The notes under the pieces are model-generated. The model searched no databases. It saw nothing but the letters and a program-made list of their open reading frames with translations, and was not told where the DNA came from. This document shows positions 1 through 64,000 of a DNA stretch of 64,000 nt, piece by piece. This DNA is from Myxococcus landrumus (GTDB taxonomy: Bacteria; Myxococcota; Myxococcia; Myxococcales; Myxococcaceae): NCBI RefSeq assembly GCF_017301635.1, contig NZ_CP071091.1, positions 6,336,001-6,400,000 of the forward strand, in the 5' to 3' direction. A program made the position numbers and the translations under genes. How positions within the stretch are numbered: the first letter of the stretch is position 1; the number at the start of each line of letters is the position of its first letter.

Positions 1-2
1 TG

Positions 3-278
3 AGCGACGTGGTCCGCACGGACAAGGGGCTGCACGTGCTGAAGCTGCGCGCGCGCCAACCCGCACAGCACCTCTCGCTGGACGACGTGCGCGAGGAGCT
101 GCGCGTGCGGCTGGAAGGCGAGAAGCGCACGCGCGCCTGGGCCGACTACCTGGCGCGCGTGGAGAAGCAGCTCTCGCTCGCCGTGGACCTGGACGCGCTG
201 GCGCGGGTGCCCGTGGACGTCCAGGCGCCCATGCAGAAGCCCTCGGGCCCGATGCCCGGCACGGTGCCCGCCCCATGA
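3..278 (+). CDS. PpiC/parvulin-type peptidyl-prolyl isomerase, C-terminal part (cut by window start)
   Basis: The open frame enters from the left edge and ends at a TGA at 276-278. Its first residues (SDVVRTDKGLHVLKL) match the last strand of a parvulin rotamase domain, where a conserved 'G.HV.KV' segment closes the fold; the same block recurs in the next two genes (GYHLFKVLE, GWHVLKVEE). After it come a charged helix, as in SurA-like C-terminal chaperone segments, and a Pro/Ala-rich tail. The protein is therefore probably a periplasmic or lipoprotein proline isomerase that helps outer-membrane protein folding. The N-terminus, signal peptide and full length lie outside the window. It is the first of three tandem isomerase genes on this strand, about 75 bp before the next start. 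Confidence 0.75.
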   Translation, partial: SDVVRTDKGLHVLKLRARQPAQHLSLDDVREELRVRLEGEKRTRAWADYLARVEKQLSLAVDLDALARVPVDVQAPMQKPSGPMPGTVPAP

Positions 279-352
279 GGGCCCGCTTGCCAGCCTGGTG
301 GGCCATCCCCACCTTCGGGGGCCGCCCCCACCCTTCCCCCAGGACTTCGCGC

Positions 353-1342
353 ATGCGCCTTTCTCCTACCCGCGCTCCCCTGCTGTCCCTGGTGCTCACC
401 CTCGCGGTGGGCTCGGGTTGCAACACGCCGCCCAAGTCGACGCCGGACCCCACGGTGGTCGCCACCGTGAATGGGGAGGCGCTCTCGCGCACCGACTTCG
501 AGCAGGAGCTGGGCCGGGAGCTCGCCTCCACGGAGGCCGCGCAGCGCACGCCCGAGGAAATCGAGCCCTTCAAGCGCACGCTCCTGGACACGTACATCCA
601 GCGGATGCTGCTGCTCCAGGCGGCGCGGAAGAACAACATCACCGTCACCCCGGAGGAGGTGGACCGGGGCGTCCTGCGACTGTCGGGCGACTACCCGGCG
701 GGCAACTTCAACGAGGTGCTGGCCCAGGGGCAGCTCTCCCTCGCGGAGCTGCGGGCGCGCGAGGCCAGCCGGCTGACCATCGAGAAGCTCTTCTCCAACC
801 ACGTCTACTCGCGAGTCGCAGTGACGGAGGAGGAGCTGCGGGCCTACTACGCGGTGCACGAGACGGAGCTGCACGAGGCGGAGCAGGTCCACGCCGCCCA
901 AATCGTGGTGAAGGGGTTGGACGAGGCGCGGCGCGTCCAGGCGCAGCTCAAGGCGGGCAAGAAGTTCGCGGACCTGGCGCGCAGGTACTCGCTGAGCGCG
1001 GACGCCAAGGTGGGGGGCGACCTGGGGTTCTTCCCCCGAGGACAGATGCCGCCCGCCTTCGACGAGGTGGTATTCAAGCTCGGGGTCGGGCAGGTTTCGG
1101 ACGTGGTGTCCACCGAGTACGGCTACCACCTGTTCAAGGTGCTGGAGCGCAAGCCCGCGCGCAAACGCGACTTCGCCGAGGCGCGGCAATGGGTGGAATC
1201 CAAGCTCCTGGAGGAGAAGCGGGCGCAGGCGCAGGACGCGTTCGTGAAGGAGCTGAGGGACAAGGCGCAGGTTCAGGTGAATGAGGCCACGCTGCAGGCC
1301 ATCCGCGGACAACCCGCGGTGCTCCCGCAGGCGGCGAAGTAA
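353..1342 (+). CDS. SurA/PpiC-type peptidyl-prolyl isomerase lipoprotein
   Basis: A 329-residue protein. I chose the ATG at 353, because it opens a clean lipoprotein signal peptide ending in a lipobox (VGSGC); the upstream in-frame ATG at 275 would put 26 non-signal residues first. Residues about 35-180 look like a SurA N-terminal chaperone domain (ATVNGEALSRTDFEQEL is the usual 'VNGE.I...' opening). Residues about 185-285 form a parvulin domain (HAAQIVVK, FADLARRYS, GGDLGFFPRGQMPPAFDEVVF, GYHLFKVLE). It is expected to assist folding of exported proteins while anchored in a membrane. It sits between two relatives, so the trio may be a local gene expansion. The family call is firm; which membrane it is sorted to is not shown. 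Confidence 0.9.
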   Translation: MRLSPTRAPLLSLVLTLAVGSGCNTPPKSTPDPTVVATVNGEALSRTDFEQELGRELASTEAAQRTPEEIEPFKRTLLDTYIQRMLLLQAARKNNITVTPEEVDRGVLRLSGDYPAGNFNEVLAQGQLSLAELRAREASRLTIEKLFSNHVYSRVAVTEEELRAYYAVHETELHEAEQVHAAQIVVKGLDEARRVQAQLKAGKKFADLARRYSLSADAKVGGDLGFFPRGQMPPAFDEVVFKLGVGQVSDVVSTEYGYHLFKVLERKPARKRDFAEARQWVESKLLEEKRAQAQDAFVKELRDKAQVQVNEATLQAIRGQPAVLPQAAK

Positions 1343-1407
1343 CGAGATTGAGCGACGGCCCGGCGGACAGTTGGACGGGCCCGAGGTGGTGCGGAAGGAT
1401 GCACGGA

Positions 1408-2376
1408 ATGATGAAGCGGGTGGCATTCGTCGCGGTGGCGGCGCTCCTCGGGGGCGCCACGTCGGCGCGCGCGGAGATGGTGGACAAGGTGGCCGCGGTG
1501 GTGAACCGCGACATCATCACGCTGTCGGAGGTCCAGCAGCGGGCGGCGCCGGAGATGTCCCGCATCAACGCCGCGGACCCGGGCAAGCGCGCGGAGATGC
1601 GCGCCCAGCTCATGAAGACCGCGCTGGACACCCTCATTGGCGAGAAGCTGATGGAGGCCCAAATCGCGGAGCTGGGCATCAGCGCGACCGAGGGCCAGGT
1701 GGACGAGTTGGTCAACGACGTGCGCCGGCAGAACGGCAACATGGACCAGGCGCAGTTCGAGCAAGCGCTCGCCGCCGAGGGCCTCACGCTGCCCAAGTAC
1801 CGGGAGATTCTGCGCAAGCGCATCCTCCGGGACCAGCTGCTGCGCGCCAAGGTGGGCCCCAAGGTGAAGGTCACCGAGGAGGACCTGAAGGCCGCCTACA
1901 ACCAGTACGCCCGCGCGGAGGGCGAGGACTCGGAAGTCCACGCGCGCCACATCCTGGTGTCGGTGGACCCGAAGGCCACCGAGGAGCAGGTGGCCGCGGC
2001 CCGCAAGAAGGCGGAGGGCATCGCGCAGGAAGCGCGCCGTGAGGGCATGGACTTCTCCGCCCTGGCGCGCGCCCGCAGCGAGGGCCCCAGCGCCGCGGAC
2101 GGCGGAGACCTGGGCTGGTTCAAGCGCGGCGTCATGGTGGCCGCGTTCGAGAAGGTGGCCTTCAACCTCAAGGAGGGCGAGGTCAGCCAGCCGGTGCGCA
2201 CCAACTTCGGCTGGCACGTGCTGAAGGTGGAGGAGCGCCGCTCCGTGGCCGCCGCGCCCTACGAGGAGATGCGCCCCAAGCTGGAGGGCAAGCTCATCGA
2301 GCAGAAGACGGAGAAGTTCCTCGACCAGTACGTGCAGGAGCTGCGGCAGAAGGCCAGCGTCGACGTGAAGATGTAG
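1408..2376 (+). CDS. SurA-family periplasmic peptidyl-prolyl isomerase
   Basis: About 322 residues. The ATG at 1408 (or the next codon at 1411) follows a GGAAGGA stretch and opens a Sec signal peptide ending ATSARA; an ATG at 1399 is also possible but too close to that Shine-Dalgarno sequence. The mature protein begins EMVDKVAAVVNRDIITLSEV, the hallmark of the SurA N-terminal domain, followed by helical chaperone segments and one parvulin domain (HARHILVSVDPKATEEQ, GGDLGWFKRGVMVAAFEKV, FGWHVLKVEE). SurA is the periplasmic chaperone for outer-membrane beta-barrel proteins. Here pdxA follows by about 40 bp, the same surA-pdxA neighbourhood known in many proteobacteria, which supports a SurA role. 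The E. coli protein has two parvulin domains; only one is visible here. Confidence 0.9.
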   Translation: MMKRVAFVAVAALLGGATSARAEMVDKVAAVVNRDIITLSEVQQRAAPEMSRINAADPGKRAEMRAQLMKTALDTLIGEKLMEAQIAELGISATEGQVDELVNDVRRQNGNMDQAQFEQALAAEGLTLPKYREILRKRILRDQLLRAKVGPKVKVTEEDLKAAYNQYARAEGEDSEVHARHILVSVDPKATEEQVAAARKKAEGIAQEARREGMDFSALARARSEGPSAADGGDLGWFKRGVMVAAFEKVAFNLKEGEVSQPVRTNFGWHVLKVEERRSVAAAPYEEMRPKLEGKLIEQKTEKFLDQYVQELRQKASVDVKM

Positions 2377-2417
2377 CCTGAGGCACGCGCAAGGGGGATG
2401 CTCGGGGCGTGAGCCTC

Positions 2418-3440
2418 ATGAGCCTCCCCCTTGTCGGTATCTCCCTGGGTGACGTGTCGGGCATCGGGCCGGAGGTGACGGCCGCGGCCCTGGCGCGACC
2501 CACCGTGCGCCGCGCGCTCATCCCCGTCATCTTCGGGGATGGGCCCACGCTGGAGCGCTTCCCCCTCTTCCGCCGCTACGCCCGCGTGGAGTCCAGCGCC
2601 CTGGGCCGCGTGGAGTCCCCCACCGTGGTGGAGGTGACGCGGCTCTCCGCCAGGGAGCGCGTCCCGGGCCGCCCGTCGCTCGCGGGAGGCCGCGCGCAGT
2701 ACGCCTACGTCACGCGCGCCATCGACGCCATGCGCGCCGGGCACGTGGACGCGCTGTGCACCGCGCCCGTGTCCAAGGAGCAGATTTCGCGCGCGGGCAT
2801 TCCCTTCATGGGCCACACGGAGGTGCTGGCGGAGGCCTTCGGCGTGGAGGTGATGATGATGATGGACGGGCCGCGCATGCGCATCGCCCTGGCCACCAAC
2901 CACGTCCCGCTCTCCGCGCTGTCCTCGCTGCTCACCGTGGACGGGCTCACCGCGCAGCTCAAGCTGCTCTCACGCGCGCTTGTGCCCGTCGTCGGACGCA
3001 AGCCTCGCATCGCCGTGCTGGGGCTCAACCCTCACGCGGGCGAAGGGGGCCTGTTGGGCCGCGAGGAGGTGGAGGTCATCGGCCCCGCCATCCGCAAGGC
3101 GCGCGCGGCGAAGGTGGATGCCCACGGGCCGCTCCCCTCGGACGGCCTCTTCGCGAGGCCCGACGAGGTGGGCGCGAAGTACGACGCGGTGCTGGCCATG
3201 TATCACGACCAGGGGCTCATCCCCGCCAAGGCGCTGGACTTCGAGCGCACCGTCAACGTGACGCTGGGGCTGCCGGTGCCGCGCACATCGCCCGACCACG
3301 GCACCGCCTACGCCATCGCCGGGAAGGGCCAGGCCAACTGCGTGCCCATGGTGGAGGCGCTGCTCAAGGCCGCGCAGCTCGCGCGACCCGCTGCACGAGG
3401 TGCTCGGCGAGGTCCTCGCCGTCCTTCTCCGGGTCGATGA
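2418..3440 (+). CDS. pdxA: 4-hydroxythreonine-4-phosphate dehydrogenase
   Basis: PdxA oxidises 4-phosphohydroxy-L-threonine in the cytoplasmic pathway to pyridoxal 5'-phosphate. The family marks are present: the glycine-rich start (ISLGDVSGIGPEV), the TAPVSKEQI segment, and three metal-ligand histidines in GHTEVL, MYHDQGLIPAKAL and SPDHGTAYAIAGKG. A GTG nine bases upstream (2409) is an alternative start. The last 30 or so residues after KGQANCVPMVEALLKAAQLA are Arg/Pro/Gly-rich and unlike the usual PdxA end; this stretch runs across the 3' end of the opposing gene at 3364-3696, so the odd tail is probably a consequence of the 77-bp tail-to-tail overlap. It probably shares a transcript with the surA-like gene just upstream. 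Confidence 0.93.
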   Translation: MSLPLVGISLGDVSGIGPEVTAAALARPTVRRALIPVIFGDGPTLERFPLFRRYARVESSALGRVESPTVVEVTRLSARERVPGRPSLAGGRAQYAYVTRAIDAMRAGHVDALCTAPVSKEQISRAGIPFMGHTEVLAEAFGVEVMMMMDGPRMRIALATNHVPLSALSSLLTVDGLTAQLKLLSRALVPVVGRKPRIAVLGLNPHAGEGGLLGREEVEVIGPAIRKARAAKVDAHGPLPSDGLFARPDEVGAKYDAVLAMYHDQGLIPAKALDFERTVNVTLGLPVPRTSPDHGTAYAIAGKGQANCVPMVEALLKAAQLARPAARGARRGPRRPSPGR

Positions 3441-3696
3441 GCCGGGAGTGACAGCCGACGCCGCTTGCGGGAATCACCAGCACGGTGACCTTGCCGACGG
3501 GGCACTCGCCCAGACATCCGGAAGAGAACACGCGCGACGTCGGCGCGAGTCCTCGCGCGGCCAGGGCCTCGCGGATGCGGCGCGGCAGGTCCACACCGCC
3601 CAGGCTCGAGTCCAGCTTCACGAGGCAGTTGTGACAGACATGCAGCTCCGTCGGTTGTGTGCCGGGAGCGGCCTCGGGTGGGAGTGGCGTGGGCAT
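3364..3696 (-). CDS. Small (2Fe-2S) ferredoxin-like protein
   Basis: About 110 residues on the minus strand; the ATG at 3696 is preferred because residues upstream of it look non-coding. It has the thioredoxin-like ferredoxin cysteine pattern: VCHNC near the N-terminus and SSGCLGECPVGKV about 40 residues later, i.e. C-x2-C plus C-x3-C, typical of small [2Fe-2S] proteins related to DUF1636 and to the NuoE fold. It would act as a cytoplasmic electron carrier; the partner is unknown. Its 3' end overlaps the pdxA 3' end on the other strand by 77 bp. No other redox gene lies beside it. Confidence 0.72.
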   Translation of the reverse strand: MPTPLPPEAAPGTQPTELHVCHNCLVKLDSSLGGVDLPRRIREALAARGLAPTSRVFSSGCLGECPVGKVTVLVIPASGVGCHSRLIDPEKDGEDLAEHLVQRVARAARP

Positions 3697-3976
3697 CGTC
3701 CACGAGCATAGAGCCGAGACCCGCACCTGTTGACGCTTCAGCCCAGGTGCCTGGCCGCTCCCTCGCCGGGTGTCGACAAAGTCCTTGCGGCCGCGAGTTG
3801 TCTCCATAAGCTGGAAGTGGGTTCCGAGGGGCACCCACACCCGGAAAGACGACGTCACCCTCACCCGGAACCGCGCTTCCATTCAGGCTCCTGGCGAATT
3901 CCTTTCATGGCCCAGACACGGGTGGGGCCGACATCGAGGAATTTTCAATGGCTTCCCTGAACGAGGGCCGCGGCTC

Positions 3977-5401
3977 ATGAAAGCACCGCTCGGCCGAGAC
4001 CTGACCACTGGCAGCATTCCGCGCCACATGGTCGCCTTCTCCATCCCCATGCTGGTGGGGAGCTTCCTGCAGACGGCGTACAGCTTCATCAACGCCATCT
4101 GGGTGGGGAAGTTCCTGGGCACCGAGGCGCTGGCGGCGGTGACGGTGAGCTTCCCCGTCATCTTCGTCCTGTTCTCCATCGGCATGGGCCTCACGATGGC
4201 GACCAGCATCCTGGTGTCGCAGAACTACGGCGCCAAGCGCATGGATGAGCTGCGCAAGGTCGTCGACAGCTCGACGGTGCTCATCTATTCGCTGGGCCTG
4301 GTGCTCACCGCGCTGGGTGAGTGGCTGGCGCCGTCCATCCTCCGGTTGATGGACACGCCGCCGGAGATTTTCGCGGAGTCCGTCAGCTACCTGCGCGTCT
4401 TCCTGCTGTCGATGCCCCTGGGCTTCGGGCTCTTCCTCACGCGCAGCCTGCTGCAGGGCGTGGGTGACTCGAAGACGCCGCTGTATTTCCAGGCGGGCTC
4501 GGTCCTGTTCACCATCGTGCTGGACCCCGTGTTGATGTTCGGCTGGCTGGGGCTGCCCAAGCTGGGGCTGAACGGAACGGCGTGGGCCACGGTCGTCGCG
4601 CAGTTGTTGGCGCTCATCACGCTGCTGACGTACCTGCGCATGAAGCAGGCGCCCGTCGCGCCTCGGCTGCCCCGGCTGGACCACCTGGGGCCCACCACGT
4701 GGAAGACGCTGCGCATCGGCTTGCCGGCCGCGGTGCAGCAGTCGCTCGTGTCCATCGGCATGGTGTTCGTGACGGGCATCGTGAATGGCTTCGGCGAGGT
4801 GGCCACGGCGGCCTTCGGCGCGGCCTCGCGCATCGACCAGATTGCGTTCATGCCAGCGATGACGTTCGGCATGGCTGTCTCCACCCTGGCGGGACAGAAC
4901 CTGGGCGCGGGCCGGTATGACCGCGTGCAGGAGGTCTTCAAGTGGGGGTGCATCTTCAGCGGAGGCATCACCCTGCTCATCTCCGCGATGGCGGTGACCT
5001 TCCCCGAGGCGCTGTTGAGCATGTTCGTCTCGGACCCGGCCGTCCTCGCGCCGGGCGTCGAGTACCTGCACATCGTGGGCGCCACCTACGTCCTCTTCGC
5101 GCTCATCTTCGTCAGCAACGGCATCATCAACGGCGCGGGCCGCACGATGATGACGACGGTGTTCTCGCTGGTGAGCCTCTGGGTGGTGCGTGTCCCGGTG
5201 GCGTACTGGCTGTCACGCCGCATGGGCAGCGTGAAGGGCGTGTGGATTGCCATGGCCCTGAGCTTCGCCGTCTCTCTCGCGGTGAGCATGGTCTATTACT
5301 TCTCGGGCCGGTGGCAGAAGCCCCTGCTCAAGACCGCCCCCAACGGCCCCGCCGCGCCCAACCCTGGCGAGATGTTCGGCCACGAGACGGGCGAGGCCTG
5401 A
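3977..5401 (+). CDS. MATE-family multidrug/cation efflux transporter
   Basis: 474 residues, the usual MATE length, with about twelve hydrophobic segments. The start at 3977 gives MKAPLGRDLTTGSIPRHMVA, the standard MATE opening ('G.I...L..F..P.'). Other family features are the first helix with QTAYSFINAIWVGKFLG, the duplicated two-bundle layout, and the QNLGAGRYDRV loop at the start of the second half. MATE proteins use a Na+ or H+ gradient to export cationic drugs or metabolites across the inner membrane; the substrate cannot be read from sequence. The stop codon abuts the stop of the convergent gene at 5402 with no spacer, so neither transcript has room for an intrinsic terminator. Confidence 0.93.
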   Translation: MKAPLGRDLTTGSIPRHMVAFSIPMLVGSFLQTAYSFINAIWVGKFLGTEALAAVTVSFPVIFVLFSIGMGLTMATSILVSQNYGAKRMDELRKVVDSSTVLIYSLGLVLTALGEWLAPSILRLMDTPPEIFAESVSYLRVFLLSMPLGFGLFLTRSLLQGVGDSKTPLYFQAGSVLFTIVLDPVLMFGWLGLPKLGLNGTAWATVVAQLLALITLLTYLRMKQAPVAPRLPRLDHLGPTTWKTLRIGLPAAVQQSLVSIGMVFVTGIVNGFGEVATAAFGAASRIDQIAFMPAMTFGMAVSTLAGQNLGAGRYDRVQEVFKWGCIFSGGITLLISAMAVTFPEALLSMFVSDPAVLAPGVEYLHIVGATYVLFALIFVSNGIINGAGRTMMTTVFSLVSLWVVRVPVAYWLSRRMGSVKGVWIAMALSFAVSLAVSMVYYFSGRWQKPLLKTAPNGPAAPNPGEMFGHETGEA

Positions 5402-6898
5402 TTAGAAGACGAACGGGAAGTGGATGGGCGCGGGCATGCGGACCGCGTGCATCGGGAACTTCCAGCCGCGCACCACGCCCTCGATGCAGCTCGCGACGGG
5501 CGTGGAGCGCAGCGCCGGTGTGTCCATTGCCACGTCCGTCGTCTCGCCACTGGGTTGCACGGACCAGGACACCACGAAGTGGCCTCCCTTCTCCAACAGG
5601 GAGTCCGCGGCGTGCTTGTGCAGGCACTCGGTGACATCGGGCTGGTGGGCCACCACCACCTGCTGGACGTCGTCCGCGGTGAGGTGCTCCTTCTCCCCCA
5701 GCTCGGGAGGGACGTACACGGTCCGGGCGGCGGTGGGCTCGGGCTCCTCGGATGCGGCCTCGTCCGCGAAGCCCAGCTCTCGAGCGAACTCCTCGTCGAG
5801 CTCCGACTCGGCGGCCTCTTCTTCCACGGCGGCCTCCTCCTGCGGAGGCGGGGTCGAGTCTTCGGGGGCGGCATCCTCCTCGAAGGTCAGCTCCTGGACC
5901 GAAGCCTGGGCTTCCTCCGGTGCTGGCTTCGAAGCCTCCTGCTCGACGGCCTCTTCCTCGGCGCGCCTCACGCGGGACGTGACGGCAAGGGTGTCCCGCC
6001 GGGCGAGCGCGTCGGTGTCATCCAACGTGGCGCGTGACGCAGGAGCCGCCAGCGTGGGGGCCGCTGGCGGAGCCTGGAGCGTGCTGGCGATGTCACCCAC
6101 ACTCGTTGACGACGTCACGGAGGGAATCGCTCCCACGACAGGCGGAGGAGGGGCTCGCATCTCTGGCCGCACCACGGGAGTCCCCAGGTCCGCTGACTCC
6201 ACGGGCACACGCGTGTCGGCGAGCGATGGCCGCTGTGCCCCCGCACGCAGCTCCGCGACCTCCACCTGCCTGAAGGTGCCGACCTCCCAGAGACGCACGC
6301 TCGCGACCACGAGCATCCCCGCCGCGAGCGCCCCCACCACCGCGACGCCGAGCAAGACTCCCGACACGATGTCGAGGCCCCGGTGCGGCGTCCGAGGGGG
6401 ACCCTCCCACATCGGCACGCCCCAAGGTCGCTCCTGCAAATTGGGCCGAGTGGGTGTCGCGGATGCACGCTGGCTCCACGGAAGGCTCCGCGACGGGGCG
6501 GGAGGACTCGGCACCTGCGCGTGAGCCCAGGCCGGGCGCACGGGCTCCGCCACCGCGACCGAGGGATTCTCCCGCATCCACGCGGGAATCAGCACCGGCG
6601 CCCCCGCCCGCTCCGCATCCGAGAACGCCGTCTCCGGCGACTGCGCGAGCCACCGTATCTCCTCCTCCGCCAAGGTCAGCAGCGCACGCAGCTCGTCCGC
6701 GTCCTCCTCGTCGGAGTCCTCCTCGGGCGCGTCGTCCGCGTCCGGTGCATCCGCGAGCTCCCGGTCCAGATACGCGTCGAGGTCCTCATCCAACGCCTCC
6801 AGGACACTCAGGCAGGTCGCGTCACCTGCCTCCGGAGCGGAAGTGTCCTCCCCTCGCGCGCGAAGCTGCTCTTCGCCTCCCGACAGAAACTCGCCCAT
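5402..6898 (-). CDS. AgmX/PglI C-terminal domain protein, single-pass membrane
   Basis: 498 residues. The N-terminal 170 residues are acidic and Pro-rich, with a DEDLDAYLDRELADAPDADD stretch. One transmembrane helix follows (IVSGVLLGVAVVGALAAGMLVV, about residues 180-200), then a long low-complexity Ala/Glu/Pro linker of about 200 residues. The C-terminal 95 residues form a compact domain with two Cys (VTECLHKHAAD and VASCIEGVVRGWKFP), the pattern of the AgmX/PglI-type C-terminal domain found in many myxobacterial proteins and resembling TonB-like ends. The helix-linker-domain order suggests the tail spans the periplasm toward the outer membrane. The function of this copy is not known; the domain name comes from a gliding-motility locus but does not prove a motility role. 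Confidence 0.68.
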   Translation of the reverse strand: MGEFLSGGEEQLRARGEDTSAPEAGDATCLSVLEALDEDLDAYLDRELADAPDADDAPEEDSDEEDADELRALLTLAEEEIRWLAQSPETAFSDAERAGAPVLIPAWMRENPSVAVAEPVRPAWAHAQVPSPPAPSRSLPWSQRASATPTRPNLQERPWGVPMWEGPPRTPHRGLDIVSGVLLGVAVVGALAAGMLVVASVRLWEVGTFRQVEVAELRAGAQRPSLADTRVPVESADLGTPVVRPEMRAPPPPVVGAIPSVTSSTSVGDIASTLQAPPAAPTLAAPASRATLDDTDALARRDTLAVTSRVRRAEEEAVEQEASKPAPEEAQASVQELTFEEDAAPEDSTPPPQEEAAVEEEAAESELDEEFARELGFADEAASEEPEPTAARTVYVPPELGEKEHLTADDVQQVVVAHQPDVTECLHKHAADSLLEKGGHFVVSWSVQPSGETTDVAMDTPALRSTPVASCIEGVVRGWKFPMHAVRMPAPIHFPFVF

Positions 6899-7118
6899 AC
6901 ACCCTCCCCTCGACCGCGTGGCCGTTCCCGCTCCAGGGCAAGCAACCTAGGGATGGGTTCTGTTGGTGCCAGTCCGACTGTCCCGCCCCAGACACTCTCG
7001 TGTCCTCACGCGGGCCGGCTGTCGGCTGGCTCACGGGCGCTCATGGGGGTTCCCCTTACGCCCCTATCGCTGTTCCCCATCCAACCCGACAGCGTCGCCT
7101 GCACATAGACTGGCGCCC

Positions 7119-7532
7119 ATGCGCAATCCCAGGAGCGTCGAGGACGTCCAGGCCCTGCTGTCCTTGGAGCAAGCCATTGTCCGCGCCATTCACGGGCGCG
7201 ACACGGAGTCGCTGAAGAACTTCATGGCGGAAGACTTTGTCTTTCGCGGCGCGGGCGCCGTGGAATCAGACAGGGCCGCGTTCCTCACCGCCATCTCCAC
7301 GCTCGAGGCCGACATCCTCTCGCTGGAGACCCAGAACGTGCGAGCGCACGTTTTTGGTGAGACGGGAATCCTGACAGGCACTCAGCTCGCGCAGGTCCGC
7401 CTGTCGGACGGCACCGTGGTCACCGACACCAGCGAGTTCGCCGATGTCTGCCAGCATCGCGATGGCCGCTGGTGGGTCGTCCTGGCCCACAGCATCACCA
7501 TCCCCGAGCCGGCCCCCTCCCCTCCGGCTTGA
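7119..7532 (+). CDS. NTF2-like/DUF4440 protein
   Basis: 137 residues. The ATG at 7119 was chosen because the region upstream lacks protein-like character. The sequence has the NTF2/SnoaL layout: an N-terminal helix pair (VEDVQALLSLEQAIVRAIHG), then FMAEDFVFRGAGAVESD, and beta strands ending DTSEFADVCQHRDGRWWVVL, with the usual 'F.DVW....G.W.V...H' finish. Such proteins are small cone-shaped folds used as enzymes or binding modules; no catalytic residues can be assigned. No signal peptide is visible. It converges on the receiver gene at 7538 with only 5 bp between the two stops. Confidence 0.75.
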   Translation: MRNPRSVEDVQALLSLEQAIVRAIHGRDTESLKNFMAEDFVFRGAGAVESDRAAFLTAISTLEADILSLETQNVRAHVFGETGILTGTQLAQVRLSDGTVVTDTSEFADVCQHRDGRWWVVLAHSITIPEPAPSPPA

Positions 7533-7537
7533 AGCGC

Positions 7538-7948
7538 TCAGGGCCTGCGAGGGCCCTGCGCCGACGACGACATCCCCAGCGGCCGCTGGGGCAACAGCTT
7601 GAAGAGGAAGGCCAACAACGCTTCGAAGTGGTCTCCCTTCCTGAAGACCGCATCCACCGGCATGTCGATGGCGCTGTCCGCGCCGGTGACGAACACGACC
7701 TTCGCCCCCGGCATGTGGTGACGCACCAACGGAATCAACCCCGTGCCAAAGCCATCACCCAGGCTCTGATCCAGCAGCACCGCGTCGATGGGTCTGGGGT
7801 GGTTGAGCCACTTCTCCGCTTCTGAATACGAACCCGCTGTGACGACCGCGAAGCCCGCTTCCTCCAGCAGCGCCGCGAGCGTCATCCGGTTGGACGGGTC
7901 ATCTTCCACCAGCAGCAGGCATCGCCCGAAGGTCCAGCTCGTCTCCAT
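7538..7948 (-). CDS. Single-domain response regulator
   Basis: About 136 residues, a lone receiver domain: LLLVEDDPSN (acidic pocket), AVLLDQSLGDG (phosphoacceptor Asp), VFVTGADS (Thr), and AVFRKGD (Lys). There is no output domain, so it probably passes phosphate or acts by protein contact. The start at 7948 overlaps the stop of the upstream kinase (TGATG) and has a GGGGGAG Shine-Dalgarno sequence six bases ahead; an in-frame ATG at 7963 is possible. It is the last gene of the phosphorelay operon transcribed from 11958 downward. Confidence 0.88.
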   Translation of the reverse strand: METSWTFGRCLLLVEDDPSNRMTLAALLEEAGFAVVTAGSYSEAEKWLNHPRPIDAVLLDQSLGDGFGTGLIPLVRHHMPGAKVVFVTGADSAIDMPVDAVFRKGDHFEALLAFLFKLLPQRPLGMSSSAQGPRRP

Positions 7949-8697
7949 CACTTGCTCCCCCATATCTCTTCCTGCACCGCGGTCCGCTTCCGCCCCCCCG
8001 CCTCCGGGCGGTTGGGGAAGTGGATCTCGACGTGAGTGCCCCCGGAAGGGCCTCCGTCCAATGCCACCTTCCCCCCATTGCGCAGCACCAACCGCTGCAC
8101 GATGTTCAATCCCAGCCCCGCATGGCCGGGTCGTGTTGAATAGAAGGGCTCGAAGGCGCGCGAATAGGCCTCTGGCGCCAGCCCCTCTCCCACATCCTCG
8201 ACTCGGAGGGAGACTCCTCCCTCCCCTTCTTCAACGTCCCAGGTCCGCACCGTGAGCAGACCCCCGCGCGGCATCGACTCCACCGCGTTGTCCACCAGAC
8301 AGCGCATCAAGAGCGCCAGGTCCTCCACGTCCAACGGCACCGACCCGCGCGCCCGGAAGTCGCGCTCCACCTTCACGTGCTCCGGCACCCGCGCCTCCAA
8401 CAGCGCGCGCTCCGCCGCCTCGCCCGCATGGCACAGCGGCCGCTCACTGCTGGCCACCGGCGCCCTGCGCGTCAGCACTTCCTCCGCCGCCGCCAGCTCC
8501 CGGTCAATCAACTGGAAGAAGGCCTCCACCCGGGCATCGGAACTCCAGGCGTCGGTCTTCTGCATCTTCCGCATCAGGTAGAACGACGCATTGCGGACAC
8601 TGGCCAGCTTGTTGCGGAGGTCATGCCGCAGCGTGGAGGCCACGACATCCGCCACCGCGGCCCGTTCCCGCGCCTGGAGGTCTGCACGCACGCCCAT
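7948..8697 (-). CDS. Soluble histidine kinase
   Basis: 249 residues with no membrane segment and almost no sensory region. The H-box is LRHDLRNKLASVRN (His near residue 25), the N-box LVDNAVESM, the G1 box VEDVGEGL, the F-box FEPFYSTR and the G2 box GHAGLGLNIVQ. The kinase core is therefore complete. Lacking its own sensor, it may be driven by a partner such as the double receiver encoded 3 bp upstream, or act as a phosphotransferase or phosphatase within the relay. Its stop is fused to the start of the downstream receiver gene. Confidence 0.9.
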   Translation of the reverse strand: MGVRADLQARERAAVADVVASTLRHDLRNKLASVRNASFYLMRKMQKTDAWSSDARVEAFFQLIDRELAAAEEVLTRRAPVASSERPLCHAGEAAERALLEARVPEHVKVERDFRARGSVPLDVEDLALLMRCLVDNAVESMPRGGLLTVRTWDVEEGEGGVSLRVEDVGEGLAPEAYSRAFEPFYSTRPGHAGLGLNIVQRLVLRNGGKVALDGGPSGGTHVEIHFPNRPEAGGRKRTAVQEEIWGSK

Positions 8698-8700
8698 CCG

Positions 8701-9480
8701 TCAATTCCTCACACCCGGAGGCCCGACAGGCCCCTGCACCCGAGGCTGTCCGCGCACTCGAGCAATGGCTTGCACCAACTCCCGCAAGGGCACCGGCTTC
8801 GTCATACACACCACCGCGCCCTGGGCCGCCACCTTCCGCAACAGCTCCGGCACCACGTGGCCGGACATGGCAATAACGGCCACCGACAAATCCGCCGCCT
8901 TCACCTTGGCCACCAGCTCCGGACCGCTCATTTCTGGCATCACGAGGTCCAGGACACACACGTCGAAGTCGCCGGAACGCAGCCACGTCAACGCCTCCTC
9001 GCCGCTGTACACGGCGCGCGCACGCAGGCCCACCGTGCTCAGCGCGCGCACCATGGCGCGTGCCACCGGCTCCGTGTCGTCCACCACCAACACCTGCGGC
9101 GCCCGGGCCGCGCGAAGGATGGTGTCCAGCGCGTGCGCCACGTCGAAGGGCTTGGGCAACACCGTGAAGGCCCCTTCAGCGAGCGCGTCCTCCACCAGCT
9201 CCTCCGCCGTGAAGGCCGTCATCAACACCACGGGCATGTCCGGCCGCGCCTGCTTGATGCGGCGCAACAGGTCCACCCCGTGCAAGCCCGGCATGCGCAT
9301 GTCGCTGAGCACCACATCCACCGGGTGCTCTCCGAGAAGACGCAGCGCTTCCTCGCCGTTGGCGGCCTCCAGGACGGTGTGGCCCTCCAACTCCAGGTTC
9401 GCCGCGAGCGTGATGCGCAGCCCCTCCTCGTCGTCGACCAAAAGGATGCGAGCGGGGCCCAAAGCCACGTCCTCCATCAT
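8701..9480 (-). CDS. Tandem double-receiver protein
   Basis: 259 residues made of two receiver domains and little else. Domain 1 (about 10-125): RILLVDDEEGLR, DVVLSDMRMPGLHG, LPKPFD. Domain 2 (about 130-245): VLVVDDTEPVAR, DVCVLDLVMPEMSG, VCMTKPVPL. Both keep the acidic pair, phosphoacceptor Asp and Lys, so both can be phosphorylated. There is no DNA-binding or enzymatic output. Such proteins act as phosphate sinks or relays. The start ATG overlaps the stop of the membrane kinase gene (ATGATG at 9475-9480), indicating translational coupling; the second ATG, three bases on, is equally usable. Confidence 0.9.
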   Translation of the reverse strand: MMEDVALGPARILLVDDEEGLRITLAANLELEGHTVLEAANGEEALRLLGEHPVDVVLSDMRMPGLHGVDLLRRIKQARPDMPVVLMTAFTAEELVEDALAEGAFTVLPKPFDVAHALDTILRAARAPQVLVVDDTEPVARAMVRALSTVGLRARAVYSGEEALTWLRSGDFDVCVLDLVMPEMSGPELVAKVKAADLSVAVIAMSGHVVPELLRKVAAQGAVVCMTKPVPLRELVQAIARVRGQPRVQGPVGPPGVRN

Positions 9481-10898
9481 GCGGCCTGCGCCGCCGCGGT
9501 TGCCGGAAGGTGAATATGGAATTCACTACCCCGGCCGGCTTCGCTTCGCACAGAGATTGTACCTCCGTGACGTTGCACCATGTTGGCCACAATGGCCAGT
9601 CCCAAGCCCGTCCCACGCGTCTTGGTTGTGAAGAGCGGTTCGAAAATCTTGGGCAGCACGTCCGGTGGGATGCCCGCCCCGTCATCTATCACGCGAATGG
9701 CCCAGGGCCCCGCGTCTTGTCCTTCCGCCAGCACTGAAACCTGTCCCGTCCTTCCGGTGGGCATCGCCTCTACCGCGTTCTGCACCAGGTTCACCAGGAC
9801 CTGACGGAACTGTTCCTTGTCCAGACTGGGCACGGGGAGAGACTCGGGGACCTCATTGATGATGCGCACTCCCTCGCGCGGCGGCACGACGCCAATGGCC
9901 TCGTCCACCAGAGGTCGCAAAGGACACGGCTGGAGCGCGGGTGGACGCTCCCGCGCGAAGTCCAACAGGTCCGAGATGATTTTCGCGCACGCGCCCAACT
10001 CCCGCTCCATGACCCCCAGGAACTGGGGGACCCGTGGGTCATCCGCCGCCCCAATCACATCCCGACTCAGTCGTCGGGAGAGGTAGGCGTGGGCGTTGCG
10101 CACGGCGGCCAGGGGATTGCGCAATTCATGACCCACGCTGGCGGCCAACTGACCCACCGCGGCCAGCTTCTCCACGCGGATGAGGTGCTCCTGGAAGCCG
10201 CTCAGCTCGCGCAGCGCGCGGTCCAGCGCGGCGGACTTCTCCTCCTCGCGCTCGCGCGCCAGCTCCAGCTCCGCGCGCCGCACGGCGACCTCGCGCATCT
10301 CCCGCCGCATCCCGCGTCCGGCGTGCAGCAACACCATGTCGAGGATGCCGACCCAGAAGGCGTGCTCCAGGAAGCGCCACCACTCCGGGTCCACGACGCC
10401 ATACACGGACTCCGGCCAGAGGAAGCCTCGGATGATGTGGTCCGCGATGGTGGCGCCCGTCGCGGACAGGAGCACCCACGGGTCCCGGTACAGCGCGAGG
10501 AAGGCCAGCGAGACGAAGACGTGGAAGTGCGTCTCCACGCGCCCCCCCGTCAGGTGGATGAGCAGCGAGGACCACAACATCTGCGCCAGCGCCACCCCGT
10601 GCCGGGTGGCCGCGTCACCGGGACGCCACCGCGCCAGGGCAATGGGAAACACGGTGAGCGCCGCGCCCAGGAAGAGGGCGGCATACACATGCGCGTGGGG
10701 CGCGCCGTCCTTGCCTTCCCAGCCATAGGGCGCGACGAAGAGCGCCACGAGGATGCCGAAGGCCCACTGCGCCAGCATCAACCCCGCGAAGAGGCGGTCG
10801 GTGCGCCGGCGCACAGCGCCCAGATGCTCCCGGAACAACAGGACCGCGCGTTCCTTCAATGCCACCGTCGGGCCGCTGACGTCCTCCGAGAGCTTCAT
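9477..10898 (-). CDS. Membrane-bound sensor histidine kinase
   Basis: About 473 residues. The ATG at 10898 overlaps the stop of the upstream gene (ATGA), so I prefer it to the ATG 45 bases upstream. Residues about 20-190 hold five to six hydrophobic segments with a His-rich stretch (GGRVETHFHVFVSLAFLALY) that could bind a cofactor or metal. A coiled-coil linker follows (REREEEKSAALDRALRELSG), then the kinase core: H-box VGHELRNPLAAVRN, N-box NLVQNAVEAM, G1 VIDDGAGIPP, F FEPLFTTK, G2 GTGLGLAIV. The signal is unknown. The core is typical of relay kinases in myxobacteria, where the partner receivers are often encoded alongside, as here. Confidence 0.93.
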   Translation of the reverse strand: MKLSEDVSGPTVALKERAVLLFREHLGAVRRRTDRLFAGLMLAQWAFGILVALFVAPYGWEGKDGAPHAHVYAALFLGAALTVFPIALARWRPGDAATRHGVALAQMLWSSLLIHLTGGRVETHFHVFVSLAFLALYRDPWVLLSATGATIADHIIRGFLWPESVYGVVDPEWWRFLEHAFWVGILDMVLLHAGRGMRREMREVAVRRAELELAREREEEKSAALDRALRELSGFQEHLIRVEKLAAVGQLAASVGHELRNPLAAVRNAHAYLSRRLSRDVIGAADDPRVPQFLGVMERELGACAKIISDLLDFARERPPALQPCPLRPLVDEAIGVVPPREGVRIINEVPESLPVPSLDKEQFRQVLVNLVQNAVEAMPTGRTGQVSVLAEGQDAGPWAIRVIDDGAGIPPDVLPKIFEPLFTTKTRGTGLGLAIVANMVQRHGGTISVRSEAGRGSEFHIHLPATAAAQAA

Positions 10899-11524
10899 GG
10901 GGTGTTCGTGGCCCGGACCCCGGGCGGTTCCTCCAATGCGCAACCGTAGACCGCGTGCTCTGACGTCCCGCCCGACCCACCCGCTTCCCGAAGCAGCGCC
11001 TCCACGGCGTCCCGCCCCGGATTGTCTCCTCGGTGTCCTCGCGCCGCGGTGAGCCCACCGCTGAAGCGCAGCCGACCTTCCGCATCATAGAGCAAGGAAT
11101 GTCCAGAAGTGACGGCTCCGAACAAATGGGCTTGTGTCCCACCTTCATCCGCGAGCACGCGGACGCCCGGAATCGCGGCGGCGGCGCGCCACAGCGGGCC
11201 TTGCGTCCAGTCTCCGGACGTCCCTTCCGGGCGGAGGAACAGCACGCGCGCGTCCAGCCGGCCCCGGGCGTGCTCCATCACCACCGCCAGCTCCCCCAGG
11301 CTCGCCCGGGTGCAGGGACAGCGCGGGTGCGCCAGCATCACCAGCGTGGGCCGCCCCTCGGCGCGAGGGGGCTGCGCCGCCTGGGGCCATTGGGGCGGCG
11401 CCTCCTGCGTGGCGCCAGGGGTGAGGGCATGTCGGGTCAACAGCGCGAAGCCCACGCCCATGGCGGCGAGCCACAGCAACCCCGACACCACCCACATCCC
11501 CCGCGCGAAGGCGGGACGCTTCAT
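10895..11524 (-). CDS. Thioredoxin-fold, membrane-anchored RedB-like protein
   Basis: About 209 residues. One N-terminal transmembrane segment (MWVVSGLLWLAAMGVGFALL) is followed by an extracytoplasmic domain with a thioredoxin-like core: TLVMLAHPRCPCTRASLGEL carries a CPC motif at the position of the thioredoxin CxxC, and later LLYDAEGRLRFSGGLTAARGH fits the usual beta-hairpin. Related proteins have been labelled RedB; their reaction is not established. It lies inside the phosphorelay operon with ATGA overlaps on both sides, so a periplasmic redox input or output of the relay is a reasonable inference, not shown. The start at 11524 is set by the overlap with the upstream receiver stop. Confidence 0.68.
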   Translation of the reverse strand: MKRPAFARGMWVVSGLLWLAAMGVGFALLTRHALTPGATQEAPPQWPQAAQPPRAEGRPTLVMLAHPRCPCTRASLGELAVVMEHARGRLDARVLFLRPEGTSGDWTQGPLWRAAAAIPGVRVLADEGGTQAHLFGAVTSGHSLLYDAEGRLRFSGGLTAARGHRGDNPGRDAVEALLREAGGSGGTSEHAVYGCALEEPPGVRATNTP

Positions 11525-11958
11525 CGAGGACCCCACTTGTGCTCGGCCAGCCCGGACGAGAGCTGGCTCATCTCGCGCTTGAGTCGCGCGGACGCCGCGG
11601 CGCGGTGGATCATCGCGATGAGGTCCGCGGGCTGGTACGGCTTGAGCACCAGGTAGAAGAGGCCCTGCGCATCCAACCTGTCACGCCAGTCGAGGTACTC
11701 GCGGCAGCCCGTCACCAGCACCCCCGCCAGATGCGGGTCCTGCGTGACAGCCTGGCGCAGGAGCAGGATGCCGCTGGGCCCGGGCATGTGCAGGTCCGTG
11801 CACAACACGTCGAAGCGGCTCCGCGCCAGCAGCACGCGCGCGGCATGCGCGTCGCGAGCGGTCTGGACGTCGAAGTCCTCGGAGAGCACGGCCGCGGTGG
11901 TGGCGAGGACCGGCGCCTCGTCGTCCACCAGCAGCACCTGGAGCCGCGGGGCATTCAT
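11521..11958 (-). CDS. Single-domain response regulator
   Basis: 145 residues from the ATG at 11958. Receiver residues are present: VLLVDDEAPVLA, FDVLCTDLHMPGPSG (phosphoacceptor Asp), LVTGCREYLDW, and YLVLKPYQP (Lys). A short helical C-terminal tail follows. It is the first gene of the 11958-7538 operon; upstream there are about 180 bp to the next gene, the likely promoter region. It has no output domain, so it is a relay intermediate or acts by interaction. Confidence 0.85.
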   Translation of the reverse strand: MNAPRLQVLLVDDEAPVLATTAAVLSEDFDVQTARDAHAARVLLARSRFDVLCTDLHMPGPSGILLLRQAVTQDPHLAGVLVTGCREYLDWRDRLDAQGLFYLVLKPYQPADLIAMIHRAAASARLKREMSQLSSGLAEHKWGPR

Positions 11959-12138
11959 GGCGGGGACAGGCCCCGAAGATAACGCCCCTCCCGCCAGAAC
12001 GTGAGGGGATGTGGAGGACTGTTCTCCAATCACTGGCCCCCCGTACCTCCGCGCTAGAGGGCTGGCACCTACACACGCCTGCGCGCGCTCGGGGGCCCGC
12101 TCGCCTGGCGGCACTCGGAGACGGGCGCGCGTCCGCGC

Positions 12139-13584
12139 TCAGTCGCGCGCGGTGAAGCGCCCCTTCGCCATGAAGACGTACGGGTCGTCGATGATGACTT
12201 GTGCGCCCACGTCCTGGCGCCAGATGGCGATGAGCTCCCGCACGCGCTCCGCGGTGAGCGTCCAGATTTCACCGCGCGGAGGCTTCTCCACCATCACCCA
12301 CTCGAACACCCGGCCCTCGGGGGGCTGCGGGCTCCCCAGCGCGAAGATTTCGTCCCGGTCCGCCAGCAGGGCCACGAAGTTGCCCCCGATGAGCACGGGG
12401 CTCTGACGCTCGCGCGTGAGCAGCTCCACGCCCCGGGCGATGCTGGCCATCCGCTCCGGCTCATCCGGGCAGCGGGCCGGGAACTCGAGCGGCGTCACCA
12501 TCGTCCGCCAGGCGGAGCGCAGGTTGTTCTCGTTGGTGGTGATGAGCAGCGCGAAGGTGCTCACGAGCACCCACGCCGGGGGCCTGCGGGAGCGCATGAC
12601 GGGAAGGAAGCCCATCAGCGCCGCGGCCATCAGCGGCGCGACGTAGTGGAAGCGCCAGGCCATGCCCAGGAAGCGGATGCCCAGCAAGGGCAGGAGGACC
12701 AGCAGCCAGGCCCAGTCCGGCTTCAAGCGCTCGCGCCACGTCCAGAGGATGAGCGGCATCAGGGCCACCAACAGCGTCCCCATGCGCGAGAGCTGCGAGG
12801 GCTCCACGCGAAGCCAGAGGTAGTGCAGCCACCCCTCCTCCAGTCCTCGCCCGAGCCGCTCGACGTGGTCCTGCGTGTGCCCCCAGAGCCGGGGCCGCAG
12901 CCCGTAGACCCAGGCGAGCCACACCACCGACAGCACCAGCACCCCCACCGCGTAGCGCCGGTCTCCGCGCAGCCACAGCGCCACGGCGAGCATGACTCCC
13001 ACGAAGGCGAACTCCTCCTTGCAGGAGAACAGCAGCACCAGCGCCACCATCAGCAGCCCGTTGCGGCGAAAGTGGAAGGCCACCCCCGCCAACACCCACG
13101 GCAGCACGGACCACGTCGTGGGGTGGATGGGATACTTCAACGCATCCACCGCCCCCACCGACATCAGCAGGAGCCCCGCCGCCAGCACCGTGGACGCGCG
13201 GCTCAAGAGCCCGCGAGCGTGGAGCCAGAACAACGGCACCAGCGCCAACAGCACGAAGAGGGACTCGGCCACCATCGCCGCCCACATCGCGGGCAGCACC
13301 TCCGTCAGCGGCTGCGCCAGCCACAGGACGGGGTCGAAGTGGTCGTTGAAGATGAAGGCCTGCCGCCCGCTCAGCCAGGGATTGGGGTCCGCGAACGAGA
13401 TGCGCGCGAAGGCCTGGACGTAGATGCCCAGGTCGTAGTTCGCGAAGCAGGCGCGCGCGGCCTGGTACCAGGTGGGGGCGACGACGCACAGCACCCAGGC
13501 CAGCACGACGAGGGGAAGTGCCAGGTGCCCGAGCCAGCGGCGAAACCGCCCGTGAGTGGGTGCGTCAGGAGTGGAGGACGTCAT
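12139..13584 (-). CDS. DUF2079 polytopic membrane protein
   Basis: 481 residues with about ten hydrophobic helices. The opening after the first helix (FANYDLGIYVQAFARISFADPNP then HFDPVLW) is the hallmark of DUF2079, where conserved 'F..G.YD' and 'HF.P' segments lie in the first periplasmic loop, as in GT-C-type glycosyltransferases. It could transfer a sugar from a lipid donor at the periplasmic face, but no member with a proven reaction is known to me. The C-terminal 110 residues are soluble and end in a possible ligand-binding fold. There are no carbohydrate genes beside it. Confidence 0.78.
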   Translation of the reverse strand: MTSSTPDAPTHGRFRRWLGHLALPLVVLAWVLCVVAPTWYQAARACFANYDLGIYVQAFARISFADPNPWLSGRQAFIFNDHFDPVLWLAQPLTEVLPAMWAAMVAESLFVLLALVPLFWLHARGLLSRASTVLAAGLLLMSVGAVDALKYPIHPTTWSVLPWVLAGVAFHFRRNGLLMVALVLLFSCKEEFAFVGVMLAVALWLRGDRRYAVGVLVLSVVWLAWVYGLRPRLWGHTQDHVERLGRGLEEGWLHYLWLRVEPSQLSRMGTLLVALMPLILWTWRERLKPDWAWLLVLLPLLGIRFLGMAWRFHYVAPLMAAALMGFLPVMRSRRPPAWVLVSTFALLITTNENNLRSAWRTMVTPLEFPARCPDEPERMASIARGVELLTRERQSPVLIGGNFVALLADRDEIFALGSPQPPEGRVFEWVMVEKPPRGEIWTLTAERVRELIAIWRQDVGAQVIIDDPYVFMAKGRFTARD

Positions 13585-13698
13585 GAGCGAGTGCGCGGAG
13601 CAGGTGCTGCCACGGCCATGAGCCGCCCCGTCTAACGCACTCGCTCACGTCATTCCATCCCCAACACGAATCCGCGTCCGGGGCGCCGAAGCCCCCCT

Positions 13699-14037
13699 TC
13701 AGTGGCGGTACTGCTCGTAATGCGCCTGCGTGTAGTGCTGGAGCTGCCGGCGCGCCGCCTCGAACGCCTCCGTCACCGCCTGGTAGGGGTCCTCATGCGC
13801 GGCATGCTCCGCCGCCGTGCGGCCCGCGCTGATGTCCTTGCCCGGCACGTGCAGGTCCACGCGCACGCGGAACTGGTGGCCGTGGTGTTGATGCCGGTGC
13901 GGCTCGTCCACCACGACATGGCATCCCACGATGCCATCGAAGAACTGCTCGAGCTTCGCCGCGTGGTCGCGAATGTGCTCGTTGAGCGCCTCGCTCGTCG
14001 TCATGCCCCGGTAGGTAATCTGCAACGCTCGCTTCAT
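13699..14037 (-). CDS. HPF/RaiA-family ribosome-associated protein
   Basis: 112 residues from the ATG at 14037 (MKRALQITYRGM). The fold is that of sigma-54 modulation/ribosome hibernation proteins: 'ITYRGM.TSEALNEHIRDHAAKLEQFF' for helix 1, a His-rich beta segment (VVVDEPHRHQHHGHQFRVRVDLHVPGKDI), and DPYQAVTEAFEAARRQLQHY for helix 2. It binds the 30S decoding region and silences ribosomes under stress. It is the short type with no C-terminal dimerisation domain. The His-rich hairpin is common in variants from myxobacteria. It is monocistronic with clear gaps on both sides. Confidence 0.85.
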   Translation of the reverse strand: MKRALQITYRGMTTSEALNEHIRDHAAKLEQFFDGIVGCHVVVDEPHRHQHHGHQFRVRVDLHVPGKDISAGRTAAEHAAHEDPYQAVTEAFEAARRQLQHYTQAHYEQYRH

Positions 14038-14233
14038 CGTTGGCCTCGGGTCTGGCCCCATCCGCGTGGGGTTGGGTTGCAAGCCTCCCCATTGCATCCG
14101 GCCGGCCAACTCCAACCCCTGGAAATGTCAGCACCCGCGTCCCTCGCCTCCGCAGCCTTTGCGGCGAAACGGGGCGGCACGCAGTCCCTGCGGGGCGAGT
14201 TGCCCCAGGCACGGGCACACGACGGCGCGGGGC

Positions 14234-15235
14234 CTACGAGCGCGTGTCCAGCACGGCCGCGCCGCGCACCTGTCCCTCGCGCAGCGCGGTGAGCGCCTCG
14301 TTCGCGGCGGAGAGGGGAAACACCCGCACCTCGGTGCGCACGGGAACCAGGGGAGCGAGCACCAGGAAGTCCAGCGCATCCGCCCGCGTCAGGTTCGCCA
14401 CCGAGCGCACCGCGCGCTCCTCCCAGAGCAGCGCATACGGGAACGACGGGACATCGCTCATGTGGATGCCGCCACATACCACCACGCCGCCCTTGTCCAC
14501 GGCACGCAGCGCCTCGGGCACCAGCGCCCCCACGGGCGCGAAGAGGATGGCCGCATCCAGGGACTCGGGAGGCAACGCATCCGAGCCTCCCGCCCACACC
14601 GCCCCCAGCTCCCGCGCGAAGTGTTGCCCCGCTTCGTCCCCCGGCCGCGTGAAGGCAAACACGCGTCTGCCTTGATATCGCGCCACCTGGATGAGCACAT
14701 GCGCGGCGGCGCCAAAGCCATACAACCCCAGCCGCTCACCCTCCCCCGCCAGACGCAGGCTGCGAAAGCCGATGAGCCCCGCGCACATCAACGGCGCGGC
14801 GTGGAAGTCCGGGAAGCTCGCGGGCAGTGGGAAGCAGAAGCGATGGTGCGCCACGGTGTACTCGGCGTAACCCCCATCCACCTGGTAGCCGGTGAAGCGG
14901 GCGTAGTCGCAGAGGTTCTCCCGCCCGGAGACGCAGAAGCGGCACTGGCCGCACGTCCATCCAAGCCAGGGCACGCCCACGCGGCTGCCCACCTCCAGCC
15001 CCATCACCTCGGCGCCCGCCTCGACGACCGTCGCCACCACTTCATGGCCCGGCACCACGGGCAGCTTGGGCCTGGGCAGCTCTCCATCCACCAGGTGCAG
15101 GTCCGTGCGGCATACCGCGCACGCATGCACTCGCAGCAGCACCTCTTGCGGCCCCGGACGCGGCACGGGCCACCGCTCCTCTCGAAGCGGCTGCCCGGGT
15201 GCGTGGAGAACCATCACACGCATGGTGCCGTCCAT
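14234..15235 (-). CDS. Zinc-dependent alcohol dehydrogenase (MDR family)
   Basis: 333 residues. The catalytic zinc residues lie in CAVCRTDLHLVDG and VVPGHEVVATV, and the structural-zinc lobe has four Cys in WTCGQCRFCVSGRENLC. The Rossmann segment is LGLYGFGAAAHVLIQVARYQG, where GFGAAA replaces the usual GxGxxG. The family oxidises primary alcohols or reduces aldehydes with NAD(P). The start at 15235 has a GGGAG six bases ahead; MRVMVL at 15223 is an alternative. It is monocistronic. Confidence 0.92.
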   Translation of the reverse strand: MDGTMRVMVLHAPGQPLREERWPVPRPGPQEVLLRVHACAVCRTDLHLVDGELPRPKLPVVPGHEVVATVVEAGAEVMGLEVGSRVGVPWLGWTCGQCRFCVSGRENLCDYARFTGYQVDGGYAEYTVAHHRFCFPLPASFPDFHAAPLMCAGLIGFRSLRLAGEGERLGLYGFGAAAHVLIQVARYQGRRVFAFTRPGDEAGQHFARELGAVWAGGSDALPPESLDAAILFAPVGALVPEALRAVDKGGVVVCGGIHMSDVPSFPYALLWEERAVRSVANLTRADALDFLVLAPLVPVRTEVRVFPLSAANEALTALREGQVRGAAVLDTRS

Positions 15236-15328
15236 GGGGTCGCTCCCTTGTGCCGCCTCGGTGAACCCGCGGCGCTCAGAGGGAACTTGGGGGGCGCCTC
15301 GCTCCTCGGGAAGCGCCCACCCTGGGAC

Positions 15329-16846
15329 TCAGAGCTGGATGCCCGCGAGGACGCCCGGCCAGGTGCGCACGATGGTGCGCCCGCTGTCGGAGGTCTCCTT
15401 CCACTCCGGCCCGATGCCCAGCTCCTTCCACGGGTCGCTGCCGTTCCACGTCACGAGCGTGTTGGCGCTCACGCCGCCGAACACCGCGAAGCGGCGCGCC
15501 ACCTGCCAGCCCGCCATCAACCGCAACTGCCCCAGCACGTGGTTCGTGTCGTCGTCGAAGTCGAAGAGGCGGTTGGCGTGCACGCTGGAGCCCATCAGGT
15601 CCATGTCCACGAAGAAGCGCCCCAGCGGGATGTGTCCACCGATGCCCACGCCCGTCGTGTAGCGGCGGCGGTCTCCATCCATCGGCGGCGTCAGGCCCAC
15701 GTTGAGCACCGTGTAGAGGTGCCGCCCGCCCAGCTTCAGGCTCACGTTCGTCAGGGCGATGTCGCTGGCCCACACCTGCACGTGCGCCTGGCCGTTGCCC
15801 ACGAAGCTCAGCAGGCCCACCGACTCGCCCTGCGTCTCGCCCGCCACGTTCACCAACCCCACCTGCGCGCCGTCGATGCGGCTGGCCACGTTCACCAGGC
15901 CCACCTGCGCGCCCTCCACCGAGCCACCCACGTTGATGATGGACACCTGCGCGCCGGACAGCTTGCCCGCGTAGCTGACGCCGGACGACATCTGCAGGCC
16001 CGTCAGGTCCGGGGCCACGTTGACGCCCGCCGCCATCTGCACGCCGCGCGAGACGCCCCTCGCCACGTTGCCGCCCACCGCCATCTGCAAGCCGTTGAGG
16101 GACTCCCCCGCCAGGTTGCCGCCCACGCTCAGCTGCGCGCCCAGCACCTTGCCCGTCGCCATGTTGGCGCCCACGCTCAGCTGCGAGCCGTCCACCGTGC
16201 CCGTCACCACGTTGGCGCCCACCGTGGCCAGCACCCCCGTCGCGTTGCCGCGCACGATGTTGGCACCCACCGAGGCCAGCAGTCCCTCCGCGTCCTTCGT
16301 CACGATGTTGGCGCCCACCGCGAAGAGCGAGCCATTCACCGGGCCCTGCGACACGTTGATGCCCGTGGTGGCCAGCACGCCGCTGGAGCCGCCCTCGCCC
16401 ACGAAGTTGCCGCCCAGCGACACCCCCAGCGCGCGGATGCGCTTGGCCTGCGTGGCGACCAGGCCGATGGACACGTCATGCACCTGGTTGCGCTGCGAGA
16501 AGCCCGAGGTGCTCAGGCCCGGCACCACCGTGAAGCTGAAGGGCACGTGGACCTCCTCGCCCTCCGTCTTCGCCTGGGCCTGCACCACCGTGGGCGCATC
16601 CGCCGCCGCCGTCGCGGCCGGCTCCGTGCTCGTGTTGCCCACCGCCGCCGCCTCCACCAGCGGAGGCGCCGCCATCGCCCGCTCCACGCCGGGACCTTCC
16701 ACCGCCGGCGCGGCCTCCGCCGCACCACCGTCGGTGCCCACCGCGGGCACGGGCGCCTGCTCGGCTCCCTTCGACTCCTCGGCGCCAGCGGACATCGCCA
16801 CCATCGCCGCCATGACGCCCGCACACACCGAGACCTTGCGCTTCAT
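15329..16846 (-). CDS. Secreted surface-repeat protein (LA_2272-like)
   Basis: 505 residues. A signal peptide (ATG at 16846, ending MSAGAEE region) is followed by an Ala/Pro/Val-rich linker (about 20-110). About 15 copies then follow of a 20-22-residue repeat of the type 'GxQxSVGxNxAxGxVxGxQ', e.g. GSQLSVGANMATGKVLGAQL and GAQVGLVNVASRIDGAQVGL, pointing to a beta-solenoid or barrel. A C-terminal 150 residues look like an outer-membrane beta-barrel (HLYTVLNVGL, RRYTTGVGIGGHIPL, RFAVFGGVSANTLVTWNG). This layout matches the LA_2272 surface-repeat family named from Leptospira. The role is unknown; adhesion or stabilisation of the outer membrane is a guess. It is monocistronic. Confidence 0.65.
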   Translation of the reverse strand: MKRKVSVCAGVMAAMVAMSAGAEESKGAEQAPVPAVGTDGGAAEAAPAVEGPGVERAMAAPPLVEAAAVGNTSTEPAATAAADAPTVVQAQAKTEGEEVHVPFSFTVVPGLSTSGFSQRNQVHDVSIGLVATQAKRIRALGVSLGGNFVGEGGSSGVLATTGINVSQGPVNGSLFAVGANIVTKDAEGLLASVGANIVRGNATGVLATVGANVVTGTVDGSQLSVGANMATGKVLGAQLSVGGNLAGESLNGLQMAVGGNVARGVSRGVQMAAGVNVAPDLTGLQMSSGVSYAGKLSGAQVSIINVGGSVEGAQVGLVNVASRIDGAQVGLVNVAGETQGESVGLLSFVGNGQAHVQVWASDIALTNVSLKLGGRHLYTVLNVGLTPPMDGDRRRYTTGVGIGGHIPLGRFFVDMDLMGSSVHANRLFDFDDDTNHVLGQLRLMAGWQVARRFAVFGGVSANTLVTWNGSDPWKELGIGPEWKETSDSGRTIVRTWPGVLAGIQL

Positions 16847-17039
16847 CGCAGAACCTTCCTGAGTTGTTGTCGAGAGGAGCCCCAAGCCCACGCGAGCGCG
16901 GGCACCGGAGGCCCGGTTGCTTCGCGGGGACAGCAGCGCCCCCTTCGCGCAAGGGAACACCGGCCCCACGAATTCGTGTCACCCGCGCTTCTCGACACTC
17001 GGGAAGGCCGTGTCCCCCAGCCCCCGAGTCCCCGTGCGG

Positions 17040-17534
17040 TTACAGCTCCGGGTCCGGCGTGTACTGGACCTCTCCTGTCGCGGAGAGCACCACGCCCGTG
17101 CCGGGCTCGCCCGCGTCATCGTCGCGGCCGACCTCCAGGACCTCGTCCTTCTCGTCCCACTGGCCCAGGTAGTACGAGCCCTCGACGGCCATGCACGCCC
17201 GGCCCTCCGCCACCAGCGTCTCCACCACCTCGCGCTGGTCGCTCACGGCCCGCAGCAGCGTCCACGTCTTCCCGTCCGCGCGGAAGTCGCTCACCATCTC
17301 CAGGAGCTCCGCGTCGCTGGGCGTGCCGCCCGGCTGCGTCTGCCGCTCCCACCGGCGCCCATCCTTCACCGGCTGCCGGACCTTCCAGGTCCGCGCCAGC
17401 TCCAGGAGCTTCTCCTCGGCCGCGTCCTGCTGCCCATGCATCTCCTCGGGCAGCTCGATTTCCTCCAGCACCAGCAGGGCCGTCTCAATCTGGAGCGCCT
17501 TCAGGCACCACTCGTTCCACGCGGTCTTCAGCAT
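17040..17534 (-). CDS. Hypothetical soluble protein
   Basis: 164 residues that I do not recognise. It begins MLKTAWNEWCLKALQIETAL, is helical and charged in its first half (ELPEEMHGQQDAAEEKLLELARTWKV), and has a beta-rich acidic second half (DEKDEVLEVGRDDDAGEP) ending VQYTPDPEL. No signal peptide, membrane helix or metal motif is visible. Codon use matches its neighbours and the frame is clearly coding. It is divergent from the flavin-binding gene at 17715, sharing a 180-bp promoter region. Confidence 0.6.
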   Translation of the reverse strand: MLKTAWNEWCLKALQIETALLVLEEIELPEEMHGQQDAAEEKLLELARTWKVRQPVKDGRRWERQTQPGGTPSDAELLEMVSDFRADGKTWTLLRAVSDQREVVETLVAEGRACMAVEGSYYLGQWDEKDEVLEVGRDDDAGEPGTGVVLSATGEVQYTPDPEL

Positions 17535-17714
17535 CGTCGCACTCGCTTTCCTTCTCCGGAGCCCAACCTCGCGGAGCCATCGCGCCTCCCCTCCCCCCAG
17601 CCGAGAAAGCCCCCGCCACCTACCACACCCCCCGCCCGCCCTGGCGCCATCCCACGCCTCCTGTCTGCTCGTGCTCCCCCGCGCTGCCTACGTTTCAGGG
17701 GCCAGGAGAGAGGC

Positions 17715-18185
17715 ATGAGACCCCAGACACCCGAGCAAGCCACCCGCGACGCCATCGAGCACCTGAGCACCCTCATCCACGGCATCAAGGTCGCGATGAT
17801 GACCACCGTGGACGCCGACGGAAGCCTGCACAGCAGGCCCATGTGGACCCAGGACCATGACTTCGACGGGGACCTCTGGTTCTTCACCCGGGCCCACGCC
17901 CACAAGGTGGATGAGCTGGAAGAGGACCACCACGTCAACATCTCCTTCGCCGACCCCTCCCGCGAGCGCTACGTCTCCGTCAGCGGCCGCTGCCAGCTCG
18001 AGAAGGACCCCCGTCGGATGCGGGAGATGTGGAGCCCCGCGCTCGAGGCGTGGTTCCCCCAGGGCCTGGATGATCCAGAGCTCGCCCTGCTGCGCGTGAG
18101 CGTGCAGCGCGCGGAGTATTGGGACACGCCCACCCTGGGCGCCTCCGGTCCCGACTCGAGCGCCTCAAATCTCACATTCTCGTGA
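17715..18185 (+). CDS. Pyridoxamine 5'-phosphate oxidase-like (general stress protein 26) flavin-binding protein
   Basis: 156 residues from the ATG at 17715, which follows a GGAGAG Shine-Dalgarno sequence. The split-barrel family is recognised by IKVAMMTTVDADGSLHSRPM, the LWFFTRAHAHKVDEL segment, and HHVNISFADPSRERYVSVSGRCQL. The family binds FMN, FAD or F420 and includes bacterial general stress protein 26; no specific reaction can be assigned. The C-terminal 15 residues (GASGPDSSASNLTFS) are polar and probably disordered. Confidence 0.88.
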   Translation: MRPQTPEQATRDAIEHLSTLIHGIKVAMMTTVDADGSLHSRPMWTQDHDFDGDLWFFTRAHAHKVDELEEDHHVNISFADPSRERYVSVSGRCQLEKDPRRMREMWSPALEAWFPQGLDDPELALLRVSVQRAEYWDTPTLGASGPDSSASNLTFS

Positions 18186-18617
18186 CTTAGGGTTGCGCCT
18201 GGGGACGCGCGGCACCAATAGAGGCCCGCAATCCACATCCCGGTTCCGGACATCCCCCCGCCCCTGGAGGCAGCGCTCCCGCCGTCGTCACTTTCCGCAG
18301 CATGAGTCAACTGGAACCCTCCCACCCTTCGTGCCTATGAAAGGTCAGGTGGGTCTCAGTTCGCTCGCGGCGTGATGGCTCCAGGACAGGTGCTTTCGCT
18401 CCGCCTTGTACGCGGGCCTGGGGAGAGCCATCAGTCCCGCCGATGGCTGCCAACGGGCGCTCCCCACATCACATTGAAGTCACCAACGGTTTAGAGTATC
18501 AACCATCCGCATTCAGGATTTTCCGCATACCCCACGGCAAGTGAGTCGGTGTGCGGTGGGAATCCCGAAGAAGCCTCAACCCAGGGCGGGTCCCCCGTCC
18601 TTCGTAAGGAAGCCACG
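18186..18617 (+). other. 432-bp intergenic region upstream of the inositol-lipid operon
   Basis: No gene could be supported here. The last part holds the ino1 leader with a Shine-Dalgarno AAGGA at about 18606-18610. A few AT-richer bases at 18465-18530 (including TTGAAG near 18475 and TTTAGAGTAT downstream of it) could contain the promoter, but the spacing is not a good match to a sigma-70 box. I saw no riboswitch fold that I could name. Confidence 0.4.
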
Positions 18618-19952
18618 ATGGAGAACAAGAAGTCGGTCTCGAAGCCCGAGGGCAGGCTGGCAGTGCTGGTGCCGGGGCTCGGCGCGGTGTCCACGACGCT
18701 GATGGCGGGCGTGGAGCTCGCGCGGCAGGGCAAGGGTGCCCCCATCGGTTCCCTGACGCAGATGGGCACGGCGCGGCTGGGCAAGCGCACCGAGGGGCGC
18801 ACCGTGAAGCTCGGTGAGCTCGTCCCCCTGGCGAACCTGACGGACGTCGTCTTCGGCGCCTGGGACATCATCAGCGAGGACGCATACCAGGTGGCGGTGC
18901 GCTCCGGCGTGCTGCACGACAAGCACCTGGAGGCGGTGAAGCCGTTCCTCCAGGGCATCAAGCCCAAGAAGGGCGTGCACGACGCGGAGTTCGTCCGCCG
19001 CATCGAGGCCAACCACACCAAGGCCACCAAGACGCACCGCGAGAGCATCGAGGCGCTGCGCCAGGACATCCGTGACTTCAAGAAGGAGCTCAACGCCAAG
19101 CGCGCGGTGATGGTCGTGTGCAGCAGCGTGGAGACCTTCCGTCCCATGCCGGACGCGTTCAAGACCCTGGCCGCCTTCGAGAAGGCCCTGGACGAGAACA
19201 GCACGGACATCAACCCCACCGCGCTCTACACCTACGCGGCCCTGAAGGAGGGCGTGCCCTTCGCCAACGCCACCCCCAACGCGAGCGTGGACACGCCCGC
19301 GCTGCAGGAGCTGGCGAAGCTGGAGGGCGTGCCCGTCGCCGGCCGCGACCTCAAGAGCGGCCAGACGATGATGAAGACGGTCATCGCCCCCGCCCTGAAG
19401 GCCCGCATGCTGGGCCTGGATGGCTGGTTCTCCACCAACATCCTGGGCAACCGCGACGGCGAAGTGCTGGATGACCCCGCGGCCTTCAAGGCCAAGGAAG
19501 TCACCAAGTCGAGCGTGCTGGACACCATCCTGCAGCCGGACGTCTACCCCGAGCTGTACAGCAAGTACTCCCACAAGGTGTCCATCCACTACTACCCGCC
19601 CCGCGGCGACGCGAAGGAGGGTTGGGACAACATCGACATCACCGGGTGGCTGGGCTACCCGATGCAGATCAAGGTCAACTTCCTCTGCCGCGACTCCATC
19701 CTGGCCGCGCCGCTGGTGCTGGACATCGCGCTGTTCCTGGACCTGGCCAAGCGGCTGGAGTGGCGAGGCATCCAGGAGTGGATGTCCTTCTACTTCAAGA
19801 GCCCCATGGCCATGCCGGGCCTCCCCGTGGAGCACGACTTGTTCATCCAGCTCACCAAGCTGAAGAACACGTTGCGCGTCGTGGCGGGCGAGGAGCCCAT
19901 CACCCACCTCGGACTCGACTACTACGGGGATGACCTCCCGCTCGCGCGATAA
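18618..19952 (+). CDS. ino1: Inositol-3-phosphate synthase
   Basis: 444 residues from the ATG at 18618. The enzyme cyclises glucose 6-phosphate to inositol 3-phosphate using bound NAD+ (EC 5.5.1.4). The Rossmann glycine motif is VLVPGLGAVSTTLMAGVELA at the N-terminus. The catalytic/tetramer region holds DGWFSTNILGNRDGEVL (about 275-290) and KVNFLCRDSILAAPLVLDIA (about 350-370), close to the eukaryote-type 'EDSLLAAPLILDL' block. It is the first gene of a five-gene, overlapping operon (18618-23659) whose other products fit lipid head-group transfer, which indicates that its product feeds inositol lipids rather than only a soluble solute. Confidence 0.95.
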   Translation: MENKKSVSKPEGRLAVLVPGLGAVSTTLMAGVELARQGKGAPIGSLTQMGTARLGKRTEGRTVKLGELVPLANLTDVVFGAWDIISEDAYQVAVRSGVLHDKHLEAVKPFLQGIKPKKGVHDAEFVRRIEANHTKATKTHRESIEALRQDIRDFKKELNAKRAVMVVCSSVETFRPMPDAFKTLAAFEKALDENSTDINPTALYTYAALKEGVPFANATPNASVDTPALQELAKLEGVPVAGRDLKSGQTMMKTVIAPALKARMLGLDGWFSTNILGNRDGEVLDDPAAFKAKEVTKSSVLDTILQPDVYPELYSKYSHKVSIHYYPPRGDAKEGWDNIDITGWLGYPMQIKVNFLCRDSILAAPLVLDIALFLDLAKRLEWRGIQEWMSFYFKSPMAMPGLPVEHDLFIQLTKLKNTLRVVAGEEPITHLGLDYYGDDLPLAR

Positions 19953-20865
19953 CACTCCAGCCTTCACGTGGCTCGTCACCTTCATGGGGGCGGGCCACTT
20001 GATGCTGGTGCTGGCCACCGGGCGGCTGCGGTGGGAGCACGTCGTGGCGGACGCGCTGCTCGTGGGGGTGGCCTGGGCGGGCCCCCGCACGCGGCGCTTC
20101 CTGCTCGGCGGCTTCCCCTTGTGGCTGACCGGCATGCTGCTGGACAGCCAAGGGCTCTGGCTGTCGCTTCGGGGCGAAATCCACACGGGTGACTTATGGG
20201 CGCGCGAGCGCCTCTGGTTCCCCGCCCCCGGAGGTGTCAACTGGCCCGAATGGTGGAGCACGCGCTCGCACCCCGCGTTGGACCTGCTGTGCGGCTTCGC
20301 CTACGCCGCCTACCTTTACGAAGTCTTTCTCGTGGCCATCTTCTTCTTCGTGAAGAAGGACGACCGCTTCCAACGCCTGTGCTGGGCCTTCCTGGCGGTG
20401 AACGCGCTGGGTGTCGTCGTCTACATGCTCTATCCGGCCGCGCCGCCCTGGTACATCCTCCAGTACGGCCCGGGCCCGGCCAACCTGGCCGCGCTGCCCA
20501 GTCCCGCGGGCACCGCGCGCTTCGATGCGCTGTTGGGCATCCGCTACTTCGCGGGCTTCTACTCACGCAATCCCAACGTCTTCGGGGCCATGCCGTCGCT
20601 GCACGCGGCCTACCCCTTCCTGGTGATGCTCATCGTGTGGCGCAACGGCCCCGCATGGCGTGTCGTCACTGGAGCGTTCGCGCTGCTCGTGGCCTTTTCC
20701 GCCGTCTACCTGACGCACCACTACATCCTGGACGTGCTCGCGGGCCTGACGGCCGCGCTGGCCGCATACCTGGCGGTGGAGCTCGCCTTCGCGCGGGTCC
20801 GCAAGAGCGCGCCACTGCCTGCTGTGTCCATACCGCTGACTCCTGGAGGGGACACCCGTGCTTGA
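19930..20865 (+). CDS. AUR1-like PAP2-superfamily membrane protein (candidate inositol phosphorylceramide synthase)
   Basis: 311 residues with six or more hydrophobic helices. The PAP2 lipid-phosphatase/transferase motifs are FGAMPSLHAAYP (catalytic His) and YLTHHYILDVLAG (H-x3-D). The preceding YPAAPPWYILQYG segment, with a Pro-rich turn, is characteristic of the AUR1/IPC-synthase branch and of related bacterial proteins. AUR1 moves phosphoinositol from phosphatidylinositol to ceramide; the same reaction class on a bacterial ceramide or diacylglycerol acceptor is inferred. The start lies inside ino1, overlapping its 3' end by 23 bp, and the stop overlaps the next gene by 8 bp, so translation is coupled. 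A plain phosphatidate or undecaprenyl phosphatase role is the alternative. Confidence 0.78.
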   Translation: MTSRSRDNTPAFTWLVTFMGAGHLMLVLATGRLRWEHVVADALLVGVAWAGPRTRRFLLGGFPLWLTGMLLDSQGLWLSLRGEIHTGDLWARERLWFPAPGGVNWPEWWSTRSHPALDLLCGFAYAAYLYEVFLVAIFFFVKKDDRFQRLCWAFLAVNALGVVVYMLYPAAPPWYILQYGPGPANLAALPSPAGTARFDALLGIRYFAGFYSRNPNVFGAMPSLHAAYPFLVMLIVWRNGPAWRVVTGAFALLVAFSAVYLTHHYILDVLAGLTAALAAYLAVELAFARVRKSAPLPAVSIPLTPGGDTRA

Positions 20866-22105
20866 GAACCTGGTCGCCTGGTTGACCGGAAACCTGTCTC
20901 CGTCGGCCCGCATCTGGACCGCGCTGGCTCCGGCCATCCTCGCCTGTGCCTACTTCCTGGGCGGGCTGCTCATCTTCTGTATCCGCTGCGCCTTCAAGGG
21001 CGTGCCGCGCGACGAGGAGACCCTCAAGCGCGGCAGCACGGTGCTGGTGGGCTTCTTCCTGCGGCACTACTTCTTCTGGGTCATCCAGCCCCTGTGGGCG
21101 GTGATTCTGCGCTCGGGGCTGCCCGCCAACGCGCTGTCCATGCTGTCGGGACTGCTCGGCATCTCCTCCGGCGTGGCGGTGGCCGCGGGGCGCTTCGCGC
21201 TGGGCGGCTGGTTGTTCCTCGCCGCGGGCATCCTGGACGTCATGGACGGCCGCATCGCCCGCACGCGCAAGGAAGCCAACCCCGCAGGCGCCGCGCTGGA
21301 CTCGGTGCTGGACCGGTATGTGGACTCGGCGATGTTGATGGGCCTGGCCTGGTACTACCGGGACACGTGGGTGCTGCTACCCGCGCTGGGCGCGCTGCTC
21401 GGCTCGTCGCTGGTGCCGTACGTCCGCGCCAAGGGCGAGGGCCTGGGTGTCAGCGTGCGCGACGGCGCCATGCAGCGGCTGGAGCGGGTGCTCTTCCTGG
21501 GCGTGGGCACGGCGCTCTCCCCCATCCTCGAAGCCGTCTTCTGGCCCGAGCAGAAGCACCCCATGCACTGGCTGGCGGTGGTGGGGCTCGTCTTCGTGGC
21601 CGTCATGAGCAACCTCACGGCCATCTCGCGCTTCCGCAACCTCGTGAAGGCGCTGGCCCCCAAGCGGCAGGAGGCGCGCTCGGAGAAGGCGATTGTCGGC
21701 CTCAACGCGGCGGCCGGCGCCATCGCCACGGCGGTGGACTTCGCGCTGGTGCTGGCGCTGGTGGAGTGGATGGACCTCCTGCCCGCGTGGGCCACGGTGC
21801 TGGGCGCGCTCCTGGGCGCGGTGGTGAACTACTCCATCAACCGGGTGCTCACCTTCCGCAGCACCGCCGCGGTGGGACGGCAGATGGTGCGCTACGCGGT
21901 GGTGAGCGGCACCAGCGCCCTCTTGAACGCGGGCGGCGTGGCGCTGCTCACGTTGCATCCGCAACTGGCCTACACGTTGGGATGGTGGCTGGTGCGCGGG
22001 GTGGTGTACTTCGCGTGGAACCTGCCGCTCCAGCGCGACTACGTGTTCAACGACACCGCCTCGAACAACGACACGCTGCTGGAGCAACGCCCCCATGCGG
22101 CGTGA
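20858..22105 (+). CDS. CDP-alcohol phosphatidyltransferase fused to a GtrA-like domain
   Basis: 415 residues from a GTG at 20858 preceded by GGAGGG. Residues about 85-245 form a CDP-alcohol phosphatidyltransferase: DVMDGRIARTRKEANPAG then ALDSVLDRYVD gives the full D-x2-DG-x2-AR-x8-G-x3-D-x3-D signature. Residues about 270-405 are a GtrA-like four-helix module (AIATAVDFALVLALVEWMD, GAVVNYSINRVLTF, YFAWNLPLQRDYVF), as in flippases or accessory subunits for lipid-linked sugars. With ino1 in the same operon, the natural reaction is CDP-diacylglycerol plus inositol 3-phosphate giving phosphatidylinositol phosphate; another alcohol acceptor cannot be excluded. The fusion could couple synthesis to flipping or subunit recruitment. 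It overlaps both neighbours. Confidence 0.85.
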   Translation: MLENLVAWLTGNLSPSARIWTALAPAILACAYFLGGLLIFCIRCAFKGVPRDEETLKRGSTVLVGFFLRHYFFWVIQPLWAVILRSGLPANALSMLSGLLGISSGVAVAAGRFALGGWLFLAAGILDVMDGRIARTRKEANPAGAALDSVLDRYVDSAMLMGLAWYYRDTWVLLPALGALLGSSLVPYVRAKGEGLGVSVRDGAMQRLERVLFLGVGTALSPILEAVFWPEQKHPMHWLAVVGLVFVAVMSNLTAISRFRNLVKALAPKRQEARSEKAIVGLNAAAGAIATAVDFALVLALVEWMDLLPAWATVLGALLGAVVNYSINRVLTFRSTAAVGRQMVRYAVVSGTSALLNAGGVALLTLHPQLAYTLGWWLVRGVVYFAWNLPLQRDYVFNDTASNNDTLLEQRPHAA

Positions 22106-23081
22106 GGCGCGTCTCCAGGTCCTGGGCCTCCTCTTGTCGCTCGCGCTGCCCACCGTGGCGGCGGGAGCGGCGCTGGAGCCCACGCCGTCCCCGAGCGACC
22201 ACTATGGGGAGAGCTTCACCTTCATCGGGGACCTGGAGGACGGCACCTTCGTGCTGGTGCAGTTATCGGTGACGAACATCGGCCCGGGCACGGGCACGGG
22301 CATCTGCCGCGCGACGGTGCTGCGGCCCGGCCAGCGCCCCTGGACGCCCCAGAAGAAGGTGGGCGCGAAGGAGTGGGGCTACGAGGCGGCCACCAGCACG
22401 CTGCGCGTCGGGACGTGCTCGGCGCGCTCGGCGGGTGGCGTGACGCGGGTGGAGGCGGTGCTCGAAGGCGGCCGGGTGGAATTGGAGTACGCCGCGCAGG
22501 TGGCGCCCCAGTCGCCGGAGGGCTCGGAGGTGGAGGTGGGCACCGCGCGCTACCGTCACGAGGTGACGCTGGCGTTCAGCCCACTGAAGGCCACGGTGCA
22601 GCCGCCCAAGAGCACCTCGGTGGCGCAGGCCGGAGGCGGCTACGCGGACCACACGCGCTCCACCATCGCCCCCGCGAAGCTGGCCCGCAGGTGGGTGCGC
22701 TTCCGCGCCCTGCGCGGCGAGGACCGGCTGGTGCTGCTGGCGCGCGAGGGCCAGGACGGCGAGTTCGGCCCCGTGTACTCATGGGCCGAGGGCAATACGC
22801 CCCACCTCATGGAGTCCTTCACGCTCAGCCGCGAGGGCGCGAAGGAGAAGAGCGCCTGGACGGTGGATGTCTTTGGCGGAGATGGCGCCAAGGCCATGGT
22901 GCTGCGCTCCACGTCGCTGCTCCAGCGCAGCGCGCCCGTGGAGGGCCTGGGTGTGCTGGGCGGCCTCGTGAAGCCCGTGGTGGGCTCTCCGGTGACGTAC
23001 CTGCACCGGGCCGTGCTGGAGCGCGCGGGGAAGACGCCCGTCGCGGGGCTGATGGAAGTGACGCTCGAGGGAGAGCCGTGA
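22095..23081 (+). CDS. Exported protein of the inositol-lipid operon, possible lipocalin-like fold
   Basis: 328 residues. A Sec signal peptide (QVLGLLLSLALPTVAAGA) precedes a beta-rich protein. The first mature segment (DHYGESFTFIGDLEDGTF then VLVQLSVTNIGPGTGTG) reminds me of the N-terminal lobe of CrtC/AttH/Svf1-type two-lipocalin proteins, and the later GEFGPVYSWAEGNT fits a second lobe; this is a weak, by-eye match. If right, it would bind or carry a lipid in the periplasm. It overlaps the stop of the phosphatidyltransferase by 11 bp and its own stop overlaps the phosphatase start (GTGA), so it is an integral member of the pathway. No catalytic residues can be assigned. Confidence 0.7.
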   Translation: MRREARLQVLGLLLSLALPTVAAGAALEPTPSPSDHYGESFTFIGDLEDGTFVLVQLSVTNIGPGTGTGICRATVLRPGQRPWTPQKKVGAKEWGYEAATSTLRVGTCSARSAGGVTRVEAVLEGGRVELEYAAQVAPQSPEGSEVEVGTARYRHEVTLAFSPLKATVQPPKSTSVAQAGGGYADHTRSTIAPAKLARRWVRFRALRGEDRLVLLAREGQDGEFGPVYSWAEGNTPHLMESFTLSREGAKEKSAWTVDVFGGDGAKAMVLRSTSLLQRSAPVEGLGVLGGLVKPVVGSPVTYLHRAVLERAGKTPVAGLMEVTLEGEP

Positions 23082-23659
23082 ACGTCTCGCTGTTGCGGGA
23101 CGTGCACCATGTCCCCGGCGTGCGAGGCTGGGTGCGCAAGCAGGTGCTGCGCTCGGTGGCGCGCTGCGTGGAGTGGACCACGAAGCTGCCGGGGCGCGGC
23201 CTCAACGTGTCGCGCGTGAATGACTGGCTGCACGTGGGAGGCTCGGTGCCACCGTCGCGCTACGCGGAGCTGAAGGCCCGCGGCATCACCCATGTGATTG
23301 ACCTGCGCGCCGAGCGCGTGGACGACGCGAAGGCCCTGGCCGCGCTGGGCATCGAGCTGTTGAACCTTCCGGTGACGGACCGCTACCCACCGACGGTCGA
23401 GCAGCTCATGCAAGGCGTCGAGTGGGCCCTGCCCCGCCTGGCGAACGGCGGACACCTCTACGCGCATTGCGAGCACGGCGTGGGGCGAGGCCCGCTGATG
23501 GGCCTGGCGGTGATGGTGGCGCGAGGCTGGGAGGCCACCGGGGCGTACCGCGAGGTGCGCCAGGCCCGGTGGCAGTGCACGCTGAATGACCGGCAGCTCG
23601 ACGGCCTCGCCAACTTCGTCGCCGCGTGGACGGCGCGAAGGCCGGGACAGGCCGCGTAG
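23078..23659 (+). CDS. Dual-specificity/PTP-like phosphatase (candidate phosphatidylinositol-phosphate phosphatase)
   Basis: 193 residues from a GTG at 23078 that overlaps the preceding stop. The catalytic P-loop is HCEHGVGRG, a perfect C-x5-R (Cys then five residues then Arg), and LPVTDRYPP upstream supplies a likely general-acid Asp. An N-terminal 45 residues are basic and amphipathic (VRKQVLRSVARCVEWTTKL), which could hold it at the membrane. Small phosphatases of this class (PTPMT1 and bacterial relatives) remove phosphate from phosphatidylglycerophosphate or phosphatidylinositol phosphates. In this operon, dephosphorylating phosphatidylinositol phosphate to phosphatidylinositol is the expected job. 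It ends 3 bp from the convergent lipoprotein gene. Confidence 0.82.
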   Translation: MNVSLLRDVHHVPGVRGWVRKQVLRSVARCVEWTTKLPGRGLNVSRVNDWLHVGGSVPPSRYAELKARGITHVIDLRAERVDDAKALAALGIELLNLPVTDRYPPTVEQLMQGVEWALPRLANGGHLYAHCEHGVGRGPLMGLAVMVARGWEATGAYREVRQARWQCTLNDRQLDGLANFVAAWTARRPGQAA

Positions 23660-23662
23660 CCA

Positions 23663-23938
23663 CTACCAGCGACGCTGCGGGTCCATCGCCTCGGGACGGC
23701 GCTTGTCCGTGGGCGTCAGCGCGTCTGCGGGAGAGCACCGGCAGACCTCACAGCCGCGGTCCCGGTCCATGGAACACTCCGTGCCCGTGACACACGTGAG
23801 GTCGCGAGACTCCGCGCACCGCGTGTCGCCCTTCTTCTCGTCGCGCTTGTCGCCGTGGCTACAGCCCGCCAGGGCCACCGCCACCGTCGCCGCGGCGAGA
23901 AAGCCCCGCGCGCCCTTCGACATCCATCCTCGCTTCAT
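23663..23938 (-). CDS. Small Cys-rich lipoprotein
   Basis: 91 residues. The signal peptide ends in a lipobox (ALAGC, Cys near residue 26), followed by a charged linker and a small domain with six Cys (TRCAESRDLTCVTGTECSMD then GCEVCRCS). The Cys spacing suggests two or three disulphides. An ATG six codons in (23923) is an alternative start. The C-terminal 25 residues are charged and probably unstructured. No function can be assigned. It converges with the last gene of the inositol-lipid operon. Confidence 0.68.
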   Translation of the reverse strand: MKRGWMSKGARGFLAAATVAVALAGCSHGDKRDEKKGDTRCAESRDLTCVTGTECSMDRDRGCEVCRCSPADALTPTDKRRPEAMDPQRRW

Positions 23939-24002
23939 GGCCTCACCCTCCAGGCTTCGGTCCAGAGGGCGCCACCCGGGCCCCCTCCGCCGGGCGGGAA
24001 GT

Positions 24003-24029
24003 GTGTCACCCCAGCAGCCAGGGTGACAC
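24003..24029 (-). terminator. Hairpin downstream of the minus-strand MMPL gene
   Basis: A perfect 9-bp inverted repeat (GTGTCACCC and GGGTGACAC) with a 9-base loop lies 19 bases past the stop at 24048. There is no clear U-tract, so it may stop transcription only weakly or protect the mRNA end. Confidence 0.4.
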
Positions 24030-24047
24030 CGACTCCGCGAACAGGCG

Positions 24048-26516
24048 TCACGCCTCGGGTGCGGGCTCGTCCGACGCGGCCCCGTGCTTGCGGCGCCAGC
24101 GCTCCACCAGCAGCAGCAGCGCGGGGAAGCCCAGCAGCACGATGATGAGGTTCAGCCCGAACCCCAGGTTCGCCAGGTCGCCAATCGAGTTCAGCCCCGG
24201 GTGCTTGGCCAGCACCAGTGCCACGAAGCCGATGGCGCTCGTCAGGAGGCCGCCCGTAATCGCCCGGCCCGTCTCCGCATACACGGAGATGAAGTCCGCG
24301 CCCGGCTCACCCAGCCGCTGCACCAGGTGCACACCCGCGTCCACCGTGGTGCCCACGAGCACGGGCAGCACCATGATGTTCAGGTAGTTGAACTGCAAAT
24401 CCAACAGCGCCATCAACCCGACGAGGCCCGCCACCGACAGCAGCGTGGGCACCATGCAGATGAGCGCCGTGCGCAGCCGGCCCAGCGTCAGCCACATGGC
24501 GCCCAGCACGCTCAGCACCGCCGCCGCCAGGATGCGCGGCCCCTCGCGAGACACCATGTCCAGGATGTCCGCCAGGATGAGCGCCTCGCCCGCCGCCGAC
24601 ACCTGGCTGCCGTCCGGCATCTGGAGCCCGCGCACTTCCTTGGAGAAGCGCCGGGTGCCCTCGCCGTCCGACAGGCTCACGCCGCCGCCCGCGTACACCA
24701 GCACCACGCCGCCCGTGCTCCCATCCAGGCTCTCGAACTGGTGGCGCACGCTGGTGGGCAGGTCCTCCTGCGTGAAGGGCTGCGCCTTGGACATGTTCAG
24801 CGCCCGCGTCAGCACGGCGCGCGTGTCCTCCGGCAACCGCTCCGGGTCCAGCTTGCCCAGCTTCGCGTGAATCGCCTCCAGCACCGCCTTCTTCTCCGTC
24901 TGCTGCCGGGGCACCAGGTCCTCCAGCGCGCCCACGAAGTCGATGGTGGAGTCCTTGCCGCGCGCCGTCTTGCGCGCCTCGAGCTGGCGCACCACCTCGC
25001 GCTCCATCTCTCGCGAGTCCGTCAGCACCACCACCGGCGTCTGCGAGTAGCCCAGGATGTCGTTGACCTTCTGGTCCAGCACGGCCGACGCCTGCTTGTA
25101 GTCCTCCAGCGTGCGCGAGTCGTAGTTGAACGAGATGCGGTACGACTGGGAGATGAGCGCCACCACCGCCACGCCCACGCCCACCGCGACGCCCCGGTAG
25201 GAGCGCGGCAGCCACCGCCCCAAGAGCGCCATGGGCCCGGAGCTGGACTGGTGCACCCGAGGCGACCAGCCGAACCGCGACGCCAGCCCCAGCAGCGCGG
25301 GCAGGATGAGCAGGTACGAGAAGATGCTCACCAGCATGCCCACCGCCGCGATGATGCCGAACTCGCGGAACGCCCTGAACTCCGACATGGCGAGGCTCAG
25401 GAAGGTGAGCGCCGCCACCAGCGCCGCGATGAGCGCGGAGAAGCCCGTGTGGCGGAAGGACTCATGCACGGCGGCCTCGGAGTTCATCCCCTCCGAGCGC
25501 AGCGTGCCATAGCGCCCCAACAAGTGGATGCCGTGCTCCACGCCCAGGCCGCCCAGCACCGCCGCGAGGAAGCCCGTGAGCAGGTTCACCTGCCCGTAGG
25601 CCAGCCCCACGAAGCCATACGTCCACCCCAGGCCCGCGACCACCGGCAGCATGGTGAAGCCCACCGACAGCGCGCTGCGGAAGTGGAAGGCCAGGTAGAC
25701 GAGCAGCATCACCATGGCCAGCGTGGACGCGCGCGCCAGGTCGCCGACGATGACCCGCTGCTGGTCAATCTTCTTCTTGAAGGTCCCCGTCACCGCCGTC
25801 TTGAAGCCGGGCCCGTACTTCGACAGGTCCTGCTGCGCGAGGAACTCCTCCACCTGCGTGACGACCTTCTTGGAGTAGCTCAGGTCCGCGGCGCTGCCCC
25901 GGGGCTTCGCCATCAGCACCACCATGCCCTCCGCGGGGTTCAGGTAGTACAGGTCCCCCTGCCCCGACAGGCGCTGGTTGGCGCGGCCGGTGTACTTCTG
26001 CTCGATGTCGGAGAAGTCCACCGACGGCGGCGCCGACTCATCCAGCCGCACGAAGAGCGGGTTGGCCTGCTCCTTCTCCCAGGTGATGCGCGCGTCGATG
26101 CGGCCCTGGATGGTCTTCAGGTCCTCCAGGTCGACGTAGTAGAGCGAGTGCTCGTCGAAGAAGGCGCGCGGGCGCTGGAAGTTGACGTAGCGAATCTCCG
26201 ACAACATCGCGAGCTTCGGCGCCATGTCGTCCGCGAAGCGCTTGAGCGCCTCGGGCTCCGCGCCCATGCCCACCACCACGACGTTGCCCTGTCCGCCGAA
26301 GCGCTTTCGCAGCTTCTCGATGTCCTGGACGCTGGGGAACGCCTTGGGCAACAGGCCCACGAAGTCCGCGCTGAGCGTCAGGTTCCTCGCGAAGTAAGCC
26401 CCTAGCAGCGTCAGAACCACCGCCACCACCAGCGCTTGCACCGGACGCCGGTGGCTCCGCGCGGCGAGTTGGCCCATCGCCCCCTCGAACCGCTCCGACC
26501 AACGCTTCTCACCCAT
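24048..26516 (-). CDS. MMPL/RND-superfamily exporter
   Basis: 822 residues with the RND layout: one N-terminal helix (ALVVAVVLTLLGAYF), a periplasmic domain of about 200 residues (SADFVGLLPKAFPSVQDIEKL is the usual MMPL/HpnN opening), five to six helices, a second periplasmic domain and a second helix bundle. Helix 4 has GGLGVEHGIHLLGRY and the mirrored helix 10 has VLVGTTVDAGVHLVQRLGE, the charged segments that conduct protons. These proteins export lipids, hopanoids or other hydrophobic substrates. A paralogue is divergent at 26919. The substrate is unknown; proximity to the inositol-lipid operon makes lipid export plausible. Confidence 0.9.
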   Translation of the reverse strand: MGEKRWSERFEGAMGQLAARSHRRPVQALVVAVVLTLLGAYFARNLTLSADFVGLLPKAFPSVQDIEKLRKRFGGQGNVVVVGMGAEPEALKRFADDMAPKLAMLSEIRYVNFQRPRAFFDEHSLYYVDLEDLKTIQGRIDARITWEKEQANPLFVRLDESAPPSVDFSDIEQKYTGRANQRLSGQGDLYYLNPAEGMVVLMAKPRGSAADLSYSKKVVTQVEEFLAQQDLSKYGPGFKTAVTGTFKKKIDQQRVIVGDLARASTLAMVMLLVYLAFHFRSALSVGFTMLPVVAGLGWTYGFVGLAYGQVNLLTGFLAAVLGGLGVEHGIHLLGRYGTLRSEGMNSEAAVHESFRHTGFSALIAALVAALTFLSLAMSEFRAFREFGIIAAVGMLVSIFSYLLILPALLGLASRFGWSPRVHQSSSGPMALLGRWLPRSYRGVAVGVGVAVVALISQSYRISFNYDSRTLEDYKQASAVLDQKVNDILGYSQTPVVVLTDSREMEREVVRQLEARKTARGKDSTIDFVGALEDLVPRQQTEKKAVLEAIHAKLGKLDPERLPEDTRAVLTRALNMSKAQPFTQEDLPTSVRHQFESLDGSTGGVVLVYAGGGVSLSDGEGTRRFSKEVRGLQMPDGSQVSAAGEALILADILDMVSREGPRILAAAVLSVLGAMWLTLGRLRTALICMVPTLLSVAGLVGLMALLDLQFNYLNIMVLPVLVGTTVDAGVHLVQRLGEPGADFISVYAETGRAITGGLLTSAIGFVALVLAKHPGLNSIGDLANLGFGLNLIIVLLGFPALLLLVERWRRKHGAASDEPAPEA

Positions 26517-26918
26517 CGTGTGACACCTGCTGTGTTGTTAGCGGGCCAACCAGCAGCCCACCTTGCGCACGCGCCCTTCGGCGAGTCAACGCGTTTTATG
26601 CCGTGAAACAGATAGTCAGGACCCGAATGACCTGGCGTTCCCTAACGGCCTCCCGACGGGTCCGCTCATCTGTCCGCTCGACTGCTTTCGGGGATGGGAC
26701 TCGGCCGTCGACAGGCGGCCTCCGGGCTGGAAACAGAGGGTCCGCTGGCCTCCCGGAGGACAGACAGCCAGGCGGCCTTCGACTGCACCCACCCCGCTGA
26801 GTCCCCACGTTCCTGCCCACATGGGGCCGCTCGTGCGGCACCTCGACGGAGGGGAAGCCGTGCCGTCCTCACGCCACCGGAAGGGCCGGGGGCCAGGGAC
26901 GGCCCGCAACCGCGACGG
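26517..26918. other. 402-bp divergent intergenic region between the two MMPL genes
   Basis: No gene is supported here. Open frames in this stretch have no recognisable protein features or start signals. It must carry the two outward-facing promoters. The GTTGTTAGCGGGCC segment at about 26533 lies close to the minus-strand start and the region around 26590-26640 is locally AT-richer; I could not define a -35/-10 pair. Confidence 0.4.
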
Positions 26919-29447
26919 ATGGACTCGGAGCCCGCCACCTCGACGCAGTCGGAGCGCCGCTGGATGCGGCACGTGGAGCAAGGCCTTGGCGCCCTGGCCG
27001 CGTGTGGCCATCGCCATCCGCTGCTCGCACTGGGCCTCGCGTTGGCGTTGGCCGCGGTGGGGGGAGTGCTGTCGCTCAATCTCCGCCTCAACGCCAATCT
27101 GGTGGACCTGCTTCCGCGCTCCTTCGCGAGCGTGCAGGCCCTGGGCGAGCTGGAGACCCGCTTCGGCGCGCTCGGCTGGGTGGCGGTGGTAGGCGAGGGA
27201 ACGGACGCCGCCTCGCTCCGGCGCTTCGCGGATGACATGACGCCCAAGCTGGAGAAGTTGCCCGGTGTCCGCTTCGTGGAGAAGGAGCGCACGGGCGCGT
27301 TCTTCCGCGACAAGGCGCTCTACTTCCTGTCGGAGGAGGACCTGCGGGAGGTCTACCGCCGGCTCGACGCGCGGCTCACCTGGGAGAAGCAGCAGGCCAA
27401 TCCGCTCTACGTGAGCCTGGTGGACGAGCCCCCTCCATCGCTCGACTTCTCCGACCTGGAGGCCAGGTACCTCGGCGCCGGAGGCCACAAGCTGTCGGCC
27501 TCGACGGATGACTACTACCTGGATGCGGCAGCGGGCCGGGTCGTCGTGCTCGTCAAGCCGGAGATGACGTCCGCGGACCTGTCGTACTCGCGCAAAATCG
27601 TGGACCAGGTGAACGCGCTGCTCGACGCGCAGGACCTGTCGAAGTACGGCCCGGGCTTCCAGGTGCACATCACCGGCACCTTCCAGAAGAAGCTGGACCA
27701 GCAGAAGCAGATTGTCCGCGACATCGCCGTCTCGTCGGTGGTGGCCACGGTGCTGATGCTGCTCTACCTCGTCTTCCACTTCCGAGGCGCCATGGCCGTG
27801 GGCCTGGTGCTGACGCCGGTGGGCGTGGGCCTCGCGTGGACATATGGCCTGGTGGCCGTCCTCTATGGACAGGTGAACCTGCTCACCGGCTTCCTGGGGG
27901 CCATCCTCGGCGGCCTGGGCGTGGAGCACGGCATCCACCTGGTGGGCCGCTACCTGCATCTGCGCTCGGAGGGGGAGTCCTCCGAGCAGGCCACCCGCGA
28001 GTCCTTCACCCACACAGGGGGCGCGGCGCTGGTGTCCGCGCTGGTGGCGGCGCTCACCTTCTTCGTGCTGGGCACCTCGCGCCTGCGAGCGTTCCGCGAG
28101 TTCGGCGTCATCGCGGGCATCGGCATGGTGGTGCTCATCGCCGCGTACGTGATGGTGCTGCCCGCGTTGTTGGGACTGACGGCGCGCTGGGGCTGGAAGG
28201 CCCGGCGTGCGGCGGTGACTTCGCGCGAGTCCCCCGCGGGGCGCATGCTGGTGCGGCACTCCGCCATCGTCACCGCCATCTCCGTGGTGCTGGTGGTGGG
28301 GCTGCTCACGCAGGTGCGCCGCGTGCGCTTCGACTACGACTTCGGCACGCTCGAGGACCAGGACCTGCCCTCGTTCGTGCTGGACCAGCAGGTCAACCAA
28401 ATCATCGGCTATTCCCAGACACCGGTGGTGGTGCTCACCCGCGATACACAAGAAGAACACGCGATGGCATCCGCGCTGGCCCAGCGTCAGCGCGAGCGGG
28501 GCGACAGCTCCACCATCGACTTCGTGGCCTCACTGTCGTCGCTCGTGCCCCAGGACCAGGTGCGCAAGCAGGCCGTGCTGCGGGACATCTCCCAGCTCCT
28601 CGACAAGGTGCCGCTGGAGCGGCTGAATCCACGGCAGCGCGAGCAACTGACGGAGCTGCGCAAGCAGACCCACGCCCGGCCCTTCACGATGGAGGACCTG
28701 CCCACCAGCGTGCGCCAGCAGTTCATGGGGCGGCAGGGGACACCGGGCAGCTTCGTGCTCGTGTACCCGGCGGTGAATCAATCGGATGGCCAGGCCGTGC
28801 GGGCGCTGGCGCGCGAGGTGCGTGGCGTCACGCCTCCAGGCGGAGGACAGGTGTCCGCGGCGGGCGAGGCCATGGTGATGGCGGACATCCTCGACCTCGT
28901 CACCCACGAAGCGCCGCTCATCCTCGGGGGCACGACGCTGGTGGTGCTCCTGGCCATGTGGATGACGTTGGGCGGACTGCGCATGGCGGTGCTGTGCCTG
29001 GCGCCGACGGTGGTGTCGCTGTTGTCGCTCATCGGGCTGATGCCGCTGATTGGGATGGAGTTCAACTACCTCAACATCCTCATCATCCCCGTGCTCATCG
29101 GGACGACGGTGGACGCGGGCGTGCATCTGCTGACGCGGCTGGTGTCGCCGGGCAGCGACTTCGTGGCGGTGTACTCGGAGACGGGGCGCGCGATTGCCGG
29201 GGGACTGCTGACGAGCGCGATGGGCTTTGGCGCCCTCTTCCTCGCCAGACACCCCGGCCTCAACTCCGTGGGAGTGCTCGCCACGCTGGGCTTCGCCACC
29301 AACCTGCTCGTCATGCTGGTGGCCTTCCCCGCGCTGCTGCTGGTGCTGACGGACCGGCGCAGGAAGCGACAACGCGAGCGCATGGATTCGGAAGTGAAGG
29401 AGCGGACGGCGGCGGGACCCTCGGAGCCCGAGCTGCCCTCTCTGTGA
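26919..29447 (+). CDS. MMPL/RND-superfamily exporter (paralogue of 24048-26516)
   Basis: 842 residues from the ATG at 26919 (MDSEPATSTQSERRW); the longer open frame upstream does not look coding. The sequence follows its divergent neighbour almost block by block: LNANLVDLLPRSFASVQALGELE, DLSKYGPGFQVHITGTFQKK, GVEHGIHLVGRYLHL and VLIGTTVDAGVHLLTRL. The two are therefore paralogues from an inverted duplication. The RND core is complete. It is followed after 36 bp by a lipoprotein gene that may share the transcript. A heteromer of the two proteins is possible but not shown. Confidence 0.9.
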   Translation: MDSEPATSTQSERRWMRHVEQGLGALAACGHRHPLLALGLALALAAVGGVLSLNLRLNANLVDLLPRSFASVQALGELETRFGALGWVAVVGEGTDAASLRRFADDMTPKLEKLPGVRFVEKERTGAFFRDKALYFLSEEDLREVYRRLDARLTWEKQQANPLYVSLVDEPPPSLDFSDLEARYLGAGGHKLSASTDDYYLDAAAGRVVVLVKPEMTSADLSYSRKIVDQVNALLDAQDLSKYGPGFQVHITGTFQKKLDQQKQIVRDIAVSSVVATVLMLLYLVFHFRGAMAVGLVLTPVGVGLAWTYGLVAVLYGQVNLLTGFLGAILGGLGVEHGIHLVGRYLHLRSEGESSEQATRESFTHTGGAALVSALVAALTFFVLGTSRLRAFREFGVIAGIGMVVLIAAYVMVLPALLGLTARWGWKARRAAVTSRESPAGRMLVRHSAIVTAISVVLVVGLLTQVRRVRFDYDFGTLEDQDLPSFVLDQQVNQIIGYSQTPVVVLTRDTQEEHAMASALAQRQRERGDSSTIDFVASLSSLVPQDQVRKQAVLRDISQLLDKVPLERLNPRQREQLTELRKQTHARPFTMEDLPTSVRQQFMGRQGTPGSFVLVYPAVNQSDGQAVRALAREVRGVTPPGGGQVSAAGEAMVMADILDLVTHEAPLILGGTTLVVLLAMWMTLGGLRMAVLCLAPTVVSLLSLIGLMPLIGMEFNYLNILIIPVLIGTTVDAGVHLLTRLVSPGSDFVAVYSETGRAIAGGLLTSAMGFGALFLARHPGLNSVGVLATLGFATNLLVMLVAFPALLLVLTDRRRKRQRERMDSEVKERTAAGPSEPELPSL

Positions 29448-29482
29448 GCCGCAGTAACGCACACCCAAGGAAGGAGGAAGCA

Positions 29483-29938
29483 ATGGCGAAGCACATGAAG
29501 CGATGGTTGTGGGCGAGTGCCATGGCGGGAACCCTGGCACTGGGCACGGCGTGCAGCTCCACGGAGTCCAAGGTCCTCGTGGCCCAGGCGGACACGACGA
29601 CGACCCAACCGGGGACGGGTGGCACGGGGACATCCACGGGCCAGACGCCGGACACCTCGGTCCAAACACCGGGCACGGTGCCCGCGACGCCCTCGGAGAA
29701 TCCGGGCAGCAACCCCGCCGCGGGGGAGCCCGCCATGCCGGGCGACACCACGAGCTCCGCGCCGGGGATGCCACCCTCGCTCTCCGGTGACGCGGGCATC
29801 GGCGGGGCGGGCGTCGGCATGAGCGACGCGGGCGTGGGCGGCTCGGGCGTCGCGCCAGTTCCGGCCATCCCCGATGACACGTCCGGCACGTTCCAGCCGC
29901 CCTCGGGTGGCTCGGTGCTGGACGCGGGCTCGTACTGA
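29483..29938 (+). CDS. Low-complexity lipoprotein
   Basis: 151 residues with a strong AAGGAGG Shine-Dalgarno sequence five bases ahead of the ATG at 29483. The signal peptide ends in a lipobox (LALGTACSS). The remainder is a Thr/Gly/Pro/Ser-rich, mostly disordered chain (QPGTGGTGTSTGQTPDTSV and similar), without Cys. It probably lies on the membrane as a flexible tail. The second lipoprotein at 32127 has the same design. It may be cotranscribed with the MMPL gene upstream. Confidence 0.72.
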   Translation: MAKHMKRWLWASAMAGTLALGTACSSTESKVLVAQADTTTTQPGTGGTGTSTGQTPDTSVQTPGTVPATPSENPGSNPAAGEPAMPGDTTSSAPGMPPSLSGDAGIGGAGVGMSDAGVGGSGVAPVPAIPDDTSGTFQPPSGGSVLDAGSY

Positions 29939-30050
29939 TTCGAGGGGCGGGGGCGTGGCCTCACTCGCGCCCTCGCCCCGCCTCACCTGAAGAAGCCAGG
30001 GCATCGCGTCACTGGACAGGGACGCGCGCGCCTGCTTTGTCGAGCGAGCG

Positions 30051-30764
30051 ATGCAGACCCAGACGCCCCGCATCCTCTCGCTCCACATCGGCCAGCCGCG
30101 CGAGCTGGGCACGCCCGGTGCCGCCGACCCGCTGGAGCGCCCCTGGACCAGCGGCATCTTCAAGGAGCCCGTGCAGGGCCCCGTGTGGCTGTCGCGAACG
30201 GGACTCGTGGGGGATGGGCAAGCGGACCTGCGCGTGCATGGCGGACCGGAGAAGGCGGTCTTCGCCTATGCCTCGGAGCACCATGCGTTCTGGCGGGAGC
30301 GACTGGGACGCGAGGACCTGGGCCCGGGAGCGTTCGGTGAGAACTGGGTGCTCTCCGTCGGCGCGGAGGACAGCGTCTGCATTGGAGACGTGCTGAAGGT
30401 GGGGAGCGCGCGCGTGCAGGTGTCCCAGCCACGTCAGCCCTGCTGGAAGCCCGCGCGGCGATGGGGACACAAGGAGCTGTCGCTGCTCATCCAGCAGACC
30501 GGCCGCACCGGCTGGTACTACCGCGTGCTGGAGGAAGGCGAGGTCCGCGCGGGCGACACGCTGGAGCTCGTCGAGCGTCCCTTCCCCCGCTTCACCATCG
30601 CGTTCGCCAACCAGGCCATGCACGGGCAGCGGCCCGAGGACGCGGCCGCCCTCGTCGAGTGTCCCCTGCTGACACCTCGCTGGAGGGAGTCGCTCCAGCG
30701 TCGAGTCCTGGGCACGCCGGGTGATGACCGGCCCCGACTGGTCGGCCCCAATCAGGACGGCTGA
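30051..30764 (+). CDS. MOSC-domain protein (YiiM-like)
   Basis: 237 residues. The MOSC features are clear: LRVHGGPEKAVFAYASEHH, the GPGAFGENWVL block, GDVLKVGSARVQVSQPRQPCWK with the conserved Cys, and a C-terminal 'GWYYRVLEEGEVRAGDTLELVERP'-type strand pair. MOSC proteins bind the molybdenum cofactor; the E. coli relative YiiM reduces N-hydroxylated bases and amidoximes. It therefore probably detoxifies N-hydroxylated compounds. It converges with the dehydrogenase at 30767 (2-bp gap). Confidence 0.9.
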   Translation: MQTQTPRILSLHIGQPRELGTPGAADPLERPWTSGIFKEPVQGPVWLSRTGLVGDGQADLRVHGGPEKAVFAYASEHHAFWRERLGREDLGPGAFGENWVLSVGAEDSVCIGDVLKVGSARVQVSQPRQPCWKPARRWGHKELSLLIQQTGRTGWYYRVLEEGEVRAGDTLELVERPFPRFTIAFANQAMHGQRPEDAAALVECPLLTPRWRESLQRRVLGTPGDDRPRLVGPNQDG

Positions 30765-30766
30765 GC

Positions 30767-31804
30767 TCAGGTGAACCGGCGCTCGAAGAGCCGGCGCAGC
30801 CCAGGGTCCGTACGCAGCAGCCCCAGGGTGAGGTCCGCGTGCCCGGGGACGTAGCCATTGCCCATCACCAGCGTGACATCACGGCTCACGCCGTCCGCGC
30901 CGAGTGAGGCCGCGGTGAAGCTGGTGGCCATGGAGAAGAAGATGGCCATGCCCCCATCGCGGACACACAGGATGGTCGCCATCTCCGTGTCCGGGACGGA
31001 CACGCAATTGACCACGAGGTCACAGAGCGCGCCGTTCGTCGCGCGGCGGACATGCTCCTGCACCTCCATCGCCCGGGTGGCATCCAGCGCCAGGGCCACG
31101 TCACAGAGCTGGGACTCGCGCAGCTCCGCGAGCGCGGCCTCGTTGATGTCGATGACGACCAGCCGCCCTGAAGCGCCCACGCTCCGCCGCGCCTGCGCCA
31201 GACACAGCGCCCCTCCCTTCCCCGCGCCCAGCACCGCGACCGTCATTCCCGGACGGAGGTGACGCTCGACGAGCGCCGGTGCACCACAGACGTCCAGCGC
31301 GGCCAGGGCGAGGGTGTCCGCCAGGTCCTCGGGAAGCTTCGCGTAGCTGCCCGTGGCGAAGAGGATGGCGTGGCCTCGCACATCCACCCGGTGGGCCTCT
31401 CGTCGAACGGCCAGAATCTCCTCGATGACCAACGGCGTCAGCGTGAGGCTCACGAGCGACGCAATCCTGTCACCGGCCATGAGCTGACCTCTCGAGGGAT
31501 GCTGGGGCCCCACCTCCCGCACCCGGCCGATGAAGATTCCTCCCGAGCCCGTCCTCGGGTTGTGCATCTTCCCGCACTCGTTGACGATGTGTTTCACGCG
31601 CTCGGCGATGCGCGTGTCGTCGCCACCGGCCTCGCGAGCGATTTGCTCGAAGGAAGCCGCGTCGATGTTGAGACTCTCGACGTCGACGAGAAGCTCCGAC
31701 GCCCGGCAGGGCAGCGACGGGTCGAGGCGGCCAGCTCTCTGGGGAAAGAGCCCTGTCGTACCGACGACACGTGACAACCCATAGACATCGGCCACTGAAT
31801 CCAT
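30767..31804 (-). CDS. kdd: L-erythro-3,5-diaminohexanoate dehydrogenase
   Basis: 345 residues. The call rests on the family-like N-terminal half (HIVNECGKMHNPRTGSGGIF, GRVREVGP) and on the Rossmann segment MTVAVLGAGKGGALCLAQAR with an acidic residue at the end of strand 2 (VVIDINEAALAEL), which indicates NAD. The enzyme deaminates 3,5-diaminohexanoate in the aminomutase route of lysine breakdown (EC 1.4.1.11). The ATG at 31804 has an AGGAGGG six bases ahead. No kamA, kamD/E, kce or kal gene is near it, so either the pathway is split across the genome or this member uses another amino acid. Confidence 0.75.
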   Translation of the reverse strand: MDSVADVYGLSRVVGTTGLFPQRAGRLDPSLPCRASELLVDVESLNIDAASFEQIAREAGGDDTRIAERVKHIVNECGKMHNPRTGSGGIFIGRVREVGPQHPSRGQLMAGDRIASLVSLTLTPLVIEEILAVRREAHRVDVRGHAILFATGSYAKLPEDLADTLALAALDVCGAPALVERHLRPGMTVAVLGAGKGGALCLAQARRSVGASGRLVVIDINEAALAELRESQLCDVALALDATRAMEVQEHVRRATNGALCDLVVNCVSVPDTEMATILCVRDGGMAIFFSMATSFTAASLGADGVSRDVTLVMGNGYVPGHADLTLGLLRTDPGLRRLFERRFT

Positions 31805-32126
31805 CTCAAACCCTCCTCGTCAACCGCGGCTCCCGAGAGGGTTCGCGACGTTTCGAGCGAGGGGTATTTGCAACGAATCGAAGAGTCACGCCACGGCCGG
31901 GAGTGCAATACCAGGCGCGCATGTGTCGGGTGCGGGCTGAAGACACCACTGAAAGACAATCACGCGCCCGCAAGAGGACCCGCATCGGATATCCACCGTC
32001 ACCCCAAGCAGCAGCCAGCCAGGGAAGCGCCCCCTGCAGGCCCCCTCTCCGCTGCGCACGTTCTGGCCAACAACCACTCGCCGCGCCACTCGCGGCCATC
32101 CACCCCTTCCCATGGAGAGACTCACC
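31805..32126. other. 322-bp divergent intergenic region
   Basis: No gene is supported. It separates the dehydrogenase start (minus) from the lipoprotein start (plus) and must hold both promoters. I saw no repeat or named regulatory motif; the lipoprotein's GGAGAG Shine-Dalgarno sequence is at 32114-32119. Confidence 0.4.
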
Positions 32127-32564
32127 ATGAAGACCTTCTCGAGAGCCAGGTATGTGCTGGGTGCGCTCGTCGCCGGGGCACTCACGTTGGGTGTTGCCTG
32201 CAAGTCTGACTCGGGCGCGAAGCGCGAGGACATGCCACCACCCGCGGACCACACGGGCACGTCGACGGAGTCCGGCACGAGCACGCCCCCCACGAGCCCT
32301 CCCCCGGATTCGGACACCGGAGGCAGCGGCATCCCCACCACCCATCCGCCGGAGGACCCCATCGTGAGTCCTCCCACGGAGCCAGACTCGACGATGCCAC
32401 CGGGCACGGGCGGCTCGGGCACCAGGGACCCGGCGACGGACCCGAACGTGGAGCCTCTCCCGCGCGATGACGACGCCCTGCCGATGCCCGACTCGAGCAA
32501 TCGCGAGGACCCCTACGCGCCCGACTCCAACAAGTCCCGCGAGCGGCCCGACGGCCATCCCTAG
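32127..32564 (+). CDS. Low-complexity lipoprotein
   Basis: 145 residues from the ATG at 32127 with GGAGAG seven bases ahead. The signal peptide ends in LTLGVACKSDS, a lipobox. The mature chain is Pro/Thr/Ser/Asp-rich without Cys (ESGTSTPPTSPPPDSD and similar) and is likely to be disordered. Its build matches the lipoprotein at 29483, so the two are probably related. No function can be assigned. Confidence 0.7.
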   Translation: MKTFSRARYVLGALVAGALTLGVACKSDSGAKREDMPPPADHTGTSTESGTSTPPTSPPPDSDTGGSGIPTTHPPEDPIVSPPTEPDSTMPPGTGGSGTRDPATDPNVEPLPRDDDALPMPDSSNREDPYAPDSNKSRERPDGHP

Positions 32565-32590
32565 GTAAGGGGTCACCCCGAGCCGGGGCG

Positions 32591-32615
32591 GCCCTCGAGA
32601 CGAAGCTCCGAGGGC
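32591..32615 (+). terminator. Possible intrinsic terminator after the lipoprotein gene
   Basis: A 7-bp stem (GCCCTCG / CGAGGGC) with an 11-base loop lies 27 bases past the stop at 32564. There is no U-tract, so the call is tentative. Confidence 0.35.
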
Positions 32616-32720
32616 GGCCCCACGTGAGACCTCCCCTCGTCACCAGCCCCCCGCTTGCCTGGGGGGCCCGGCCTTGGCAGCGTCCCGTGTTCCAGCTTTT
32701 TCACACAGGAGCGCCACGCC

Positions 32721-33197
32721 ATGCGCCGTCTTCTCACGGTCCTCGCTGTCCTGCAGCTCACTGCCTGCGCCACGACGCACACCAACGACCCTCGCAATCC
32801 TCCGGGGCCCGCGCCCCGCCCGGTTCCTCCGGATGCCAGCGAGGCGCGCCGGCTGGGCGCCGAGGCGGACAGGCTGCTCGAGGACGGCCGCTACGAGGAC
32901 GCGCTGTTCCTCTACCGCAAGGCCTACATCGACGGCTTCCGTCACCCGGATGGCCTCTATTACGCCGGCGTCATCGCCGCGCGCGGCGGCAGCATCGACG
33001 AGTCCCTCATCTGGCTGGGACGTGCCGCCGACGAGGGCTTCTCCGCGCTCCAGACGATGAACCTCGAGCCCTCGCTCGACGCCGTGCGCCAACACGAGAG
33101 CTGGGCGCGCATCGCGGAGAAGGTCACCGCCAACGCCAACAAGAACACCCACAACAAGGACACCCGCTCGGACACCGCCACGGCGCCCGCATCCTGA
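32721..33197 (+). CDS. Lipoprotein with a short TPR-like helical repeat
   Basis: 158 residues from the ATG at 32721. The lipobox is VLQLTACATT. After a Pro-rich linker comes a helical region: EADRLLEDGRYEDALFLYRKAYIDG then PDGLYYAGVIAARGGSIDESLIWLGRAADEGF, which reads as one TPR or Sel1-like pair plus a capping helix. Such repeats bind other proteins. The C-terminus is rich in Asn/Lys/Thr and disordered. Partner unknown. Confidence 0.72.
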   Translation: MRRLLTVLAVLQLTACATTHTNDPRNPPGPAPRPVPPDASEARRLGAEADRLLEDGRYEDALFLYRKAYIDGFRHPDGLYYAGVIAARGGSIDESLIWLGRAADEGFSALQTMNLEPSLDAVRQHESWARIAEKVTANANKNTHNKDTRSDTATAPAS

Positions 33198-33439
33198 GAG
33201 GCCATTCACCAGCCGCGTCCCAATGACTCACGGGGGGTGGGGCGTGAAAGCCCCTCCCTCGAGCAGCCATCCGGACGAGCACCTGCCCACCCGCTCAAGC
33301 CTCCGCGCCACATGGCGCACGGGCCCGCAGGTACGCGGGGTCAGTGGCACTTTCAGGGTGAACCGCGCTTTCCTGACCATGGCGTGGAGACCTCCTCATC
33401 CGAGGGCGAAGCGGGGGGTCCTGAACCGTGAGAGGCGAG

Positions 33440-34708
33440 ATGAGCTTGAAGGTGTTGCTGGCTGGCCGACGGGGTGGGGACGTCTGTCTTCTGTCGCCCT
33501 CCTGGAGCTCGGGGTCCTGGCTGGAGCTGGTGGAGCAGTGGTTCCAGCATCATGCGAAGGAATGGCTGGAGAGCAGCCGGATGGAGACCGGGCCGCTCGG
33601 CGCGCCTGTGTTGAAGCTGCGATTGCATCCAGCGGCGGGAGAAATCTCCATCCTCGCGACCAGCAACCTGCGAATGATTGTCTCCGCGGAGACGTCCGCG
33701 GTGGGTCCGGGCTACCACATCTTCGTGTGTGATTTGTTCAAGGCGCTGGGACAGGCCCTGGACATCGAATGGGCTGACGCGAATGAAGCCGAACGAGTGG
33801 GAGACCCGACCGGTTACTTCCACACCGGTGACGCGGGGCCCGTGGAGGTCTACATGCTGGCCTGGCTCCAGGAGTCGGTGGGGCAGGTGCTGCGCATGCG
33901 CAGTCGGGGCGCGGCGGGCTGCGCGATGTCGATGCGCTTCGGCCACACCTTCGAGCATCCGGGTGCACTGCTGACACCGCTGGGGCCTCGGGATGAGCGG
34001 TGGATGCGACGAGTGTACGAGGACCCTCGGCTGGGCATGGATGTGTTCCCGTGGTGGAAACAGGGCGTGGGGGCGCACGCGCGGCTGGGCCGGGCGCTGT
34101 GCCGGCTGTGGACGGAGGTGGTGTGGCGCCCGCCGCTGCTGGACGAGGAGCGGCGGTTGATGCGCAAGGTGGCGCGCACGCTGGAGCAGGCGTGGCGGGA
34201 GGACCCGGGGCTCGCCTATCCGTGGCGCGAGTGGCGGGAGGTGCTGGGGTATCTGGGCGTGGGCGGAACGCTGGCGGAGTTCGTCCATCAGCAGGCGGAG
34301 AGGCACCCCGCGCGCGGCCCCTCCCTGGGCTATCGCCGAGGCGCGGTGCACGTGGCGTTGCCCGAGGGCTGGGCCATCCGCATCCCGGGCTCGCTGGCGG
34401 AGGCGCACCTGGAGGATGGAACGTGGGTGGCCAGGGACCATCGGCGCACGGTGCGCTTCATGCCGCTGGAGGATGGGGCGCTGCCGTCGATGACCGAGCA
34501 TCCCGCGATGATGGAGCTGGAGCATCACGGCCAGCGGGTGAGCGGACGGGCCTCGCTGCGCAAGGAGGCGGGGGAGTGCCGGCTGACGGCGGTGTGCAGC
34601 TCGGGGCCGCATCGGGCGCTGTGCGTGGTGAGCTTCGACGACCCGGAGGAGGAGGATTGGGCGCTGGGCACGTGGCGCTCGCTGGACCACGCCACCACCA
34701 CGGCGTGA
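33440..34708 (+). CDS. Hypothetical protein, two-part
   Basis: 422 residues from the ATG at 33440 (GAGAGG ahead); a GTG at 33428 is also possible. I do not recognise it. The first 220 residues are mixed alpha/beta with LLSPSWSSGSWLELVEQWFQHH and FVCDLFKALGQALDIEWAD. The last 120 residues look like a separate domain: VHVALPEGWAIRIPGSLAEAHLEDGT resembles the opening of a small beta-sandwich often described as a DUF1795/DcrB-like fold, and the end (ALCVVSFDDPEEEDWALGTWRSL) agrees with that. No signal peptide or membrane segment is present. It might be a cytosolic accessory protein of a secretion system, but this is only a guess. Confidence 0.55.
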   Translation: MSLKVLLAGRRGGDVCLLSPSWSSGSWLELVEQWFQHHAKEWLESSRMETGPLGAPVLKLRLHPAAGEISILATSNLRMIVSAETSAVGPGYHIFVCDLFKALGQALDIEWADANEAERVGDPTGYFHTGDAGPVEVYMLAWLQESVGQVLRMRSRGAAGCAMSMRFGHTFEHPGALLTPLGPRDERWMRRVYEDPRLGMDVFPWWKQGVGAHARLGRALCRLWTEVVWRPPLLDEERRLMRKVARTLEQAWREDPGLAYPWREWREVLGYLGVGGTLAEFVHQQAERHPARGPSLGYRRGAVHVALPEGWAIRIPGSLAEAHLEDGTWVARDHRRTVRFMPLEDGALPSMTEHPAMMELEHHGQRVSGRASLRKEAGECRLTAVCSSGPHRALCVVSFDDPEEEDWALGTWRSLDHATTTA

Positions 34709-34762
34709 GCTCGCACGGTCCGTGATAGGTTGAGGTCGTGTTGCCGCAGGAGCCAGCACGAC

Positions 34763-35401
34763 ATGTCGATGATTCAGTTCACGCGCAATTACACGGACCG
34801 CTCGAACGACTACGGGTTTCAGTTCGAGTTCTTTTGTGACAAGTGCGGCAACGGGCACATGTCACCCTTCATCGCGAGCAAGGTGGGCGTGGCCACCGGG
34901 CTCTTGAGGGCCGCGGGCTCCTTCTTCGGCGGGACGATAGGGCGCGCGGCGAACGCGGGCACGCACCTGAAGGACGCGCTGCGAGGCCAGGGCTGGGATG
35001 ACGCCTACGCCGAGGCGGTGGAGGCCGGGAAGCAGCACTTCAAGAACTGCACCCGCTGCGGCAAGTGGGTGTGTCCGCGCTCGTGTTGGAACGAGGGACG
35101 CGGGCTGTGTGAGAGCTGCGCGCCGGACCTCGCGGAAGAGGCGGCCTCCATCCAGGCGCATGTCGCGGTGGAGCAGGCGCGCGAGAAGGCGCGCACGGTG
35201 GACCACGTCGCGACGCTCGATATGAAACAGACGCGGACGGCGACGTGCCCGCACTGCGCCGCGAAGGTGGACGGCGGCAGGTTCTGCACGGAATGCGGCA
35301 AGCCTCTGGTCGCCCAGAAGCTGAGCTGTGGGAAGTGCGGCACCGACATCCCGGCGAGCGCGAAGTTCTGCCCGGAATGTGGTTCACCCCGGAGCGGGTG
35401 A
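34763..35401 (+). CDS. Zinc-ribbon protein
   Basis: 212 residues from the ATG at 34763, with CAGGAG ahead. The N-terminal part has FCDKCGNGHMSPF, the middle carries NCTRCGKWVCPRSCWNEG then LCESC, and the C-terminal 50 residues hold two classic zinc ribbons (CPHCAAKVDGGRFCTECG and CGKCGTDIPASAKFCPECG). In total about seven Cys pairs can bind three or four zinc ions. An Ala/Gly-rich stretch (VGVATGLLRAAGSFFGGTIG) could touch a membrane. Proteins with this tail often act as adaptors; no specific partner is visible. The middle domain is similar to DUF-type proteins from other bacteria, by eye only. Confidence 0.75.
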   Translation: MSMIQFTRNYTDRSNDYGFQFEFFCDKCGNGHMSPFIASKVGVATGLLRAAGSFFGGTIGRAANAGTHLKDALRGQGWDDAYAEAVEAGKQHFKNCTRCGKWVCPRSCWNEGRGLCESCAPDLAEEAASIQAHVAVEQAREKARTVDHVATLDMKQTRTATCPHCAAKVDGGRFCTECGKPLVAQKLSCGKCGTDIPASAKFCPECGSPRSG

Positions 35402-35443
35402 GGCGTGGGGCCCCACCCTTTCCGTGGGTGAGGGCGACGCGTG

Positions 35444-36094
35444 ATGACTCCTGGTTGGCAGGAAGACGAGGTCCGGAGCATCTACACGGAGATTGCTCCC
35501 TCCTACGAGGCGCTCTTCCCGGTGCTGAGCCGGTATGACGACCGCGTGGAGCGCTTCCTCGCGGAGGCGGTGACACCGGGGTGCCGCGTGCTCGACGTGG
35601 GCTGTGGGCCGGGCCTTCACACCCGCGACCTGGAGGCTTCCGTGTCCGTGCTCGGGACAGACCTGTCCCCGGAGATGCTGGAGCTCGCGCGACAGTCTCG
35701 GCCCTCCGGTGAGTGGCGCGTCCACAGCTACTACCAACCGCTTCCGGCGGAGTGGGGGCGCTTCAACGTGGCGCTCGCCGTGGGCTGTCTCGACTTCTGT
35801 GACGACCTGCCACGAGTGCTCGCCCATCTCGCCGGGGCACTGGAGCCCGGTGGAAAGCTGCTCTTCACCGCACTGGAGCGGCGCCCCGGACATGAAGCGC
35901 ATGAAGCCCCCACGCGCGAGATTCCCACCGGCGGTCCTCCGGTGACGCTGCACCTGTACACGTTCGAGGAGGTCTCTCGCGCGGTGCGCTCCGCGGGACT
36001 TCAACCCCGCGCCTACGTCCACGCGCCAGGCTGGGTGCAGCTCACCGAACAACGGACCCTGTGGTTCGGCTGGTGGAGCGTGGAGCGCCCGTGA
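35444..36094 (+). CDS. Class I SAM-dependent methyltransferase
   Basis: 216 residues from the ATG at 35444 (a GTG directly before it is possible). Motif I is RVLDVGCGPGLHTRDL; the acidic end of strand 2 is in LGTDLSPEMLELAR; the later 'LAVGCLDFCDD' and LEPGGKLLFTALERR complete the fold. The substrate is unknown. The short C-terminal region (LYTFEEVSRAVRSAGLQPRAY) is the usual cap of small-molecule methyltransferases. The 40-bp gap suggests it might share a transcript with the zinc-ribbon gene. Confidence 0.88.
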   Translation: MTPGWQEDEVRSIYTEIAPSYEALFPVLSRYDDRVERFLAEAVTPGCRVLDVGCGPGLHTRDLEASVSVLGTDLSPEMLELARQSRPSGEWRVHSYYQPLPAEWGRFNVALAVGCLDFCDDLPRVLAHLAGALEPGGKLLFTALERRPGHEAHEAPTREIPTGGPPVTLHLYTFEEVSRAVRSAGLQPRAYVHAPGWVQLTEQRTLWFGWWSVERP

Positions 36095-36350
36095 GAAGGG
36101 CGACCTGAATCCTCTCACGAATGTGCCGTCAGGCCCGTCGGCGGGCGGGCGTCACTCGCCGCCGAAGCACTCCAGAGGTGTCACGGGTCTGTCCCCGGGC
36201 TCCCAGGTCTGGGCGAGCGCGCACTGCGTTCTCGTGCCGGGCAGGGTGTCCTCGGGTCCATCGTCATCGTGGCTCCCTCGCATCGGGTGATTCCGGCCGG
36301 CCGCCGCTCAACAGCCAAACCGAGACGCTCCTCTCCCGAGGGGTGGGTTC
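36095..36350. other. Intergenic stretch before the tRNA-like gene
   Basis: No gene is supported. A GC-rich imperfect inverted repeat around 36130-36165 (GGCGGGCGGGCG and CGCCGCCG) could terminate the methyltransferase transcript. Nothing else stands out. Confidence 0.35.
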
Positions 36351-36422
36351 TCACAACTAGCTCAACGGTAGAGCACAAGACTCCAACTCTTGAGGTTGAA
36401 GGTTCGAATCCTTCGTTCGCGG
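36351..36422 (+). tRNA. tRNA-Trp(CCA)-like gene with a poorly paired acceptor stem
   Basis: Three arms fold well: D-arm GCTC/GAGC with loop AACGGTA; anticodon stem CAAGA/TCTTG with loop CTCCAAC, giving anticodon CCA (Trp); and T-arm GAAGG/CCTTC with loop TTCGAAT. The acceptor strands are TCACAAC (36351-36357) and GTTCGCG (36415-36421). Only three Watson-Crick pairs and one wobble form, with three mismatches. The bases after the discriminator G (CAAGG) do not encode CCA. So this is either a functional tRNA with an unusual acceptor or, more likely, a tRNA-derived pseudogene. It is flanked by non-coding DNA. Confidence 0.6.
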
Positions 36423-36738
36423 CAAGGGGCTCCACTCCGAGCTGGCGAGCACGCTGGTCCCCTCATCCACCCTCCCCCACCGCGAAGCCCCGCCGTCCGC
36501 CAGGGCGACAGTCCCCTCCCGTGTCGCTCGCGGGATGACCTGCCGCCGTCCGCGCCCGGCATGGCCCGTGATTGCGGGATGCGGGGATGAGCCCCGGACA
36601 TGTTGTCGGCGTGCTTCGCCCGTGGAGGGTGGAGCCTTCACTTTTTCAGCTTCCAGCAGTCCCCGGGACGCACGCGTCCTCGCGCCACCTTCGCGTCCCG
36701 GTTCCATCTGCCCCCGCTCGGGGGAAAGGAGGTGCGTG
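36423..36738. other. 316-bp leader region between the tRNA-like gene and the slipin gene
   Basis: No gene is supported. It ends with a textbook Shine-Dalgarno sequence (AAGGAGGTG, from about 36726) eight bases ahead of the slipin ATG. I found no terminator directly after the tRNA-like gene. Confidence 0.4.
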
Positions 36739-37827
36739 ATGAGCTTCTTCATGCGTGTGGATGTGGTGCAGAACGAGCGTGCCTTCGTCCTGGTGGACGA
36801 GGTCCCCCAGCGCTACCTCCCTCCGGGCCGCTACCGCCTGAACCATCCGTTCCGCAACGTGCGCGTCGTCCGCGTTCCCACGAACACGCTCGTCGCCAAC
36901 CTCGACACGGAGCTGCTCGCCCTCGTGCCGCCGTCGGACCTCCAGGTCATCGACCTGGGCGCCGACGAGCGCGCCGTCCTCTACCACCGCGGCCGCCCCG
37001 CGAAGTGGCTGGGCCGTGGCCAGCACCAGATGTGGCTGGTGGACAACGTGAAGGTGGAGCGCGTGGACACATCCAGCGTCGCCACGGCCCCGCTGCGTGA
37101 CGACGTGCGCGCCCTGGTGCCCGCCAACGACTACGTGGAGGCCACGTCCGCCGACGGCAGCGTGGTGCTGCGCTACGTGGACGGCGCGATGGACGCGGTG
37201 CTGCCCGCGGGCCGCCATGCCGCGTGGACGGTGGCTCGCAAGGTCCAGCTCGCCGTCATCGACCTGCGTGAGCGCCTGCTCCATGTGACGGGCCAGGAGG
37301 TCATGACGAAGGACCGCGTGACGCTGCGCCTCAACCTGTCCACGGCCTTCCGCGTGGCGGATGCGCGTCGCCTCGCGGTGGTCGCGCGTACGCCGGATGA
37401 CATCCTCTACCTGGCCATGCAGCTGGCCGCCCGTGAGGCGGTGGCGTCCCGCACGCTGGATGAGCTGCTCGCCTCGCGCGAAATCGTCGCCGAGGGCCTC
37501 TTCTCCGAGGTGAAGGGCCGCGCCGAGTCGGTGGGCCTGGAGGTGCTGCACTTCGGCATCAAGGACATCGTGCTCCCGGGTGAGATGAAGAACCTGCTCA
37601 ACCGCGTCATCCAGGCCCAGAAGGAGGCCGAGGCCAACGTCATCACGCGCCGCGAGGAGACGGCCGCCACGCGCTCGCTGGCGCAGACGGCGAAGGTGCT
37701 CGCGGAGAACCCGCTGCTTGTGCGCCTCAAGGAGCTCGAGGCGTACAAGGACCTCGCCGCCAAGGTCGGCCAGGTCCACCTGGTGCTCGGCGAGGGCGCG
37801 GTGCCCTCGCTCCAGCTCAAGGGCTGA
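36739..37827 (+). CDS. Slipin/SPFH (band 7) protein
   Basis: 362 residues from the ATG at 36739, behind AAGGAGGTG. The SPFH domain spans about 5-290: VVQNERAFVLVDEVPQRYLPPGRY, QVIDLGADERAVLYHRGRPAKWLG, EVMTKDRVTLRLNLSTAFRVAD, then the signature VGLEVLHFGIKDIVLPGEM. An Ala/Glu-rich coiled coil follows (AQKEAEANVITRREETAATR). Such proteins form membrane-associated rings that organise lipid domains or protect proteases. There is no obvious N-terminal membrane helix, so the protein may attach peripherally. No NfeD-like partner gene is adjacent. A strong terminator follows. Confidence 0.88.
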   Translation: MSFFMRVDVVQNERAFVLVDEVPQRYLPPGRYRLNHPFRNVRVVRVPTNTLVANLDTELLALVPPSDLQVIDLGADERAVLYHRGRPAKWLGRGQHQMWLVDNVKVERVDTSSVATAPLRDDVRALVPANDYVEATSADGSVVLRYVDGAMDAVLPAGRHAAWTVARKVQLAVIDLRERLLHVTGQEVMTKDRVTLRLNLSTAFRVADARRLAVVARTPDDILYLAMQLAAREAVASRTLDELLASREIVAEGLFSEVKGRAESVGLEVLHFGIKDIVLPGEMKNLLNRVIQAQKEAEANVITRREETAATRSLAQTAKVLAENPLLVRLKELEAYKDLAAKVGQVHLVLGEGAVPSLQLKG

Positions 37828-37838
37828 GACATTGTCCA

Positions 37839-37873
37839 CCAGCACCCCGCGGCCCCACCCCGCGGGGTGCTGG
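37839..37873 (+). terminator. Strong GC-rich hairpin terminator
   Basis: A perfect 14-bp stem (5' arm 37839-37852, 3' arm 37860-37873; core CAGCACCCCGCGG) with a 7-base loop starts 11 bases after the slipin stop. The following bases (CTGTTCGG) give only a short U-run. Confidence 0.75.
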
Positions 37874-37940
37874 CTGTTCGGCTGACTCGAAAATCAATCT
37901 CGGCTACCTTCGGGGCTTTCGTTCCCACGAGGAGTCCGTG

Positions 37941-39758
37941 ATGTCGTCGTCGACGAACCACTACGTCCCCAACCTTCGCGATATCGAGTTCAACCTCTTC
38001 GAGTTTCTCGATATCGGCCGCACTTCGTTGGGACATGCGCCCTTCGGCGACCTCGATGAGACCGCGGCCCGGCAGCTCCTCCAGACGTTCGCCCTGCTGA
38101 GCAAGACCGAGCTGTCCCCCTCCTTCGACGAGTCCGAGCACACGCCGCCCAAGCTGGAGAACGGCGAGGTGACGCTGCCTCCGGGGCTCAAGAAGTCGAT
38201 GGCGGCCTACTTCGACGCCGGCATGCACCTGCTGGAGCAGCCGACGCACCTGGGCGGGATGGGCGCGCCGCCCTCGCTGTTCTGGGCCACCTTCGAGCTG
38301 ATTGTCGGCTCCAACGCCTCGCTGGCCTTCTACACGCTGGGCAACCTGGTCGCGCGAGTCATCGACCGGCTGGGCACGGAGCCGCAGAAGCGCCGCTTCC
38401 TGCCGCACATGGTGGACCGCCGCTGGGGCGGGTCCATGGTGCTGACGGAGCCGGACGCCGGCAGCGACGTGGGCGCCGCGCGCACCAAGGCGCGTCCCGT
38501 GGGTGGAGACGTCTGGGAGATTGAAGGCGTCAAGCGCTTCATCACCAACGGCGACTCGGACATGAACGAGAACATCATCCACATGGTGCTCGCGCGTCCG
38601 GAAGGCGCGCCGCCGGGCACCAAGGGACTGTCCCTCTTCGTGGTGCCCAAGTTCTGGGTGAACGAGGACGGCAGCCTGGGTGAGCGCAACGGCGTCGTGT
38701 GCACCAAGCTGGAGAAGAAGATGGGGCTGAAGGGCTCCGTCACCTGTGAGATGACGTTCGGTGATGGCCAGCCCTCGCGCGGCATCCTCCTGGGCGAGGT
38801 CCACGACGGCATCCGCCAGATGTTCCACATCATCGAGCAGGCCCGCATGGCGGTGGGCGTGAAGTCCATGTCCGCGCTGTCCGCGGGGTATCAGCGCGCG
38901 CTGGCCTTCTCGAAGGACCGGCTCCAGGGCGCGGACCTGATGAAGGCTCGCGACAAGACGGCGCCGCGCGTGCCCATCTTCCAGCACCCGGACGTGCGCC
39001 GCATGCTGATGGCGCAGAAGGCGTACTCGGAAGGCATGCGCGCGCTGTGTCTCTTCACCGCCTCCATCCAGGACGGCGTGGAGATGAAGGGCGGCCACCG
39101 CGCCACCGAGGCCGGTGAGCTGGACACGCTCAACGACATGCTGCTGCCCCTGGTGAAGGGCTACTGCTCGGAGAAGGTGTACGAGCTGCTCGCGCTCTCG
39201 CTCCAGGTCCACGGCGGCTCCGGCTACCTGATGGACTACCCGGTGGAGCAGTACATCCGGGACCAGAAGATCGACACCCTCTACGAGGGCACCACGCACA
39301 TCCAGGCGTTGGACCTGCTCATGCGCAAGGTGGCGCGCGATGGCGGCGCGACGCTCCAGGGCCTGCTGTCTCAGATTCGCGAGACGGCCGAGGGAGACCT
39401 GGGCGGCGGCGAGCTTCAGACGGAGCGCGCCGCGCTGGGCAAGGCGCTGGGTGAGTTGGAGATGATGCTCGGCACGCTGATGGGGAAGCTGAGCGAGTCC
39501 GTGTACCACGTGGGCCTGCAGGGCAACCGCGTGCTGGCCTCGGTGGCGGAGGTGGTCATCGGCTGGCTGCTGGTGCGTCACGCGGGCGTGGCGCTGGAGC
39601 GGATGAAGACCAACCCCGCGGACAAGGCCTTCTACGTGGGCAAGTTCGCGAGCGCGCGCTGGTACTGCGCGGAGGTCCTCCCCGGCCTCGCCCACGCCGC
39701 GCGCATGGTGGAGGCCGGCACGCTGGACCTGCTGGAGGTCCCCGAGGAGTCGTACTGA
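37941..39758 (+). CDS. Acyl-CoA dehydrogenase
   Basis: 605 residues from the ATG at 37941, with ACGAGGAG ahead; an adjacent GTG at 37938 is less likely. The flavoenzyme oxidises acyl-CoA at the alpha-beta bond. The FAD-binding signature is GSMVLTEPDAGSDVGAARTKA; RFITNGDSD and ARMAVGVKSMSALSAGYQRAL follow, and the C-terminal helical domain has LSLQVHGGSGYLMDYPVEQY then IRDQKIDTLYEGTTHIQALDLL, where the Glu in LYEGT is at the position of the catalytic base. Length over 590 with an extra C-terminal helical domain places it in the long-form group (AidB/DUF4445-like or FadE12-type). It ends in a bidirectional terminator. Confidence 0.93.
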   Translation: MSSSTNHYVPNLRDIEFNLFEFLDIGRTSLGHAPFGDLDETAARQLLQTFALLSKTELSPSFDESEHTPPKLENGEVTLPPGLKKSMAAYFDAGMHLLEQPTHLGGMGAPPSLFWATFELIVGSNASLAFYTLGNLVARVIDRLGTEPQKRRFLPHMVDRRWGGSMVLTEPDAGSDVGAARTKARPVGGDVWEIEGVKRFITNGDSDMNENIIHMVLARPEGAPPGTKGLSLFVVPKFWVNEDGSLGERNGVVCTKLEKKMGLKGSVTCEMTFGDGQPSRGILLGEVHDGIRQMFHIIEQARMAVGVKSMSALSAGYQRALAFSKDRLQGADLMKARDKTAPRVPIFQHPDVRRMLMAQKAYSEGMRALCLFTASIQDGVEMKGGHRATEAGELDTLNDMLLPLVKGYCSEKVYELLALSLQVHGGSGYLMDYPVEQYIRDQKIDTLYEGTTHIQALDLLMRKVARDGGATLQGLLSQIRETAEGDLGGGELQTERAALGKALGELEMMLGTLMGKLSESVYHVGLQGNRVLASVAEVVIGWLLVRHAGVALERMKTNPADKAFYVGKFASARWYCAEVLPGLAHAARMVEAGTLDLLEVPEESY

Positions 39759-39771
39759 GCCGCTGACGCCC

Positions 39772-39803
39772 CTCCCCGGCCGCCACTCACGGCGGCTGGG
39801 GAG
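39772..39803. terminator. Bidirectional hairpin between convergent genes
   Basis: A 13-bp stem (5' arm CTCCCCGGCCGCC at 39772-39784, 3' arm 39791-39803) with one G-T wobble and a 6-base loop lies midway between the stops of the acyl-CoA dehydrogenase and the minus-strand gene. No U-tract, but the position and strength suit a shared terminator. Confidence 0.65.
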
Positions 39804-39817
39804 CACGGCATCGTCGC

Positions 39818-40936
39818 TTACGCGGGCTTCGTGGCGGAGGCGCGGGCGGACAGCTCGCGCTCCACGTACAGCCGCAGGATGTGCATGAAGTCCTGGGCGT
39901 TCGTCACCACGCCGAACGCCTGGTGCGTGCCCCGGTCCTTCAGCTTGCTGACCACGAACTCGGACGAGTCCACGCAGATGGTGGGCAGCTCCCGCAGCGA
40001 GCCGTCCTTCTCCGTGACGAAGGCCGGGAGCATGTTGCCGGTGGCGATGGCGTGCAGCGCCGTGGCGACCATCACCGCCATGGTGGCCTTCACCGCGTGA
40101 CGGCGCATGGCGTCCTGGCCGCCCACGTTGTCCGTCACCACGTCCGGCAGCGGGCCGTCATCCCGGATGGAGCCCGTGAGGACGAAGGGCACCTTGTGGA
40201 TGACACACGCGTGCATGATGCCGTTGGTGATGACGCCCGCCTCCACCGCCTTCGCGATGGAACCCGCGGCGCGGACCTTGTTGATGGCGCGCATGTGCAG
40301 GCCGTGGCCTCCGGACGTCGCCTCGCCGGTGCCGCTCATGCCCAGGGTGGTGCCGAAGATGGAGGCCTCGATGTCGTGCACCGCCACGGCGTTGCCCGCC
40401 AGCAGCGCGCCCACGAAGCCGTTGGCGATGAACCACGTCATGTCCGCGCGCGCCCGCGAGTGAACCAGCGCGGGGCCTGTCACCCAGATGGGGTAGCCGC
40501 CGCGCTCGCGCTCTTCCACCAACACCCGCGCCATCTGCGCGTAGTCGATGGGCTTCTCGCGAGACACCTCGCTCGTCATGAACTTGAACTCGCCCTCGCC
40601 GCCGCCGCCGAGGTACGCGGTGTTCACATAGACGCCGTCGGAGCCGTCCTCCGCCAGCCCCACCACCACCCGCTCTCCGGCCCGCACGCGGCGGCCCTCG
40701 CGAATCCACAGCGCACCTTGTGCGTCCAGCACGAGCGCGCCGTCCATCCGGGGCTCGCGAGGCATGCGCCACTGGCCGTCGATGCGCACGTAGGTGGGAA
40801 GGTTGGTGGTGGTGAAGAAGCCCTCGGGCAGCACGCCGTCCGCGGGCGCTGGCTGGAAGCGCGCGTCCGGACACCGGGTGAACCGCTCGGCCGCGAAGTC
40901 AGGATGAGGAATGGAAGTGCTCACGCGCGGCACCAT
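39818..40936 (-). CDS. TIGR00300-family protein (archaeal-type ornithine cyclodeaminase / LOR-SDH conserved domain)
   Basis: 372 residues from the ATG at 40936. It matches the TIGR00300 family through a run of long, conserved blocks: VNTAYLGGGGEGEFKFMTSE, GNAVAVHDIEASIFGTTLGM, GGHGLHMRAINKVRAAGSI, VLTGSIRDDGPLPDVVTDNV and LHAIATGNMLPAFV. A Methanococcus member of the family converts ornithine to proline and ammonia, and cyanobacterial and plant relatives (ArgZ/AgrE and LKR/SDH) share this domain. A role in ornithine or arginine catabolism is therefore likely. It has no N-terminal arginine dihydrolase domain. It is monocistronic and convergent to the acyl-CoA dehydrogenase. Confidence 0.82.
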   Translation of the reverse strand: MVPRVSTSIPHPDFAAERFTRCPDARFQPAPADGVLPEGFFTTTNLPTYVRIDGQWRMPREPRMDGALVLDAQGALWIREGRRVRAGERVVVGLAEDGSDGVYVNTAYLGGGGEGEFKFMTSEVSREKPIDYAQMARVLVEERERGGYPIWVTGPALVHSRARADMTWFIANGFVGALLAGNAVAVHDIEASIFGTTLGMSGTGEATSGGHGLHMRAINKVRAAGSIAKAVEAGVITNGIMHACVIHKVPFVLTGSIRDDGPLPDVVTDNVGGQDAMRRHAVKATMAVMVATALHAIATGNMLPAFVTEKDGSLRELPTICVDSSEFVVSKLKDRGTHQAFGVVTNAQDFMHILRLYVERELSARASATKPA

Positions 40937-41264
40937 GCGCGGGGCCCTCCCCTCGTTCAAGGAACTTGGCGCGCGCGCACCGCTTCCGTCGGATAGCGGG
41001 CAGGTGCGGACTCGCACTCAGAGGCGCTGACGCGAAGAGCCGAATCCCCTCACCCTCGTCTGAAGTCCCACGCATGGCGTGGGGGACTTCGACTCGTGGT
41101 GAGCGAACGTTCTGTGTATGGGAGTGAGAAGTTTCGGGCCTGTATTCTTCAAAGTCGCGAAGAAATGCGCCAGCAAGCAACTTGGTGTCTCACCCTCCGA
41201 GAATAGGCTCAAGTCACACGCGACCTTCCTGGTTCGCTCCCACCCCATCCTCGGAGCTTCCCCC
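40937..41264. other. 328-bp divergent intergenic region with a hairpin
   Basis: No gene is supported. At 41062-41090 there is a hairpin of about 12 bp (GAAGTCCCACGC / GCGTGGGGGACTTC) with a 2-base bulge and a 3-base loop. Reading rightward, it sits about 175 bases before the LysM-gene start, so it could be a 5' leader element or an operator. The stretch 41110-41200 is AT-richer and probably contains the promoter of the LysM gene. Confidence 0.45.
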
Positions 41265-41960
41265 ATGAGCTACCGCATCCAGTCCGGCGACACCCTGTCC
41301 GCGCTCGCGAAGCGCCACGGCACCACCGTCAACGCGCTGATGGAGGCGAATCCGCAAATCAAGAACGCGGACCTCATCTACACGGGCGACACGCTGAAGA
41401 TTCCGGGGGCGACGGATGGCTTCGACGCCGCGCCGGGGCGCAAGGGGCCCAACCTCACGGGTGGAATGGAGAACCCGTCCTCCATCTCCGGTCCGGACTC
41501 GTCGGGTGAAGGCACGAAGGGTCCCAAGGGCAGCCCGTTCGACATCGCGAAGTCGCACCTGGGCAAGAACGCGGGCTCGCTGAAGATGGAGGGCTCGGGC
41601 GTGGGCGCGGACATGGAGGACTGGGTCCCCAACAACGTCAACTGCGCCAACTTCGTCTCCGCGGTGCTGGAGCAGGCGGGGCAGATTTCCAACAAGCAGC
41701 ACGACAACAGCGTGATGGGGCTGATGCGCAAGCTGGACGCGGACCCGAACTTCAAGCGCGTGTCGCTGAAGGACGCGAAGCCCGGCGATGTCGTCTCGAT
41801 GAAGGTGGGCAGCGGCGAGCACGTGGTGATGTTCGCGGGCTGGAAGAACGGCAAGCCCCAGTTCATCGGCTCCAACAACGTCAACCCGGACGGCTCGCAG
41901 CGCATCAGCTTCAGCAGCATGAACTACCCCATCATGGCGGTTCACCAGTACCGCGGCTGA
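41265..41960 (+). CDS. LysM + NlpC/P60- or CHAP-like cell-wall hydrolase
   Basis: 231 residues from the ATG at 41265. Residues 2-48 are a LysM peptidoglycan-binding module (YRIQSGDTLSALAKRHGTTV, ENPQIKNADLIYTGDTLKIP type). A Gly/Pro-rich linker leads to a papain-like domain: NNVNCANFVSAVLEQAG supplies the Cys and GEHVVMFAGW the His, in the order expected for NlpC/P60 or CHAP amidases. It lacks a classical signal peptide, which is usual for LysM-first effectors released by other means. It may cut own wall during development or act on prey. A strong terminator follows it. Confidence 0.82.
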   Translation: MSYRIQSGDTLSALAKRHGTTVNALMEANPQIKNADLIYTGDTLKIPGATDGFDAAPGRKGPNLTGGMENPSSISGPDSSGEGTKGPKGSPFDIAKSHLGKNAGSLKMEGSGVGADMEDWVPNNVNCANFVSAVLEQAGQISNKQHDNSVMGLMRKLDADPNFKRVSLKDAKPGDVVSMKVGSGEHVVMFAGWKNGKPQFIGSNNVNPDGSQRISFSSMNYPIMAVHQYRG

Positions 41961-41988
41961 GCGGGCAGACGGCTTCGTCGAAGGACTC

Positions 41989-42033
41989 ACGGGGCTTCGC
42001 CTCCACCCACCCGGTGGAAGCGAGGCCCCGTTT
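41989..42033. terminator. Strong bidirectional hairpin terminator
   Basis: A 19-bp stem (arms 41989-42007 and 42013-42031, with one wobble and one mismatch) and a 5-base loop, followed by TTT. It sits between the convergent LysM and LysR genes. Confidence 0.8.
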
Positions 42034-42053
42034 CACATCCAGGGAGCACGGCG

Positions 42054-42929
42054 TCACGGCGCGGGAGCCAGCGCCAGCGCGGCCTGGATGAGCGGACTTC
42101 GCGCGGACGACTTTCGCCAGGCGGCGTGAACCTCGCCCGAGCCCGCGCCAGGCAGAGGCCGCGCGACGACTCCTGCTTCGCGTGGCCCCTTGGGCAACAG
42201 GGAGGCCAGCAGCGAGTAGCCGAGGCCAGCAGCGACGAAGCCCAGGATGGTCTCGGAGGAGTCCGCGGCGTGAAGCCGCTTGGGCGTGACACCGGCGCGG
42301 GAGAGCTCCGCGAGCTGGAGCTCTCGCAGGTATGCGTCCGTGCTGTAGGCGATGAAGGCGTCATCCCTGAGGGCCGCCAGCCGGACGTGACGGCTCTTCG
42401 CCTGGGGGTGATGCGAGGGCAGCACGAGGAAGGGGGAAATCTTGCCGACGACCTGGGCCTCCACTTCGTCTGGAACGTCCGGCAGGTGGTCCACGACGAG
42501 GTCCGTGTCGCCGGAGCGAAGGATGTCGATGGCGGGCACCTTCGCTTCGAAGAGGACGACTTCGATATCGGGGCGCCGGGCCTGGAGCCGCCGCAGCCAT
42601 GCGGGTAGCAGGTGGCGCAGGACGTGGCCGGAGGCATGGATGCGCAAGGTGCCGCCCACCTCCCCCTTGCGCAGGGACTGCACCACACCGTCGAGTCCCT
42701 CCAGGAACGGCGCGACGTGTGAATACAGCGCGCGGCCTTCGGGAGTGAGCACCACGCGGTCCTTGCCCACGCGCTCGAAGAGGGCGACGCCCACCTCGGC
42801 CTCCAGGCGTTTGACCTGCTGATGGATGCCGGGCTGGGTGATGGGGTACGGGAAGGAGCGCACGGCTCGCGCGTATCCTTCGGCGCGGGCCACTCGGTAG
42901 AATCCCTCGAGTCGCTGGAGCTGAATCAT
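42054..42929 (-). CDS. LysR-family transcriptional regulator
   Basis: 291 residues. The winged HTH is at residues 5-65 (LQRLEGFYRVARAEGYARAV, ITQPGIHQQVKRLEAEVGVA, LFERVGKDRVVLTPEGR). The periplasmic-binding-type effector domain fills the rest (GTLRIHASGHVLRHLLPAWL, DLVVDHLPDVPDEVEAQVVG). The divergent gene at 43037 (YiaA/YiaB-type) is about 110 bp away and is the usual place to find a target. The inducer is not known. Confidence 0.92.
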   Translation of the reverse strand: MIQLQRLEGFYRVARAEGYARAVRSFPYPITQPGIHQQVKRLEAEVGVALFERVGKDRVVLTPEGRALYSHVAPFLEGLDGVVQSLRKGEVGGTLRIHASGHVLRHLLPAWLRRLQARRPDIEVVLFEAKVPAIDILRSGDTDLVVDHLPDVPDEVEAQVVGKISPFLVLPSHHPQAKSRHVRLAALRDDAFIAYSTDAYLRELQLAELSRAGVTPKRLHAADSSETILGFVAAGLGYSLLASLLPKGPREAGVVARPLPGAGSGEVHAAWRKSSARSPLIQAALALAPAP

Positions 42930-43036
42930 ACACTCCAGGTTATCAACGGAGCCTGGATTAGTTCCATGCGGTGGAGGATGGAACCGGGCATGGTGTCTCC
43001 CTGTCAGCGAGTGCGACTCGATTCAGAGGAGGCCGT

Positions 43037-43336
43037 ATGTCCCGTTCCGCGCCGAAGGTCATCGTTCCCCACAGCTCCGCGTGGGTCATCCAGACGTGGC
43101 TGTCCTTTGCCCTCTCGGTGGGGGTGATGAGCCTGGGCATCTGGCACCTGCCCGTGGATGCCTGGATGAAGGCGTTCCTCGGGATGGGGATGTTGTTCAC
43201 GGTGGGCTCGACGTTCAGCCTGTCGAAGACGGTGCGAGACCAGCATGAGATGGAACAACTCGGCACGCGGCTGGATGAGGCCCGCGTGGCGAGGATGCTC
43301 TCCGAGCACGACCCCATCGCGCCGCCGAAGCTCTAA
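43037..43336 (+). CDS. YiaA/YiaB two-helix inner-membrane protein
   Basis: 99 residues from the ATG at 43037 behind GAGGAGG. Two helices are predicted (WVIQTWLSFALSVGVMSLGIW and AFLGMGMLFTVGSTFSLS), the first with the family's conserved 'W..Q.W.SF' opening, followed by a charged C-terminal tail (TVRDQHEMEQLGTRLDEARV). The function of the family is unknown. It is divergent from a LysR regulator and 28 bp ahead of an ATP-grasp gene, so the two plus-strand genes may be cotranscribed. Confidence 0.75.
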   Translation: MSRSAPKVIVPHSSAWVIQTWLSFALSVGVMSLGIWHLPVDAWMKAFLGMGMLFTVGSTFSLSKTVRDQHEMEQLGTRLDEARVARMLSEHDPIAPPKL

Positions 43337-43364
43337 CCACGCGAGGTGCGCTAGCGTCGCGAGG

Positions 43365-44066
43365 ATGTTCCAGGGACTCCACCTGTTGATTCCAGCCAAG
43401 GCCGACCCGGAGCGCGACGCAGTCGCTCGCGCCTGGGAGGTGGGGGGCGGCACGGTGCTGAGAGTCGACCGGTTCTGGAGCCCTCCCGAGGTGGAGCCCG
43501 CGAAGACCCGCCTCTACGGGAACGACACGTTCTGCCTCGTGCTGGCTCAGAAGCTGGGCCTCACGCTCGAGTCCCCTGTGGATGACTTGTTGTTGAGCGT
43601 GGATGCGTCCTGGCTGGGGCGAGAGGTCCTGGGCTCCACGCTGGCGCAGGTCGTCACCGGCCCCTTCCCTCGCTTCATCAAGCCCCAGGTGCCCAAGCTC
43701 TTTCGCGCGCGCGTGTGGAACGAACCCGAGGCGCTCCTCGAGGAGTGCCGGGGGGTGGACCCGAAGACCCTGGTCCTGTCCTCGGAGGTCGTCGACGTGC
43801 GAGCTGAAGCACGCGCGTGGGTGTTGGACGGCCACGTCGTGACGAGTGCCCTCTACGAGGGGGAGGGCAACGTCTCGACGGCCCGGTCCTTCCTCGACAC
43901 CGTGGCTGGACAGACGCGACTTCCGCCCGCCTGTGTCCTGGATGCGGCCTGGGTTGAAGGCTCGGGCTGGGTGCTGCTGGAGGCCAATGCCGCGTGGGGC
44001 GCGGGCCTCAATGGCTGCGATGCGAGCGAAGCCGCGCGGTGCATCGCTGCGGCCTCACACACCTGA
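43365..44066 (+). CDS. ATP-grasp domain protein
   Basis: 233 residues from the ATG at 43365. I recognise the R2K/ATP-grasp type from GPFPRFIKPQVPKLFRARVW (a substrate/nucleotide lysine), AEARAWVLDGHVVTSALYEG, CVLDAAWVEGSGWVLLEANAAW and the final GLNGCDASEAARCIAAA. The E-A-N of LLEANAAWG is the usual Mg-binding tail motif. The family ligates small molecules or modifies proteins; the substrate is unknown. No peptide-biosynthesis gene is adjacent. Confidence 0.78.
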   Translation: MFQGLHLLIPAKADPERDAVARAWEVGGGTVLRVDRFWSPPEVEPAKTRLYGNDTFCLVLAQKLGLTLESPVDDLLLSVDASWLGREVLGSTLAQVVTGPFPRFIKPQVPKLFRARVWNEPEALLEECRGVDPKTLVLSSEVVDVRAEARAWVLDGHVVTSALYEGEGNVSTARSFLDTVAGQTRLPPACVLDAAWVEGSGWVLLEANAAWGAGLNGCDASEAARCIAAASHT

Positions 44067-44072
44067 AGCCCC

Positions 44073-44840
44073 TCACGGTGCGCCGCGACCGGCGCGAAGA
44101 CTCGCGAGCGCCTCTTCGAGCAGCGGCAGCGCCGCCTCCGACCATCCCCGCGACCGTGCGTGAGCGGACAGCTCGCGGCCAGGATGAATCAGGTCGCAGC
44201 GCGCGGCGTCCTCGATGAGCTGCGCCTGCTGCTCCGGATTGAGTTCCTCCCAGCGCAGGCCCTTTTTCACTGCATTGCGCCAGTTGTACCCGTCCCCCGT
44301 GAGCTGCGCGGCAATCGCAGCACTCATGTACGCGGTGCCCCCATGCTGGTGCTGCCACACGTGCGTCAACTCATGCACCAGCAACCCCATATCCGTGGCG
44401 CGGAGCCTGGGTGGGATGAAGACCGTGTCTCCGTGCACAAAGGCACGCCCCGATATCCCCAGCACACCCAACGGACCTTCCTTCAAGCGCACCGCCGCGT
44501 AGTCCAGGCTCGTCCCGAAGATGGGCCGCAGGAGCGCCACCTCGAAGCCCGTCAGCCCGCGCCCCGGAGGCTCCACTCCTGACAGCACCTGCGTCGCGCT
44601 CACCACGCGCCCCAGCAGCATCAGCACCACGTCCACGGGGAGCTGCGCCAGTCGCCACAACCCGCGTCGGAGCCTGAAGCGCCCTTCGCGAACCCGCCCG
44701 CGAACACACAACACCAGCCCGCGAGCCACCTCCGTGGGCACCACGCGGAGGCCATGCCCCACGCCCCGCGATGCACTCACAACACCCGTGAGCAGCCCTC
44801 GCCCCACGTCCACCACCCGGGCGGGAAGCGACGCACTCAT
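44073..44840 (-). CDS. DUF4157-like zincin protein
   Basis: 255 residues. The metalloprotease zinc motif HELTHVWQHQHGG (HExxH) is at about residues 155-167, in the context common to DUF4157/eCIS-associated and Vgr-related proteins. The N-terminal 85 residues are basic and amphipathic (VARGLVLCVRGRVREGRFRL). Catalysis is not proven; many such proteins bind other effectors. There is no signal peptide or secretion gene nearby. It is followed 10 bp on by the degenerate receiver gene. Confidence 0.7.
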   Translation of the reverse strand: MSASLPARVVDVGRGLLTGVVSASRGVGHGLRVVPTEVARGLVLCVRGRVREGRFRLRRGLWRLAQLPVDVVLMLLGRVVSATQVLSGVEPPGRGLTGFEVALLRPIFGTSLDYAAVRLKEGPLGVLGISGRAFVHGDTVFIPPRLRATDMGLLVHELTHVWQHQHGGTAYMSAAIAAQLTGDGYNWRNAVKKGLRWEELNPEQQAQLIEDAARCDLIHPGRELSAHARSRGWSEAALPLLEEALASLRAGRGAP

Positions 44841-44850
44841 GTCGACAGCC

Positions 44851-45369
44851 TCAGCGCCCCACGGCCGCGCGAAGCGGCGCGCTCGCGCCCAGCACCGACT
44901 CCATCAACGCGCGCAGCGCTCCGGGCCGCCACGGCCGCGCGAGCGCGAAGTGCGTGCGGCATGAACCACGAAACGCCTCCGCCAGGTCCGGACTCAAGCG
45001 CGACGACACCAACACCCGAGGCCCCGCGAAGTCCCGCTCCACCAACCGGGCCAGGAAGGCGTACGAACCCGCGCGCTCCACCGAGTCCAGGTCCACGACC
45101 ACCGCCGCCGGCGTCGCACCCAACTCCATCCGCCGCCCGGCCGACGCGACATCCTGCGCGTGGATCAACCCGTACGACGGCGCCAGCTCGCGGCCCATCG
45201 CCAGCCGCATCAGTGGGGACTCGGACACCACCATCACCACGGGTCCACTCGAGCTCCGCCCCACGAACTCCCGCAAGCGGGGCGAGGGAACCGGCTCGAA
45301 CAGGCGCGAGGGAGCGAGAGTCACGGATGGCACGCATAGGACAGTAGCCAGCAATAGCGGAAATATCAA
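44851..45369 (-). CDS. Degenerate receiver-like protein
   Basis: Up to 172 residues. The start is uncertain: the outermost start is a TTG at 45369, and GTG codons at 45333 and 45324 are possible. The body folds like a receiver: VVMVVSESPLMRLAMG, TPAAVVVDLDSVERAG (Asp), RVLVSSRLS and FALARPWRPGAL. The acidic pair before the phospho-Asp is replaced by Ser-Glu-Ser and the conserved Lys by Arg, so it is probably a pseudo-receiver. It shares a strand with the zincin gene and ends 10 bp from its start, so the two are probably an operon. Upstream DNA is markedly AT-rich. Confidence 0.6.
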   Translation of the reverse strand: MIFPLLLATVLCVPSVTLAPSRLFEPVPSPRLREFVGRSSSGPVVMVVSESPLMRLAMGRELAPSYGLIHAQDVASAGRRMELGATPAAVVVDLDSVERAGSYAFLARLVERDFAGPRVLVSSRLSPDLAEAFRGSCRTHFALARPWRPGALRALMESVLGASAPLRAAVGR

Positions 45370-45488
45370 ACTACACTTAAATTTTCCGAGTAGTCCGCTC
45401 TACGCCAGCCTTCACCACGCATAGAGCCCCCTCTGTACAGACACAAGGTGACTGTCTTTTTGTTCAGCGGGTCATCAACAACCCACTC
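45370..45488. other. AT-rich intergenic patch
   Basis: This 119-bp gap contrasts with the GC-rich flanks (for example AATATCAAACTACAC and GACTGTCTTTTTGTTCAG). It lies just upstream of the degenerate receiver gene on the minus strand, so it probably holds that gene's promoter, or the end of the metallophosphoesterase transcript. Confidence 0.4.
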
Positions 45489-46754
45489 TCAATTCACGGG
45501 CACCAGGGTCAGCTCGGCGATCTCCGGCGACGGCCCCAGCCGCAGGGGCGGCCCCCAGTAGCCCGTGCCCCGGTGCGTGTACACGCGCACACCAGCGACA
45601 GTCGCGAGCCCCTTCACCACGGGCTGCTGCAGCTTGATGAAGAACATGAACGGGAACACCTGCCCGCCATGCGTGTGCCCGGAGAGCTGGAGGTCCACGC
45701 GGACGCCCGCCTCGGCCACGCGCAGCGCGGAGCGAGGCTGATGCGCCAGCAACACCACCGGCACATCACTCGGCGCCCCCGCGAGCGCCGCGGAGGGACG
45801 GCTCGCGTGCGCGGGCACGATGTGACCCGCGTCGTGGTCCGTCACTCCCGCGATGACCAGCCGTGCCCCCTCCCGCTCCACCACGCGATGCGTGTTGCGC
45901 AGCACCGTGAGCCCCAGCCGAGCCACCTCGGCCTCCCAAGCCGGCCCCCCATGGTAGTACTCGTGATTGCCCGTCACGTAGAACACCCCCAGCGACGCGC
46001 GAAGCTCCGCCAGCGGGCGCACCTCCTCGCGCAGCGCCTCCACGCTCCCGTCGACCAGGTCCCCCGTCACGGCGATGATGTCTGGCTTCAGCGCGTTCAC
46101 CTGCTCCACCACGCGCCGCAGCCATCGACCATCCAGCGTGGGCCCCACGTGGACGTCTGAAATCTGCACCACCTTCAAGCCACCCAGCCCCGGCGCCAAT
46201 CCAGACATCGGCACCGTCACGCGCTCCACCGTCGCGCGGCCTCGCGCCGTGATGAAGGCGTAGAGCACCGCGGGCACCGTCACCGCGCCCACGCCCACGG
46301 CCTTCCACCGCGCCAGCAGCAACGGGTCCGCCACCAGGCCCGTCCACCCCGCCACCACGCCCACCACGTCCGCCACCACCATCGCGCTGAGCAGGATGCC
46401 GAAGCTCCCCAGCCACACGAAGGACACCCACTGCAACACGCGCCGCGCCGCCGAGGGCAGGCCGAACCCGCCCATCAACCCCACGGGTATCGACACGAAC
46501 AGGAGCGCCACCAGCGTCGCTCCCACGCCGCCCCATGGGGCCGGCCACTCAGGGCTCACGAACAAGCGCACCGCCAGGTACGCATGCAGCGAGCCCATCA
46601 ACGCGAGGATGCCCCCCAGGGACATCAACCAGCGCAGCACGCGCGGCGGGCCCGTGCGCACACGCCGCTGCTCTTGTTCGACACCTTCCGACGACCGCGC
46701 CAAGGACAGGACCTCCGAACGGGTGGACTCCCACCTCGAGGGGAGGTGGAGCAT
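45489..46754 (-). CDS. Membrane metallophosphoesterase (YkuE-like)
   Basis: 421 residues. The ATG at 46754 has GGAGG eight bases ahead and was chosen over the GTG at 46763. Four hydrophobic segments (about 45-150) precede a calcineurin-type phosphoesterase domain with the full metal set: VVQISDVHVGPTLDG, IIAVTGDLVDG, YVTGNHEYY, LLAHQPR and LSGHTHGGQVFPF. YkuE-like enzymes act on phospholipid or sugar-phosphate esters outside the cytoplasm. It is divergent from the gene at 46825 with a 70-bp gap. Confidence 0.9.
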   Translation of the reverse strand: MLHLPSRWESTRSEVLSLARSSEGVEQEQRRVRTGPPRVLRWLMSLGGILALMGSLHAYLAVRLFVSPEWPAPWGGVGATLVALLFVSIPVGLMGGFGLPSAARRVLQWVSFVWLGSFGILLSAMVVADVVGVVAGWTGLVADPLLLARWKAVGVGAVTVPAVLYAFITARGRATVERVTVPMSGLAPGLGGLKVVQISDVHVGPTLDGRWLRRVVEQVNALKPDIIAVTGDLVDGSVEALREEVRPLAELRASLGVFYVTGNHEYYHGGPAWEAEVARLGLTVLRNTHRVVEREGARLVIAGVTDHDAGHIVPAHASRPSAALAGAPSDVPVVLLAHQPRSALRVAEAGVRVDLQLSGHTHGGQVFPFMFFIKLQQPVVKGLATVAGVRVYTHRGTGYWGPPLRLGPSPEIAELTLVPVN

Positions 46755-46824
46755 AATGACCACCTCCGTCGCCTGCCCGGCAACCCGCGCCCCTGCTCGT
46801 TAATGAGGGGCCCTGGAGACCCGC

Positions 46825-47268
46825 ATGCGCCCGCGCAACCTCGACAGTCCCTGGCAGAGCTGGGCGGTGGCGGCGGCGCTGGTCCTGGGGGGACTCGGCT
46901 GCTTCGCCAGCGGGGTGGTCTGGGTGACCCGCTCGCTCTTTCAAGACATCGAACACGAGCTGCGCCGCAACGACGTCCACCGCCTCGTGCTTCGCACCGC
47001 CGAAGCCACGCCCCAGGTCACCGAGCAGTTGGGCACTCCGCTGACCAGCAGCTTCCTCACCCTGCGTGCCCACGGCGCCACCTCCCGCAGTGGGCTCGTG
47101 GACTTCGACCTCACCGTGCAGGGGCCGCGCGGACGCGGTGTCATCGAGGCCCAGGTCGCATACACGCCGGAGTCCTGGACGCTCCGCAGGCTGGTGCTCC
47201 ACCCGGAGGCGGGGGATTCCGTGGACCTCCCCGCGGGAGGCAGCACGCCCGCCCTGCCTCCGGACTGA
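46825..47268 (+). CDS. Coa1-like single-pass membrane protein
   Basis: 147 residues. One N-terminal helix (WAVAAALVLGGLGCFASGVVWV) is followed by a beta-rich domain: HELRRNDVHRLVLRTAEATPQVTEQLGTPLT, GLVDFDLTVQGPRGRGVIEAQ and SWTLRRLVLHPE. The order and the 'V.....G.P......G.......G.A......V.G..G.....V......W.....' pattern fit the cytochrome oxidase assembly factor 1 (Coa1)-like family. The oxidase link is only by family. No cox genes are near it. Confidence 0.65.
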   Translation: MRPRNLDSPWQSWAVAAALVLGGLGCFASGVVWVTRSLFQDIEHELRRNDVHRLVLRTAEATPQVTEQLGTPLTSSFLTLRAHGATSRSGLVDFDLTVQGPRGRGVIEAQVAYTPESWTLRRLVLHPEAGDSVDLPAGGSTPALPPD

Positions 47269-47303
47269 ACTCACCGCCCTCGGGTGCTGCCTACGTTGAG
47301 GGC

Positions 47304-47834
47304 ATGAAGACCTCGCTCCTCACTGCCCTTGGCCTGCTCGCTTGCGGCTCCGCGGTCGCCGCGACTCCTTCCTCGAACCAGGACCTCACCTTGAAGACCC
47401 GGGACCGCTCGCTCTCCATGAGCGTCACCGAAGACAACCTCTCCAGCTCCGACGTCCAGCTGGCCTTCGAGCACGACACCGTACGAGGCAACGCCTTCGG
47501 CCGCCCCGTCGACCTCACGGAGAAGGACGACGTGCTCAAAGGCACCTATGGACAGAAGCCGGTGAACCTCAAGGTGACCGACCACGAGGACACCCTCGTG
47601 GCCGTGGGCACGTTTGGCGGACAGGTCTCCAACTTCCAGGTCAGCCCCCAACAAGTCACGGGCACGGTGGGCCCCTGCAGCTACCAACTGCTCATCACCC
47701 GCCATGACCGCTACGAGGGGTGGCGCACGTGCGGAGACCGGAAGGACGACAAGGTCTCGCTCTACATCCCCTCCTCGCTCGCGGACGAAGACACGCAGCT
47801 CGCCACGGCGCTCTCCCTCCTGCTGGCGCAATAG
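47304..47834 (+). CDS. Hypothetical secreted protein
   Basis: 176 residues from the ATG at 47304. A signal peptide ([15 protein letters not shown]) precedes a beta-rich protein ([40 protein letters not shown]). It contains a pair of Cys in the mature part (VGPCSYQL and WRTCGDR) that probably form a disulphide. I do not recognise the family. It follows the Coa1-like gene by 35 bp, so the two may be cotranscribed. Confidence 0.65.
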
Positions 47835-47950
47835 CCACCCCACGCGTCGCGAAGCCCGCGAGCGCCACGCCTGTCCTCGAGCACTCGCGGGTTGAGCCAT
47901 GCCTGGGGGCGGGTATCGTGCGCCGTCCCCTTTCGACGGAGCGAGATGCC

Positions 47951-48745
47951 ATGGCGCAGATGCATGAGGTCGACTTCGAAATCCACGGTGACGACCTTCA
48001 GTTCGTGGAGGTGGAGCTGGACCCGCAGGAGGCCGCGGTCGCCGAGGCCGGCACGCTGATGTACATGGACGACGGCATCGAGATGGAGACCATCTTCGGT
48101 GACGGCTCCGAGAAGAAGAGCGGCTTCCTCGGCTCGCTGCTGGGCGCGGGCAAGCGGCTGCTGACGGGTGAATCACTCTTCACCACCGTCTTCCTCAACC
48201 GGGGCAGCGGCAAGCGCAAGGTGGCCTTCGCCGCGCCCTACCCCGGCAAAATCATCCCGGTGAACCTCAAGGAGCTGGGCGGCGAGCTGATTGCGCAGAA
48301 GGACAGCTTCCTCGCGGCGGCCAAGGGTGTCTCGCTGGGCATCGCCTTCCAGAAGAAGCTGGGCACGGGCCTGTTCGGCGGCGAGGGCTTCATCATGCAG
48401 CGGCTCCAGGGAGACGGCCTGGCCTTCATCCACGCGGGAGGCACGCTGCTCGAGCGCACGCTGGCGCCTGGCGAGGTGCTGCGCGTGGACACCGGCTGCA
48501 TCGTCGCGTTCCAGCCCTCGGTGGACTACGACATCCAGATGGTGAGCGGCATCAAGACGGCCTTCTTCGGCGGCGAGGGCCTGTTCTTCGCCACGCTGCG
48601 CGGCCCCGGCAAGGTGTGGCTCCAGTCGCTGCCCTTCAGCCGGCTCGCGGGCCGCATCCTCTCCGCCGCGGGCCCGGGGGGCTCGCGGGACGAGGGCAGC
48701 GTCCTCAAGAGCACGGGCCTGGGCTCGCTGCTCGGCGACGACTGA
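47951..48745 (+). CDS. AIM24/TIGR00266-family protein
   Basis: 264 residues from the ATG at 47951. Family features: [28 protein letters not shown], the Gly-rich [37 protein letters not shown] and [20 protein letters not shown], plus [24 protein letters not shown] near the end. The family has a trimeric beta-helix fold; in yeast the relative (AIM24) is mitochondrial. Its bacterial role is unclear. The last 22 codons and the following bases are tandemly repeated downstream (48679-48948). Confidence 0.9.
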
Positions 48746-48948
48746 GCCTCGCGGCGTGAAACACGCACGGGCTCCCGAGACGAGGGCAGCGTCCTCATGG
48801 GCACCGGCCTGGGCTCGCTGCTCGGCGACGACTGAGCCTCGCGGCGTGAAACACGCACGGGCTCCCGAGACGAGGGCCGTGGACTCAGGAGAACGCGCCT
48901 GGGCTCACGGCCCGATGACAACAGGGCCTCGCCTCATGAAACCCACGA
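48679..48948 (+). repeat. 90-bp tandem duplication of the AIM24-gene 3' end, three copies
   Basis: Unit 1 begins at 48679 inside the gene, unit 2 at 48769 and unit 3 at 48859, so the period is exactly 90 bp. Unit 1 holds the last 22 codons (SRDEGSVL...GLGSLLGDD) and the stop codon, plus the next 24 bases. Unit 2 is nearly identical to unit 1, including the stop. Unit 3 is degenerate in its last two-thirds. The repeats lie after the natural stop, so no protein change results. It is not a CRISPR: no spacer of constant length and the repeat is coding-derived. Confidence 0.9.
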
Positions 48949-48953
48949 GGCCC
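48924..48953. terminator. Bidirectional hairpin terminator
   Basis: An 8-bp perfect stem (GGGCCTCG at 48924-48931 and CGAGGCCC at 48946-48953) with a 14-base loop, followed by GTTTGCG. It sits between the AIM24 gene and the convergent AgmC-like gene, only 7 bases from the latter's stop. Confidence 0.6.
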
Positions 48954-48960
48954 GTTTGCG

Positions 48961-51393
48961 TCATCGGGCAGGAGGCCCACGCATCGGTCGAGGAGTCGTG
49001 ACCCGGACGCCTGACACCTGACGACGGCGCTGGCGCAACAAGGCCGCGACGCCGATGAGCAGGACCCACGCGGTCGCGGCCCCTGTCGGAGACGCGCCGC
49101 AGCCGCCGCAGCCCACGTCCAGCGCGGTGGGGCCTCGGACCTGGAAGCCGGTGTCCGGAGACTTGGGGCCCGGCGTGCCAGACTCGCTGTTGAGCATGGA
49201 CGCGGACACGGCATGCGCGCCGGAAGTCAGCGCGCTCTCGGCCGCCAGCGTGTGACGGAATGCCCCCGTCGCGTCCGCGACGACCGTGGCCACGCGAGCC
49301 CCATCGACATCCAGGGAGACAGTGGCACCGGGCTGCGCCACGCCCGCGAACAACGGTGTCGGGTCCACCAGCTCGCCTTCGGCGGGGACCACGAGCACGG
49401 GCACCTCGCGCACCACTCCCGAGCCAGCATCCCCCGAGCCCGCGTCCGGCCCGGAGGTCCCCGCATCCGAGCCCCCCGCATCCGGAGTCGGCGAGCCCGC
49501 GTCTGGGTCTGGGAGGACGACCTCGAAGCGGGTGTCGGGAGAGCTCGCGCTGGAGTTGTCATCCACGTCATGGCCGTGGGCATTGACCTTGTGAGGACCC
49601 ACGGCGAGCGGAGAGTTGGCGGGGATGTCGTAGCGGAAGCGGCCCATCGAGTCCGCGACGACGATGGCCTCTTCGCGGTTGTCCACATACAGGCCCACCG
49701 TCCTCGCATTGCCGGCGACCCCCGCGATGTAGGGCGTGGGTCCAGTCACCTCACCCTCGGCGGGGACCACGATGACGGGAATCTGGAGGCCCGCGTCCGC
49801 CGCCTGCGACTGGGCGTCGAAGCCCACCTGTGAGGAGGGGCGGCTGTAGGCCCCCATGCTCTCGGAGACCGCCGTCACCACGTGGGTGCCGACATCCAGC
49901 TCGGGAACCGGAGGGTCGAGCACCGTGACGAAGTCTCCTGTCGTCCCCGCGCCGACCTCGGCGACCCGGACGCCATCGACGCTGATGATGACGCGCATGC
50001 CCGGGTCCGCCACGCCGCGGATGGTGGGACGGGTCGACACAGTGGTGTTGACGACGGGCTCGGTGATGACCGGCGTGGTGGGCGTTTCGTAGGGGAAGAT
50101 GAACTGCTTCATCTCGCCGATGGCGCCCACCGTGGCGCCGTAGCTGCCACCCGACGAGCCCGCCGTTCCGGGGGCCCCACCCGCGTGTGAGCCGGGGCAC
50201 GTCACGGACTTGCCGTGGAGCAGCAGGACACCGCCCGCGCCACCTCCGCCGGGCCCCGTCTGGAAGGAGGAGCTCGGCGCATTGCCTCCCGCGCCGCCCT
50301 GGACGAGGGCCTGGGTGCAGTCCAACGAGCCCGTGGTGCGCACGATGACCGCGCCCCCCGCGCCACCTCCGCCCGCGCCATCCCCACCGCCCGAGGCCGC
50401 CGCCGCCGCGCCGTTCGCGGAGAAGGTCCCTCCCCCGCCGACAGAGCGCGCACGCACCATCACCACGCCCCCACCCGCGCCTCCGCTCGAACCATCGCCG
50501 GAGTCACCCTCTCCCGCGCCACCGCCACCCCCCATGAGGATGGAATAGACAATCGTGTACCCCATCTCCACGCCCCCCTGCCCTCCCATGTCTCGCATGC
50601 CATCCGTGGGAGCCGTCCTTCCGCCAACACCTCCCACGCCGCGATGCCCACCACCACCGCCGCCCGCGTCCTTGCAGACACCTCCACCGCCCGCGTTGAC
50701 GAGGTTGGCTCGACCGGAGGCGGAGCCATAGCGATCCACCACGAGTCCCTCGCCCTTGAAGGCGCCGCCCTGGGACGTGGGGAGGTCAGCCCCGGTGCAG
50801 TTGGTGCGACTCGTGTTCTGGGTGAAGGCACCGCCTCGGAAGCCCGCGCCATCGGCGTTGATGGAGCCGTCGTTCGTCACCGCGCCACTGGCGAGGAACG
50901 CGACGATGCCGCCGCTGCTCCCATCCCAGGGAGGTGCCACGAGCGCGCCGGACGAGGCCACGCTCACGGTGGTGTATTCGGGCACCGTGACAGCCTGAGA
51001 GCCGGGGGCGTCGTAGTTGTTGATGAGCGGCGCGGAGAGCTGAATCACCATCGGGCTGCCCGCGGTGACAGAGGACACCCGAGCCATCTCCCAGCTCCCC
51101 ACGCTACCGGGGCTCGTCGGGCTCGTGCCACCCGAGGGGGTGCTGGAAGCGAAGCCCTGCGTCTGGTGGATGAGCAGCAGACTGCCCACGGCGGGCGCGG
51201 TGACGGCCTCTACCGAGAGCACGCGAGCCCCCCGCGACGCACCCAATGGCATACGCATCGCCAGGTTGATGGTGCGCCGGCTGTTGACGGTGAGCGGACC
51301 GTCGCGTCCGGTTCCCAGGCCAAACGAATCCAGCTCGGCCTGCGCGGCGGAAGACAGCAACAAGAGGACGAGAACCAGGGGGGGCAGACGCAT
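48961..51393 (-). CDS. AgmC-like surface protein with Ig-like repeats and MYXO-CTERM-type anchor
   Basis: 810 residues. A signal peptide (VLVLLLLSSAAQAEL) precedes an N-terminal domain of 190 residues; a Gly-rich region follows (about 230-420; blocks such as GGGGGGHRGVGGVGGR and AAAASGGGDGAGGGGAGG). Three Ig-like repeats follow, each opening with a VPAEGEV.-type or VI.EP..N-type strand (PVIVVPAEGEVTGPTPYIAGV, LVVPAEGELVDPTPLFAGV). A Pro/Asp/Ser/Gly linker leads to the end CGGCGASPTGAATAWVLLIG followed by Arg, which matches the MYXO-CTERM signal (Cys-rich motif, helix, basic tail). The arrangement resembles AgmC, associated with adventurous gliding motility. A gliding role is by similarity only. 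Confidence 0.72.
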   Translation of the reverse strand: MRLPPLVLVLLLLSSAAQAELDSFGLGTGRDGPLTVNSRRTINLAMRMPLGASRGARVLSVEAVTAPAVGSLLLIHQTQGFASSTPSGGTSPTSPGSVGSWEMARVSSVTAGSPMVIQLSAPLINNYDAPGSQAVTVPEYTTVSVASSGALVAPPWDGSSGGIVAFLASGAVTNDGSINADGAGFRGGAFTQNTSRTNCTGADLPTSQGGAFKGEGLVVDRYGSASGRANLVNAGGGGVCKDAGGGGGGHRGVGGVGGRTAPTDGMRDMGGQGGVEMGYTIVYSILMGGGGGAGEGDSGDGSSGGAGGGVVMVRARSVGGGGTFSANGAAAAASGGGDGAGGGGAGGAVIVRTTGSLDCTQALVQGGAGGNAPSSSFQTGPGGGGAGGVLLLHGKSVTCPGSHAGGAPGTAGSSGGSYGATVGAIGEMKQFIFPYETPTTPVITEPVVNTTVSTRPTIRGVADPGMRVIISVDGVRVAEVGAGTTGDFVTVLDPPVPELDVGTHVVTAVSESMGAYSRPSSQVGFDAQSQAADAGLQIPVIVVPAEGEVTGPTPYIAGVAGNARTVGLYVDNREEAIVVADSMGRFRYDIPANSPLAVGPHKVNAHGHDVDDNSSASSPDTRFEVVLPDPDAGSPTPDAGGSDAGTSGPDAGSGDAGSGVVREVPVLVVPAEGELVDPTPLFAGVAQPGATVSLDVDGARVATVVADATGAFRHTLAAESALTSGAHAVSASMLNSESGTPGPKSPDTGFQVRGPTALDVGCGGCGASPTGAATAWVLLIGVAALLRQRRRQVSGVRVTTPRPMRGPPAR

Positions 51394-51456
51394 TCAGGCC
51401 ATGCTGCCCCAGAAACCTGGATTCCCGCGAGAGTACGAAAGGGCTAGCACCCTCCG

Positions 51457-51951
51457 TCAACTGGCCGAGCCCTGCAGGGCACGTGCATTCCAGGGCGAGA
51501 AGAAGGGCTGTCGCAACAGACGCGGCAGGGCGCGTTTATCGACGCACCAGAGCTGGAGCGCGTCTTCCCATTCACCGAGCTCGGCCACGGCGCGCACGTC
51601 CGGGGCGTCGCGATAGAGGTCATTGAGGTTGTGGACGAGGGCGGAGAGGTTCTCGACCTCCCAGCGCTCGGTGACGTCCCCGGCCTGGACGTGCAGCTCG
51701 AGGACGGGGCGCTCGCGGACATCCACGACCTTGAGGTTCCGAGCGGCGCCGCCCATGGCGAGGGTGAGCGGGCCCATGAGCTCATCGGGGCGGACGCCGA
51801 GGGAGACGGAGAGCCCGCCCTGGAGCAGGCCCGCGTCGCACAGGCGCAGCAGGGAGACATGGGGAGGCTCGCCCCGGGGGAGCAGCTCCGAGGCGGCGGC
51901 GCGGTCCTTGAGGAGGTGCTCCCGGGTGAGGACGTCGAGCAGGGGGGGCAT
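51457..51951 (-). CDS. Hypothetical protein
   Basis: 164 residues from the ATG at 51951 (MPPLLDVLTREHLLKDRAAA). I do not recognise it. It is soluble and mostly alpha/beta (LSVSLGVRPDELMGPLTLAM, NLKVVDVRERPVLELHVQAG) and ends with DKRALPRLLRQPFFSPWNAR. There is no signal peptide. It is 11 bp downstream of the cupin gene on the same strand and probably belongs to the same transcript. Confidence 0.6.
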   Translation of the reverse strand: MPPLLDVLTREHLLKDRAAASELLPRGEPPHVSLLRLCDAGLLQGGLSVSLGVRPDELMGPLTLAMGGAARNLKVVDVRERPVLELHVQAGDVTERWEVENLSALVHNLNDLYRDAPDVRAVAELGEWEDALQLWCVDKRALPRLLRQPFFSPWNARALQGSAS

Positions 51952-51962
51952 GGGGCGAGAGC

Positions 51963-52466
51963 CTATCGCTCCTCGCCGCTCCAGTAGTCCACCTCGGCGG
52001 CGAGGGGGAGGACGGTGTACAGGGTTCGAGCGGCCTTGTCGCCCCCGGGCGCGGAGCCCGCGGTGACACACACCTTCTTCGAGTCCGGGTACACCATGAC
52101 GTCGGGCTCCACCATGGTGGAGAACGCGAGGTAGCGCAGCGTCTCGGTGCCGTCGTTGACGAGCTGGTGTGCACACGCGGCGCCCACGGGGAGGGCGACA
52201 TAGTCCCCCGCCCGCACGGGCAGCGACGCATCGCCGAGGCGCAGCAGGCCCGAGCCGGAGAGGACGTAGTACGCCTCTTCATTGGCCAGGTGGTAGTGCA
52301 GCGGGAAGGCGTGCGTGCCGGGTGCGAGCTCCATCAAGCTGCACCCGAGCTGCTGGCCCTTCGCCGCGGCGCCCAATTGCTTGCGGCGATACGCGACGCG
52401 AGGGCCCTGTGTGACTTCAGTCCAGGGCAGCGAGGGCTCATGGATGAGGTGTGGGTGTGTGGACAT
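51963..52466 (-). CDS. Cupin-domain protein
   Basis: 167 residues. The cupin metal motifs are HAFPLHYHLANEEAYYVLSG (HxH then E) and VRAGDYVALPVGAACAHQL (last His). It is a single-barrel cupin that may act as a mannose-6-phosphate-isomerase-like or acireductone-dioxygenase-like enzyme or a sugar or hormone binder. The substrate is unknown. It is between the methyltransferase (4 bp away) and the hypothetical gene, so these three minus-strand genes form a likely operon. Confidence 0.85.
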   Translation of the reverse strand: MSTHPHLIHEPSLPWTEVTQGPRVAYRRKQLGAAAKGQQLGCSLMELAPGTHAFPLHYHLANEEAYYVLSGSGLLRLGDASLPVRAGDYVALPVGAACAHQLVNDGTETLRYLAFSTMVEPDVMVYPDSKKVCVTAGSAPGGDKAARTLYTVLPLAAEVDYWSGEER

Positions 52467-52470
52467 GGAA

Positions 52471-53247
52471 TCACGGGCGCGTGGCGAGGAGGGCGAAGAC
52501 GCGGTGGGGGATGTCGAGGACGGGCTGCGGGAAACGCTCGGCGAGGATGCGGGCGAGGGTCTGGTCGAAGCGCTCGACTTCTGCGGGAGGAAGGGTGGCG
52601 CCGACGAAGGCGCTGGCGCGGCAGCGGCCTCGCCAGGCTTCGTGGGTGTAGGGAATCAGCACGTCGTAGGAGAAGGTCTCCAGGGGCGTGAAGCCCGCGT
52701 CGGTGACGTCACTGAGCCACTGGGGATAGAGCCCGACACCGCAGCCGAAGCGGGCGTGGTCGGGAGGATTGGGATTGCTGGCGTTCATGAGGGCGTCGGT
52801 GGCTTCGACGACATTGCCGGGCATGGGGAGCCAGTCGAGGTGGGCGATGATGAGCCGGCCTCCGGGGACAAGCAGTCGAGCGGCCTCCCGAGCGGCGGCG
52901 GGGCGGTCGAACCAATGCCAGCACTGGCCCGCGGTGACGAGGTCGAAGGACGCCGAGGGCAGTCCGGTGGACTCGGCGGGGGCTTCGCGGAAGTCGATGG
53001 ACAGACGGGCCTCGGTGGCGAGCTGGCGCGCGCCCTCCAGCATGGATGCGGAGACATCAAGGCCGATGACGGAGCAGCCCTTGCGGGCGAGGCCGCGGGC
53101 GACGACGCCCGTGCCGGTGCCGACGTCGACGGTGCGGAGCCCTGGGCGGAGGACGTTCTCTCGGACGAGCCGGTCGAAGAAGGAATCAGGGAAGCCAGCG
53201 CGGTGGCGGGTGTAGTCCGTCGAGGTACGTCCGAAGTCCACTGTCAT
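52471..53247 (-). CDS. Class I SAM-dependent methyltransferase
   Basis: 258 residues from the ATG at 53247 (MTVDFGRTSTDYTRHRAGFP). Motif I is TVDVGTGTGVVARGLARKG, the post-I acidic segment is VIGLDVSASMLEGAR, then FDLVTAGQCWHWFDRPAAAR and LLVPGGRLIIAHLDWL. The family is the UbiE/class I small-molecule type with a 'WHWF' segment. The substrate is unknown. It is the first gene of the set 53247-51457 and is divergent from the citrate-synthase-like gene, sharing a 109-bp promoter region. Confidence 0.9.
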   Translation of the reverse strand: MTVDFGRTSTDYTRHRAGFPDSFFDRLVRENVLRPGLRTVDVGTGTGVVARGLARKGCSVIGLDVSASMLEGARQLATEARLSIDFREAPAESTGLPSASFDLVTAGQCWHWFDRPAAAREAARLLVPGGRLIIAHLDWLPMPGNVVEATDALMNASNPNPPDHARFGCGVGLYPQWLSDVTDAGFTPLETFSYDVLIPYTHEAWRGRCRASAFVGATLPPAEVERFDQTLARILAERFPQPVLDIPHRVFALLATRP

Positions 53248-53356
53248 GGGGATGCTCCTCTCGAGTGAGTGTCCGAGCCTCCATGCGTGCGGGAAGGCAC
53301 ACATCGACGGGAGAATCGAGTCGAGTCGACAATGGCTGTCTGGAGGCTGTTGAGAC

Positions 53357-54652
53357 ATGAGTAGACGCAAGGGAGGACGCTCTCAATCTCGATTCGTCCA
53401 TCGACCCGAGGAGGAGCTGGTGACGGCGGTGGAGGCGGCGGCCTTGTTGGGGGTGAAGCGGGCGACGCTCTACACCTATGTGAGCCGAGGCCTCGTGCGA
53501 TGCGTGCCGGAACCAGGGACAAAGGAGAACCGGTATGTGCGCTCGGACCTGGAGCGGTTGAAGACGCGGCATGACGCGAGGGCGGGACATGCGGCGGTGG
53601 CGTCGGGGGCGCTGCGGTGGGGAGAGCCGGTCATCGATTCATCGGTGTCTCAAGTGGGAGCGGAGGGACTGGCGTACCGAGGTCACTCAGCGGTGGGGTT
53701 GGTGTTGGAGGGGCGGAGCTTCGAGGCGGTGGCGGAGTTGTTGTGGTCGGGGACGTTGCCGGAGGAGGAGCCTCGATGGGAGGCGGGGGAGGCGGTGATT
53801 CCGCCGTCGGAGCTGGCAAGGCTGTTGCCGCGAGAGACGCCCCCGGTGACGGCTTTGAGTGCGCTGGTGCCGTTGTTGGCGGCGAAGGATGTGATGCGCT
53901 TCGCGGCGCCGCCCGAACAGGAGAAGGTGCGAGCGAGGCGGCTGGTGCGGCAACTGGCGGCATGGGTGGGAGTGGCTCATGCGCCAGGGCGAGTAGCGAG
54001 GGCACTGCGAGCGGAGACGATGGCGGAGTCCCTGGTGTGTGCATGGGACTCCAAGGTGAAGAGTGCGCCGGAGCTGTTGAATCGCGCGTTGGTGTTGTGC
54101 GCGGACCACGAGCTGAATGTGTCGACCTTCACCGCGAGGGTGACGGCGTCCTCGGGGGCGGACCTGTACGCGTGCGTGAGCGCGGCGTTGGCGGCGTCTT
54201 CGGGGCCTCGGCATGGCGGGGCGTGTGACAGGGTGGAGGCGCTGCTGACGGAGGTGGGAAAGCCAGAGCGAGCCACGGCGGTGGTGCGCGAGCGATTGCG
54301 CCGAGGCGATGCGGTGCCAGGCTTCGGGCACCGGCTGTATCCAAACGGAGACCCGAGGACCCCACCCCTGCTGGAAGCCGCGCGAGAAGTCAGGCCCGAG
54401 GTACCGAGGGTCAGAGTGGCGAGGGCGGTCCAGGACGCGATGCGAGAGGCAGGGCATCCGGAGCCCTCGGTGGACCTGGGGTTGGTGATGCTGGCGGATG
54501 CACTGGGATTGCCGCCAGGAGCGGCGGGGACACTGTTCGCGGTAGGGCGCGCGGCGGGCTGGGTAGCACACATCCTGGAGCAAAGAGAACAAGGACACCT
54601 GCTCCGCCCCAGGGCCCGCTATGTCGAGCCCTCTCCCGCCTCACGGAAATAA
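53357..54652 (+). CDS. Citrate synthase-family protein with N-terminal HTH domain
   Basis: 431 residues. Residues about 20-70 form a helix-turn-helix of the excisionase/MerR-like type (LVTAVEAAALLGVKRATLYT, YVSRGLVRCVPEPGTKENRY). Residues about 85-425 are a citrate synthase fold with its catalytic residues: HELNVSTFTARVTASSG (first His), FGHRLYPNGDPR (second His), VDLGLVMLADALGLPPGAAG (Asp), and LLRPRARY (Arg). The catalytic set looks intact. The N-terminal domain suggests it might bind DNA, e.g. its own promoter, in response to oxaloacetate or acetyl-CoA. It could also be an enzyme (citrate or methylcitrate synthase) with a vestigial domain. The upstream divergent promoter is shared with the methyltransferase gene. 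Confidence 0.85.
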   Translation: MSRRKGGRSQSRFVHRPEEELVTAVEAAALLGVKRATLYTYVSRGLVRCVPEPGTKENRYVRSDLERLKTRHDARAGHAAVASGALRWGEPVIDSSVSQVGAEGLAYRGHSAVGLVLEGRSFEAVAELLWSGTLPEEEPRWEAGEAVIPPSELARLLPRETPPVTALSALVPLLAAKDVMRFAAPPEQEKVRARRLVRQLAAWVGVAHAPGRVARALRAETMAESLVCAWDSKVKSAPELLNRALVLCADHELNVSTFTARVTASSGADLYACVSAALAASSGPRHGGACDRVEALLTEVGKPERATAVVRERLRRGDAVPGFGHRLYPNGDPRTPPLLEAAREVRPEVPRVRVARAVQDAMREAGHPEPSVDLGLVMLADALGLPPGAAGTLFAVGRAAGWVAHILEQREQGHLLRPRARYVEPSPASRK

Positions 54653-54864
54653 TAGAGCCTGGGACTGCCGCTCCAAAACGCAACGGCGCGGAGCATCAAC
54701 CACAGACAGTCCCAGCCAAAAGCTCTCAAAGGACGTTTTGTCCAAGGTTAGGACTCCTGTCCGTCTTGCGGGATGGGTATGTGCCGCCAACGCTCGCCAG
54801 AGCATGGCACGACCTTTGCCAGCAAAACCTCGCTTTCCGCCACATCCAGGAGTTCAGTGCCAGC

Positions 54865-55263
54865 ATGATCTTCAGACGGCATTGCTTCAAGACGCTGTTG
54901 ATTCTCTCCTCCCTTCTATTCGCCAGCAGTTGCAAGGAGTCGGAGGACAAATCCGCAACCCAAGCCCAAAACTCCAGCGCCACTGTCAGCGTGGTCAGTG
55001 AGCATCGATTTCAACCCACGAGCAAGCCCATCGCACTCAAGGCTCTCGGCCAAGACTGCTCATTGTCCGGGCCAGGAGAATGCGCCTCCGGCGTCTGCGT
55101 GCACACAGGGGCCGCGCGCAACACCGGCTACGTCTGTAGTCAGCGATGCGGTCAGGGAACCCCGTGCCCCACAGGCTGGCGCTGCACGCGCACCCACCCA
55201 GTCGACCCAGATGCGGCTCTCTGTCTTCCGAGCGAAGACGCCCCCAGCCATCCCGCTCAGTGA
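54865..55263 (+). CDS. Cys-rich lipoprotein preceding the RHS gene
   Basis: 132 residues from the ATG at 54865. The lipobox is LLFASSCKES. The C-terminal 75 residues hold eight Cys in the pattern DCSLSGPGECASGVCVHTG, YVCSQRCGQGTPCPTGWRC and LCLPS, a small disulphide-rich module common in myxobacterial lipoproteins. The RHS gene starts 24 bp after its stop, so it is very probably cotranscribed and may anchor or help export the RHS protein. Confidence 0.72.
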   Translation: MIFRRHCFKTLLILSSLLFASSCKESEDKSATQAQNSSATVSVVSEHRFQPTSKPIALKALGQDCSLSGPGECASGVCVHTGAARNTGYVCSQRCGQGTPCPTGWRCTRTHPVDPDAALCLPSEDAPSHPAQ

Positions 55264-55287
55264 GCGGCCACTTCGAGAAGCAACACC

Positions 55288-58200
55288 ATGAACCCACTCT
55301 CGGGATTCCTCTCCGGGCAACTACGTTGCCTACTCCTAGCTCTACTCCTTCTACCGGCACTGAGTGAGGCAGGCGGACAGTTCCAGGTCTGCAGTCCAGC
55401 CAGTGACGGCTACAACCACGTTTGGATCTGTGCGTGTGGCACGAACTCCTCCGGGCAAGCCGCTTCGATGTACTGCGACGCACTGAACCAATCGTCATGC
55501 AGTGGAGGCAACTGTCTCTACCCCCCATCGGGGAGACTCGAGGACATTGGATACTATCCCTGTTGCCTGACGGGGCTGTATTGCCCCTCTGGGACCGAGG
55601 CCAACAGCATCCTCAGTGGTGCCGAGACCTGTGACGAGCCCTGGGCGGACGACTGCAAGATCGGTGAAGACTGCCGTGGGTCGGACGGCTACTGCAGCAA
55701 GGGAACGTGCAAAGGCAGCGTTGGCGGCATCAGCACGCCGAGTGGCGCGTACAGCGCCCCAGAGACACACTGCGAAGTCACCATCACCAACGCCTGCGAC
55801 GATGATGACGAGGGCGAAGACAACATGTGCGAGACACTGGGTGGCGCCCCCCACGCGGGCGATCCAGTCCTTCTCGGAAGTGGCTCCACCAGGCATGACG
55901 TCACAGATGTCGAACTACCTGGCGCTCTCGGTGCACTGACGTTCAAGCGGAGCTACTTCTCGAGCTCCGAGAAGTGGGCGCTCGGGGATGGCCTGCTCAG
56001 CGCCGCGGGCACCGTGATTCCCGCTCCTTTCGGTACCTCGCCAGCACATCCGGTTTCGTTGCTCTGGTGGCATAGCTTCTACAGCTTCGTCCACCCGCAA
56101 ACCACGACCCCCAACAACGAGGTGTGGCATGTGAGGCAAGGCAGCGGAAAGCTCCTCGACTTCACGGGCTGCCAGCGCTCGCCTTCGACCTGTGTGGCCC
56201 GCCCTGCCCCACTCTCTGGGGAGACCACCGGACGCCTGGTCTGGGAGAGCACGGGTCCGACCAGTGGCTACTTCGTCCTGCATTTGCCTGGTGTGGGCAG
56301 GCTCATCTACGCGGACGTCTGGACTCCGCAGGGCGGCTCGACAACCGACGTGCGCTACTTCCTCACCCGCATTGAGGACGCGCGCCAACTCACCCCGTCA
56401 GGGCAAGCACGAGTCCAGGCCACGCTGACGTACGCGCCTCCACCAAATCTCAACTGTCCAGGACTGAGCGCTGGTGCCAACCCGGGAGTCCCCTACCTCG
56501 CGACAGTCGAGAACTTGGAAGGGATGAGGCTCCGGCTCGAGTACAAGCGCGTCCTGGCCTATCAACCTGGACAGCCAGAACAGTGTGTCCTGTCACGAGT
56601 GTTGGTGGAGTCCTCTTCGGCTCCGACTCCGGCGGTCCCCCTCGTCGAGTACACCTATCGGAAGAACCAGGCTGGCTCCGAGCAGGCAGGCCTCATCGAG
56701 AGTGCGCTGAATCTCCATCAAAACGGAGCCGTGGAGAGCTATTCCTACCCAGACCCGGTGACTGGCACTGGGCAGTGGCAGCTCCTTCGGAACAACATGG
56801 TCATCGCCACCCACGCCTCGACCAAGGGGCGCGTTACGAGTGACTACTCCCCCAAACGAGGGAAGCGGGGCAGTGGGAGTCTGATGCTTCTTCCAGATAT
56901 GTTCCCAGTCGCCTGCACCAATGATTCATCACCTGCATGCAAGAAGACCAAGACGAACTACGCACAGGTCTATGCTTTCGATGGGAAAGGATGGGGAACG
57001 GCGTCCAACTATCTTTCACAGTATCTCCATGTCTACGACATGGAGCAGACCTCATTTGCGCGTCCTTGGAGAATCCGCCGCGTCACTCGCCCCTGCCCCG
57101 AGGCCGCATCTTGCAATCAGACACAAGAGTTCATCTGGCATCAGTTCAGCGATGGCCCTGCTGTCACGCTCGCCGAGAAGGACTTCGAGGACGGATGGAC
57201 TGTTCGCGAGTGGGAAGGTCCTCCTGATGGAGGCGTTGGGGGTTATGCGGACCTGAAGCGAGTCCATGTGGGGGCGGAGAACCGTGATGGTGGGAGCGCA
57301 TTGGAGACCGTGGCCTTCGAGTACACTCCTGGGACAGCTGGCACGGGGCTCTTGGTAGGCGAGCGGCTTCGAACAGAGGAGCGCCAAGACTCGGTCCTCG
57401 TCCCGAGTGGCGAAGCAGTGACACGCTATATCCATGATCCCGCCACCAACCGACTGAAGGCTACGATTCGGAGTGGCTATACCCAGGCCCTGACTGGAAC
57501 CACCTGGGATACAGTTCCGGTCTTGAAACATGTCGGCACCTTCTACTTCACGCGACATGCATGCTCGGGCGGGTCGACGGAAGATGCCTTGGGACGTGTC
57601 CTGGAGGTGCATGGCCCCTGCTGGGTCGACAGTCCCACCGCAACCGACTGCTCCGCTTCCCTCAATGCCCAGGTCCCCATCACCCAGTATCATTATTGGC
57701 CTGCGGGGACTTCGGGGCACGACGCACAGCGACTCCAGAAGGTGGTTCGTTTTCCGAATACAGGGGGAGGAACGTCCTGCATCGGGCAACAGGGTCTTGC
57801 GACGACGTACGCGGACTATGACTTGTGGGGTCAACCGCGAGTCGTCACGGACGCCAATGGCGTGAGCACCACCTACACCTACGAGATGAATCGAGTCACC
57901 TCGATCTCCACGCAGGGAGCCACCTGGAACTACATCTACGAAAAGGGGGCCCTGCTCTACGTGCAGTCACCTCGTGGAGACTACGAGATGTTCTGCCGAC
58001 GCGACAATGGAGGCTCTGGCTCGCACTGTGTCGGTAACTGGTACGACGACATCCGCGTCCGGAGCAAGATTCCCTATCCAGGAGGACCTGCCTATGAGTT
58101 CATCCGATACGAACGAGCTGCGGATGGCCTTCTTGGTTCAGAGACCTACCTGAGCGAGTATTCACACGGATACCAGGAACTCCGTGCGAAATACTATCAG

Positions 58201-61200
58201 GCCAACCTGGATGGCATGCCCAGCCATGAGCGCTCTGGTGGAGGCATTGATTTCAATCGAGGTTATCACGCCACACCTCGGCTCTTTGATGGTGCTGAGC
58301 GATTGGTGGGTATTGGGGCGCCCTACTTGCTGTCACCCTCCCTCTGTGACGGGTTGGCGCAGGATGGACGCCCTGTTTCCCCACTCTGCGCTGCGCTCAG
58401 CTATGATCGCGCGAATCGCCTGACGGGGCTCGAGCAGTATCCAGAGGTCGGAACTCGAACCAACGGCACGCGCTCCTGCTTCTCCCATGATGGCCACGGC
58501 AACGTCCACACCGTGCGAAGTGGATGCCCGGCCGCCAGTGGTGCGGTGGGCGATTGCTCAGCTTGTACGCAGCCTCTCTCGACGTATCGACATGATGACT
58601 TCGGAAATCTCATCGAAGCCTCCTTGCCTTGGTTGGGAGGAAGCGGAAGGACGCGATTCAGTCACGATGCGATGGGGCAAGTGCGTGCGAAGCAGACTCC
58701 TCAGATGGAGCTCGGCACGGAGCACCTTGCCTATGCCTATGACTCACTAGGTAGATTGCTCTCAACAGCACGCATCGTGGGCGGCAGCATCCCGACCACT
58801 GAACTGCTCTACACACTAGGGTATGACCAGTCCGCTACGCCGCATACCAGTTGTCCCCAGCCTGCGAATACTCAAGGTCGCCTGCTGTTCCGAAACGATT
58901 CCTTCGGACAGACCTGGTACTCGTATGATGGTCACGGGAGAGTCGTTCGGGAGATCAGGGCAAGACGCGGCCCGACAGGCACCTTCTCCTGCCCAGCGGA
59001 CTCCCCGGGCAGCACCCTGCATACGACGTACAGCTACTCATCCGCGGGTGACCTGAGCTCGATTGAGTATCCCTACGGGCACAAAGTCACGTACGAGTAC
59101 CGGAAGCACTCAGGTACGACGATCCCCTCGGACCGAGTGGGGGGCGTTCAAGTCGCACGCTGGAACGGTACGGGCTGGACGAATCTCGCCTCCATCTCCA
59201 ACGTTGAATGGGAGCCCTATGGCGGTGTGCGCACGTATCAGATCAATCCGCCAGGTGCGGCCCAGCCTGTCACGGTGGATTATTTCCCCCACTATTACAC
59301 CCAGTCCCCGCCCAGCTCCTGCGCGCTCGACGCGGGTGGGTATCCAGGCTCGTCAGATTTGTCGGGACGCACGCGCGGCATCCTCGTCTCCTCCGGGAGC
59401 TTTGCCCCCTCAAGCGGCACAGGAGACATCTACAAGCGTTTCTACACGTGGAAGGGAGACCAGATCATCCGCACGGATACCTGCCTCCTGGGGGCGACCA
59501 CTCCCGCCATCGAAGAGTTCACCTACGATGGTCTCCTCCGGCTCTCCAGCGCGACTCGACCTGCCGGGAACCTCGCGGCCACGGGTGGTGCATTCGAATC
59601 TCGTCGCTACACGTATGATGGCCGAGGAAATCGACTGACCGAGGAAGTCGATGGCCAGATGCACACCCTAGCGCATGGCACGGGAGGATTCGTGGATAGG
59701 CTGGCGAGCCGCACTGGAGCTGGAGTCAATTCGGTATTGAACCTCCAGTTCACCTACGATGCCGACGGTCGCGCCAAGGAGAAACTCGGGGCTATCGTGG
59801 ACGGAGTCCCCATGCACAAGATGGAGTTCACCTTGGGCCCTTCGGCCAATGGTGGCAACGAGACCGTCTTCCGCTCTGTCAAGGTCAATGGAAGTACCTA
59901 TGAGTACTTCTATGACGCGTTCAACAGACGTCGGCTCAAGCGGTATCCGAGCACAGCGGAGGACGAGTTCTTCTATGACTTGTCGCACCATCTGCTTGTG
60001 GACCGAGGCAACCCGAGCTCAACACCACCGCAGGGAGGGTACTCCCATTTCGTCGATGACACATATGTGTGGCTTGGGAATCGCCCAGTCATGGTGGTCA
60101 GAGGCCGCCTGACTGCGCAGATGGAGCGTGACAGTAGTCCGACTAGCGATTGCGGTCGAACGGGTGAGTCTGCGACTTGCGGGGTCTACTTCCCCGTCAC
60201 GGACATTCTGGGCAAGCCCAGCTTGATGCTTGACCATGCGGGCAAGGTCTCGGGGGCAGCGGACTATGAACCGTTTGGAGATGTCAATCGTGTCTCCTTG
60301 CCCGCGGAAACACCCCACCCCTATCCGGGCAGTCTGAATACAACCCTAGCGACCATGTCGCAGGCAACAACCAGTACTCAGGTGAAAACCCGCTTCCGTG
60401 CGCAATTCGGCCACGTTGACATCAAGGACGCCGCAGACTTCGTCTCGCTCGTTGATGGAATAACAGGAATCCCCTATGGGCCGACAATCTCACAGGAAGG
60501 AAACGGACGCTTCTGGAGTCACTGGGTCCAACCAACAGCCTCACAGCTTCGGATTGACTTCATCTCAGATGCCCCCCCCTCTAGCTGTGGGACCTGCGAC
60601 CCCACCCAAGCCTCGTGCGCGATCAAGTGTGGGCCTGCAGCCGGCGTCGTCCTTGAGGGCTACGAGTACCAGCGATTCCAGACCGGAGCAGAGCCGTTCT
60701 GGACACCACTGCGATTTCCTGGGCAATACCATGATCTAGAAACGGGTCTCTTCGAGAACTGGAACCGTTATTATGACCCAAGTACCGGCAGGTATCTTCA
60801 GCCAGAGCCAATGCTTCTGGAGTCAGTGTTTTCCCATCAAGAGGCCATCAGTAGCCGCGCTACCCCTCCCTACGACTACGCACTAGGGAATCCACACTAC
60901 TATTCTGACCCCAATGGACAATTCGTCATTGTCATCCCCTTTGGGATAGCAGCCGCAGAAGCTGCAGCTGCAGCTGCGGCTGGAACAGCAGCAGTCGGCG
61001 GACTTGCCTGGTGCTTCGGCACAAATTGCCTCGAGAACATCCGCTGGCCCTGGTCTTCGCCAGTTCCCAATGTTCCAGTCGAGACAGCGCCTCTCTGCCG
61101 AGATAACGACGATGGCGACGGCGATGATGAACTCAGCAAAGACCGACGCAGCCCCCTGGAGCAGTGCCGAGACGCCTGCGCAGCTTCCAGACAATCCGGC

Positions 61201-61326
61201 TTTCCACATGCTTGGGATAGATTCTGCGATAAACTCAAGTCACCCTTGAGAGGCAAATGCAAGAACGAAGGACTTAGCAGTGAGCAGGCGTGCCAACACT
61301 GGTGTTTCAATTACTTCGGAAATTAA
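55288..61326 (+). CDS. Secreted RHS-repeat polymorphic toxin
   Basis: 2012 residues. A signal peptide (LLLALLLLPALSEAG) comes first, then a Cys-rich region of about 160 residues. A DUF6531-type start follows (GDPVLLGSGSTRHDVTDVEL). About 1650 residues of YD/RHS repeats form the shell (e.g. YDLWGQPRVVTDANGVSTTY). The RHS-core end at about 1830-1875 has RYYDPSTGRYLQPEPM and YALGNPHYYSDPNGQ. The tip (about 1878-2012) begins with an Ala-rich hydrophobic helix (AAEAAAAAAAGTAAVGGLAW) and ends with a Cys-rich stretch: EQCRDACAAS, FCDKLKSPLRGKC and EQACQHWCFNYFGN. The tip is probably the toxin; I could not match it to a known one. It ends in TAA directly followed by an immunity-gene ATG. Confidence 0.93.
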   Translation: MNPLSGFLSGQLRCLLLALLLLPALSEAGGQFQVCSPASDGYNHVWICACGTNSSGQAASMYCDALNQSSCSGGNCLYPPSGRLEDIGYYPCCLTGLYCPSGTEANSILSGAETCDEPWADDCKIGEDCRGSDGYCSKGTCKGSVGGISTPSGAYSAPETHCEVTITNACDDDDEGEDNMCETLGGAPHAGDPVLLGSGSTRHDVTDVELPGALGALTFKRSYFSSSEKWALGDGLLSAAGTVIPAPFGTSPAHPVSLLWWHSFYSFVHPQTTTPNNEVWHVRQGSGKLLDFTGCQRSPSTCVARPAPLSGETTGRLVWESTGPTSGYFVLHLPGVGRLIYADVWTPQGGSTTDVRYFLTRIEDARQLTPSGQARVQATLTYAPPPNLNCPGLSAGANPGVPYLATVENLEGMRLRLEYKRVLAYQPGQPEQCVLSRVLVESSSAPTPAVPLVEYTYRKNQAGSEQAGLIESALNLHQNGAVESYSYPDPVTGTGQWQLLRNNMVIATHASTKGRVTSDYSPKRGKRGSGSLMLLPDMFPVACTNDSSPACKKTKTNYAQVYAFDGKGWGTASNYLSQYLHVYDMEQTSFARPWRIRRVTRPCPEAASCNQTQEFIWHQFSDGPAVTLAEKDFEDGWTVREWEGPPDGGVGGYADLKRVHVGAENRDGGSALETVAFEYTPGTAGTGLLVGERLRTEERQDSVLVPSGEAVTRYIHDPATNRLKATIRSGYTQALTGTTWDTVPVLKHVGTFYFTRHACSGGSTEDALGRVLEVHGPCWVDSPTATDCSASLNAQVPITQYHYWPAGTSGHDAQRLQKVVRFPNTGGGTSCIGQQGLATTYADYDLWGQPRVVTDANGVSTTYTYEMNRVTSISTQGATWNYIYEKGALLYVQSPRGDYEMFCRRDNGGSGSHCVGNWYDDIRVRSKIPYPGGPAYEFIRYERAADGLLGSETYLSEYSHGYQELRAKYYQANLDGMPSHERSGGGIDFNRGYHATPRLFDGAERLVGIGAPYLLSPSLCDGLAQDGRPVSPLCAALSYDRANRLTGLEQYPEVGTRTNGTRSCFSHDGHGNVHTVRSGCPAASGAVGDCSACTQPLSTYRHDDFGNLIEASLPWLGGSGRTRFSHDAMGQVRAKQTPQMELGTEHLAYAYDSLGRLLSTARIVGGSIPTTELLYTLGYDQSATPHTSCPQPANTQGRLLFRNDSFGQTWYSYDGHGRVVREIRARRGPTGTFSCPADSPGSTLHTTYSYSSAGDLSSIEYPYGHKVTYEYRKHSGTTIPSDRVGGVQVARWNGTGWTNLASISNVEWEPYGGVRTYQINPPGAAQPVTVDYFPHYYTQSPPSSCALDAGGYPGSSDLSGRTRGILVSSGSFAPSSGTGDIYKRFYTWKGDQIIRTDTCLLGATTPAIEEFTYDGLLRLSSATRPAGNLAATGGAFESRRYTYDGRGNRLTEEVDGQMHTLAHGTGGFVDRLASRTGAGVNSVLNLQFTYDADGRAKEKLGAIVDGVPMHKMEFTLGPSANGGNETVFRSVKVNGSTYEYFYDAFNRRRLKRYPSTAEDEFFYDLSHHLLVDRGNPSSTPPQGGYSHFVDDTYVWLGNRPVMVVRGRLTAQMERDSSPTSDCGRTGESATCGVYFPVTDILGKPSLMLDHAGKVSGAADYEPFGDVNRVSLPAETPHPYPGSLNTTLATMSQATTSTQVKTRFRAQFGHVDIKDAADFVSLVDGITGIPYGPTISQEGNGRFWSHWVQPTASQLRIDFISDAPPSSCGTCDPTQASCAIKCGPAAGVVLEGYEYQRFQTGAEPFWTPLRFPGQYHDLETGLFENWNRYYDPSTGRYLQPEPMLLESVFSHQEAISSRATPPYDYALGNPHYYSDPNGQFVIVIPFGIAAAEAAAAAAAGTAAVGGLAWCFGTNCLENIRWPWSSPVPNVPVETAPLCRDNDDGDGDDELSKDRRSPLEQCRDACAASRQSGFPHAWDRFCDKLKSPLRGKCKNEGLSSEQACQHWCFNYFGN
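59041..59920 (+). repeat. RHS core segment, source copy of the downstream direct repeat
   Basis: This part of the RHS gene (from SAGDLSSIEYPYGHK to about YEYFYDA) is repeated at 62544-63423 with a constant offset of 3503 bp and only scattered base changes, without indels. See the truncated copy at 62544. The repeat could recombine to exchange toxin tips. Confidence 0.88.
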
Positions 61327-61803
61327 ATGCGTCCTCTCTTTGCATCCAGGCGTTATAGATGGGCCGACCGACCCGGCTGGATTACAGTTCGATTCTTCAC
61401 CCCCTTCCGCTCCGGATCTTCCTACAAATGCCCATTCAGCATCCATGGCATTGGCTCCGAAAGAATAGAAAGATACGGCAGCGGAATAGACTCGCTCCAG
61501 GCCGTAATAATGGCATTCGAGCGACTGCGGGTCTTCCTCGTCCCCATTGCCGACAAGATCATTTTCAATGAAACACTGGGAACAGACATTCCTCGCCCGA
61601 TTCCAAACAGCTATGGACCCGCGAAGGAAGCTCGCTTCACTGCATTGATCGAACGAGAGCTCGACCGAATGCTCCGTTCCTACGGCGAAGACCCAAAGCC
61701 GGGTCGAGCAAGAGATCGACAACGACTACTAGCGCGCCGGGAGGAACTCCTCGAACTGCGCAAGGAGAAGAAGCCGAGCAGGAAGACCAAGCCTCATCAT
61801 TGA
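61327..61803 (+). CDS. Putative RHS-tip immunity protein (DUF6968-like), copy 1
   Basis: 158 residues starting directly after the RHS stop (TAA then ATG), as expected for a toxin-immunity pair. The N-terminal half has RSGSSYKCPFSIHGIG and GIDSLQAVIMAFERLRVFL; that 'Y.CPF.I.G......G.DS.QA...A' order resembles the DUF6968 family. No signal peptide or helix is seen, so it would act in the cytoplasm and neutralise incoming tip. The C-terminus is a charged helix (LLARREELLELRKEKKPSR). A near-duplicate lies at 61922. The immunity role is inferred from position. Confidence 0.72.
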   Translation: MRPLFASRRYRWADRPGWITVRFFTPFRSGSSYKCPFSIHGIGSERIERYGSGIDSLQAVIMAFERLRVFLVPIADKIIFNETLGTDIPRPIPNSYGPAKEARFTALIERELDRMLRSYGEDPKPGRARDRQRLLARREELLELRKEKKPSRKTKPHH

Positions 61804-61834
61804 GCACATAGAGGCCTGTCTCGGTAGAAAAGAA

Positions 61835-61874
61835 GCCTACCTGCCTGCTGCATTCTGACAACAGGCGGGTAGGC
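61835..61874 (+). terminator. Strong hairpin after immunity copy 1
   Basis: A 13-bp stem (GCCTACCTGCCTG at 61835-61847 and CAGGCGGGTAGGC at 61862-61874, one G-T wobble) with a 14-base loop, 32 bases past the stop. There is no U-tract. The identical element occurs after copy 2. Confidence 0.65.
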
Positions 61875-61921
61875 GCCTGAGTCAAGCCCCGAACTGGTGT
61901 TTCAACTATTTCGGAGACTAG

Positions 61922-62398
61922 ATGCGCCCTCTCATAGCATCCAGGCGATACAAGTGGACCGACCAGCCAGGATGGATCACGGCTCGACTCTTCACCCCTT
62001 TCCGCTCTGGTTCTTCCTACAAATGCCAGTTCAGTATTCAGGGCATCGGCCGTTCAAAAATAGAAGGATACGCAAAGGGAACAGACTCATTTCAGGCAGT
62101 GATGATGGCATTTGAAGGACTGCGCGTGTTCCTCCTCCCCATTGCCGACAAAGTCACCTTCGATGGGATTCTTGGATCAGATATTTCTCGTCCGATTCCA
62201 AGCAGTTACGGCCCTGAAAAGGAAGCACATTTCATTGCTTTGATTGAACGTGAGCTTGACCGAATGCTCCGCTCGCATGGCGAAGACCCAAAGCCGATGC
62301 AAGCAAGAGATCGAGAACGACTACTAGCGCGCCGGGAGGAACTCCTCGAACTGCGCAAGGAGAAGAAGCCGAGCAGGAAGACCAAGCCTCATCATTGA
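61922..62398 (+). CDS. Putative RHS-tip immunity protein (DUF6968-like), copy 2
   Basis: 158 residues, aligned without gaps to copy 1; by eye about 34 residues differ, nearly all in the first 130, and the last 28 or so are identical. The diversified positions include RSKIEGYAKGTDSFQAV against SERIERYGSGIDSLQAV. It follows a remnant of the RHS end (…CFNYFGD then TAG directly before the ATG), with GGAG five bases ahead. It probably recognises a different toxin tip that was once attached to an RHS core; the core itself is gone. Confidence 0.7.
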   Translation: MRPLIASRRYKWTDQPGWITARLFTPFRSGSSYKCQFSIQGIGRSKIEGYAKGTDSFQAVMMAFEGLRVFLLPIADKVTFDGILGSDISRPIPSSYGPEKEAHFIALIERELDRMLRSHGEDPKPMQARDRERLLARREELLELRKEKKPSRKTKPHH

Positions 62399-62429
62399 GC
62401 ACATAGAGGCCTGTTTCGGTAGAGAAGAA

Positions 62430-62469
62430 GCCTACCTGCCTGCTGCATTCTGACAACAGGCGGGTAGGC
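62430..62469 (+). terminator. Strong hairpin after immunity copy 2
   Basis: Same 13-bp stem as at 61835-61874 (arms 62430-62442 and 62457-62469), part of the 595-bp duplication. Confidence 0.65.
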
Positions 62470-62543
62470 GCCTGAGTCAAGCCCCGAATCGGGTGTATCT
62501 GATTCAGAAGGGAGGAAGGCTCCTTGTTGACATCATCCATCCA

Positions 62544-64000
62544 TCCGCGGGTGACCTGAGCTCGATTGAGTATCCCTACGGGCACAAAGTTACGTACGAG
62601 TACCGGAAGCATCCAGGTACGACGATCCCCTCGGACCGAGTGAGGGGCGTTCAAGTCGCACGCTGGAACGGTACGGGCTGGACGAATCTCGCCTCCATCT
62701 CCAACGTTGAATGGGAGCCCTATGGCGGTGTGCGCACGTATCAGATCAATCCGCCAGGTGCGGCCCAGCCTGTCACGGTGGATTATTTCCCCCACTATTA
62801 CACCCAGTCCCCGCCCAGCTCCTGCGCGCTCGATGCTGGAGGATATCCAGGCTCGTCAGATTTGTCGGGACGCACGCGCGGCATCCTCGTCTCCTCCGGG
62901 AGCTTTGCCCCCTCAAGCGGCACAGGAGACATCTACAAGCGTTTCTATACGTGGAAGGGAGACCAGATCATCCGCACGGATACCTGCCTCCTGGGGGCGA
63001 CCACTCCCGCCATCGAAGAGTTCACCTACGATGGTCTCCTCCGGCTCTCCAGCGCGACTCGACCTGCCGGGAACCTCGCGGCCACGGGTGGTGCATTCGA
63101 ATCTCGTCGCTACACGTATGATGGCCGAGGAAATCGACTGACCGAGGAAGTCGATGGCCAGATGCACACCCTAGCGCATGGCACGGGAGGATTCGTGGAC
63201 AGGCTGGCGGGCCGCACTGGAGCTGGAGTCAATTCGGTATTGAACCTCCAGTTCACCTACGATGCCGACGGTCGCGCCAAGGAGAAACTCGGGGCTATCG
63301 TGGACGGAGTCCCCACGCACAAGATGGAGTTCACCTTGGGCCCTTCGGCCAATGGTGGCAACGAGACCGTCTTCCGCTCTGTCAAGGTCAATGGAAGTAC
63401 CTATGAGTACTTCTATGATGCGTTCAACAGGCGCCGGCTCAAGCGATATCCGAGCACAGCAGAGGACGAATTCTTTTACGACACGTCACACCTCTTACTC
63501 GTGGACCGAGGCAACCCCAGCGCGATTCCGCCCGCTGGAGGATACGGACACTATGTCGACGACACCTACGTGTGGCTCGGAGACCGTCCGGTCATGGTGG
63601 TGAGAGGTCGACTGACGGCGCAGATGGAGAGAGACAGTAGTCCGACGGGGGATTGTGGTCGAAACGGAGAACCCGCGACCTGCGGGGTCTACTTCCCCGT
63701 CACGGACATGTTGGGCAAGCCGGTCCTAATGTTGGACCAAGCCGGCAAGGTCACCGGAGCTGCGGACTACGAGCCCTTCGGCCACGTCAATCGCGTCAGT
63801 CAGCCGGCGGCAACCCCTCATCCCCATCCGGAGAACGCGAATCTTACGCTCGCAACCTTCGAACAGCCGTCCAGCAGTTCCTCTGTCCGAACCCGGTTCC
63901 GCGCACTGTTTGGACAGGTTGACACGGTTGACATGGATGACTTCGTGTCACTGGTGGATGCAGACACGAGCGCAACACAAGGCCCGACCATCTCTCAACC
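62544..64000 (+). pseudogene. 5'-truncated RHS core copy (displaced fragment, runs off window)
   Basis: The frame reads SAGDLSSIEYPYGHK onward and has no stop from 62454 to 64000. It matches the main RHS gene from 59041, at a fixed 3503-bp offset and nearly identical to about 63423. Beyond that it diverges in sequence but keeps the RHS reading (DDTYVWLGDRPVMVV, VYFPVTDMLGKPVLML, AADYEPFGHVNRV). It lacks a signal peptide, the N-terminal half and a credible start: only a GTG at 62493 with no Shine-Dalgarno sequence. It is therefore a displaced tip cassette or rhs remnant. It continues beyond 64000, where a different tip is expected. Confidence 0.82.

What the first reader, a model, noticed from the sequence alone, without database searches (positions are those of the whole stretch)
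55288..61803. RHS toxin with an unrecognised Cys-rich tip and an abutting immunity gene
The tip, about 135 residues, begins with an Ala-rich hydrophobic helix and ends with a C-x3-C ... C ... C ... C-x3-C array. I cannot match it to a known nuclease, deaminase or ADP-ribosylating tip. The immunity candidate starts at the base after the stop. A hydrophobic segment plus disulphides suggests a membrane-acting or disulphide-stabilised toxin. The lipoprotein upstream and signal peptide suggest Sec export.
Basis: partly seen in the sequence, partly recalled or inferred. Interest (0 to 1): 0.7.

Follow-up and report, generated by a model that had tools for sequence, protein, structure and literature searches.

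The report
Cys-rich RHS toxin tip with immunity
A soil bacterium of the myxobacterial family carries a large surface protein tipped with a small, uncatalogued cysteine-stapled domain that comparative genomics marks as a toxin used against neighbouring cells, followed at once by its likely antidote gene; the same toxin-antidote pair recurs in dozens of related genomes, mostly as small stand-alone lipoproteins.

Summary
A 2012-residue Sec-type RHS protein ends in a six-Cys tip, and a gene starts at the base after its stop codon. That gene is DUF6968 (PF22302), which has no known function. The tip matches nothing in Pfam, NCBIfam, PADLOC, PHROGs or PDB. Its last 56-70 residues define a Cys-rich domain confined to myxobacteria: 43 full-core copies, of which only three are RHS tips and most are short lipoproteins. 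41 of the 43 have a DUF6968 gene adjacent; the two exceptions are a contig end and a copy without a start codon. DUF6968 genes survive beside broken or missing toxins at about 19 loci, while no intact toxin lacks one. At this chromosomal site relatives carry the same RHS with unrelated tips. Together this is good comparative evidence for a polymorphic toxin-immunity pair. The hydrophobic segment is a shared pre-tip linker, not the toxin. DUF6968 has no signal peptide or membrane helix, which argues for a cytoplasmic target rather than a membrane-acting toxin. No conserved catalytic residue is visible, so a non-enzymatic, disulphide-stapled helical binder is the favoured but untested mechanism. 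Toxicity itself is not shown. This is a new family within a known kind of system.

The parts
54865..55263 (+). Cys-rich lipoprotein (lipobox-like FASSC) encoded just upstream of the RHS gene; conserved RHS partner
   Evidence: homologues immediately upstream of the RHS genes of G008 (84% identity) and G005 (47%) at the same chromosomal site; no family hit
55288..61326 (+). RHS polymorphic-toxin protein, 2012 aa, signal sequence, DUF6531, RHS repeats, RHS-associated core
60919..61089 (+). hydrophobic Ala/Gly-rich pre-tip segment ending in WPW (shared linker, not the toxin core)
   Evidence: 46% identical segment in front of an unrelated tip in G005 (L006)
61114..61323 (+). Cys-rich toxin core (RHS residues 1943-2012): C-x3-C...C...C...C-x3-C, predicted four-helix domain
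   Evidence: alignment A5 of 36 members; AlphaFold2 model pLDDT 79; no Pfam/NCBIfam/PADLOC/PHROG/PDB hit
61327..61803 (+). immunity protein, DUF6968 (PF22302), 158 aa, no signal peptide
   Evidence: Pfam E 1.5e-10; adjacent to 41 of 43 full-core tips
61896..61921 (+). remnant of a second Cys-rich tip (NWCFNYFGD, stop codon)
   Evidence: sequence; (weak profile hit)
61922..62398 (+). second DUF6968 immunity gene (orphan; 78% identical protein, dN/dS 0.19 to copy 1)
62540..64000 (+). orphan RHS core fragment (98% identical DNA to 59039 onward); continues to L003:2809 and ends in a different tip

Best explanation
The last ~70 residues of the RHS protein are the toxin domain of an exported, contact-delivered polymorphic toxin, and the abutting DUF6968 gene is its immunity gene. 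Proposed sequence of events: (1) the RHS protein and its lipoprotein partner are exported by Sec and sit at the cell surface (inferred from the signal sequences); (2) on contact the C-terminal tip is delivered into a neighbour (inferred from RHS biology); (3) the tip, a compact four-helix domain stapled by up to three disulphides (C1-C6, C2-C5 and C3-C4 proposed; C2-C5 supported by joint loss in one lineage), acts in the cytoplasm by binding a target rather than by catalysis (inferred: DUF6968 carries no export signal, and no polar residue is conserved throughout the family); (4) kin survive because cytoplasmic DUF6968 binds the tip. In most relatives the same core and the same immunity occur as a small lipoprotein plus DUF6968, i.e. 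the cassette moves between two delivery chassis. My estimate: about 0.8 for a toxin-immunity pair, about 0.35 for a cytoplasmic non-enzymatic binder.
For: Tip swapping: at the same site (after the citrate-synthase-like gene) G008 and G005 have the same lipoprotein and RHS chassis but unrelated HExxH tips. Pairing: profile searches with the Cys core and, independently, with PF22302 ring at the same places; 41 of 43 full-core tips have a DUF6968-like gene adjacent, the exceptions being a contig end (L041) and a copy without a start codon (L015); all 27 sampled partners match PF22302. Asymmetric decay: DUF6968 is intact beside visibly broken or deleted tips at 13 loci (including copy 2 in this window) and without any recognisable tip at about six more, versus no intact tip lacking DUF6968. 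Orphan DUF6968 copies remain under purifying selection (dN/dS 0.19-0.25). One syntenic site shows pair, immunity-only and empty states in different species. Orphan-cassette array in the window itself. No invariant residue other than Cys in 36 members.
Against: No toxicity or binding data. A cytoplasmic immunity protein sits awkwardly with a disulphide-rich domain unless the domain refolds or works reduced. Some family branches are retained at one syntenic site over two genera, less mobile than typical polymorphic toxins. The tip model is only moderately confident (pLDDT 79, pTM 0.62) and has no significant fold match. RHS delivery and processing were not tested.
Confidence: 0.7

Rival explanations
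1. Membrane-active toxin: a compact saposin-like or amoebapore-like disulphide helical bundle that permeabilises the neighbour's membrane.
For: Six Cys in saposin-like order (two near the N-terminus, one, one, two near the C-terminus), four predicted helices; saposin D appears among the very weak fold matches; exported context.
Against: The saposin matches are not significant (Foldseek E 7-9, VIA Z 2.2). Spacing is much shorter than in saposins. The hydrophobic segment is linker, not core. DUF6968 has no signal peptide or TM helix, whereas immunity to pore formers is normally in the inner membrane (general knowledge of colicins).
Confidence: 0.15
2. Enzymatic toxin in which catalysis uses Cys or residues not conserved across the whole family (a very divergent nuclease, deaminase, thiol enzyme or similar), neutralised in the cytoplasm by DUF6968.
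For: Most studied myxobacterial lipoprotein toxins (SitA) are cytoplasmic nucleases (PMC8546572); DUF6968 is predicted cytoplasmic with a dsRBD/HPF-like fold that could mask or mimic a nucleic acid.
Against: No profile match to any toxin enzyme family; no invariant polar residue, only two Cys invariant in 36 members; core of only ~56 residues.
Confidence: 0.2
3. Non-toxic recognition or adhesion domain: the Cys-rich lipoprotein and DUF6968 form a signalling or self-recognition pair and the RHS merely captured the domain.
For: Most copies are small lipoproteins, and some are kept at one syntenic site in Myxococcus-like and Corallococcus genomes.
Against: RHS tip position is occupied by unrelated toxin-like tips in relatives; one-sided decay of the Cys protein with retained DUF6968, even at the syntenic site; orphan cassettes in arrays.
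Confidence: 0.12

Closest known systems
Sec-exported RHS/WapA-type polymorphic toxins; in myxobacteria the kin-discrimination proteins Rhs4 and Rhs5 (reviewed in PMC10433427)
   Same: Very large protein with signal sequence, RHS repeats, RHS-associated core, exchangeable C-terminal tip, downstream immunity gene, orphan tip cassettes; not PAAR-linked
   Different: Tip and immunity families are uncatalogued; delivery and toxicity untested here; Rhs4/5 are about 4000 aa
SitA/SitI lipoprotein toxins delivered by outer membrane exchange (PMC5562445, PMC8546572)
   Same: The stand-alone relatives are lipoproteins with a C-terminal toxin-like domain and an adjacent gene for a cytoplasmic immunity-like protein, in myxobacteria; one Archangium pair lies beside a SitA5 gene (NF050093)
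   Different: No ~375-aa escort domain and no SitA model hit; Cys core instead of a nuclease; no known SitB partner
DUF6968 (Pfam PF22302)
   Same: The immunity protein and all 27 sampled partners match it
   Different: Pfam assigns no function; the role as immunity to this Cys-rich domain is inferred here; no paper in the held library mentions it
Saposin-like proteins and CX3C alpha-hairpinins (fold analogies only)
   Same: Order of six Cys and helical disulphide-stapled design
   Different: No significant sequence or fold match

Membership tests
RHS polymorphic toxin | RHS/YD repeats and RHS-associated core | tested here: met
   PF05593 E 3e-19, TIGR03696 E 4e-13
RHS polymorphic toxin | C-terminal tip exchanged between otherwise similar chassis | tested here: met
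   G008 and G005 orthologues at the same site carry unrelated HExxH tips
RHS polymorphic toxin | cognate immunity gene directly downstream | tested here: met
   DUF6968 starts at the base after the stop codon; conserved pairing
RHS polymorphic toxin | tip is toxic and the downstream gene protects | not testable with these tools
   needs a growth assay
SitA lipoprotein toxins (considered for the stand-alone relatives) | SitA escort domain | tested here: not met
   no NCBIfam SitA hit for two stand-alone members, while a neighbouring gene scored E 5.7e-101
SitA lipoprotein toxins (considered for the stand-alone relatives) | lipoprotein signal sequence | tested here: met
   lipobox such as LSGC, LLAC or LLSC in most stand-alone members
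SitA lipoprotein toxins (considered for the stand-alone relatives) | transfer by outer membrane exchange | not testable with these tools
   needs mixed-culture transfer assays
DUF6968 (PF22302) | profile match above gathering score | tested here: met
   41.3 bits against a cut-off of 27
Saposin-like membrane-active proteins | saposin fold | tested here: inconclusive
   Foldseek E 7-9, VIA Z 2.2

The most novel reading that the evidence does not exclude
A new toxin class: a ~56-residue, non-enzymatic, disulphide-stapled helical domain that kills by binding a cytoplasmic target, is shuttled between two delivery chassis (surface RHS proteins and small outer-membrane lipoproteins), and is neutralised by DUF6968, which gives that unnamed family its first function.
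Probability: 0.35. Interest if true: 0.7.

Novelty: new variant of a known kind. Interest (0 to 1): 0.5.

Why it matters
It gives a testable function (immunity) to DUF6968, adds an uncatalogued toxin domain that no current library detects, and shows one toxin-immunity cassette used in RHS proteins and in lipoproteins of the same bacterial family. If the domain really is a disulphide-stapled binder acting in the cytoplasm, it would widen the kinds of activity known for interbacterial toxins and pose a direct question of how it survives a reducing compartment.

Tried and rejected
Pfam, NCBIfam, PADLOC, PHROGs and PDB sequence searches with the tip: nothing; the weak PDB profile hits to Veronica hederifolia trypsin inhibitor (E 2.6-3.3) were discarded as chance. 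Fold search of the tip: no significant match (saposin D, RTEL1 HHD2 and Csm rows are noise level). The DUF6968 model resembles dsRBD/HPF-like folds (VIA Z up to 6.4, Foldseek E > 0.1), too weak to infer RNA binding. Two GTDB contig scans: the first (single protein) found nothing; the second (alignment A4) found five myxobacterial loci only, which named Hyalangium, Corallococcus and Archangium hosts. Profile hits outside the family at phylum level were fragments with stop codons or E near 0.01, apart from one frameshifted copy in the same order (L041), so I treat the domain as restricted to myxobacteria in the genomes searched. L056 matched weakly without DUF6968 and was left out.

Full report
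What is there. The ORF at 55288-61326 encodes a 2012-residue RHS protein with a signal sequence, DUF6531, RHS repeats and an RHS-associated core ending near residue 1878. The last 70 residues (61114-61323) carry C-x3-C...C...C...C-x3-C. A 158-residue ORF starts at the base after the stop codon and matches DUF6968, PF22302, E 1.5e-10. The tip matches no Pfam, NCBIfam, PADLOC, PHROG or PDB sequence.

Right after the immunity gene comes a 26-nt remnant of a second Cys-rich tip (NWCFNYFGD-stop), a second DUF6968 gene (61922-62398; 78% identical, dN/dS 0.19 to copy 1), the same ~90-nt trailer again, and an RHS core fragment 98% identical to 59039 onward that leads into a different, JAB-like (HTHP) tip with its own lipoprotein gene and an IS66-like element beyond the window. 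This is the usual anatomy of RHS tip replacement with orphan cassettes.

A family of Cys-rich proteins. The tip has a 57% identical relative at the end of another RHS protein (G017) and weaker relatives that are not RHS proteins. A profile (A1) finds copies in 35 of 96 genomes of the bacterial family and almost nothing elsewhere in the phylum. Of 43 full-core copies, three are RHS tips (this window, G017, G045); most others are short proteins with a lipoprotein or Sec signal. Named hosts include Hyalangium, Corallococcus and Archangium. Within 36 aligned members only C1 and C3 are invariant, the other four Cys are nearly so, and no polar residue is conserved throughout. C2 and C5 are lost together in two related loci (L021, L042), which supports a C2-C5 bond, although one inherited event may explain both.

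DUF6968 is the constant partner. Searching independently with PF22302 rings at the same places. In all, 41 of 43 full-core tips have a DUF6968-like gene adjacent; it lies downstream on the same strand except in two Archangium genomes, where the two genes converge. The exceptions are a contig end (L041) and a copy that has lost its start codon (L015). All 27 sampled partners, including the divergent 'DWRPKL' type, match PF22302.

Evidence for toxin and immunity. (a) Tip swapping: at the same chromosomal site, after a citrate-synthase-like gene, G008 and G005 carry the same lipoprotein and RHS chassis with unrelated HExxH tips, and G009 has lost lipoprotein and RHS but kept a (now frameshifted) DUF6968. 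(b) One-sided decay: DUF6968 is intact beside visibly broken or deleted tips at 13 loci (L014, L017, L020, L034, L054, L057, L058, L059, L090, L092, L095, L096 and copy 2 in this window), and without any recognisable tip at about six more (L079, L081, L082, L094, L153, L159), while no intact tip lacks it. With equal chances, 13 to 0 has one-sided probability about 1e-4; the loci are not all independent. (c) Orphan DUF6968 genes stay under purifying selection. (d) Even the more conserved lipoprotein branch shows pair, immunity-only and empty states at one syntenic site.

Anatomy of the tip. The hydrophobic Ala-rich segment is not specific to this toxin: a 46% identical stretch precedes an unrelated tip in G005, and the stand-alone relatives lack it. 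The core is predicted as four short helices (pLDDT 79). Its fold has no significant match. The Cys order resembles saposins, but the match is at noise level.

How it most likely works. Shown: exported RHS architecture, modular tip, constant partner, one-sided decay. Inferred: surface display and contact delivery as for other myxobacterial RHS toxins (PMC10433427); action in the cytoplasm, because DUF6968 has no export signal or membrane helix; binding rather than catalysis, because no catalytic residue set is conserved. The difficulty is that disulphides are not expected to last in the cytoplasm. Either the core works when reduced or metal-bound, or it is kinetically protected, or DUF6968 acts otherwise than as a classical immunity protein. 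The rivals (pore former, divergent enzyme, non-toxic recognition domain) are listed with their tests.

Novelty. Polymorphic RHS toxins and SitA-like lipoprotein toxins are known kinds (PMC10433427, PMC5562445, PMC8546572). The toxin domain, its pairing with DUF6968, and its use in both chassis were not found in the libraries, nor in the papers searched; only an open-access subset of the literature was searched.

Noticed in passing
L126 (G008) and L127 (G005), same chromosomal site as the window's RHS: RHS orthologues with HExxH metallopeptidase-like tips; in G008 the overlapping downstream gene encodes a Cys-rich lipoprotein that resembles the lipoprotein upstream of RHS, a possible periplasmic or outer-membrane immunity protein.
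   Followed up: partly
L003:494-3539 (continues from window 62540-64000): Orphan RHS fragment with a JAB/DUF4329-like HTHP tip and a downstream lipoprotein gene, followed by IS66-like transposase genes.
   Followed up: partly
L040 and L055 (Archangium-like genomes G101 and G102): Cys-rich protein and DUF6968 are convergent, overlapping at their stop codons; in L055 a SitA5-family toxin gene (NF050093, E 5.7e-101) starts about 105 nt beyond DUF6968.
   Followed up: partly
L062, L064, L065: DUF6968 proteins with a C-terminal extension of about 110 residues or more and no Cys core; in L064 and L065 a small Cys-rich lipoprotein-like ORF lies upstream. DUF6968 may serve other toxins too.
   Followed up: no
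window 61327-61803 (model me74b57bd3925): DUF6968 is predicted as a four-stranded sheet on a long helix, weakly similar to dsRBD, HPF/protein Y and Rv1738/Rv2632c folds (VIA Z 5-6).
   Followed up: partly
stand-alone relatives, e.g. L026, L036, L051: A short C-x-x-N-P-x-x-C motif (such as FCALNPEGCPPP) recurs between lipobox and Cys core and may be an export or display signal.
   Followed up: no
window 48961-51393 (-): Gly-rich secreted protein with a C-terminal Cys-Gly plus TM helix plus Arg-rich tail that looks like a MYXO-CTERM sorting signal.
   Followed up: no
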